From a virus, in IMG/VR virus record IMGVR_UViG_3300031227_000289, positions 1-28,862 of that record: a stretch of DNA of 28,862 nucleotides, one strand, 5' to 3'. Shown piece after piece: positions 1 to 28,862 of this stretch. How positions within the stretch are numbered: position 1 is the first letter of the stretch; each line of letters begins with the position of its first letter. Position numbers and translations under genes: made by a program. The notes below the pieces were generated by a model that did not search any database, was not told the DNA's origin, and was given only the letters and a program-made list of their open reading frames with translations.

Positions 1-1041
1 TATACTATGTGTCATGGTTATGGTTCGACGGACATAGACACGACATATCAAACATATCTTTTCAAAAATGCAAACTTAACGCATGAATCAGGATCCCCAA
101 TAGGATTAAAGAGAAATAGTATAGTCAACACCACAACACCACAACAGATAATAAATTTAATTGATTTCGATAATGGGATTGTTCTAGAACAAAAATTCAA
201 TGAGAATAATGGAACGACAACCTATGATTTATCTGGGAATAGTAACAACGGAACAATATCAAGTGCCACCTGGAATAACGATGGAAATTTAATCACATTA
301 ACAGAGAATGTCGAATATACAATAGACAAATCTGATGGGACTTTGAATCTCACTTATGATTATTTGTATGGATTTATTTTAGTAGAATCGGATTATTATG
401 ATTTATATTATAAATTCCAACAAGATTTAATTCCAAAAACAACGTCACTTTATTCTATTGGTTCATCACTTTTAAGATGGGCCAAAGGATGGTTCGTTGA
501 TTTGGATGTTTCAGGAAATTCTACTTTAGGAGATGGTGATGATATTACAATTATCGACGGTGATTTAAACGTTACAGGAACAATATCAAATTCTCTTTCT
601 TATATGCATGGATTATCAACAGAAGTTGGAGTTGTTTCTAGTGTTGATACTTGGTATAATATTACTTTTAATACGAGTTTGGGTGATGTGGAGAATTTGA
701 ATTTTATAGATAATAGAACTATAATTATTGATCATGATGGACATTATACAATCACTTTCGGAATGGGTTTCCAGGATGCTTCTCCTTCTCCTGATGCTCA
801 TGTTGGAATGAGAATTACTGATAACGGAGTAGAAATTCCAGGGAGTTATATTGAACAGGATACTTCAAAACAAAATTCAGATATTTGGTCTGAACATACA
901 ACCCATGTTGAATTGAGTGCCGGTGATGAATTGAATATGCAGTATATTTCAAGTGATACAGATGTTACGATTACTCAAGATGATACTTATGCAGCTCAGA
1001 GTTTTAGTGCTTATGGATATTTGCAGGAGGTAATAATCTAA
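1..1041 (+). CDS. virion fibre or decoration protein, 5' end outside the window
   Basis: The frame is open from base 1; the first ATG is at 7, but nothing upstream shows it is the true start. Residues about 50-85 resemble the opening of a LamG/concanavalin-like lectin domain (FNENNGTTTYDLSGNSNNGT). A middle stretch (SIGSSLLRWAKGWF, then DVSGNSTLGDGDD) resembles tail-fibre shaft repeats. The last about 130 residues look like a C1q/TNF-like beta jelly roll, a fold often used as a fibre tip. By inference it is displayed on the virion and binds the host surface. It overlaps the next start by one base. The gene at 28740 reaches the right edge in the same phase, so the two may be one gene of 387 residues. 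Fold assignments are by eye. Confidence 0.6.
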   Translation, partial: YTMCHGYGSTDIDTTYQTYLFKNANLTHESGSPIGLKRNSIVNTTTPQQIINLIDFDNGIVLEQKFNENNGTTTYDLSGNSNNGTISSATWNNDGNLITLTENVEYTIDKSDGTLNLTYDYLYGFILVESDYYDLYYKFQQDLIPKTTSLYSIGSSLLRWAKGWFVDLDVSGNSTLGDGDDITIIDGDLNVTGTISNSLSYMHGLSTEVGVVSSVDTWYNITFNTSLGDVENLNFIDNRTIIIDHDGHYTITFGMGFQDASPSPDAHVGMRITDNGVEIPGSYIEQDTSKQNSDIWSEHTTHVELSAGDELNMQYISSDTDVTITQDDTYAAQSFSAYGYLQEVII

Positions 1042-1412
1042 TGAAAAATAATAAAAAAATAACTTATGGAATGATAGGGATTTTATCCTTGATAGTGGCC
1101 ACTCTTGGAGGGACCATTTATCTAACTCCAGATCAATTGGATCATGCTTATATTTGCTCTATTAATCAAAATGTTGTTATTGCAGATTATTTGAGTTCAA
1201 CTAGTAAAACAGCATATTGGACAGAGGAAAACGTAACAAAATCAAAAGTTTGTAGAGGCGGATATTGGTTAAATTTGAAACAATATGCTAAAGACAACCA
1301 GCTAGATATAAATATTTTATTGGAAAATTTGAATAAAGAAGAAACCATTCAGGATACAAACACCATTAAATATAGGTGCAATCAGGTTGAATGTATCAAA
1401 GTGGTGGAATAA
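1041..1412 (+). CDS. small membrane-anchored protein with a cysteine-containing outer domain
   Basis: This 123-residue protein begins with a basic stretch (MKNNKKITYG) followed by one hydrophobic segment at about residues 10-29 (IGILSLIVATLGGTIYL), so it is probably an uncleaved signal anchor or secreted protein. The rest is soluble and holds five cysteines, two close together near the end (YRCNQVECIK), which could form disulfides outside the cell. An AGGAGG ribosome binding site sits at about 1024-1030, and the start overlaps the stop of the fibre gene. It lies between a fibre gene and the neck genes. I do not recognise the family; a role at the cell surface is inference. Confidence 0.6.
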   Translation: MKNNKKITYGMIGILSLIVATLGGTIYLTPDQLDHAYICSINQNVVIADYLSSTSKTAYWTEENVTKSKVCRGGYWLNLKQYAKDNQLDINILLENLNKEETIQDTNTIKYRCNQVECIKVVE

Positions 1413-1416
1413 AATA

Positions 1417-2022
1417 ATGGTAGATACAGAAAATTACACTGGCGCGGATTGCTCAGGAAGTTCAGGAGGTTCGAACAGGGTTTTGACTTTGGCGAATATT
1501 GGGACCACAAAGCCAGGTGGATTTTTAGTTTATGTGAGTGGGTTGGCTTTGAGTTTAACAACAGAGTATACTGTGGATCATAACAACACCGGAACAGAGA
1601 TCACATTCTTAAATGGCATGTGGGATGATATGACAATCGTTGTGAGTTATTACCAAAGCGTAGTATCAAGTCTTTCAACAGATTTTGTTAATGGGCCAAT
1701 AGCAGATTTTGGAGTTTCAGTGGTTAGAACTCCTGTAACAACAACAACAAATTTTCATGGAGATAAAATTTATACTGATGGGACCGATGCAGCAATGGAG
1801 GTTGTTTTTGATACCTATAAGGAAAGCCATAATTTAGACAAGGCAGGATTAACCAAAGTTTATGATGCTAGAATATTTATAAAGCCAGATGCAACATTAA
1901 ATAAATATGACAAAATAACTTATGATTCCAAAGTTTATAGGGTTGAGGAAGTGAGCATTAGGAATTTTGATGGAACAACTGTTTTTTATGTGGCTGGGTT
2001 ATTTTACTTAGAAGATGAATGA
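1417..2022 (+). CDS. head-tail adaptor (neck) protein with an N-terminal beta domain
   Basis: About 201 residues from the ATG at 1417. An earlier in-frame ATG at 1387 would overlap the previous gene and adds nothing conserved. Residues about 1-90 form a beta-rich domain with the signature EYTVDHNNTGTEITF, which recurs in the product of 3484-4131. The C-terminal half (VFDTYKESHNLDKAGLTKVYDARIFIKPD, split here as VFDTYKESHN and KVYDARIFIKPD) looks like the small barrel of phage head-tail adaptors. Position supports this: it directly precedes the gp10-like gene and overlaps its start by 8 bases, the usual adaptor, gp10, tail-terminator, tube order. It would sit on the portal and open the channel to the tail. 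Confidence 0.55.
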   Translation: MVDTENYTGADCSGSSGGSNRVLTLANIGTTKPGGFLVYVSGLALSLTTEYTVDHNNTGTEITFLNGMWDDMTIVVSYYQSVVSSLSTDFVNGPIADFGVSVVRTPVTTTTNFHGDKIYTDGTDAAMEVVFDTYKESHNLDKAGLTKVYDARIFIKPDATLNKYDKITYDSKVYRVEEVSIRNFDGTTVFYVAGLFYLEDE

Positions 2023-2470
2023 GATTAAAGAAAAGATTGAAAGGGCCTTGCCAAGAATTGCATTAAGGATGCAAAATGAGTTAATGATTGCTGCGCCGGT
2101 AGATACAGGCAGATTAAAAAATTCTATTAAAGTAAGATCAGATAGTGATGGGATAATTATTTGGATGGTGGATTATGGAAGATTTGTAGAGTTTGGATGC
2201 TTTTTTAAAGACAGTATTCTTATAAAAACAAAGAAAGGAAGCAAGAAATTAAAGGATTTGAAAATAGGAGAATTAATATGGACTGGAAAAGAATACAAAA
2301 AATTAATCCAAAAAGAAAAAATGGAGATTGGATATCCAATAAAAAAGATTATGATAAAAACTAAAAATAAGAAATTAGAAGTCACAGAAGACCATCCAAT
2401 CTGGACAAATAAAGGATGGAAGAAAGCAGTGGAGTTGAAAAAGGGAGATAGAATAAGAAATGGTTTTTAA
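2015..2470 (+). CDS. gp10-like head-tail/tail completion protein, N-extein plus N-terminal intein half
   Basis: Residues 1-61 are the N-terminal part of an HK97 gp10-like protein (AAPVDTGRLKNSI, then YGRFVEFG). At Cys62 (codon 2198) the sequence becomes an intein N-terminal half: block A runs CFFKDSILIKTKKG to KDLKIGELI, and block B is TEDHPIWTNKGW with the conserved TxxH. The frame stops at 2470 right after block B, where an endonuclease domain would begin. The matching C half, with the rest of gp10, is in the overlapping gene 2460-3419 in the +1 frame. Protein splicing would yield about 133 residues, the usual gp10 length. It needs either trans-splicing of two polypeptides or a +1 frameshift at TTTTTAA. 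Confidence 0.85.
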   Translation: MNEIKEKIERALPRIALRMQNELMIAAPVDTGRLKNSIKVRSDSDGIIIWMVDYGRFVEFGCFFKDSILIKTKKGSKKLKDLKIGELIWTGKEYKKLIQKEKMEIGYPIKKIMIKTKNKKLEVTEDHPIWTNKGWKKAVELKKGDRIRNGF

Positions 2471-3200
2471 AAATGGGAATGTACCTTGGAATAAAAATAA
2501 GAAGGGAGTTACAGAGGCTTGGAATAAAGGTAAGAAATGTCCTCAAATAAGTAAAGCACTTATGGGAATAAAAAGACCAGATTTAGTGATAAGGAATAAA
2601 AAAAATAGGAAAGAGAAAATAATATTGAAATGTTTATGTGGAAAGGAGTTTTTTGTTAATCCTTCAAGAAAAGATACTTCAAAATATTGTTCACAAGAAT
2701 GTTATAATAAATTTACAAGTCATACAAGAGCAAAAGGAAAGCATTGGAAGTTATCTAAAGAAACAAGAAAAAAGCAAGGATTACATCAAGTTGGAGAAAA
2801 AAACCATCAATGGAATGGTGGATATTTTAGAGGGAAATATATTGGGATTCCACAATCAAAAGAGTTCGCAAGAAGAATTTTTAAAAGAGATAAATATGCA
2901 TGTCAAATTTGTGGAGATATTGGAAGAAAAGCAAAATTAAACGCACATCATTTAAATTCTGTTGACAAGTATCCAAAACAGGCTGGAGATATAAATAATG
3001 GTATTACTCTTTGTGAAAAGCATCACCAAGAATTTCATAAAAAATATGGATATGGAAAAAATATTAAGAAACAATTTGAAGAATTTATAACAGAAGAAAT
3101 TTGTGACATAAAAACCATTCTTATGAATAAATCAACAATTTATAACTTGACATTAGAAGGAGAAGATACTTTTTATGCAAACGGAATTTTAACGCACAAT
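2198..3200 (+). other. intein encoded in two overlapping frames
   Basis: The element spans from Cys62 of the first frame to the terminal Asn247 of the second. It sits in the conserved EFGT motif of the gp10-like protein, between Gly and Thr. Splicing blocks A, B, F and G and an HNH endonuclease are all visible. The break between frames falls in a TTTTTAAAAA run at 2464-2473. Removing one base, or a +1 slip on TTT-TAA, would give one continuous protein. Confidence 0.8.
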
Positions 3201-3419
3201 ACGCCGCCACACATAATTAAAGCTAAACCTGGAAAAGTTTTACATTGGCATAAAACAAAGGGAAGAACTCAACATAATCATCCACATAGTAAAGAAATGG
3301 CCAAAGATGCTTTTTTTGCAAAAGAGGTTCATCATCCAGGATCAAGACCGAATCCTTTTATTAGAAATACAATTAAGAATCAATTACAAAAAATAATAAT
3401 TGAGGAAATTAGCAGATAA
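2460..3419 (+). CDS. HNH homing endonuclease, C-terminal intein half and gp10-like C-extein
   Basis: 319 residues. Residues 1-40 carry NUMOD3-like DNA-binding repeats (VPWNKNKKG, AWNKGKK). Residues 58-81 have a CxC...YCSxEC zinc motif. Residues 148-193 are an HNH nuclease (CQICG, NAHHLN, NNGITLCEKHH). Residues 227-247 are intein blocks F and G (IYNLTLEGEDTFYANGILTHN is 21 long; its ends are IYNLTLEG and GILTHN), ending in the His-Asn pair needed for splicing. Thr248 (codon 3201) is the +1 extein residue. Residues 248-319 finish gp10 (TPPHIIKAKPGKVLHW, then RPNPFIRNTI). The ATG overlaps the upstream stop; a GGGAG at 2443 is 12 nt away, a weak ribosome site. Expression by independent initiation or by frameshift is unresolved. 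Confidence 0.85.
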   Translation: MVFKNGNVPWNKNKKGVTEAWNKGKKCPQISKALMGIKRPDLVIRNKKNRKEKIILKCLCGKEFFVNPSRKDTSKYCSQECYNKFTSHTRAKGKHWKLSKETRKKQGLHQVGEKNHQWNGGYFRGKYIGIPQSKEFARRIFKRDKYACQICGDIGRKAKLNAHHLNSVDKYPKQAGDINNGITLCEKHHQEFHKKYGYGKNIKKQFEEFITEEICDIKTILMNKSTIYNLTLEGEDTFYANGILTHNTPPHIIKAKPGKVLHWHKTKGRTQHNHPHSKEMAKDAFFAKEVHHPGSRPNPFIRNTIKNQLQKIIIEEISR

Positions 3420-3421
3420 GC

Positions 3422-3436
3422 AACAATCTTTAAATA
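3422..3436 (+). promoter_or_regulatory. late-type promoter AACAATCTTTAAATA
   Basis: An AACAAT element (BRE position) precedes TTTAAATA at 3429-3436. It lies in the first gap of this region, just after the stop at 3419. The predicted transcript start is near 3457, leaving a leader of about 27 nt (with GCGGC and GGATATCC) before the ATG at 3484. The same 15-base pattern occurs at four other places in the window. Confidence 0.7.
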
Positions 3437-3483
3437 GTTTAGAGATTTTAAAAAACTAGCCAAGCGGCAGGATATCCAAGAGG

Positions 3484-4131
3484 ATGACATTAAACATACA
3501 ATCAATCAAGCAAGAGCAAGTAGTATTTCTAAGAAACAATGATATTTTTACAACCACAGTTCGAGGAGTAACAACTGCAAATGCGACAGGGACTCTTTCA
3601 GGAACAAAGGTTATAACTATTTCTAGAACAAATGTAAAAAATATTAGGACCATCACGGTTGCAGGAGTTTCAAAAGCTTTGGGCACAGATTACACAGTTA
3701 ATTATAATCATGCAACAAGTTGTATTATTACTTTTGGAGCAAATCAAACAGGGGATTATATTGTTTCTCACGATTATGGATCAGATCATATTTTTCCAGA
3801 TTTCCCAAGAGATGATTTAACAATTGCCTCTTACCCAAGAATTGCAGTAGATATTTTGAATGTGGGGATTGATGCTTTTGGAATCGGAGGGGAGAGTTTT
3901 ATTTCTAATGTTGCTTTTACAATAGTAGTTTATGCAGATGCTACGGATGAAATAGATGGATATATTCAAGCAATCAAAGCACTTTATGTTGCAGCGCCAA
4001 AAGACTTTTATTATTTAAAATTTATTAAACCAACTTTGATCGGGCCCACAATTAATAGCCCGGACAAAAAGGATGAAATTATGTCAAAGAACATAGATCT
4101 CCTTGGAATGTTTAGTGTGGATAGTGCTTAA
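3484..4131 (+). CDS. tail terminator / tail completion protein with N-terminal beta domain
   Basis: 215 residues. Residues about 30-95 form a beta domain with DYTVNYNHATSCIITF and YIVSHDYG, clearly like the N-terminal domain of the product of 1417-2022. The C-terminal part (RIAVDILNVGIDAFGIGG, then FTIVVYADATDEIDGYIQ) fits the small ring-forming tail terminator family that closes the tail tube under the neck. It lies between gp10 and the tail tube gene, separated from the tube only by a homing endonuclease and a small basic gene. The ATG follows AAGAGG directly, so the ribosome site is poor; its own upstream promoter suggests a separate transcript. Confidence 0.55.
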   Translation: MTLNIQSIKQEQVVFLRNNDIFTTTVRGVTTANATGTLSGTKVITISRTNVKNIRTITVAGVSKALGTDYTVNYNHATSCIITFGANQTGDYIVSHDYGSDHIFPDFPRDDLTIASYPRIAVDILNVGIDAFGIGGESFISNVAFTIVVYADATDEIDGYIQAIKALYVAAPKDFYYLKFIKPTLIGPTINSPDKKDEIMSKNIDLLGMFSVDSA

Positions 4132-4132
4132 A

Positions 4133-4600
4133 ATGAAACAAAAAATAACAAAAAAAAGATTGGAATATTGGAATAGTTTAAAAGGAAAAATGCATTCTAA
4201 AAAACACAATGTCAAAATCAGTAAAACAATGAAAAAAATGTTTAAAAAAGGGGAATTGAAAATTACAGGTGCAGCACAACAATACCATAATAATCCAAAA
4301 AACCATCACAGATATATTGATGGAAGAAGTTACAAAAAAAGTCCATATAGGTATGGGGATGATTGGTCCGCAATAAGAATGTTAATTTATATAAGGGATA
4401 ATTTTACTTGTCAGGAATGTGGGATGAATATGCATGAATCTGAAAAGAAGTTTAATTGCCCCTTACATATACACCATAAAACTCCATTTTTACAATCATT
4501 TGATAATTCATTGAAAAATTTAATTACTTTATGTAAGAGTTGTCATTTAAGTGTTGAAAATAAAATCAGATTTTTAAACAAAGAGGTGGATACAGCATAA
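4133..4600 (+). CDS. free-standing HNH homing endonuclease
   Basis: 155 residues from the ATG at 4133, two bases after the tail terminator stop; the in-frame ATG at 4103 would overlap that gene by 29 bases. The N-terminus is basic and NUMOD3-like (SLKGKMHSKKHNVKISK). The nuclease domain is complete: RDNFTCQECG, HIHHKTP, then NLITLCKSCH, with paired CxxC zinc ligands and the His/Asn/His set. Genes like this sit between structural genes and spread by cutting virus relatives that lack them, so it is probably not needed for virion assembly. The domain resembles those at 2460 and 19222. Confidence 0.85.
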   Translation: MKQKITKKRLEYWNSLKGKMHSKKHNVKISKTMKKMFKKGELKITGAAQQYHNNPKNHHRYIDGRSYKKSPYRYGDDWSAIRMLIYIRDNFTCQECGMNMHESEKKFNCPLHIHHKTPFLQSFDNSLKNLITLCKSCHLSVENKIRFLNKEVDTA

Positions 4601-4809
4601 TGGCGAATAAAAAATTAAAAAAATTAATGACTGATGTGGCAAAAGGGAAGATTTCAAAACAAGAGGCAGATAGCTTGCTTAAAGGTGAAAAAGTCGCTGA
4701 GAACGAGCCGGTGAAGGAAATTAAGGACAATTCTAAGAAAGATGTGCCTAAAAAGGCTAAAAATACTCATAAGAGGAAAAAATCAAATAAATCCAGGGAG
4801 GTAAAATAA
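4600..4809 (+). CDS. small lysine-rich protein
   Basis: 69 residues, strongly basic, with a predicted helix at the start (KKLKKLMTDVAKGKISKQEADSLL) and a disordered Lys/Arg tail (KNTHKRKKSNKSREVK). The ATG overlaps the stop of the HNH gene by one base. The 3' end carries the GGGAGGT ribosome binding site of the tail tube gene. I do not recognise a family. The order terminator, small gene, tube suggests a tail-associated or accessory protein, but this is inference only. Confidence 0.55.
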   Translation: MANKKLKKLMTDVAKGKISKQEADSLLKGEKVAENEPVKEIKDNSKKDVPKKAKNTHKRKKSNKSREVK

Positions 4810-4810
4810 A

Positions 4811-5818
4811 ATCGCAGGACAAAATTACATTTCAGGAGGACAAAGTGTAGCCTTATTTGCATTTGAGGATCAAGATGGATGGGCACTTGCAGCAGCAAGT
4901 CATACAGCAAGTAATGAAACATATATGTCATTTGGACATGGAGTTGAAGTTAATACTGTAAGAAATAATAATGCAGAAAGAGTTTGGGGTGTTGGCGCGC
5001 GTAATGCAACAGCAACAGTAAATAAACAATATGCTGGGACCACTACAATTAGTGGATCGCTTGCAAATGCTTATTGGTTGTTGGGAGTTTTAGGAAAAAA
5101 TGAGGATGGAGGATCTGACCCTTATACTCATACTTACACAGAATTAAACTCAATAACAAGTTTTACAACAAATACAAGTTTCGAATTAGGAGATACAGAT
5201 GTTGGAGTAGCTTTGATTGGTTGCAGAGTAAATAATTGTACAATTTCAGCAGCAGTAAATGAAGCAGTTAAATTCAGTTTAGAATGTCCATATAGATATG
5301 AAACATTAGGAACAACAGCCGCAGCAGATATTCCAGAGGTAGAACCAATTTTCACATTCGCACATGGAAGTATAGAAATGCCAGATGGAACAGAATTAGC
5401 AGCAGTTCAATCTTTTGAATTAACAATCAATAATAATCTTGATTCAGTATATGGAGTTGGAAGTAGATTTATTTCAGGTTTAATCGGAAAAAATAGAGAG
5501 TATAATTTTTCTTGTTCAGCCGCATTCAATTCTCATACGGCGTTGATGACTTATTTCATGAATGGTACAAATTCAGCAACAGCACCAGACGCAGGAAGTG
5601 GTTCAGAAATAGCAACTCTTCAATTAACATTTACAAATGATGATTCAGATATATTAGAAATCAATTTGACAGGAGTTCATATTAATGAGCATACTTTACC
5701 ACAAAACGCAAGTGAGGTTGTTAAGGAAGATGTAACTGGTTGGGCACACGCATGCACAAATATCATTTATACAAATGATGTTCAAACCGCACCAGTAGCA
5801 GCTACGAATATCGCATAA
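4811..5818 (+). CDS. major tail tube protein, apparently starting at ATC
   Basis: The coding frame is open from 4805 with tube-like sequence (AGQNYISGGQSVALFAFED) well upstream of the first ATG at 4925. No ATG, GTG or TTG lies in frame between. GGAGGT at 4797-4802 is 8 nt before ATC at 4811, the expected distance, so ATC (AUC) is the best start, giving 335 residues. The body fits siphovirus tube proteins: repeated beta strands, NTVRNNNAERVWGVG, and a C-terminal HINEHTLPQ motif. It would polymerise into stacked hexamer rings around the tape measure. Starting at 4925 would remove 38 residues that look like the normal N-terminus. A G-to-C sequence change of ATG is the main alternative. Confidence 0.75.
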   Translation: MAGQNYISGGQSVALFAFEDQDGWALAAASHTASNETYMSFGHGVEVNTVRNNNAERVWGVGARNATATVNKQYAGTTTISGSLANAYWLLGVLGKNEDGGSDPYTHTYTELNSITSFTTNTSFELGDTDVGVALIGCRVNNCTISAAVNEAVKFSLECPYRYETLGTTAAADIPEVEPIFTFAHGSIEMPDGTELAAVQSFELTINNNLDSVYGVGSRFISGLIGKNREYNFSCSAAFNSHTALMTYFMNGTNSATAPDAGSGSEIATLQLTFTNDDSDILEINLTGVHINEHTLPQNASEVVKEDVTGWAHACTNIIYTNDVQTAPVAATNIA

Positions 5819-5821
5819 ATT

Positions 5822-5864
5822 TTTTATTTTTTTATTAAGTGAGAAAATACCGGGATTCCCGGTA
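5822..5864 (+). terminator. T-rich tract and perfect hairpin after tail tube gene
   Basis: A T-rich stretch (5819-5833) directly after the stop is followed by TACCGGGATTCCCGGTA (5848-5864), an 8-bp inverted repeat round one base and among the few GC-rich spots in the region. It could limit read-through to the chaperone genes, giving more tube protein than chaperone, or act as an mRNA-stabilising end. Confidence 0.5.
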
Positions 5865-5893
5865 AAAATACAATTAAATCCGAGGAGGAAAAA

Positions 5894-6256
5894 ATGGAAG
5901 AAAAAAGGCAAGTGCCTGATTTAAAATTAGATGAACAGCAAAGAATTTCAATACAAACAATTGACGTTCCATTATTAATTAATGGGAAAGATGCAGTTGT
6001 TACTATGAAAAAATTGAGTACCGGAGTAAGAAATAAGATTCGAAGTGAATGTACTCAAACAAAGATAATTGGTGGACAACCAAGTATCACAGTGAATGAT
6101 GCAGAAATTCAAGAGAAGATTCTGTTTGCATGTATTGTAAAAGCCCCATTTGAGAAAATATTGAGTGTAATAAAAGAATTACCTGCAGATGTAGGAGATT
6201 ATTTATTTGGAGAATATAATGAGTTTGCTGAACCATCTGAAAAAAAAAAAGATTAA
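5894..6256 (+). CDS. tail assembly chaperone, short form (gpG-like)
   Basis: 120 residues, unframeshifted product. It lies between the tail tube and tape measure genes, the invariant place for tail assembly chaperones. GAGGAGG at about 5882-5888 is the ribosome site. The body (VPLLINGKDAVVTMKKLSTG, then FACIVKAPFE) fits the compact gpG-type fold that coats the tape measure before tube assembly. It ends EKKKD-stop within an 11-A run; slipping back one base continues into the T extension. Chaperones are not expected in the mature virion. Confidence 0.75.
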   Translation: MEEKRQVPDLKLDEQQRISIQTIDVPLLINGKDAVVTMKKLSTGVRNKIRSECTQTKIIGGQPSITVNDAEIQEKILFACIVKAPFEKILSVIKELPADVGDYLFGEYNEFAEPSEKKKD

Positions 6257-6450
6257 TTAGGGAAGCATTTAAAGGACATCACCAAGATGATCAAGAAGTA
6301 TCCAATGAATTAATGTATTGGTTTTTTGCGCATCATTTTGGGTTTACACCAGATCAAGTAGATAATCTTCCTTATGATAGGACATCTTATTTTGCAGAGT
6401 TGGAGAAAGAATTTAAAAGGCAAGAAAAAAACACAATTAAAAATGGCTAA
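5894..6450 (+). CDS. tail assembly chaperone, -1 frameshift product (gpGT-like)
   Basis: The frame -1 to the short chaperone, entered at codon 6250, stays open to 6450 and encodes 66 more residues: RLIREAFKGHHQDDQEV, NELMYWFFAHHFGF, SYFAELEKEFKRQ. It has no plausible start of its own near its beginning and stops just inside the tape measure start. This matches the lambda gpG/gpGT arrangement, in which a small fraction of ribosomes shift -1 and the T domain recruits the tube protein. The predicted fusion is 185 residues. A homopolymer error in the A11 run would mimic this, but the location is exactly where the family frameshifts. Confidence 0.7.
6240..6250 (+). promoter_or_regulatory. A11 slippery site for -1 ribosomal frameshift
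   Basis: Eleven A residues contain A-AAA-AAA, one of the most slippery -1 sequences, six nt before the zero-frame stop AT-TAA... at 6254. No strong downstream hairpin is evident within 60 nt, so the run itself may suffice. Confidence 0.65.
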
Positions 6451-7522
6451 TAATTTTAAAATAGAAGTTCCAATTAAAATAACTGGAGACAAAGGAGGAA
6501 AGAAAGTAGGAGAAAGTATAGCAGAGCAAATAAAAAAATCATTGGGATCAATTGGAATTGGAAAAGGAAAACCAGAAGCAGGAGGTGCAGGAGGTGCAGG
6601 AGGATTTAGTGGAAAAGCAGGATTAAAATTTGCTGGAATTTTAGGGGCCATATTGGGAGTTTTGGATTCAATAAATTTTATATTAAAACCAATTTTAAGT
6701 TTATTTAAAGTAATTTTAATGTTGTTATTTTTACCTTTGATTCCGATTTTAAAACCAGTGATGCAAGGATTGGCAGCATTTATAAAATGGTTTGCACCGG
6801 TAATGAGAAACGCAGGGGTATTAATGGAAAAGATTCATAAAGAAATTGTAAATTTTATTACAGCTTTGGTATTAGGTGTGTCAGGAATTTTCAAAGGAGT
6901 GTTTGAGGCACTTGGAGCAGGATGGGATATGATTAAAAATGCTGGAAAATTTATTTGGGATAATATTTTAATGCCAGGATTTATGGTGTTGGAAGATTTA
7001 GGAGTTAAAATTTGGGAAGTAATTAAAGAATTGTTTATAAGTACAATAAGTGCGACAGAACACGTTTGGGAATATATTAAATCATTATTTGAAGGAATAA
7101 TTATGGTTGGGGTTGATCTTTGGGATTGGTTTAAATCATTATTTGAAGGGACAATCAACGTTGGAGTTGAGTTTTGGGATTGGTTTAAAGGATTATTTAA
7201 AGGAACGATTAGCGTCGCCTCAACAGTTTGGAATTGGTTTAAAGGATTATTTGGAGGATTTAAAAAATCAGATAATGATGAAAAATCAGATAATGATGAA
7301 AAATCAACAAGTGTTACAGATGCGATTATAACCCCTCAAGGAGTAGTTCATACGGATCCAAATGATTTTATAATTGCAACAAAGAATCCTGCTGGATTAG
7401 GAGGATCAGTCACAATTAATATAAATAATCCTATTGTAAGGCAAGATACAGATATTAAAAAAATAACAAATCAAGTAAGTCAAGCCCTACAAAGACAAAT
7501 GAGTGGGAGAATATCACAATGA
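6443..7522 (+). CDS. tape measure protein (short)
   Basis: 359 residues from the ATG at 6443 (MANNFKIEVPIKITG), which overlaps the end of the chaperone extension; the in-frame ATG at 6374 lies within that extension. A Gly/Ala-rich linker (48-60) is followed by hydrophobic segments at about 62-78 and 80-103 that could insert in the membrane, then amphipathic sequence. Residues 190-275 are 18-residue tandem repeats built on WxWFKxLF. Two copies of KSDNDE follow, then a C-terminal domain. Tape measure length sets tail length; 359 helical residues imply a tail of roughly 50 nm, short for a siphovirus. This is family knowledge plus arithmetic, not measurement. Confidence 0.8.
   Translation: MANNFKIEVPIKITGDKGGKKVGESIAEQIKKSLGSIGIGKGKPEAGGAGGAGGFSGKAGLKFAGILGAILGVLDSINFILKPILSLFKVILMLLFLPLIPILKPVMQGLAAFIKWFAPVMRNAGVLMEKIHKEIVNFITALVLGVSGIFKGVFEALGAGWDMIKNAGKFIWDNILMPGFMVLEDLGVKIWEVIKELFISTISATEHVWEYIKSLFEGIIMVGVDLWDWFKSLFEGTINVGVEFWDWFKGLFKGTISVASTVWNWFKGLFGGFKKSDNDEKSDNDEKSTSVTDAIITPQGVVHTDPNDFIIATKNPAGLGGSVTININNPIVRQDTDIKKITNQVSQALQRQMSGRISQ
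7010..7267 (+). repeat. 54-bp coding repeats in the tape measure gene
   Basis: Units begin at 7010, 7064, 7118, 7172 and a partial unit at 7226. Each encodes 18 residues (for example LWDWFKSLFEGTINVGVE and FWDWFKGLFKGTISVAST). Adding or losing a unit would change tail length in steps. The last three units are most alike, which suggests recent duplication. Confidence 0.85.
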
Positions 7523-7704
7523 CAAAAGAAATAATCAAACAATTAAAAGAATTAAATAAAACACTTAGTTCAGTTAGAACATTTACAATTGCAGAAGCAC
7601 AATTAATGAAAAGTTTATGTATAGAAATTCAAAAACAAGGTAGAGATATTCAAAAAATTAAATTAAAAATGGAGGAAGAAGATGACGCCAACGATCGGGA
7701 ATAA
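7519..7704 (+). CDS. small coiled-coil protein after tape measure
   Basis: 61 residues, mostly helix-forming with heptad-like spacing (IIKQLKELNKTLSSV, then IEIQKQGRDIQKIKLKMEEE). ATGA overlaps the tape measure stop and its 3' end overlaps the next gene, so all three are translationally coupled. The acidic C-terminus (EEEDDAND) is also rich in GGAGGAAG that serves the next start. Function unknown; a tail-tip assembly factor is possible from position. Confidence 0.6.
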   Translation: MTKEIIKQLKELNKTLSSVRTFTIAEAQLMKSLCIEIQKQGRDIQKIKLKMEEEDDANDRE

Positions 7705-8050
7705 GAGTTTAGGGGATGTTTCAAGCGAAAGTTCAACTAAGAGTTCAAATTTATTTAATCAACCAATTCCTTTTTCAGATAGTGATCAATCTTTGATTAT
7801 GGATTTAATGGGAACAGGAAGAACAATTACTGTGACTGGAGTAAAGACCGGGACAATTGCGCAATTAAGAACATTTGTCATAGATATAGAGGGTTTACAA
7901 AATGGAAGCCAAAGCAGTCTAACATTTGTAAGTAGTTGGACAAATGTGAATAAATCAGTTTTAATTCAAGATTTTACTCATGACAAAGCAAGTGGAGATG
8001 AAAATAAAGTAAATTATGTATTGACATTATTAGAGGGGACAGCTCTCTAA
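7682..8050 (+). CDS. probable distal tail/baseplate protein
   Basis: 122 residues with a Ser-rich, flexible N-terminus and a beta-rich core (GTGRTITVTGVKTGTI, LTFVSSWTNVNKSVLIQDF). GGAGGAAG at 7672-7679 is the ribosome site. Between tape measure and hub one expects distal tail or LysM-like baseplate proteins, and the length fits a small ring protein. I cannot name the family; assignment rests on position and beta content. Confidence 0.5.
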   Translation: MTPTIGNKSLGDVSSESSTKSSNLFNQPIPFSDSDQSLIMDLMGTGRTITVTGVKTGTIAQLRTFVIDIEGLQNGSQSSLTFVSSWTNVNKSVLIQDFTHDKASGDENKVNYVLTLLEGTAL

Positions 8051-8103
8051 TAAAGAAACTGCATTATAGCAAGTTTTTTAAATTAAATAAACCAAAAAAG
8101 AAT

Positions 8104-8211
8104 ATGAAAAAACACAAGAAAAAATTTGTAGGAAATCCATGGGCCCTTTTGTTATGGGTTTTTTTATTTTTTCCAGTAGCAATTTTTTATTATTTTTTTA
8201 ATTACGAATAA
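8104..8211 (+). CDS. 35-residue single-span membrane peptide
   Basis: The ATG at 8104 opens a frame of a basic N-terminus (MKKHKKKFVGNP) followed by one strongly hydrophobic helix (WALLLWVFLFFPVAIFYYFF) and a short tail. Its TAA overlaps the ATG of the hub gene, typical of coupled genes here. Similar tiny membrane proteins in tailed viruses act in lysis or superinfection exclusion; neither is shown. No clear ribosome site precedes it. Confidence 0.45.
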   Translation: MKKHKKKFVGNPWALLLWVFLFFPVAIFYYFFNYE

Positions 8212-10166
8212 TGAAAATGACTAAGGTAATCGTTAACTCGATTACAATTAAAGATACTGATGGAAGTCCTGATCCAAATAAATTAATTAGTTGGGATTAT
8301 GAAAAAGATGATGAGGCTATTTCTGAGGCAGAGTTAATTCTTCCAAGAAGTGTAAATGATTTGGTTGATTTAAATAATGGGCAAGTAGTTGAAATCTGGG
8401 CAGGATGGACTACCAGCACTGACAGAAGATATTTTTATGGATTTATAGACAATATAAAACCAGATGGAGCAATCTTAAAAATTATGTGTAAAAATGAGAT
8501 GGTGAATTTAGTTCGTAAGAAGGTAAATAAAATTTATGAATCTGGGATTGATGCAAGTGCAGGAGAAATAAGTGAGATTGTTGAAGATTTAATTGAAACA
8601 TACGGAAGTATGACAGCGACGGTTCAAGCCTCTGGAACAGAAGATGGAAAAAGAGTTGATCAATTTAAATGTATTAATACAGATATATTTGAAAGAGTGA
8701 TGACTTTAAAGAAGGCACTTGATTGGGATTTATATTATAATGATTCAGATAGGGTTGTTTATTTTGAACCACTTGGTTATAATGATTCTGGGAAAACTTT
8801 GACAGTTGGTACAGAAATAGTTGGAATGCCTGAATGGGAATTTGATGACACTTATATGATTAATGATTTAAGGATTGATGGTGCCACAACTCAAACAAAT
8901 ATTACTGAATCTGGAAAAATAGGAACAGATGCAGGTTATACTACTGCAAGTATTTTATTAACAAAAACCCCGGATATTGTTGAATTGTATATGGATGCAG
9001 CAACCCCTCCAACAACTCAAAAGATTGGAGGAAGTAAAGATTCCAGTACAGGCCATTTTTATTATGTTAACAAAGAAAATAAAAAGATTATGCCTACAAC
9101 TGGAACTACATTCACAACAAATCATTACGCGATTGTTAATTATGTTTGGAGTGCGCCAGCACCTATTCATATGATTAATCAAGATAGTATTGATACTTAT
9201 AGAATGGCACAGAAAGTTATTGAATTATCTGATGTGAGTTCAGTAGCAGATGCAGAGAGCCGGGCAGCAAGCATTCTTGCAAAAAGAAGTGTTCCATTTA
9301 TTATTGGAAAATTAAAAGTAAAGAGTGAAAATGCTAACATACCACTTAAAGGAGAAACAATAAAAATAGTTGATACAAGAACCCCTAAAGTGAATGCATT
9401 GACTTTGACTGGAGAATATGTTGTAAATAAAATAAAATATAAATTCCCAAGTGCCATAGAAGAATTAGAAGTTGGAGATAAAAATTGGAGATTAGCAGAC
9501 TGGCAGCAAACAACAGAAGAAAGAATCAAACGACTGGAAGAGCAATTTATAAGAAATCAAGATATTTTAATGGAGTTAATTGATATTCGAAATGTCCCTG
9601 CAGTAAGTATTGGTCCAAGATACAGGAAAGTATTTTATGAAAATTTGGCAAGTGATGGATTAATTTGGAATAATGTAGATTTTGGAACATGGAATTCTTT
9701 TAAATGGGCTGGTACTGCAACCATAGGATTTGTACTCGGACATTCAGTAGCAGGTGTCCTTGGAACATCATTATTAGGAAGTACCCTAAGTACAGAAACA
9801 GACCATTTTATACAACAATTTGAAAATTATTATACAGAAAATTTTATTGATTCTGACTTTGAAGATACAGATGGAACAGCCTCTTGGAGTACAACTGGAT
9901 CAGTCACATTCACGTCAGGACAAATTGCACAAAGTAAATCAATTGATTATAATAATGGGGAGATCACTACTGCTAAACTAACAAGCACAGAAGTTTCTGG
10001 GAGTTTTGATTATGAAATGACCGCAGACGGCACAAATTGGGAAAGTGTTACCTCTGGAACTGCTAAAACATTTTCAGATAATGGTACAGATCTCCGCTGG
10101 AGAGCAACTGAGAATGATACTTCAACTGGAGAAATAAGTAAAATAATAATCACAAGTTATCATTAA
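8211..10166 (+). CDS. baseplate hub / tail tip protein
   Basis: 651 residues. The first about 110 residues (NKLISWDYEKDDEAISEAEL, YFYGFIDNIKPDG) and the region round residues 320-400 (ADAESRAASILAKR, IPLKGETIKIVD) match the gp27/gpD-type hub fold. Residues about 430-460 form a coiled coil (TTEERIKRLEEQFI). The C-terminal about 150 residues are Thr/Ser/Gly-rich beta sequence ending in ADGTNWESVTSGTAKTFSD, a common carbohydrate- or receptor-binding style module. It would close the tube and carry the tip fibres that follow. No lysozyme or protease motif is visible. Confidence 0.65.
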   Translation: MKMTKVIVNSITIKDTDGSPDPNKLISWDYEKDDEAISEAELILPRSVNDLVDLNNGQVVEIWAGWTTSTDRRYFYGFIDNIKPDGAILKIMCKNEMVNLVRKKVNKIYESGIDASAGEISEIVEDLIETYGSMTATVQASGTEDGKRVDQFKCINTDIFERVMTLKKALDWDLYYNDSDRVVYFEPLGYNDSGKTLTVGTEIVGMPEWEFDDTYMINDLRIDGATTQTNITESGKIGTDAGYTTASILLTKTPDIVELYMDAATPPTTQKIGGSKDSSTGHFYYVNKENKKIMPTTGTTFTTNHYAIVNYVWSAPAPIHMINQDSIDTYRMAQKVIELSDVSSVADAESRAASILAKRSVPFIIGKLKVKSENANIPLKGETIKIVDTRTPKVNALTLTGEYVVNKIKYKFPSAIEELEVGDKNWRLADWQQTTEERIKRLEEQFIRNQDILMELIDIRNVPAVSIGPRYRKVFYENLASDGLIWNNVDFGTWNSFKWAGTATIGFVLGHSVAGVLGTSLLGSTLSTETDHFIQQFENYYTENFIDSDFEDTDGTASWSTTGSVTFTSGQIAQSKSIDYNNGEITTAKLTSTEVSGSFDYEMTADGTNWESVTSGTAKTFSDNGTDLRWRATENDTSTGEISKIIITSYH

Positions 10167-10168
10167 TA

Positions 10169-10183
10169 ACAATATTTAAATAA
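10169..10183 (+). promoter_or_regulatory. late-type promoter AACAATATTTAAATA
   Basis: TTTAAATA at 10176-10183 lies about 25 nt upstream of the ATG at 10204 and is preceded by AACAAT. Transcription should begin at or next to that ATG, giving a leaderless mRNA for the tip genes. No ribosome binding site is seen in the gap, which agrees. Confidence 0.75.
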
Positions 10184-10203
10184 TATGAAAAATATAATAT
10201 AAC

Positions 10204-10602
10204 ATGGGAACTGGGAATATAATCACAAACAATGGATTGAAAATTGCTACAAATAGAATTTTTAAAGCAACACCAGATTATTTGGCACCAAGCACATTCA
10301 AAATTGGTACCGGAACAACAACCCCTGCAGTAGGAGATACTGACGTGGAAACAGGAGTGAATATAAATGGGGGAACAACAAAAGTATTCGTAACAAATTA
10401 TCCAACAATTGATGAAGCAAATAATCAAGTCACAATTAGATGTTTAATAAACACTGTAGAAGCAAATTCAAATAGTTTGACAGAATTCGGATTATTTAAT
10501 GCAGATGGGAGTGCTTTAATGTTCAGTCATGCCGTTCATACCCCAATAAGTAAAACAACGTCGATAAAAGTAACTTATGTCGAAAAGAATATAATATCAT
10601 AA
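10204..10602 (+). CDS. tail tip / fibre protein
   Basis: 132 residues, beta-rich (NNGLKIATNRIFKA, STFKIGTGTTTPAVGDTDVE, LTEFGLFNADGSALMFSH). The pattern of an ordered opening then 'EFGLFNADG...' is common in small phage fibre or baseplate-attachment proteins. It is the first gene after its own promoter, probably leaderless, and its TAA overlaps the ATG of the collar-domain gene. It probably forms part of the host-binding tip. Confidence 0.5.
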   Translation: MGTGNIITNNGLKIATNRIFKATPDYLAPSTFKIGTGTTTPAVGDTDVETGVNINGGTTKVFVTNYPTIDEANNQVTIRCLINTVEANSNSLTEFGLFNADGSALMFSHAVHTPISKTTSIKVTYVEKNIIS

Positions 10603-11063
10603 TGACATTTTCAAAAACAAATACTTTCACTAATGGAACACTTGCAAATGCTGATGAAGTTAATGCGAATTATGATGAGATAGCAACAGAATTAAATGCA
10701 ACTACTAAAACAGGAACAATGTGGAATTTATTTGCCCCTGTTGGTTCGGTATTCGCATGGTTAAAAACTTATACAAATACACCAGCATTACCAACTGGTT
10801 GGGTTGAATGTGATGGTTCAGTTTTAAGTGATGCAGATTCTGTTTATAATGGACAAACACTTCCAGATTTGAATGGAGGAGAATTTTTAAAAGGAAATAC
10901 TACAAGTGGGGGAACAGGAGGAAGCACAACATCGTCAGTAACTAATAATATGGATTTTGAGGGCGCAACTCCAAGTGGTGCAGGTAGTGAAACAGTAGGC
11001 GCTCAAAGTTTTGCAATAGTACCTACATATTATGATGTAGTGTGGATTATGAGGATAAAATAA
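10602..11063 (+). CDS. tail fibre protein with phage tail collar domain
   Basis: 153 residues. Residues 45-120 contain the tail collar signature: PVGSVFAWLKTY, LPTGWVECDGSVLS, QTLPDLNGGEFLKG, followed by a Gly/Ser/Thr-rich segment. Collar domains form the trimeric ends of short fibres in many tailed viruses. The N-terminal part (NGTLANADEVNANYDEI) is a typical attachment region. It lies in a run of three tip genes. This is one of the safer fibre assignments here. Confidence 0.75.
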   Translation: MTFSKTNTFTNGTLANADEVNANYDEIATELNATTKTGTMWNLFAPVGSVFAWLKTYTNTPALPTGWVECDGSVLSDADSVYNGQTLPDLNGGEFLKGNTTSGGTGGSTTSSVTNNMDFEGATPSGAGSETVGAQSFAIVPTYYDVVWIMRIK

Positions 11064-11081
11064 AATGGAGAATAATAAATA

Positions 11082-11576
11082 ATGGCAGAGAATAATTATG
11101 CAGGGGAACTTTTAACAATGGAAAGTTTTACTGATCAGACCACTGATGGGTCAGGAGACATTACGGTAGTTTTACAAAATACTCCAGCAGCAGATGAGGC
11201 AATTATGGTTAATCTACAAGGAGTAGCTGGTGCCTTTGCACAATTTAAAGAAAGAACAACAACAAGTGTTACATTTACAGTATTCCAAAAATATGATAAA
11301 ATTAGTTCTGGAGATTCTGTAACAGATTTGCCAGCAAGTGTTACTGCAGTTAATACAGCAGGAGGACCAGTAATTGCTTCTACTGCCTATGGTCATTCAG
11401 CAGCAAGTGTTGGTGTTGGTTCGGGAAATGAATATAATATGGGTGCAGCTACAAGCCACGCACATAATACAACAATCAACAAGATTTCAGACCATAGTCA
11501 TACTACTACAGAAACAGCACTTAATACTTTAAATTCTACAGGTAGTATAACGTTAGTTGTAACATATGCATTTTAA
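11082..11576 (+). CDS. probable receptor-binding tail fibre tip protein
   Basis: 164 residues, low in charge and rich in Thr, Ser and Ala. The central part (GDITVVLQNTPAADEAIMV, TSVTFTVFQKYDKISSG) is a beta sandwich-like stretch. The C-terminus is His-rich (ATSHAHNTTINKISDHSHTT), a pattern seen at metal-binding fibre tips. It follows the collar-domain gene and probably assembles with it. Overall fold is inferred from composition and position. Confidence 0.5.
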   Translation: MAENNYAGELLTMESFTDQTTDGSGDITVVLQNTPAADEAIMVNLQGVAGAFAQFKERTTTSVTFTVFQKYDKISSGDSVTDLPASVTAVNTAGGPVIASTAYGHSAASVGVGSGNEYNMGAATSHAHNTTINKISDHSHTTTETALNTLNSTGSITLVVTYAF

Positions 11577-11638
11577 GAAAATAATGGAAAAAAATAAATA
11601 TAACTTTTTAGAATTAAATAAAATTCAGGAGGTGAAAA

Positions 11639-11851
11639 ATGGAAAAAACATCAAGTCCAAGTAAGAGTATAGATCTTAAAGGCATGAAGAAAGTTGGAAA
11701 AGGTGCATTGATTGCAGGAGGAGCAGTTGTATTAACATATCTTTTAGAGAACATGGGTTCAATAGATTTTGGACAGTACACTGCTTTGACAGTAGGGATT
11801 GCATCTATTTTGATAAACTTCGGAAGAAAATATCTATTATCTTATGAGTAG
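11639..11851 (+). CDS. holin-like two-helix membrane protein
   Basis: 70 residues with two hydrophobic segments, about 24-42 (GALIAGGAVVLTYLLENM) and 46-64 (QYTALTVGIASILINFG), a short loop, and basic residues at both ends. AGGAGGTG at about 11628-11635 gives a strong ribosome site. Size, topology and place right after the tip genes fit a holin, a pore protein that triggers lysis; no endolysin gene was recognised beside it, so this is tentative. Its end overlaps the next start by 8 bases. Confidence 0.5.
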   Translation: MEKTSSPSKSIDLKGMKKVGKGALIAGGAVVLTYLLENMGSIDFGQYTALTVGIASILINFGRKYLLSYE

Positions 11852-12041
11852 AAAAAGGGGAAAATTAGAAACAAAAGTAAAAAAGTTCAGGCCCTTAAAA
11901 GATGATCAAGGTTATTACATTCCTTTTTGTAATTATCATTTTCATCCAGGGATTAGTATGAACTCGGAAATTTGTGAAAGAAGAAAATGTACTCATTTTT
12001 ATAAATTATATATTCCAAAAGCTAAAGAACGACGGGGTTAA
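11844..12041 (+). CDS. small Cys/His protein, probably zinc-binding
   Basis: 65 residues with a cluster of possible metal ligands: CNYHFHPG at about 30-37, then CERRKCTHF at about 46-54. The ends are basic. Spacing resembles small zinc-binding proteins that occur in archaeal genomes. It overlaps the holin-like gene and closes the left gene block. Function is unknown; a nucleic-acid or assembly role is possible. Confidence 0.55.
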   Translation: MSRKRGKLETKVKKFRPLKDDQGYYIPFCNYHFHPGISMNSEICERRKCTHFYKLYIPKAKERRG

Positions 12042-12245
12042 GCCTTAAATTTTAAAAGTCGGCGCCCGCCTTCTTCCCTAATGTTGTAACTAAATAATGG
12101 TTTAAAAAGATTGTTACTTAATCAAAACAAGTTAAATATATCTATATCTATTCCAAAAAACCCATGTGTAGAACTAAATTTGGGCACGCAACAATGTTTA
12201 AAAAGGTATTCAACTTAATTAATTTAACTAAATATGGAGGTAATA
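12042..12245 (+). promoter_or_regulatory. intergenic region with two similar promoters
   Basis: This gap of about 200 bases has no gene. It contains a GC-rich knot (GTCGGCGCCCGCC near 12059), a first TATA-like GGTTTAAAAAG near 12101, a GTAAC/GTTAC inverted repeat around it, and AACAATGTTTAAAAA at 12190-12204. The two TATA regions look duplicated (TTTAAAAAG followed by a similar CTTAAT spacer). The second predicts a start near 12226, just before GGAGGT at 12236. Confidence 0.65.
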
Positions 12246-12866
12246 ATGGAAAATAATACAAGTTTATTAGTTACTTTGATGATTGTTCTTGCAGCATTAA
12301 ATTTGATTGGCTGGGCAATGCTACCTGAAGCAATTGATGAACAAAAGATTTCTCAAGATATTACCGCCCAAGTTAATGCAGAGATTGCCAAGATTCCACT
12401 TGGACCTACAGCAGCAGAAGTTGCAGCTTTAGTGCCAAAAGTTGAAGTTCCTGAATGGGAAGCACCTGTTATCCCAGAATTTAAAGGGGAAAACATGGTA
12501 GAGGATTTATGGGAAGATCTGTATGATACAGAAATCGAAGAACTTGAAGCTGAAGCTTACGACGTCGCAGTGATTGAGCTCGAAGATCATAACTATGAAC
12601 TTTTAACTGAATGGTTAGAAGCGAACGTAGAAGGATTTGATGAGTTAGAAGATGCAGATGTTGAAGATTATGAAATAAACATAATTGAGCTAGGCCTTGA
12701 AGATGATGAGGATAAGATTGCAGAAGTTGTATTTGAACTTGAAGTTGAATATACACTCTTGGAAGGAGTTGTACAAGATTACAAGAAACAAATTTTAGTA
12801 ACTGCAACCGTGAACTTCGATGAGGGCAATTATACCGATGAAGATGTAGAGCTAGTCTTTGCATAA
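12246..12866 (+). CDS. membrane-anchored, strongly acidic protein
   Basis: 206 residues from the ATG at 12246, which has GGAGGT at 12236-12241; the ATG at 12234 overlaps that site. One hydrophobic helix (SLLVTLMIVLAALNLIGWAM) near the start anchors the protein or is a signal peptide. The remainder is extremely rich in Glu and Asp (EDLWEDLYDTEIEELEAEAY, then LEDADVEDYEINIIEL), ending in beta-like repeats (YTLLEGVV, ILVTATVNF). It stands alone, with a late-type promoter before it and a T-rich terminator after it. An exposed role in egress or at the cell surface is inference; I know no family. Confidence 0.7.
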   Translation: MENNTSLLVTLMIVLAALNLIGWAMLPEAIDEQKISQDITAQVNAEIAKIPLGPTAAEVAALVPKVEVPEWEAPVIPEFKGENMVEDLWEDLYDTEIEELEAEAYDVAVIELEDHNYELLTEWLEANVEGFDELEDADVEDYEINIIELGLEDDEDKIAEVVFELEVEYTLLEGVVQDYKKQILVTATVNFDEGNYTDEDVELVFA

Positions 12867-12868
12867 TT

Positions 12869-12907
12869 CATCTAATTTCTTTTTATTTTTTTTATTTTTT
12901 TATTTTT
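12869..12907 (+). terminator. oligo-T terminator
   Basis: Runs of T with isolated A (ATTTTTTTTATTTTTTTATT-like) follow the acidic-protein gene. Archaeal RNA polymerase stops on oligo-T without needing a hairpin. It separates this gene from the tRNA-like gene downstream. Confidence 0.65.
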
Positions 12908-12977
12908 GGCCGATAGTTAAGTGGCATAACACCTGTTTTGCAAGCAGGAATCTTGGGTTCGATTCTCCATGAGTCCA
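12907..12977 (+). tRNA. tRNA-Ala-like gene (anticodon TGC) with poor acceptor stem
   Basis: D arm GTTA/TAAC (12916-12919 with loop AGTGGCA holding A14, G18, G19, A21), anticodon arm CCTGT-TTTGCAA-GCAGG with anticodon TGC, and T loop TTCGATT all fit a tRNA. The T stem has one T-C mismatch. The acceptor strands TGGCCGA and TGAGTCC pair at only four of seven positions, including a G3-T70 wobble, the usual alanine identity mark. No CCA in the normal place. It may be a decaying or edited tRNA, or a tRNA-like RNA. The 3' strand can instead pair with GACTC at 12984. Confidence 0.5.
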
Positions 12978-13004
12978 CTTTAAGACTCCTCTATTTCTAG
13001 TGGA
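12971..13004 (+). repeat. competing inverted repeats after the tRNA-like gene
   Basis: GAGTC (12971-12975) pairs with GACTC (12984-12988), and TCCACT (12974-12979) pairs with AGTGGA (12999-13004). Both use the tRNA-like acceptor 3' strand, so the two folds exclude one another and the cloverleaf end. Confidence 0.5.
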
Positions 13005-13005
13005 A

Positions 13006-13015
13006 ATTATATAAT
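13006..13015 (+). promoter_or_regulatory. TATA box ATTATATAAT before a small RNA
   Basis: An ATTATATAAT element predicts transcription from about 13035. ATCCAT/ATGGAT inverted arms lie between box and start (13014-13034) and could be an operator. No coding frame follows. Confidence 0.45.
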
Positions 13016-13034
13016 CCATAAGTTAATAAATGGA

Positions 13035-13127
13035 TAATTCTTTAATATTAAAAGAAAGAGGGGCTTATGTGTTTAATTCGCACACGGAGGTCTGTAATTT
13101 CTGAAGTCTCTCTTTCTCTATTTTTTA
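13035..13127 (+). ncRNA. candidate small structured RNA
   Basis: No reading frame, but 13054-13066 (GAAAGAGGGGCTT) and 13104-13116 (AAGTCTCTCTTTC) form a 13-bp stem with two G-U pairs. Inside is a TGTG/CACA hairpin (13068-13084, loop TTTAATTCG). A T-run (13121-13126) follows the outer stem at the right place for termination. With the TATA box at 13006 this looks like a complete transcription unit of about 90 nt. I do not match it to a known RNA class. Confidence 0.5.
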
Positions 13128-13133
13128 GAAAGA

Positions 13134-13143
13134 TTTATAAATT
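13134..13143 (+). promoter_or_regulatory. TATA box TTTATAAATT before a long non-coding region
   Basis: Predicts a start near 13162. A second TATA-like TTTATAATTA at 13151-13160 could shift the start to near 13180. No gene begins within 350 bases, so the transcript begins as non-coding RNA. Confidence 0.5.
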
Positions 13144-13161
13144 AGTTTTATTTATAATTAT

Positions 13162-13490
13162 TACAGGCCTATGTCCGAAGTGCTAATATGCGAAGGATAT
13201 GCGAATTAAAATGAGGATGAGCTGGTCCCTCCGGATGCTAAAGAATTAAAGGAATATCTTAATTAATGAAAAAGTCTGATTGTTTGGGTCTAACTGACTA
13301 CGCAAGGGGCTAATAATTAAGCATTCGTTATTTGGTTGTTCGAACTGAAAATTCCCCTCTCAAGAGGAAAGAATAATGTTTGGCTCTTTATATTTTTTTT
13401 TGGAGAAAGAGAGCAACCATACGAACCTAACGGTTAGTTGGTAATGCGTTGCTTAGCTTGTTTTTAAGCTACTACCTTGTTTTGCCTTTA
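13162..13490 (+). ncRNA. candidate long structured non-coding RNA, about 330 nt
   Basis: No supported gene lies here, yet there is a promoter and a string of stable hairpins: CCTC-TCAA-GAGG (13356-13367), GCTC/GAGC with a T-rich loop (13383-13414), AACC-TAAC-GGTT (13424-13435) and TAGCTT-GTTTTT-AAGCTA (13454-13471). ATATGCGAA occurs twice in tandem at about 13187-13206, and GTTCGAAC is palindromic near 13338. It is richer in G and C than coding neighbours. It may be a long viral RNA, a 5' leader of the winged-helix gene, or an origin. It does not show recognisable RNase P, SRP or intron cores. Confidence 0.4.
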
Positions 13491-13516
13491 AGAAATAATT
13501 GAAAGGGGGGAGAAAA

Positions 13517-13705
13517 ATGACTGGAATAATACAAAAAGAAATAATAAAAATAGGAAAAGAAAAAGGATTTATAGAAATAGTGGATCTTAAAAGATTTTAT
13601 TCAAAAAATATACAGCTAGAGATGAATAAGTTAGTAATTAGAGGATTTTTTGAGGCTGGAATAGATGATGGAATTAAGATTACTTGGAAATATAAAGGTT
13701 TATAA
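13517..13705 (+). CDS. small winged-helix DNA-binding protein
   Basis: 62 residues from the ATG at 13517, preceded by a GGGGGGAG ribosome site at 13504-13511; an upstream in-frame ATG at 13499 lies before that site. The helix-strand pattern (IIQKEIIKIGKEKGFIEI, then FYSKNIQLEMNKLVIRGFF, then IKITWKYKG) fits a minimal winged helix, with the recognition helix at about 32-46. It is the first gene of the early half and follows the non-coding region, so it is a good candidate for a regulator of nearby promoters. Confidence 0.55.
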   Translation: MTGIIQKEIIKIGKEKGFIEIVDLKRFYSKNIQLEMNKLVIRGFFEAGIDDGIKITWKYKGL

Positions 13706-13716
13706 ATAATTAAAAA

Positions 13717-13977
13717 ATGGTTTGGAAAAAAACTAAGAGATATACTTCTGAAGATGCAAAAGCTATTTCTAAAACAGCTGTAAAAAAAAAGTTTATACCA
13801 ATGTTTTCTAAATCTCATACAAGAAAATCTGCTGATTTGAATTTAAGAGATTATAAAAAAACAACAGAAAAGAAATTAACTAAAGATCAAGAAGATTTAT
13901 ACAATCAAATGTTAGAAGAGGAACGTATAAAAAATGATCCTTTAAGAGTTAAGTCTAATAAGGTTAAATCAAGATAA
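13717..13977 (+). CDS. small basic protein, unknown function
   Basis: 86 residues, rich in Lys and Arg throughout, with two probable helices (SEDAKAISKTAVKKKFI and LTKDQEDLYNQMLEEERI). It contains no cysteine and no membrane segment. It lies 11 bases after the winged-helix gene and is probably co-transcribed. A nucleic-acid-binding role is suggested only by charge. No family recognised. Confidence 0.55.
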   Translation: MVWKKTKRYTSEDAKAISKTAVKKKFIPMFSKSHTRKSADLNLRDYKKTTEKKLTKDQEDLYNQMLEEERIKNDPLRVKSNKVKSR

Positions 13978-13985
13978 TGGAAAAG

Positions 13986-14009
13986 TATATAAAAGACTAT
14001 AGACTATAG
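13986..14009 (+). promoter_or_regulatory. TATA box with CTATAG-A-CTATAG operator
   Basis: TATATAAAAG at 13986-13995 is followed at once by CTATAGACTATAG (13997-14009), a 13-bp palindrome lying between the TATA box and the expected start near 14015. A protein bound there would block transcription. The same palindrome, centred T rather than A, has the same placement at 14597-14609. Confidence 0.7.
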
Positions 14010-14014
14010 ATAGT

Positions 14015-14161
14015 ATGAAAAAAGTTAAGGTGATGAGGGAGATAGAGTATTGGGAAGAGATTTGTAAAAAATGTGGAAAGTCAATTAAAGGAACATCAAG
14101 ATCTCAATGTGAATACAATTTTAAAAGACATAAGGAATCTTGTGATGGCAACAAGAAATGA
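14015..14161 (+). CDS. small zinc-finger protein
   Basis: 48 residues. A CxxC pair (CKKCGK, 17-22) and a later C...H...C set (SQCEYNFKRHKESC, 30-43) suggest one zinc finger. The ATG lies about 25 nt from the TATA box, so the mRNA is probably leaderless, and the operator at 13997 should control it. The end overlaps the nuclease gene by 17 bases, so the two are coupled. It might be the repressor for the paired operators, but nothing proves this. Confidence 0.6.
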   Translation: MKKVKVMREIEYWEEICKKCGKSIKGTSRSQCEYNFKRHKESCDGNKK

Positions 14162-14561
14162 AATTCTTGGAGGGATAGGTGAAAAACTTGTTGAGATACA
14201 GTTATTAAAAAGAAATATTAAGATATTTAGGGTAGATTTTAATAATCCTTATTTTGATTTAATTATAGATACTAAAAATGGATTAAAGAAAATTCAAGTA
14301 AAAACTTCAAATTTAAATAACAAAAAAAAATTCCAGTTTTTTCTTAAAAATTGTGTTAATGAATATGATTATTTAATTCTAGTTGGAGTAAAGGACAAGA
14401 GTTTTAATTGTAATGATTTTTGGATTATTCCGGAGGATGATTTATTTGAGATAAATATAAAAGAAGGAAATTACCAACCACAGACCGGAATTAATATTGG
14501 AGTAATTAATGCAAAGAAATATAATATTTTTAAAGAAAATTGGTCTGTTCTGTGTAACTAA
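14145..14561 (+). CDS. PD-(D/E)XK endonuclease-like protein
   Basis: 138 residues from the ATG at 14145; the ATG at 14073 would overlap the zinc-finger gene by nearly 90 bases. The core has GGIGEKLVE (Glu13), FDLII (Asp38) and IQVKTS (Gln51-x-Lys53), the ordered residues of the PD-(D/E)XK fold, followed by a beta strand YDYLILVGV. This family includes the I-Ssp6803I-like homing endonucleases, resolvases and other nucleases. A role in recombination or as a selfish nuclease are both possible. It is probably co-expressed with the zinc-finger gene. Confidence 0.65.
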   Translation: MATRNEILGGIGEKLVEIQLLKRNIKIFRVDFNNPYFDLIIDTKNGLKKIQVKTSNLNNKKKFQFFLKNCVNEYDYLILVGVKDKSFNCNDFWIIPEDDLFEINIKEGNYQPQTGINIGVINAKKYNIFKENWSVLCN

Positions 14562-14586
14562 AAAGTAAGTAATAAAAATAGAAAGG

Positions 14587-14609
14587 TTTATAAGCACTAT
14601 AGTCTATAG
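14587..14609 (+). promoter_or_regulatory. TATA box with CTATAG-T-CTATAG operator
   Basis: TTTATAAG at 14587-14594 is followed by CTATAGTCTATAG at 14597-14609, at the same spacing as in the promoter at 13986. AGGAGG at 14616-14621 and the ATG at 14630 come next. The two promoters are probably controlled by one repressor. Confidence 0.7.
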
Positions 14610-14629
14610 TATATTAGGAGGATCAAAAA

Positions 14630-14737
14630 ATGAACTTTATAACACGATGGTTAGTTAAGAGATATTTTGCTAAGAGAAGAAGAGCAAATGTTTTAAGACA
14701 ATATTTAAATTTGAAGGGGGTAAAACCCTTCTTTTAA
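14630..14737 (+). CDS. 35-residue basic peptide
   Basis: The frame from the ATG at 14630 has a strong AGGAGG ribosome site 8 nt upstream and its own operator-controlled promoter. The peptide is basic and aromatic (FITRWLVKRYFAKRRRANVL), probably an amphipathic helix. Its last codons lie inside the terminator hairpin at 14713. It may be a true small regulator or membrane-active peptide, or a leader peptide whose translation affects termination. Confidence 0.5.
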   Translation: MNFITRWLVKRYFAKRRRANVLRQYLNLKGVKPFF

Positions 14738-14744
14738 TTTTTTT
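14713..14744 (+). terminator. hairpin with T-tract
   Basis: GAAGGG and CCCTTC (14713-14731, loop GGTAAAA) are followed by TTTTAATTTTTTT, an arrangement like an intrinsic terminator. The hairpin includes the stop region of the 35-residue peptide, so translation could open it and let transcription reach the downstream operon. Confidence 0.6.
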
Positions 14745-14747
14745 AAA

Positions 14748-14879
14748 ATGGAAAAAATAGATTTAGAATATAAAAAGGCTTTTGATGCCTTGATTGATAC
14801 AATGGATATAAAACAATTAAGATTATTTGAATCATTTATAAGAGCTAATTTTAATAAAACAATGGAGGATTTTAAATGA
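14748..14879 (+). CDS. 43-residue helical protein
   Basis: The ATG at 14748 opens a frame predicted all-helical (LEYKKAFDALIDTMDIKQL, then FESFIRANFNKTM). Its TGA overlaps the ATG of the next gene as ATGA, and GGAGG near its end (14863-14867) is that gene's ribosome site. It is the first gene after the terminator. I do not recognise a family. Confidence 0.5.
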   Translation: MEKIDLEYKKAFDALIDTMDIKQLRLFESFIRANFNKTMEDFK

Positions 14880-15157
14880 AACCTCTGAGTGAGAAAATAA
14901 AAGATAGAATTAAAAGACATAAATCTAATTTTGATAGATATGATACTGAAACAAGAGTTTATGTGGATGATGAGCAACAAGTTGAATATTCTACAAATCA
15001 AGCAATCCAAGAGATGCATCTTAATGATGAAATTAAAGAAATATCGGAAGATGTTGAAGGATCGGTGGATAAGTTGAAGAAACATTTTAATTGTGGAAGT
15101 TGGACTACAGAAGAAATACAATTTGAAATTGACAAAAGATTTGGAGAGTTTAAATGA
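14876..15157 (+). CDS. KPLSEK...FGEFK family protein A
   Basis: 93 residues beginning MKPLSEKIKDRIK and ending IDKRFGEFK, the two hallmarks of a small paralogous family in this window (also 15389, 21574, 21800). The centre is acidic and helical (NDEIKEISEDVEGSVDKLKK). ATGA overlaps with genes on both sides indicate coupling. Paralogs differ in the middle while keeping both ends. Function unknown; short modular early proteins of this kind often act on host factors, but this is conjecture. Confidence 0.65.
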   Translation: MKPLSEKIKDRIKRHKSNFDRYDTETRVYVDDEQQVEYSTNQAIQEMHLNDEIKEISEDVEGSVDKLKKHFNCGSWTTEEIQFEIDKRFGEFK

Positions 15158-15405
15158 AACTTAAAACACTGAAGGATATTGCAGTTTGTAGTCATAATTT
15201 TAAATGTGATTATGAACTAAAAGCTCTAGCAATCAAGTGGGTGAAGGAATTTCAAAGAGAAAGAACAAATGCAATTTCAGAAATGTTTGATAATGTAGAT
15301 AAATATGGAATTTATCCTACAACAAAATTCTTTAATAGAATTGATAATTTTTGGATGAAAAGGCTAAACATTACAGAGGAGGATTTAAATGAAACCACTG
15401 AGTGA
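15154..15405 (+). CDS. small helical protein with LKTLKDI N-terminus
   Basis: 83 residues, starting MKLKTLKDIAVC and otherwise helical (LKALAIKWVKEFQRERTNAI). The LKTLKD start recurs in the frame at 21988-22092, and both copies sit beside KPLSEK-family genes, so the pair may travel together. ATGA overlap upstream; its end overlaps the next gene by 17 bases. No known domain. Confidence 0.6.
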   Translation: MKLKTLKDIAVCSHNFKCDYELKALAIKWVKEFQRERTNAISEMFDNVDKYGIYPTTKFFNRIDNFWMKRLNITEEDLNETTE

Positions 15406-15589
15406 GAAATTAAGTAAGGAAGTAATTACTTGTAATAATTGTAAGAGTAAGTGGACAAGAAAGCAATTCTTTTTTTTAGATGAAGATGTCAAAGAAGCGG
15501 TGGAGAAGTTGAAGGAAGAATTAAATAAACCAAATGGGAAACTTATTGCAATAAAGCTTATTAACAAGATATTTGGAGAATTTATATGA
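15389..15589 (+). CDS. KPLSEK...FGEFK family protein B, with CxxC
   Basis: 66 residues beginning MKPLSEKLSKEV and ending INKIFGEFI. The centre has one CNNC pair (CNNCKSKW) and DEDVKEAVEKLKEEL, the helix that matches AQAIKDLK in the copies at 21574 and 21800. GAGGAGG at 15376-15382 is the ribosome site, placed inside the previous gene. ATGA overlap with the next start. Function unknown. Confidence 0.65.
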   Translation: MKPLSEKLSKEVITCNNCKSKWTRKQFFFLDEDVKEAVEKLKEELNKPNGKLIAIKLINKIFGEFI

Positions 15590-15807
15590 AAAAAAATAAA
15601 TGTACTCAAAGGAAATATGGAATTTGTAGAGATTGTTCAAGAAGTTTACCTTTAACAAATCATAGTTTAACAGGAAATCATAAGCCTCCTTTTCTTAAAT
15701 TATGCAGAGATTGTCATGATAAAAGGGATGGAATAAAACCAAATAAACCTAAATTAAATAAAAAAGTGCAAAAAGGAACTCACTATGGTAAAAACAAAAA
15801 AAACTAA
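15586..15807 (+). CDS. HNH-like zinc protein
   Basis: 73 residues. Two CxxC pairs (GICRDCSR and LKLCRDCHDKRDG) with H, N and H between and after them (NHSLTGNHKPPFLKL) give a treble-clef outline like that of small HNH nucleases, though the catalytic His pair is not typical. The C-terminal third is basic and disordered. It may be a small nuclease or a plain zinc-binding protein. It overlaps neighbours on both sides. Confidence 0.55.
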   Translation: MKKNKCTQRKYGICRDCSRSLPLTNHSLTGNHKPPFLKLCRDCHDKRDGIKPNKPKLNKKVQKGTHYGKNKKN

Positions 15808-16027
15808 AATAGAAAAAATAACAGAATTTGAATTTGATGAAGCTATAATGTTTGCTTTAGGAGAAAATAGAACTAATATTGTTAAACTTCAAATGGAAAA
15901 TGAAAGTTTAACGAATTCTTATTTGAGAAAAGAAAGAGCAAAGGAAGCTGGAATGGTTATGAATTATGAATCAAAAGGAGATTCAGTAAGTTATTTTTTC
16001 GAACTAAGGAAGTGTGGATTTAAATGA
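15785..16027 (+). CDS. small protein, unknown function
   Basis: 80 residues, mixed charge. The N-terminus is basic (KTKKTKIEKI), the middle helical (FDEAIMFALGENRTNIVKL), the end beta-like (DSVSYFFELRKCGFK). It overlaps the previous gene by 23 bases and the next by 4 (ATGA). I recognise no motif. Part of the compact early operon. Confidence 0.5.
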   Translation: MVKTKKTKIEKITEFEFDEAIMFALGENRTNIVKLQMENESLTNSYLRKERAKEAGMVMNYESKGDSVSYFFELRKCGFK

Positions 16028-16290
16028 TAAAAGATAAGATAAACTCTGTGCAAAGGATAAAGCCAATAATATTAGATACTGATGATCCAAAGAAGATTAA
16101 AGAATTTAAGAGAGCATGGATTAAATATAATCAACAGGAAAGACAAAAACGAATTGAAGGTTCTAGGCCGGATCGGATACAACCTGTTGTACCGGGGAGA
16201 GGTGGATTCTTACATAAAGTTTGGATCCTCCTAACCTCTCTAAATAAATCAAATGGGGGTAAAAAATGGAAACAACAATTGTCAAGATAG
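16024..16290 (+). CDS. small basic protein, unknown function
   Basis: 88 residues, basic. The first about 50 residues are helical (KKIKEFKRAWIKYNQQERQKR); the rest (GRGGFLHKVWILLTSL) is encoded by a segment with inverted repeats (16197-16240), so the true product could be shorter in function. It overlaps the start of the putative annealing protein by 25 bases. No family recognised. Confidence 0.45.
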   Translation: MIKDKINSVQRIKPIILDTDDPKKIKEFKRAWIKYNQQERQKRIEGSRPDRIQPVVPGRGGFLHKVWILLTSLNKSNGGKKWKQQLSR

Positions 16291-16793
16291 AAGGAAACAA
16301 AATTGAAGTGATTGAGGATAATGATGTCAAAGGTTATGAACTTGCAGAATGGGTTAAGCCAGATTTTGTTAAATTAGGATCTGCAGAGATTACAATTAAA
16401 GATGGAAAAGTAGCTTTTTGTTCAATGAAACAATTAGAGAAATCAGATAAACCAAAAGAAAAGACAGGAAAAGAAGAAAGCCATATAGTAAATATTAAAG
16501 GAAAAGATTTTATGACTTATGAAGGTCTTTTGGAGAAAGTTCATGAAAAAGGAAAATTCTCAATAGAGATTTTAGATTCTTGGCAAAGTGAAGATTTGAA
16601 AAGAGCATGGTGTAAGATTAGATTGATTGTCGGAGAGCATATTATTGATGGAATAGGAAGTTCAACACCAGAAAACACGGGACAAATGACACAAGACCAT
16701 CCTATTGAAATGGCCAACACAAGAGCAAAAGGACGTGCTTTTAGAGATTATTTGAATATAGGTAAAGCTATGGCTGAGGAGTTAAAGAAATAA
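16266..16793 (+). CDS. putative single-strand DNA binding/annealing recombination protein
   Basis: 175 residues; GGGGGT about 10 nt before the ATG is the ribosome site. Residues about 1-55 are beta-rich, possibly an OB-like fold. Residues 80-175 have MTYEGLLEKVHEKG, WCKIRLIVGEHIIDGIGSST and HPIEMANTRAKGRAFRDYLN. The last pattern, an alanine/arginine-rich 'TRAKGRA' helix after a conserved HPIE and followed by an acidic end (AEELKK), recalls Rad52/Erf-type annealing proteins of viruses. I cannot confirm a family by eye. Such a protein, with the resolvase-like nuclease at 18424, would support recombination-dependent replication. Confidence 0.4.
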   Translation: METTIVKIEGNKIEVIEDNDVKGYELAEWVKPDFVKLGSAEITIKDGKVAFCSMKQLEKSDKPKEKTGKEESHIVNIKGKDFMTYEGLLEKVHEKGKFSIEILDSWQSEDLKRAWCKIRLIVGEHIIDGIGSSTPENTGQMTQDHPIEMANTRAKGRAFRDYLNIGKAMAEELKK

Positions 16794-16827
16794 TTGCTCC
16801 TAATGTTTGGGGTTACCCCAAGAGCAA
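16794..16827 (+). promoter_or_regulatory. two-part hairpin after the annealing gene
   Basis: TTGGGG-TTA-CCCCAA (16807-16821) forms a tight stem, enclosed by TTGCTC/GAGCAA (16794-16799, 16822-16827) with a 7-nt bulge on one side. It begins directly after the stop and ends 10 bases before the next gene. It may stabilise the upstream mRNA or regulate the next gene. No T-tract follows, so it is not a typical terminator. Confidence 0.5.
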
Positions 16828-16837
16828 AAAATAAACA

Positions 16838-17116
16838 ATGGAAAAAAAAATGGAAAAAAAAGAAGAAGAAATAGAATTTTATAAGAGATGTCCCACCAAA
16901 GGATGTAGAACAATCTCTGGATTTAGTTTGATAGAATCAGAGATCAAATCAAAGATTTTTGGTGAAAACCTTAGGTTCTCTTGTCCAAACTGTCAGAAAG
17001 AAAATGAGTTAAAGAAGTGGGAAGATTCAACAAAATCTGCTTATGATGGCCAGACTGCGGTGAGAGGATATGACCTTTTTTACAAAAAACAAGATGGAAA
17101 ATTCAAGAAAGGATAA
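16838..17116 (+). CDS. zinc-ribbon protein
   Basis: 92 residues. RCPTKGCRTI (17-26) and FSCPNCQKEN (47-56) supply four cysteines in a zinc-ribbon arrangement. The N-terminus is highly charged (MEKKMEKKEEEIEF) and a second ATG is at 16850. The C-terminal segment GYDLFYKKQDGKFKKG is basic. Probably binds nucleic acid or protein; function unknown. Overlaps the next gene by 23 bases. Confidence 0.55.
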   Translation: MEKKMEKKEEEIEFYKRCPTKGCRTISGFSLIESEIKSKIFGENLRFSCPNCQKENELKKWEDSTKSAYDGQTAVRGYDLFYKKQDGKFKKG

Positions 17117-17246
17117 AGTAGGTTATGAACTATGGCTAACAGAGCAGGAAGAAAAATTAATCTTAGAAAGTATGGATAATTTACCTGCCTTGGCCATAAC
17201 AATTATAAGAAAAGCATTCAAAAGGGGTGACTTTAATAAAAGATGA
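17094..17246 (+). CDS. 50-residue helical protein
   Basis: Frame from the ATG at 17094: WLTEQEEKLILESMDNL then ALAITIIRKAFKRGDFN, two probable helices with no cysteine. It ends in an ATGATGA overlap with the next frame. Coupled between two small genes; no family recognised. Confidence 0.45.
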   Translation: MENSRKDKVGYELWLTEQEEKLILESMDNLPALAITIIRKAFKRGDFNKR

Positions 17247-17341
17247 TGGATGTTGAATATTATAAGTTACTTGTAAAATCAGGATTTGATACAATGAGCT
17301 TTGGGATTTTATTAAATATTTTAGTGATTATTTTAAGATGA
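17243..17341 (+). CDS. 32-residue hydrophobic peptide
   Basis: The ATG at 17243 overlaps the stop of the previous gene. The peptide ends in a probable membrane helix (SFGILLNILVIILR). Its TGA overlaps the next ATG. Being flanked by overlapping starts and stops makes translation likely, but it is very short and has no other support. Confidence 0.4.
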   Translation: MMDVEYYKLLVKSGFDTMSFGILLNILVIILR

Positions 17342-17469
17342 AAAGTTGTCCAAATTGTAAAAGAAAACTTTATCCAAAAGAAGGTGGAGGGTACTATTGT
17401 AAGAATTGTACTTTTGTTAATGATCCAAATTATTTGAGGAGGAAAAATGGCAACCCAAGCAACAGATAG
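17338..17469 (+). CDS. small zinc-ribbon protein
   Basis: 43 residues with CPNCKRKL (4-11) and YYCKNCTF (20-27), a complete zinc ribbon of two CxxC knuckles, then a basic tail (YLRRKNGNPSNR). ATGA overlap with the previous gene; overlaps the next by 23 bases. Such ribbons resemble small transcription or ribosome-associated factors. Exact role unknown. Confidence 0.55.
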   Translation: MKSCPNCKRKLYPKEGGGYYCKNCTFVNDPNYLRRKNGNPSNR

Positions 17470-17566
17470 AAGAAAACAGGAATCAAAATATCCTAAAGAT
17501 GATTATGAAGATTATGAAAATGGAAAAAAAAGAGATAAAAAACAAAAGAAATTAGGAGATTATTAA
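17447..17566 (+). CDS. 39-residue charged peptide
   Basis: GAGGAGG at about 17436-17442 gives a good ribosome site for the ATG at 17447. The sequence is low in complexity and charged (DDYEDYENGKKRDKKQKK). The TAA overlaps the ATG of the SWIM gene by one base. Probably disordered; function unknown. Confidence 0.45.
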   Translation: MATQATDRRKQESKYPKDDYEDYENGKKRDKKQKKLGDY

Positions 17567-17844
17567 TGAAAATATTTAGAGATGCTTATAAATTAATCCA
17601 AGAAGGGAAAGTAATTGAAGATTTTACAAATAAGTCAGGAACATTTTACAATGTTAAAGATTATGCTTTTAAGATTTATAGAAAAGGATGTGCTTGGTTT
17701 TCACAGTGTGGATGCCATGTTGGAGTTTCAAATAAACCAGCAGGAATTTGCAAACATTTCGTTGCAGTAATTGTTTTAAAATTCTTAGAATCAAACCAAT
17801 TAAATTTGAAGGAGGTTAAAAATGATAAAAAGAAAAGAATTTGA
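17566..17844 (+). CDS. SWIM zinc-finger protein
   Basis: 92 residues. Residues about 48-65 hold CGCHVGVSNKPAGICKH, the CxC...CxH pattern of a SWIM zinc finger, followed by a helix (FVAVIVLKFLESN). The N-terminal part (FYNVKDYAFKIYRKGCAWFS) supplies the usual preceding strands. SWIM domains bind DNA or proteins and occur with recombination and transposition factors; here the domain stands alone. It overlaps the next gene by 23 bases. Confidence 0.7.
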   Translation: MKIFRDAYKLIQEGKVIEDFTNKSGTFYNVKDYAFKIYRKGCAWFSQCGCHVGVSNKPAGICKHFVAVIVLKFLESNQLNLKEVKNDKKKRI

Positions 17845-18055
17845 ATCAGGAACTTTCAAAAAGAGGATCTTTAGAAGAAGAGAAAATCATCCGATCGCTA
17901 AGCTTTTGAGAAACCATACAAATTATGCTTTCAAGGCAAAAGAGATTGCTAGAAAAGTTAAGATGAATGAGAACACAGTTAGATCTATGTTAGCAAATCT
18001 TATAAGAGATGGATTGGTAGTACACAAAGTTCCTTATTTTGCATGGAAGAAATAA
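17822..18055 (+). CDS. winged-helix transcription regulator
   Basis: 77 residues with a basic N-terminus and one winged helix: PIAKLLRNHTNYAFKAKEIA, RKVKMNENTVRSMLANLIRD (recognition helix in the second half), then GLVVHKVPYFAW as the wing. GGAGG at 17811-17815 precedes the ATG. It is the last gene before a T-rich terminator, so it ends the operon. It may regulate early or late promoters. Confidence 0.7.
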   Translation: MIKRKEFESGTFKKRIFRRRENHPIAKLLRNHTNYAFKAKEIARKVKMNENTVRSMLANLIRDGLVVHKVPYFAWKK

Positions 18056-18061
18056 GGTTGC

Positions 18062-18092
18062 TTTTTTATTTTATTTTATTTTATTTTTTATT
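18062..18092 (+). terminator. oligo-T terminator
   Basis: Tandem TTTTA units and T6 runs follow the winged-helix stop by a few bases. No hairpin. It should end the early operon transcript in an archaeal host. Confidence 0.6.
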
Positions 18093-18107
18093 CCAGGAGA
18101 AACAAAA

Positions 18108-18317
18108 ATGTTAGGACCAAAAAAATGCCCAGAGTGGCTTAAACGCGCATACAAAAGAGCAGTAGGATTCACCTGCGAAGATTGCAGAAAGGTTTTTATG
18201 GAAAAAGAATTAGAGATCCATAGAATAATCGCAGGATATAAAGGAGGAACATATAGGCCCGGCAATGTGAAGGTGCTTTGCAAAGATTGCCATAAAAACT
18301 ATGCGGAACCGTGGTAA
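18108..18317 (+). CDS. small HNH nuclease-like protein
   Basis: 69 residues from the ATG at 18108, with AGGAGA at 18095-18100; an in-frame ATG at 18039 would lie within the previous gene and translate the T-rich tract. The domain is complete: FTCEDCRKVF, LEIHRIIAGYKGG, RPGNVKVLCKDCHK. Unlike the homing endonucleases here, it has no NUMOD3 DNA-binding region, and its length is that of the HNH proteins found near terminases, which assist DNA packaging in some viruses. Either a packaging partner or a free nuclease. Confidence 0.75.
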   Translation: MLGPKKCPEWLKRAYKRAVGFTCEDCRKVFMEKELEIHRIIAGYKGGTYRPGNVKVLCKDCHKNYAEPW

Positions 18318-18488
18318 ATGAATTTAAATACATTAAGTCAAGAAAACAGAGAACAGATAGCCAATCATGGAGAGAGAAGAAAACTAGAAGAGGAGCAGAG
18401 AATTAAATTACAGGAGGTTAAAGATGAACACAAAAAAAGATCCAATAAAAGTTTTAAGAGGGAAGAAGTCAAGGCAAGCAGGAGCTAG
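18318..18488 (+). CDS. possible short charged protein overlapping nuclease gene
   Basis: An ATG directly after the HNH stop opens 56 residues (LSQENREQIANHGERRKLEE then a basic tail). The first about 35 codons lie in otherwise empty sequence and look helical and coding. The last 65 bases overlap the nuclease gene in another frame, which is more than the usual overlap here. No ribosome site except the HNH gene coupling. Weak support. Confidence 0.3.
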   Translation: MNLNTLSQENREQIANHGERRKLEEEQRIKLQEVKDEHKKRSNKSFKREEVKASRS

Positions 18489-18879
18489 ATTTGAATTAAA
18501 GGTTAGAGAAGATCTAGAAAAGCAAGGCTGGATTGTTGCAAAGTGGACCAACAATGTTGAGTTCCATAATGATGAAGGGCCACATGATCTTCCATTCACA
18601 GTAGGCAAATTAGTGAAAGTTAAGAATAAGTTCTTAGGTCCAGGGAGGCCAATGATGTTGGGGGCAGGATTTCCAGACTTTTTATGTTTTAGGTGGGGAA
18701 TTGATGGAAGCAAAGGATACGCTGATGTGATTGGGGTTGAATCAAAGATGACTGGAGTTTTAGACAAGGCAGAAAAACAAAAATGTAATTGGATGCTTGA
18801 TAATAATATTTTTAAGTACATTTTTATTGCGCAGAAGGGAGAAAAGCGTGGAGAGATAATTTATAAATTATTTCGATGA
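18424..18879 (+). CDS. PD-(D/E)XK nuclease, VRR-NUC/resolvase type
   Basis: 151 residues; AGGAGG at 18413-18418 is a strong ribosome site. The nuclease core reads ARFELKVRED (Glu24), GAGFPDFLCF (Asp85) and VIGVESKMTG (Glu106-x-Lys108), followed by LDKAEKQKCNWMLDNN and a strand YIFIAQKG. This is the order and spacing of VRR-NUC or Hjc-like enzymes, which cut branched DNA such as Holliday junctions. Tailed viruses often need one before packaging. It is followed at once by a tRNA gene. Confidence 0.7.
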   Translation: MNTKKDPIKVLRGKKSRQAGARFELKVREDLEKQGWIVAKWTNNVEFHNDEGPHDLPFTVGKLVKVKNKFLGPGRPMMLGAGFPDFLCFRWGIDGSKGYADVIGVESKMTGVLDKAEKQKCNWMLDNNIFKYIFIAQKGEKRGEIIYKLFR

Positions 18880-18883
18880 TTGA

Positions 18884-18955
18884 TCCGGGATGGTCTAACG
18901 GCAAGGACGGGGCCCTCATGAGGCTCAGGTGGTAGTTCGATTCTGCCTCCCGGAA
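18884..18955 (+). tRNA. tRNA with anticodon CAT (Met or Ile2)
   Basis: A full cloverleaf of 72 nt: acceptor TCCGGGA/TCCCGGA, D stem GTCT/GGAC, anticodon stem GGGCC/GGCTC with loop CTCATGA (anticodon CAT), T stem GGTAG/CTGCC with loop TTCGATT, discriminator A. No CCA is encoded. TTATAAATTA at 18861-18870 is a likely promoter. The anticodon stem lacks the three G-C pairs typical of initiators, so it is elongator Met or, with modified C34, isoleucine for AUA codons, which are frequent in this AT-rich genome. Confidence 0.9.
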
Positions 18956-18963
18956 TCAAAACA

Positions 18964-18971
18964 TTTAAATA
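18964..18971 (+). promoter_or_regulatory. TATA box TTTAAATA, leaderless promoter
   Basis: TTTAAATA is 26 nt before the ATG at 18993 and is preceded by AACA without the extra three bases of the AACAATN form. It should give a leaderless mRNA for the gene at 18993. Confidence 0.6.
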
Positions 18972-18992
18972 CTATTATATAGGTATAATTAT

Positions 18993-19229
18993 ATGGATAA
19001 AATTATACGAAAACCTGATCCTTCTAAAAGAAAGAATATCCACGTTGTAACTTTAAAGAAAGTTGAGAATTTTATGAAAGAACAATTAGAACCGATTTTT
19101 AAATCTGAAATTGTTAAGCAAATTGCAGTAGATTATAACTCTTTGAATGTTGCTTTAGAAATGCTTCCAATAAAAATTGATGATGATGGAAGAATATATT
19201 TAAAGAAAATGGGAGGACAAAATGCCTAG
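18993..19229 (+). CDS. small protein, unknown function
   Basis: 78 residues. The N-terminus is basic (IIRKPDPSKRKNIHVV), the middle helical (LKKVENFMKEQLEPIFKSEI), the end beta-like (LPIKIDDDGRIYLKKMGG). The arrangement resembles a small regulator but no clear helix-turn-helix is seen. First gene of an operon, probably leaderless. The 3' end carries GGGAGG, the ribosome site of the HNH gene, and overlaps it by 8 bases. Confidence 0.55.
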   Translation: MDKIIRKPDPSKRKNIHVVTLKKVENFMKEQLEPIFKSEIVKQIAVDYNSLNVALEMLPIKIDDDGRIYLKKMGGQNA

Positions 19230-19734
19230 AGGAATTTATAAAAGAACAGCATTATGTAGGAAAAAATTAAGTGAAGCTAGAAAAGGTAAAAGTCCTTGGA
19301 ATAAAGGATTAAGTGGAGAAGAGTATTCCAAACATTATGAAGAGGGACATCCAAAAGGGATGAAAGGTAAAAAAAATAAGTGGGGGAATCATTCACAAAA
19401 ATCAAAAATAAAAATAAGTGCTTATCAACAAGGGATTAAGATAGATGAATGGAATGGTTTTAAAATAAGTACAAATAGATGGTTAAAAACCACAGCAAAA
19501 TATCAAATATGGAGAAATGCAGTTTATTTAAGAGATAATTTTACTTGTAAAAATCCAAATTGTGAATTTTGTAATAATGAAATTGGAGTGTTTTTACATG
19601 CTCATCATATCAAACCATTAAGTTTATTTCCTGAATTAGTTTTTAAGATAAGTAATGGAATAACATATTGTAAGTATTTTCATCTTAAATCAGGGTTGCA
19701 TAAAAATATGCGACAGGAGATTAAAAATTTTTAG
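19222..19734 (+). CDS. HNH homing endonuclease, possibly decayed active site
   Basis: 170 residues. The N-terminus has NUMOD3-like repeats (RKKLSEARKGKSPWNKG), then a helical region, then the HNH domain: RDNFTCKNPNCEFC, HAHHIKP, ISNGITYCKYFHLK. The second zinc pair should be CxxC but reads CKYF, so one cysteine is lost and activity may be impaired. It sits between a small gene and a helix-turn-helix gene that has no normal start codon, which suggests insertion at the 5' end of that gene. Confidence 0.75.
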   Translation: MPRGIYKRTALCRKKLSEARKGKSPWNKGLSGEEYSKHYEEGHPKGMKGKKNKWGNHSQKSKIKISAYQQGIKIDEWNGFKISTNRWLKTTAKYQIWRNAVYLRDNFTCKNPNCEFCNNEIGVFLHAHHIKPLSLFPELVFKISNGITYCKYFHLKSGLHKNMRQEIKNF

Positions 19735-20017
19735 ATTTTTTGGAAATAAAAGATACTTCAAACTTTTTTTTAGTATTGACAAAAAGAATCTTCGAGAGTT
19801 AAGCAAGGATCATGGGACAGTGAGCCATTTGTCTACGGTTACGGATCAGCTAGTTAAAGAGGGCCTAATCACAAAAGTAACAAAAGGCAGAGGGGTAGAG
19901 CTTTCTTTGACAGAAGAAGGAAAAGCGTTCACTGAAATTTTAAGGAATTTTTATGATTTTGCGGAAAAGCAAATGCACAAGATAAAAAATGGAGATAAAA
20001 ATGAAGGGAAAGATTAA
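19727..20017 (+). CDS. MarR-like winged-helix protein, apparent ATT start
   Basis: The frame encodes a convincing winged helix: [40 protein letters not shown] (recognition helix), then [18 protein letters not shown] as the wing. A GTG at 19820 begins only inside the helix-turn-helix. No ATG, GTG or TTG lies in frame upstream to beyond 19682. AGGAG at 19715-19719 is 7 nt before ATT at 19727, so ATT is the best start, giving 96 residues. Alternatively the HNH insertion removed the start and this is a damaged gene still translated poorly. Confidence 0.55.
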
Positions 20018-20201
20018 GTGGTTCCATCAGATTAAAGGATATGGATTTATCACCACAGAAGAAGGGGAAGATGTATTTTTTCATATTTCAGATTTCCCAG
20101 AGTTAAAAATCAAACTTAATGAGGATGTGGAGTTTGACACAAAGCCCTACAAGGAAGGGCAAAAAGCAATTAAAATCCGGAGGTTAAAAAATGGAAAATA
20201 A
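20001..20201 (+). CDS. cold-shock domain protein
   Basis: 66 residues, the usual CspA-type size, from the ATG at 20001 with GGAG 6 nt before it; the in-frame ATG at 19989 would place three extra residues before the conserved MKGKIKWF start. RNP1-like KGYGFIT (12-18) and RNP2-like VFFHISDF (25-32) are both present, plus the basic closing strand. Such proteins bind single-stranded RNA or DNA and melt structure. In an early operon it may help translation or replication. Confidence 0.85.
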
Positions 20202-20625
20202 AGAAAAGAAAGAAAATATCGAAAGCACAACAACTTTTAATGAGAGAAGAAAAGTATTGATTCATCGATCAAAAGAAGAAAAGAAAAACGAGTTAGGGGA
20301 TTTGATTATCTCAACAGAAGCAGTAATTCATGAAGAAGGAATCAGGACAACATTAAAAGATCTTGATAAAAAGAGAAAGATGTTGAAGGAGCATATGCAG
20401 AAATTAGAGGAAGTTTTGGGCGAGAAGCCAGAGATGACTCCTGAATTAGAAGAGCTTAAATCAAAGCTAATTACACTTCAATTAATTGATCATCAAGAGA
20501 AAGCAACAGAAGAATCAACAAAGAAAGAAAAAGAACAGCTTGAAAATAGTAAAAAGGATCTTAAAATGGTTGAAAAAGATTTGAGAGATATTAAACAAGC
20601 AATTGGATCAAGGATGAAGCTTTAA
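20191..20625 (+). CDS. coiled-coil protein
   Basis: 144 residues, nearly all charged helix ([20 protein letters not shown], then [20 protein letters not shown]), rich in Glu and Lys, no cysteine. It overlaps the cold-shock gene by 11 bases and the next gene by one. A scaffold or adaptor in an early complex is possible; nothing in sequence indicates a catalytic activity. Confidence 0.6.
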
Positions 20626-20753
20626 TGGAGATCAAGGTTGATGAAAAAGGAAATAATTTATTTAATCTTTATTTAGATGGAGAGTATATCCGGACTTGCA
20701 TTGACAAGGAAGGAGTGATTCAGGAAGTAACCAGGAGAATCAAAGAACTATGA
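20625..20753 (+). CDS. 42-residue beta-rich small protein
   Basis: The ATG overlaps the TAA of the previous gene. The sequence ([40 protein letters not shown]) predicts strands followed by a helix, a compact small fold. Its TGA overlaps the next ATG. Function unknown. Confidence 0.5.
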   Translation: MEIKVDEKGNNLFNLYLDGEYIRTCIDKEGVIQEVTRRIKEL

Positions 20754-20926
20754 AACCATTAGAAAAAATTGCGGAGGAGCAAGCTATTTGAAGACTTCTC
20801 CTTATTAAAAGAACCAAAAAACAAGACAAAGAGTGTTTTGATTTGATGATGGCCTATCAGGCAAAATATAATCATCAATTTCCAATCAGTGCCTTAGATA
20901 AATATCGAGAACAACAAAATGAGTGA
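20750..20926 (+). pseudogene. gene interrupted by an in-frame TGA
   Basis: MKPLEKIAEEQAI is followed by TGA (20789-20791), but the same frame continues to a second stop at 20926 with 44 coding-like residues (LLLIKRTKKQDKECFDLMMA, YNHQFPISALDKYREQQNE) and then overlaps the next ATG normally. TGG to TGA by one change would explain it. Its MKPL start hints at the KPLSEK family. It is either a broken gene or read through; many other genes here use TGA as a true stop. Confidence 0.5.
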
Positions 20927-21191
20927 ACCAAGAAATATCGCAAATGCAGCAATGATTATTGCAGGAATTTATCTTTTGATAGAAGCAATCAATGGATGGC
21001 TTATTGCAGTAGGGATAGTTTTAATCATTTTTGGTCTTGGAACATGGGGATATTTTCATGTCACAGAGGATCACAAAAGATTATTAAAAATGCAGATAGA
21101 GGAAGCAGGCGCAAGAACAAGAAACTTTAATGCGCACACAGCCTTCATGACAACCCAATCTGCACACGCAATCAAGGGGTTAAAACACTAA
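20919..21191 (+). CDS. membrane protein with two helices
   Basis: 90 residues. Two hydrophobic helices (AAMIIAGIYLLIEAINGWLI and GIVLIIFGLGTWGYFHV) are close together, and the remaining soluble part is helical (KRLLKMQIEEAGARTRNF). It overlaps genes on both sides. The topology could fit a small holin or a membrane effector, but its early-region place argues against late lysis. Confidence 0.6.
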   Translation: MSEPRNIANAAMIIAGIYLLIEAINGWLIAVGIVLIIFGLGTWGYFHVTEDHKRLLKMQIEEAGARTRNFNAHTAFMTTQSAHAIKGLKH

Positions 21192-21376
21192 TGAGAAAAT
21201 TAATCCCGGAAGGCAAAAGTGTACAGTGTGTCTTTACAGATCCCCCATATGGAGTAAGCTATTCAGGAACAAACAATCCAAACGGAAGAGATTGGAAAGT
21301 AATTGAAGGAGACGATCTAAGAGGAGATAAATTATATGATTTGATTGCGGAGAGCTTTCAACAAGTGATAGGCTAA
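21191..21376 (+). pseudogene. DNA methyltransferase fragment
   Basis: 61 residues containing VFTDPPYGVSYSGTNNPNGR and WKVIEGDDLRGDKLYDL, the motif IV (DPPY) region of an N6-adenine/N4-cytosine methyltransferase. The AdoMet-binding FxGxG motif and the rest of the enzyme (normally 200 residues or more) are absent; a stop at 21376 is followed by the promoter of the next operon. It must be inactive alone and looks like a remnant of a lost gene. Confidence 0.7.
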
Positions 21377-21384
21377 GGTTAAGG

Positions 21385-21425
21385 GTATCTATGGGAACGC
21401 AACCGGCATAGATACATTTATATAG
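21385..21425 (+). promoter_or_regulatory. operator-like inverted repeat and TATA box
   Basis: GTATCTATG (21385-21393) and CATAGATAC (21407-21415) are perfect 9-bp arms separated by 13 bp, just upstream of TTTATATA (21418-21425). A further half site GATAC lies at 21441 by the start. The ATG at 21446 is about 25 nt from the box, so the mRNA is leaderless. Autoregulation by the encoded ribbon-helix-helix protein is likely. Confidence 0.65.
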
Positions 21426-21445
21426 TTACATTGTTTCAAAGATAC

Positions 21446-21577
21446 ATGGAAACAAAAGACACTACGGTTAGAATTAACTTGGCAACGCTGAACAAGGTTA
21501 AAAGGTTAATTAAACCAAGACAATTTGAGACACTAAAAGCATATATTGAGCGTGTCATGCAAGAGGCAATAAGATGA
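21446..21577 (+). CDS. ribbon-helix-helix DNA-binding protein
   Basis: 43 residues: a short beta strand (TTVRINLATLNKVKRL), then two helices (PRQFETLKAYIERVMQEAIR). This is the size and pattern of Arc/CopG-type ribbon-helix-helix repressors, which bind inverted repeats as dimers. The inverted repeat 30-60 bp upstream is a natural target. ATGA overlap with the next gene couples it to the two KPLSEK-family genes. Confidence 0.65.
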   Translation: METKDTTVRINLATLNKVKRLIKPRQFETLKAYIERVMQEAIR

Positions 21578-21807
21578 CAGAAGATTACAATACAACTTAT
21601 GAGAGAGAAGAAATGCTAAATATTAAACCACTAAGTGAGAAAGCAGAAACAAAATTGAATCCTAATTATAAGTTTTATTATCATAAAGACATAGCCCAAG
21701 CCATCAAGGATTTGAAAAGAGATTCAGGAGATTTCTTAATAACTGCAAGATGGGTAGAACTGTGTGAATTAATAGAGAAACACTTCGGAGAATTTAAAGA
21801 TGAATAA
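21574..21807 (+). CDS. KPLSEK...FGEFK family protein C
   Basis: 77 residues. The signature IKPLSEKAETKL starts at about residue 17 and HFGEFKDE is at the end, with DIAQAIKDLKRD in between. A second ATG at 21613 begins just before the KPLSEK motif and could be the real start. ATGA overlap with the repressor gene; it overlaps the next gene by 8 bases. Function unknown. Confidence 0.6.
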   Translation: MTEDYNTTYEREEMLNIKPLSEKAETKLNPNYKFYYHKDIAQAIKDLKRDSGDFLITARWVELCELIEKHFGEFKDE

Positions 21808-21997
21808 ACCACTGATTGAGAAAAGAGTGCAGATTGACGAATATCATATAAACGATTATCATTATAACGAAGTTGATGTTGCCCAAGCCATCAAGGATTT
21901 TATGATGGATTGTTCAGAAAAGTTAGAAAGTAATGAATTAGAGATTGTTGAAAGAAACAAAAATAAACACTTCGGAGAATTCAAAGGAGTGAATTAA
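21800..21997 (+). CDS. KPLSEK...FGEFK family protein D
   Basis: 65 residues starting MNKPLIEKRVQI and ending KHFGEFKGVN, with DVAQAIKDFMMD matching AQAIKDLK of the previous gene. The middle is acidic and aromatic (YHINDYHYNEVD). The tandem pair probably arose by duplication; AQAIKD and HFGEFK are almost the same in both. Function unknown. Confidence 0.6.
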   Translation: MNKPLIEKRVQIDEYHINDYHYNEVDVAQAIKDFMMDCSEKLESNELEIVERNKNKHFGEFKGVN

Positions 21998-22011
21998 AAA
22001 CATTAAAGGAT

Positions 22012-22092
22012 ATGCAAGATGGTTATTTATCAGAAGATGGAGAACTCCTTGCTAATTCAACAGGAAAAAAGGCAGAAAAGAGCAAGGATTAA
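22012..22092 (+). CDS. short remnant related to the LKTLKD protein
   Basis: A 26-residue frame (MQDGYLSEDGELLANSTG) from the ATG at 22012. The same frame upstream reads ELKTLKDM, like MKLKTLKDI of 15154, but has no ATG there. It is probably a shortened copy of that gene; translation is uncertain. Confidence 0.3.
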   Translation: MQDGYLSEDGELLANSTGKKAEKSKD

Positions 22093-22130
22093 TGAATCTT
22101 TAAAGGTAAAAGTTGACAAAGTTGACAAAA

Positions 22131-22532
22131 ATGGCAAAAATTAATCAAAAAACATTCAAAGCAGCCCTAGTAAACTCAGGGGGAAACCAGGCAAGGATAG
22201 CCGAAAAGCTCGAAGTTACAAGGCAAGCAGTGGGAAATTTTCTAAAGAAGAACCCAAAAATGAGGGAATTACTAGATGAGGAAGCAGAGCTCGTGATAGA
22301 TATTGCGGAGGATAATATTGACATAGACATCGTAGTGCACAAGGATGTGGATTCGAGCAAATGGAAATTACTTAATTCTAAGAGAGGCAAGGCAAGAGGA
22401 TATGGCCAAAAGCAGGAATTAGACATCAATGATGAAAGAAAAAGAATTATTATAGAAAAAGCTGATAATGATAACAATAAGGTGGAAACCAAGTCTGAGA
22501 CAGGAACAAGCCCTAGCACTCCTGCAGGATAA
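22131..22532 (+). CDS. terS: terminase small subunit
   Basis: 133 residues from the ATG at 22131; a TTG at 22113 in a GTTGACAAA tandem repeat would be an alternative. A helix-turn-helix lies at residues 17-40 (SGGNQARIAEKLEVTRQAVG), followed by a helical linker and a Gly/Lys region (RGKARGYGQKQELDIN). It directly precedes and overlaps the large subunit by 65 bases. It would recognise the viral packaging site and load the motor. Length is normal for the family. Confidence 0.75.
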   Translation: MAKINQKTFKAALVNSGGNQARIAEKLEVTRQAVGNFLKKNPKMRELLDEEAELVIDIAEDNIDIDIVVHKDVDSSKWKLLNSKRGKARGYGQKQELDINDERKRIIIEKADNDNNKVETKSETGTSPSTPAG

Positions 22533-23946
22533 GATCCACACAGAAATCTTTTATGGAGGAGGAGCTGGTGGAGGCAAATCATATCTTGGATGTTTTTGGT
22601 TATTAACAAATTGCATTAAGTATCCTGGAAGCAGATGGTTGATGGGAAGAGCAATTTTAAAGAGTTTGAAGGAATCAACTTTATTGACATTTTTTCAAGT
22701 GTGCAGAGAGTTTGATTTAAAGCCAGGAATTGATTACAAATACAACTCGATGGAAGGAGTGATTAAATTTTGGAATGGATCCACAATTTATTTAAAAGAT
22801 TTATTTGCATATCCAAGTGATCCTGAATTTGATAGCTTAGGATCAACAGAATACACCGGAGCATTTATTGATGAGGCAAGCCAGATCAGCCAAAAAGCAA
22901 AGAACATAGTGATGTCAAGAATTAGATTTAAATTAGATGAGTTTAATTTAATCCCTAAGTTATTGATCGCAAGCAACCCAGCAAAGAACTTTTTATATTT
23001 CGAGTTTTACAAGCCAGACAAAGATGGAACAATAGAATATTATCGGGCATTTATTCCTGCCATGGTTGGGGATAATCCTTTTATTTCTAAATTTTATGTA
23101 GAGAATTTAAAGAAACTGGACAGAGTCTCAAAAGAAAGGCTGCTTTATGGGAACTTTGAATATGATGATGATCCAACAAGATTATTTGATTATGATAAAA
23201 TCCTGGACCTTTTCACAAGCAACGCAGAGAGAGGCAAGAAATACTGCATAGTTGATGCGGCCGGATTCGGGAGAGATAAAACAGTGATAGGGATTTGGGA
23301 TGGTTTATTTTGTGAGAAGATTATAGTGCAGAATAATATCTCTAGCAAGGAGTTCGATGAATTACTCCTGGAAGAGAAGATCCCCCGGAGCCAGAGCAAT
23401 GTTGATGAGGTTGGAGTGGGTTTTGGATTAGTCAAAGACACACCAGGAGTAAAAGGATTCGTAGCAAATGCCAGGCCAATAGTAAAAAAGAAAGAAACTG
23501 AAACAGAAAAGGCCCTGCACAATTACAAGAACCTTAAAGCGCAGTGCTGGTTTTTACTGGCTCAGTATGTTAATGGGGGGATGATAGGGATCACCCGAGA
23601 CATAACAATAGAAACAAAGAATCTTTTAATTGAAGATCTAGAACAGATCAAACAAAAGGATCCAGGAAAAGATGCACCCTTGCAAATTTTAAGCAAAGAA
23701 GAAATAAAAGAAAACCTGGGGAGATCAACAGATGTAGGGGACATGTTAATGCAAAGAATGTATTTTGAATTAAAGCAACCGATGGTTTTTTCTTTTATTG
23801 ATGCAAAGCCAGTGTTTAAAAAATCAAAAGAAGTAGAGGAAAAAGAGGAAATAGAACGCAAGAAACTAATCAAAGAGTCCATAGAGAAGGGTGATATTGC
23901 CCTTAGTCCAGGAGAGAGAAGAAAACAAGCAAGCAACAATATTTAA
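22468..23946 (+). CDS. terL: terminase large subunit
   Basis: 492 residues. ATPase domain: Walker A GGGAGGGKS (30-38), Walker B GAFIDEAS (131-138), coupling SNP (169-171). RNase H-like nuclease domain: YCIVDAAGFGRDKT (Asp263, Asp270), DEVGVGFGLVKD, and TDVGDMLMQ near residue 415 as the last acid cluster. It translocates DNA into the prohead and cuts it. A charged C-terminal tail contacts the portal. The 3' end holds the AACAAT promoter for the portal gene. Confidence 0.95.
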   Translation: MITIRWKPSLRQEQALALLQDKIHTEIFYGGGAGGGKSYLGCFWLLTNCIKYPGSRWLMGRAILKSLKESTLLTFFQVCREFDLKPGIDYKYNSMEGVIKFWNGSTIYLKDLFAYPSDPEFDSLGSTEYTGAFIDEASQISQKAKNIVMSRIRFKLDEFNLIPKLLIASNPAKNFLYFEFYKPDKDGTIEYYRAFIPAMVGDNPFISKFYVENLKKLDRVSKERLLYGNFEYDDDPTRLFDYDKILDLFTSNAERGKKYCIVDAAGFGRDKTVIGIWDGLFCEKIIVQNNISSKEFDELLLEEKIPRSQSNVDEVGVGFGLVKDTPGVKGFVANARPIVKKKETETEKALHNYKNLKAQCWFLLAQYVNGGMIGITRDITIETKNLLIEDLEQIKQKDPGKDAPLQILSKEEIKENLGRSTDVGDMLMQRMYFELKQPMVFSFIDAKPVFKKSKEVEEKEEIERKKLIKESIEKGDIALSPGERRKQASNNI

Positions 23947-23949
23947 ATA
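23935..23949 (+). promoter_or_regulatory. late-type promoter AACAATATTTAAATA
   Basis: AACAAT (23935-23940) and TTTAAATA (23942-23949) lie in the last codons and stop of the terminase gene. The predicted start near 23971 leaves a leader of about 20 nt to the ATG at 23991. It may raise portal expression above that of terminase. Confidence 0.7.
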
Positions 23950-23990
23950 ATCAAAGAAATTAATAATAATATCCAATCACTTTCATACTC

Positions 23991-26210
23991 ATGGGAATTT
24001 TAGATATATTTAAAAAACAAGAGAAGGCAGTGCCTCCTGTTGCAGCAATTACTGAATCCACAAGAGAAGGTTTGCATAAAGCTTACATTCCTAAATTTCT
24101 TTACAAGCCCCCGTTTGGTTATCCAAGATATGTTGATCTAGTTACGATTAGAAGATTAGCGGCAATGCCTTATGTGGAAATGTGCATCTCAACAGTTGTG
24201 GATAATGTTTGTGCAGTGCCCTGGGACATTGTGCCTAAAGAAGGGAAAGAAGATTCTCCAACATTTGAAAAGCATAAAGAAGAAGTTTTAAATTTTTATC
24301 ATAATCCAAATACAAATAAAGAAAGTTTTGAAGAGCTTAGAAGAAAATATGTGAGAGATATTTTAGAAGTCGATGCTGGAGTTTTATGCAAGGTCTTTAA
24401 TCAAGCAGGGTTGATGGTTGAGATGGTTGCAAGAGATGGCGCGACATTTACAAAGAACCCAGACATCTATGGGATGTTTACCGATCGTGAAGATTTAATT
24501 CTTGATGCTGCAATCTTGCCACCAAACAAAGAAGCAAGTGCAATGTCAATAGAGCCTGGTTTTATTTCTGCGGCAGATGCAAGAGAGAAGGCTGCTTATT
24601 TTCAATATGGATGGATCAGTGGGGCCCGGCCGGTTCCATTTGGAAGAAAAGAAATTGTTTGGTTTGAGAGAAACCCTCGAACAGATGACATCTATGGGAG
24701 ATCTCCAATCCAGAATCTAGCCGAAACAATTCAAACTTTAATTTATGCAATAGAGCATAACCTAGAATATTTTAATGACAATGAAATTCCCAAAGGAGTT
24801 TTAGGATTAGATGGATCCGATGCCACAGAGGTGGAGGCATTTAAAGATCAATGGGTAGAGCAACAAAGAACAAAAGACTCAGCAGGGAACTGGAAAAAGA
24901 GACAACACTCAATCCCGGTTGTTGGGAAGATCCCCCAATTTGTAAGATTCCAATTAACAAATGCAGAGCTTGAATTATTAGAAGGCCAGAAATGGTGGGC
25001 TAAATTAGTATGGGCCTGTTTCGGAGTAACTGCAACCGAGCTAGGATATACCGAGGATGCAAAGGGTTTGGCAAATCAGATCGTGCAATCAAATGTTTTT
25101 AAGAAGAGATCCATAAATCCAATTTTAAGATTAGAGGAATACAGGCATAATCAAGAGATCATAAGTGAGTTTGAATTTGATGATGTTCAATTTAAGTTTT
25201 TAATGTTTGATGTCGACGAGGAAACAAAGAAAGCTGCACTTTATCAATCACAATTATCTGGCGGTTGGAAATCAATCAATGAGGTGAGATTAGAAGAAGG
25301 CCTTGAGGAAGTTGAATGGGGAGAGAAACAAACTCCGGAAGAAGAACATCAGCAAGAGATGGATAAGCTGGCCACGTCAGGATTATTTAATTCAGGAGCT
25401 CCTGGGAAAGAAGAGGGTGATGAAAAAAAGAAAACAAAAGTAGATAAGGATCGAATGACGGGGGATAAGAAAGAGAAAAAAGCATGGGAAGATAATCCTT
25501 TAATTTTAGGGCCTAAGGAAGAACTAGATGATGTGAGATTAAAAAAGAGCATTGTTTATACCTTACAACAAAATGAAAAGAAAATCAAATCACTTATAGA
25601 AAGAGAGATGGGAACAAATACTCTAAAAGAGATCAAATCAATTGATGATCTAGCCAAATCAATCAAAGGTATCTTAACTTTTGAGGGACTAAAAATTATT
25701 AGTGATGCAATTATTAATAACACTTTTACAAAAGGATGGGATAGCGCTGAAAAGCAAGTGAATAAAAACTTGATGATGAACAAAGGCGCAGTTTCTTTTA
25801 TCCAGGATTATACTTTTAATAATATTAAATCCATGACAGATGAGATCATGACAGATCTAAGGCAGGAATTAGAAAGAGGAATTATGTCCGGAGAGGGAAT
25901 CGCAAAGATAAAAGCAAGAGTGAGCAAAGTCTTTGATGTTGGAGAGAATAGAGCAGAGATGATCGCAAGGACCGAAACTAATCGGGCAGAGAACCAGGGG
26001 AAATTACAAGGTTTTAAATCAAGTGGAGAGAAATTCAAGAAGCAATGGCATACCCATTTTGACGATAGAACATCCCCCGTATGCAAGAGATTACATAATC
26101 AAATAGTTGGAATGAATGAAAATTTTAAGGATAAACAAGGAGATTTTGAAGGGCCATGTCCTCCAAGCCATGTTAATTGCAGGTCCTCAGTTCTTTATTT
26201 AACTGAGTAA
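23991..26210 (+). CDS. portal protein fused to a MuF-type minor head domain
   Basis: 739 residues. Residues 1 to about 460 are a portal: YVDLVTIRRLAAMPYVEMCI, WFERNPRTDDIYGRSPIQNL, WKKRQHSIPVV and the C-terminal stem with RSINPILRLEEYRHNQ. A charged linker (about 465-510, EEGDEKKKTKVDKDR) leads to a MuF domain at about 560-739: RAEMIARTETNRAENQGK, WHTHFDDRTSPVCKRLHNQI, PPSHVNCRSSVLYL. Portal rings form the DNA entry vertex; MuF proteins are minor head components, usually from a separate gene. The fusion gives each portal ring twelve MuF domains. No toxin domain is attached. Confidence 0.9.
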   Translation: MGILDIFKKQEKAVPPVAAITESTREGLHKAYIPKFLYKPPFGYPRYVDLVTIRRLAAMPYVEMCISTVVDNVCAVPWDIVPKEGKEDSPTFEKHKEEVLNFYHNPNTNKESFEELRRKYVRDILEVDAGVLCKVFNQAGLMVEMVARDGATFTKNPDIYGMFTDREDLILDAAILPPNKEASAMSIEPGFISAADAREKAAYFQYGWISGARPVPFGRKEIVWFERNPRTDDIYGRSPIQNLAETIQTLIYAIEHNLEYFNDNEIPKGVLGLDGSDATEVEAFKDQWVEQQRTKDSAGNWKKRQHSIPVVGKIPQFVRFQLTNAELELLEGQKWWAKLVWACFGVTATELGYTEDAKGLANQIVQSNVFKKRSINPILRLEEYRHNQEIISEFEFDDVQFKFLMFDVDEETKKAALYQSQLSGGWKSINEVRLEEGLEEVEWGEKQTPEEEHQQEMDKLATSGLFNSGAPGKEEGDEKKKTKVDKDRMTGDKKEKKAWEDNPLILGPKEELDDVRLKKSIVYTLQQNEKKIKSLIEREMGTNTLKEIKSIDDLAKSIKGILTFEGLKIISDAIINNTFTKGWDSAEKQVNKNLMMNKGAVSFIQDYTFNNIKSMTDEIMTDLRQELERGIMSGEGIAKIKARVSKVFDVGENRAEMIARTETNRAENQGKLQGFKSSGEKFKKQWHTHFDDRTSPVCKRLHNQIVGMNENFKDKQGDFEGPCPPSHVNCRSSVLYLTE

Positions 26211-26227
26211 CATTTCTTTGATTGAGC

Positions 26228-26242
26228 AACAATTTTTAAATA
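26228..26242 (+). promoter_or_regulatory. late-type promoter AACAATTTTTAAATA
   Basis: TTTAAATA (26235-26242) preceded by AACAAT is about 26 nt from the ATG at 26264, so the protease mRNA is probably leaderless. It would drive protease, scaffold and major capsid protein. Confidence 0.75.
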
Positions 26243-26263
26243 CTCTTATGAATTATAAAAATC

Positions 26264-27169
26264 ATGGAACAACCTAGTTTTATCTTTAGCACGGACAAGT
26301 TAGAATTGAAAAGTGAAGGTGAAAACTTTTTTGTGGAAGGCTATATCTCTACTTCTGATCTTGATTTGGTGAATGACATAGTTACAAAGGCTTGTTTATT
26401 GGATATGGCCGAGCAAATGAAAACAAGGGTTATTAAGTTTGATGTTGAGCATGAGAGTTTTAGAGGAAAGAGCAAATTAGATGTGGAGATTAATAAAACA
26501 CTTATTCCAGTTGCGAAAGTTGATGATTTTTTAGTGGATAAAACAGGATTGAAAGTTAGATCGATGTTGAATAGACATTCTCCAAGATTTGAAGAGGTGA
26601 AGGGATCAATTGAGGATGGTTTCTTAGATGCATTTTCTATTGCTTACGTTCCGGTTAAAACAGCAATCCAGGAAAAGAATGGAGAGCAAATTAGGATGTT
26701 AGATAAAATTAATTTATTGAATGTTGCCTACACAGGAAACCCAATTAATACAACTTCGAAGATGACCAATGTGTTTGCAAAAAGTTTAGAGTTCCTGAAA
26801 GAACAGGAAGATCATAATCATTTGAGTAATGATACAATTAAATTACAGGAGGTTAAAAATATGTCAGAGGAAAATAAAGAGACTACGGAAAAACCAGCAG
26901 AGGAAACTGAAAAAACTGAGCCAGAAGCAACCGAAGAAACTAAGGACGAGGAAACAAAGCCTGAAGAATCTAAGGAAGAAGAACCAAAAGAGGAAGAAAA
27001 TGCAGAAGTTAAAGCACTTACTGAAAAAGTAAATGTTTTAGAAAAATCACTTGCAGAAGTGAAAGCTGTATTGAAGAAACCAATGCATAAAAGCAAAGTT
27101 GAACAAGTGGACAAAGCAGATAATTTCGTGGAAGAGAAAGCAAAAAATCCTCTAGACTTAATAGCTTAA
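26264..27169 (+). CDS. HK97-type prohead protease with C-terminal scaffold domain
   Basis: 301 residues. The protease domain (1 to about 170) has the catalytic His63 in KFDVEHESF and Ser125 in DAFSIAYVP, with SDLDLVNDIV and LLNVAYTGNP typical of the U35/S78 family. Residues about 195-301 are acidic then coiled coil (ENAEVKALTEKVNVLEKSLA), as expected of a scaffold. It cleaves scaffold and itself during head maturation. A strong internal ribosome site before Met200 would also give free scaffold. It ends one base before the capsid gene. Confidence 0.9.
   Translation: MEQPSFIFSTDKLELKSEGENFFVEGYISTSDLDLVNDIVTKACLLDMAEQMKTRVIKFDVEHESFRGKSKLDVEINKTLIPVAKVDDFLVDKTGLKVRSMLNRHSPRFEEVKGSIEDGFLDAFSIAYVPVKTAIQEKNGEQIRMLDKINLLNVAYTGNPINTTSKMTNVFAKSLEFLKEQEDHNHLSNDTIKLQEVKNMSEENKETTEKPAEETEKTEPEATEETKDEETKPEESKEEEPKEEENAEVKALTEKVNVLEKSLAEVKAVLKKPMHKSKVEQVDKADNFVEEKAKNPLDLIA
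26861..27169 (+). CDS. nested scaffold protein from internal start
   Basis: AGGAGGT (26847-26853) lies 7 nt before an in-frame ATG at codon 200 of the protease gene, as good as any ribosome site in the genome. The product is 102 residues: an acidic, disordered N-terminal half (EETEKTEPEATEETKDEE) and a coiled coil. Lambda C/Nu3 uses the same plan. Free scaffold made in excess would direct head assembly. Confidence 0.7.
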   Translation: MSEENKETTEKPAEETEKTEPEATEETKDEETKPEESKEEEPKEEENAEVKALTEKVNVLEKSLAEVKAVLKKPMHKSKVEQVDKADNFVEEKAKNPLDLIA

Positions 27170-27170
27170 T

Positions 27171-28301
27171 ATGGAAGAAGGAGTAGGAACACAATTATTG
27201 ACAGGAGTCGATGTTAAGAGTGCTTATGCCCATTCGTTTGGAGCTTTGAAAGACAAGACAAAGTATGTAGATCCAGTTACAGGAGCAGATTTGAGGGAAC
27301 AACTTAATGAAACTTTGAAAACAGGAATTGCAAGAATGAAAGCTTTGGCGGTCACATCAGGTGGAGGAGGAACAGCAGGTTATGCAATGGTTCCAGTTTA
27401 TGTTGATCCCAGAATAGTGGATCAAACTAGAAAGGAAACACCACTTGTTGAGTTAATTCCAAGAGTTGCTAATCAAGGAATGTATGCTGATTACAATGTT
27501 ATCACCGCAAAAGGTGGTGGATTTACAGCAGCAGAAGATGCAGCATTGGCTGAAACTACAACTACTTATGATAGAGCAAGCACAGCGATTAAGTTCTTAT
27601 ATGCTGTCGGAAGAGTAACTGGCCCTGCACAATCTGCAATGCCAAGCTATATGATGGAAGGATTCCAGCCACAAGGTGGGGGATTAGGAAATAGCACATT
27701 CAGTAATGTTGGATCACCAAATGCTAAACAGCAAGAAGTACTAATCAAGGCTAGAGAGTTAAGAGAGCTAGAAGAAGATCTTATTGTTAATGGAGATGCA
27801 GATACAACTGCAACAGAGTTTTCTGGAATTGTAAAATTACAGAACACAACAAATGTTGTTGATCTTGATGGAGCTGCATTAACATACGATGACATTGAAA
27901 CTGCGGTATTATACGCTGTACAGGACGGAGGCAGACCTAAATTAGGAGTTGCAAGTCCAAGTGTTGTTAAGGATATTCGAAAGATTATTGTTGACACATA
28001 CAGATATAATCCAGGAGATATGGCATCAGGAAGTTTACCATTTGGAATCGCGCCAAGTATAGTTTTAGAAACTATGGCAGGAAGAATACCAGTTATCTTC
28101 AGCCGATTTTTATCGGATACATCTGGAGCAAAGCAAATATTCTTTTTAGATACCGATTGGATAGAAATGAGAGTTCTTTTAGATATGACTTATGAAGAGT
28201 TTGGTAAAACAAATGATTCAAACAAGTTCATGTTGAAAATCTACGAGTGTTTGATTATGAGAAATACAGCGTTCAATAGTTTCATAGATGATATACTATA
28301 A
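27171..28301 (+). CDS. major capsid protein, HK97 fold
   Basis: 376 residues. The N-terminal helical arm (about 1-60) is followed by VPVYVDPRIVDQTRKETPLV, the start of the HK97-like core, then GGGFTAAEDAALAETTTTYD (E-loop region), ELRELEEDLIVNGDADTT, and an A domain with GVASPSVVKDIRKIIV and GIAPSIVLETMAGRIPVIFS. It is one base after the protease stop, the standard order. It forms the icosahedral shell. Confidence 0.9.
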   Translation: MEEGVGTQLLTGVDVKSAYAHSFGALKDKTKYVDPVTGADLREQLNETLKTGIARMKALAVTSGGGGTAGYAMVPVYVDPRIVDQTRKETPLVELIPRVANQGMYADYNVITAKGGGFTAAEDAALAETTTTYDRASTAIKFLYAVGRVTGPAQSAMPSYMMEGFQPQGGGLGNSTFSNVGSPNAKQQEVLIKARELRELEEDLIVNGDADTTATEFSGIVKLQNTTNVVDLDGAALTYDDIETAVLYAVQDGGRPKLGVASPSVVKDIRKIIVDTYRYNPGDMASGSLPFGIAPSIVLETMAGRIPVIFSRFLSDTSGAKQIFFLDTDWIEMRVLLDMTYEEFGKTNDSNKFMLKIYECLIMRNTAFNSFIDDIL

Positions 28302-28312
28302 ATCCTTTTTTA

Positions 28313-28363
28313 CTTGTTTTTTAGATTAAAATATTTTTTTTAATTTAAACGAGAAAAAACAAG
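28313..28363 (+). repeat. 10-bp inverted repeat between capsid and next gene
   Basis: CTTGTTTTTT (28313-28322) and AAAAAACAAG (28354-28363) are exact inverted arms around an A/T-rich 31-base loop. T-runs on the 5' side could terminate the capsid transcript; the full stem is weak because of its A-T content. Confidence 0.4.
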
Positions 28364-28415
28364 AGGAGAACAAAACTCTAAAAAATTGAAATTAAATTAG
28401 GGAGGTTAAAAAAAT

Positions 28416-28721
28416 ATGACAGCAACAATAATAACACACACAACCTTAGGTGGACCTATAGGAGCAGGTAGTGCTAATCATGGAGCAGGATTGGTTTGGG
28501 GATTGTATGAAATGACTTCAACCGAAAATGATGATTGGATTATTTTGGCAGAGTTTGAAGAAATTTTGTTTGTATCTTGTAAGAGTGAAGCTACAGGAGC
28601 ATTGGCAGATGAAGCGGTAACAATCGATGAAACAACAACAAATAAACTTGTTTTCACAGCAGGATCAACAGATACTATTCGGGTATTGGTCTTTGGAACT
28701 CCGGCAGTTGAATCTGATTAA
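28416..28721 (+). CDS. small accessory head or fibre-base protein
   Basis: 101 residues, with GGGAGGT at 28401-28407 as ribosome site. The sequence is beta-rich and low in charge (LGGPIGAGSANHGAGLVWGL, WIILAEFEEILFVSC, TIRVLVFGTPAVESD), the size of a capsid decoration protein. It follows the major capsid gene. Whether it trims the capsid or supports the fibre gene that follows is unknown. Confidence 0.5.
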   Translation: MTATIITHTTLGGPIGAGSANHGAGLVWGLYEMTSTENDDWIILAEFEEILFVSCKSEATGALADEAVTIDETTTNKLVFTAGSTDTIRVLVFGTPAVESD

Positions 28722-28739
28722 TCTGTCTTTTAACATAAA

Positions 28740-28862
28740 ATGGGAAGAGATGGAATAATAAGCGGGACTTACACTGGAGATAGAAATTTCACTGGAAGAT
28801 GTAACTTTGCTCAAGGAGGATCAGGAATGGGTGTTCAAGTTGTAAAAGATTCTCAGATTTGG
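28740..28862 (+). CDS. fibre protein, 5' part, cut by the window edge
   Basis: Starts at the ATG at 28740 and is open for 41 codons to the last base (RDGIISGTYTGDRNFTGRCN, GGSGMGVQVVKDSQIW). The next codon would begin at position 1 of the window, in the same phase as the open frame 1-1041. Joined, they encode 387 residues with lectin-like and jelly-roll parts. Glycine-rich N-terminal sequence fits a virion attachment segment. Confidence 0.6.
   Translation, partial: MGRDGIISGTYTGDRNFTGRCNFAQGGSGMGVQVVKDSQIW

What the first reader, a model, noticed from the sequence alone, without database searches (positions are those of the whole stretch)
2015..3419. Intein of a neck protein encoded in two overlapping frames, with HNH endonuclease in the second
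Seen: N-extein plus intein blocks A and B in the first frame, NUMOD3/HNH, blocks F and G, and C-extein in the second. The overlap is 11 bases at TTTTTAAAAA. Inteins in gp10-like proteins are not something I can name from memory. Three explanations: a naturally split intein acting in trans, a +1 slip on TTT-TAA (prfB-like), or a one-base sequence error in a homopolymer. If the first, the endonuclease travels with the C-half, an unusual split arrangement. The insertion point is the conserved EFG/T motif, so splicing is needed for a working neck.
Basis: partly seen in the sequence, partly recalled or inferred. Interest (0 to 1): 0.88.

Follow-up and report, generated by a model that had tools for sequence, protein, structure and literature searches.

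The report
Split intein carrying its own endonuclease
A viral neck-protein gene is interrupted by a protein-splicing element that is encoded as two separate, slightly overlapping genes, with the DNA-cutting homing enzyme fused to the second half; related viruses keep the same arrangement, so it is a real and unusual form of split intein rather than a sequencing error.

Summary
Window 2015-2470 encodes the N-part of an HK97-gp10-like neck protein plus an intein N-half. Window 2460-3419, in another frame, encodes an HNH endonuclease, the intein C-half and the rest of gp10. Sequence error and one shared frameshift are disfavoured. Three further alleles at the same insertion site, one recovered in three assemblies, are also split at the canonical endonuclease site, with an ATG overlapping the IntN stop codon. 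The frame relation differs (+1 in the window, -1 in the others), the length before the ATG varies and no slippery site is shared, while ATGGT is kept. Both halves and both exteins are under purifying selection; all splicing residues are present. About 70 related gp10 genes lack the intein. A related virus holds a second, different intein built the same way in an SF2 helicase, with a Shine-Dalgarno sequence 5 nt before the HNH-IntC start. Best reading: a natural split intein whose endonuclease, translated from its own start, is fused to IntC; gp10 is restored by trans-splicing. In a scan of other phage inteins no split one had its endonuclease fused to IntC. New variant of a known kind. Splicing itself is not shown.

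The parts
2015..2197 (+). N-extein: residues 1-61 of the HK97-gp10-like neck/tail-completion protein
   Evidence: PF04883 E 1.2e-7 and phrog_5 E 9.5e-8; 66% identical to L002 over this part
2198..2467 (+). IntN: Cys1, block A, block B TEDH, KKGDRI end (90 aa), followed by stop TAA 2468-2470
   Evidence: Pfam Vint/Intein_splicing; dN/dS 0.11-0.26 between alleles
2443..2447 (+). GGGAG, a possible Shine-Dalgarno 12 nt before the second ATG (also part of the codons of the conserved KKGD motif, so weak evidence)
   Evidence: sequence; duplex energy -8.4 kcal/mol
2460..2470 (+). 11-base overlap ATGGTTTTTAA: start codon of the second ORF over the stop of the first; a C-frame stop TAA at 2454-2456 means the second frame is open only from 2457
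   Evidence: compare ATGGTAA in L002, L008, L015
2460..3092 (+). HNH homing endonuclease part of the second ORF: PWNK/WNKG repeats, zinc-finger CxCGK..CSQEC, HNH core at about 2901-3044
   Evidence: PHROG HNH E 8.7e-20, PF13391 above cut-off; dN/dS 0.14-0.50
3093..3200 (+). IntC (about 36 aa): blocks F and G, ending FYANGILTHN with penultimate His and terminal Asn
   Evidence: TIGR01443 27.2 bits, cut-off 15.6
3201..3416 (+). C-extein: Thr+1 to end of gp10 (72 aa), stop 3417-3419
   Evidence: joined exteins match phrog_5 E 5.4e-15; aligned with intein-free L009

Best explanation
This is a naturally split, still endonuclease-bearing intein in a phage-type gp10 neck gene. Two proteins are made: gp10(1-61)-IntN from 2015, and HNH-IntC-gp10(62-133) from the overlapping ATG at 2460, probably by coupled termination and re-initiation. 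IntN and IntC associate, form one HINT fold and trans-splice the exteins between Gly61 and Thr to give the 133-residue neck protein, releasing IntN and the HNH-IntC protein. The HNH part cuts intein-free gp10 alleles at or near VEFG|T, and repair copies the whole two-gene element (homing). Shown here: the gene structure, its conservation in four alleles, intact splicing residues, purifying selection, intein-free sites, and a second case in another gene. Inferred: initiation at the second ATG, trans-splicing, DNA cleavage and homing.
For: (1) Four distinct alleles with the same split: the window; L002/L003/L004 (same junction in three assemblies); L008; L015. (2) Junctions: ATGGTTTTTAA in the window with +1 relation; ATGGTAA in the other three with -1 relation. 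Distance from the GAT codon of the KGD/RD motif to the ATG is 10, 14, 14 and 17 nt, so what is kept is the ATGGT start and not a slip site. (3) Pairwise dN/dS 0.04-0.52 in all five segments, with dS from 0.41 to saturation. (4) C1, TEDH, HN and Thr+1 are present in all four. (5) Intein-free alleles: L009 VEFG|SAPH, and 64 T and 6 S at +1 among gp10 hits. (6) Second case, L195: helicase-IntN ORF 1-1281, HNH-IntC-helicase ORF from ATG 1271, AGGAG 5 nt upstream, 11-base overlap. (7) 20 of 43 gene pairs in the window overlap by 1-29 bases, so overlapping starts are ordinary for this virus. (8) A free-standing HNH relative begins at its own ATG in the same way, L327. (9) No Rfam intron or other RNA element at 1900-3600.
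Against: No expression or splicing data. The Shine-Dalgarno at the second ATG is weak or badly spaced in the gp10 alleles. A -1 slippery heptamer (A_AAA_AAA or U_UUA_AAA) lies within the last five codons of IntN in three alleles (chance about 5% each), so frameshifting in those is not formally excluded. The AlphaFold model of the read-through protein was of low confidence (pLDDT 47) and says nothing. L195 is a single contig. IntN is basic (+12 to +18) and IntC neutral to acidic, the reverse of the polarity I recall for the classic split inteins.
Confidence: 0.8

Rival explanations
1. Programmed ribosomal frameshifting: the two frames are joined in translation into one ordinary HNH intein that splices in cis.
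For: The window has GGT TTT TAA, a possible +1 site; L002 and L008 have A_AAA_AAA and L015 has U_UUA_AAA before the stop, fitting their -1 relation.
Against: The direction differs between alleles, so a site would have been re-invented. L195 has +1 relation with no good slip site but a clear Shine-Dalgarno. An ATG overlapping the stop is kept in all five, and the frameshift model gives it no role.
Confidence: 0.11
2. A one-base sequence or assembly error in the T/A run of the window; really a continuous intein gene.
For: T5A5 run at the junction; no reads available.
Against: Three other alleles, one recovered in three metagenome assemblies, are split at the same place with other sequences and another frame relation.
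Confidence: 0.01
3. Genes in pieces without splicing: the endonuclease split gp10 and the two pieces act as a two-chain neck protein, or the gene is decaying.
For: Endonuclease insertions that split phage genes without splicing are known (nrdA of phage Aeh1 with MobE; from my own knowledge).
Against: All intein catalytic residues are conserved; low dN/dS on IntN and IntC; no second gp10 copy in the window.
Confidence: 0.06

Closest known systems
'Fractured gene' split inteins of phages (gp41-1, NrdJ-1 and relatives; Dassa et al. 2009, NAR 37:2560; content from memory, paper not held)
   Same: Split at the endonuclease position, in phage genes, with a homing endonuclease gene associated; the three-ORF layout IntN | other ORF | IntC was seen again here in L226, L232, L233, L237, L257, L276, L278, L282
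   Different: There the endonuclease is a separate ORF and IntC has its own ORF, opening about 23-61 codons before the FxANGI motif; here the endonuclease and IntC are one ORF, so the element has two genes instead of three
Cis-splicing HNH inteins of phages (e.g. L053 portal-type protein, first intein of L027 tape-measure protein)
   Same: HNH domain at the canonical site between blocks B and F
   Different: There IntN, HNH and IntC are one reading frame
Naturally split DnaE inteins (Npu, Ssp)
   Same: Same split position, about 100/36 residues; two genes; Cys1 and terminal Asn (own knowledge; PMC11923092 for the split position)
   Different: No endonuclease and unlinked genes there; charge polarity of the halves appears reversed here
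Out-of-frame HNH insertion of mycobacteriophage methylases, 'ShiLan domain' (PMC11855218)
   Same: HNH nuclease thought to be translated from its own start in a frame different from the host gene
   Different: No intein splicing domains there; the host frame stays open through the insertion

Membership tests
Naturally split intein | Two separate ORFs, each with one extein part and one intein part | tested here: met
   also L002, L008, L015
Naturally split intein | Complete set of splicing residues across the halves (C1, TxxH, HN, C/S/T+1) | tested here: met
Naturally split intein | Split maintained by selection and present in more than one genome | tested here: met
   four alleles, purifying selection
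Naturally split intein | The two halves are translated separately | tested here: inconclusive
   start/stop overlaps and the Shine-Dalgarno in L195 favour it; no expression data
Naturally split intein | Trans-splicing activity | not testable with these tools
   needs co-expression of the two halves
Fractured-gene (three-ORF) split intein | Endonuclease as a free-standing ORF between the halves | tested here: not met
   endonuclease and IntC share one ORF, 2460-3419
Cis-splicing HNH intein | IntN, HNH and IntC in one reading frame | tested here: not met
   stop at 2468; also split in three relatives
HNH homing endonuclease | HNH/zinc motif similar to known phage HNH nucleases | tested here: met
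   phrog_1271 E 8.7e-20; PF13391 in the window, PF01844 above cut-off in L008 and L015
HNH homing endonuclease | Cuts the intein-free allele at the insertion site | not testable with these tools
   only the empty site is shown (L009)

The most novel reading that the evidence does not exclude
A recurrent class of mobile split inteins in which an independently translated HNH endonuclease is fused to IntC. The same architecture is present at two unrelated sites (gp10 and helicase), so a split intein need not lose its endonuclease or keep it as a third gene, and the endonuclease is made in step with the C-extein half.
Probability: 0.55. Interest if true: 0.75.

Novelty: new variant of a known kind. 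Interest (0 to 1): 0.63.

Why it matters
Split inteins are usually thought of as forms without an endonuclease, or as three-gene 'fractured' arrangements. A two-gene form with the endonuclease fused to IntC gives a simple link between cis HNH inteins and fractured genes, shows how such an element could still home as one piece, and offers a new split-intein pair for protein ligation. It also makes the question 'in which frame, and from which start, is a phage intein's HNH endonuclease translated?' directly testable, because many other phage inteins seen here hold their HNH gene out of frame.

Tried and rejected
Solved-structure search by sequence: no hit for either half. AlphaFold of the read-through protein with seven sequences: pLDDT 47, not used; a deeper alignment was made but not folded. 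Search of bacterial and archaeal genomes with the HNH-end/IntC region gave only more distant matches, many in Flavobacterium and archaea, not followed further. Annotated phages: only HNH nuclease relatives and gp10 N-part relatives, nothing covering most of either half. Group I intron: no Rfam match. Literature: the fractured-gene paper is not held; no paper found describing an endonuclease fused to IntC of a natural split intein, but most subscription papers are not searchable. Sequence error and a common frameshift signal were considered and set aside for the reasons given.

Full report
What is there. The window is a 28,862-base virus record with terminase, portal, capsid, neck and tail genes. 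At 2015-2470 an ORF encodes 61 residues of an HK97-gp10-like neck protein followed by 90 residues of an intein N-half. At 2460-3419 a second ORF, +1 relative to the first, encodes an HNH endonuclease, an intein C-half and 72 residues of gp10. The two exteins joined (133 aa) match the PHROG tail-completion/Neck1 family at 5.4e-15, better than the N-part alone at 9.5e-8.

Is it an artefact? Viral-contig scans with both halves found three further alleles. L002, L003 and L004 are one virus recovered in three assemblies, L008 is another, L015 a fourth. In each, IntN ends at a stop and the HNH-IntC ORF starts at an ATG overlapping it: ATGGTAA in these three, ATGGTTTTTAA in the window. The window relation is +1 and that of the others -1. 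From the GAT codon of the conserved KGD/RD motif to the ATG there are 10, 14, 14 and 17 nt. A sequencing error cannot produce this set, and one shared recoding site cannot either. What is shared is ATG-GT, i.e. a start codon and the beginning of the second codon.

Frameshifting, weighed fairly. The three alleles with -1 relation have an X_XXY_YYZ heptamer in the last five codons of IntN; the rate in this genome's genes is about 1% per position, about 5% over five codons, and the three are related to each other, so they are not three independent observations. The window has a TTT TAA that could slip +1. I keep this rival at about 0.1. Against it stand the change of direction, the kept ATG, and the second system below.

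A second case. The record behind L035 (IMG/VR 3300033153_008196) is a related virus with an intein-free gp10 (L196:862-1125). Elsewhere it holds an SF2 helicase gene interrupted by another intein with the same layout: helicase-IntN ORF L195:1-1281 ending ...FRSKNAN*, and an HNH-IntC-helicase ORF from ATG 1271, overlapping by ATGCCAATTAA, with AGGAG 5 nt before the ATG. Pfam finds ResIII and HINT domains on the first ORF, and HNH and helicase C-terminal domains on the second. It rests on one contig.

Selection and mobility. Pairwise dN/dS (Nei-Gojobori) is 0.04-0.52 in N-extein, IntN, HNH, IntC and C-extein, with dS from 0.41 to saturation. IntN of the window and L002 is closer (pS 0.32, 83% identical) than their exteins (pS 0.71 and 0.89), as expected if the intein moved between viruses after the gp10 genes diverged; this is one pair and only suggestive. 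Of about 80 related gp10 loci most have no intein; the residue after the insertion site is T in 64 and S in 6, and L009 shows the empty site VEFG|SAPH.

How unusual is it? Most are cis inteins. The split ones have a short IntC ORF, and in several a separate ORF, endonuclease-like in some, lies between the halves. None was seen with an endonuclease fused to IntC, though some loci were cut at contig or fetch ends. The gp10 and helicase elements therefore form a distinct variant: endonuclease-IntC fusion, two genes.

How it works (best reading). Ribosomes finish gp10N-IntN and re-start at the overlapping ATG; overlapping genes are common here (20 of 43 pairs). The halves assemble and splice in trans. 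IntN is strongly basic and IntC neutral to acidic, opposite to the polarity I recall for the classic split inteins; it may serve the same electrostatic capture step. The released HNH-IntC protein, alone or with IntN, would be the homing enzyme. Splicing, separate translation and cutting are inferred, not shown. The structure model was uninformative.

Evolution. Either a three-gene fractured intein lost the endonuclease stop codon, or an HNH gene entered a mini-intein and was read into IntC from its own start. A free-standing HNH relative starts at an equivalent ATG (L327), which fits the second. The data do not decide.

Prior literature. The recognised types are cis inteins with embedded endonucleases, mini-inteins and split inteins (PMC7765530), split mostly at the endonuclease position (PMC11923092). 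An out-of-frame HNH in a phage methylase without an intein is described in PMC11855218. I found no report of an endonuclease fused to IntC of a natural split intein, but only an open-licence library could be searched.

Noticed in passing
L213, L215, L216, L234, L235, L241, L243, L245, L247, L251, L253, L260, L261, L265, L271, L272, L273, L281; also L066, L069, L070: Cis inteins (several clearly in terminase genes) in which the HNH endonuclease is encoded in another frame, nested between IntN and IntC, while the intein frame stays open throughout. 18 of 48 cis inteins from the FxANGIxxHN scan show it; four HNH frames tested hit PF13392 (HNH_3) at 4e-14 to 4e-17. This looks widespread and possibly undescribed.
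   Followed up: partly
L027:6616-7647: Second intein of a tape-measure protein with an HNH ORF (6819-7604) nested in another frame, beside a first intein with an in-frame HNH.
   Followed up: no
window 10175, 18964, 26235: TTTAAATA starting exactly 29 nt upstream of the start codons at 10204, 18993 and 26264, like archaeal TATA boxes of leaderless genes; the host may be an archaeon, although the terminase is nearest to Flavobacteriia phages (47%).
   Followed up: partly
window 4103-4600 and 19222-19734: Two further free-standing HNH endonuclease genes; the first overlaps the end of the gene at 3484-4131.
   Followed up: no
L226, L232, L233, L237, L257, L276, L278, L282: Three-ORF fractured split inteins with a separate ORF, endonuclease-like in several, between the halves.
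   Followed up: partly
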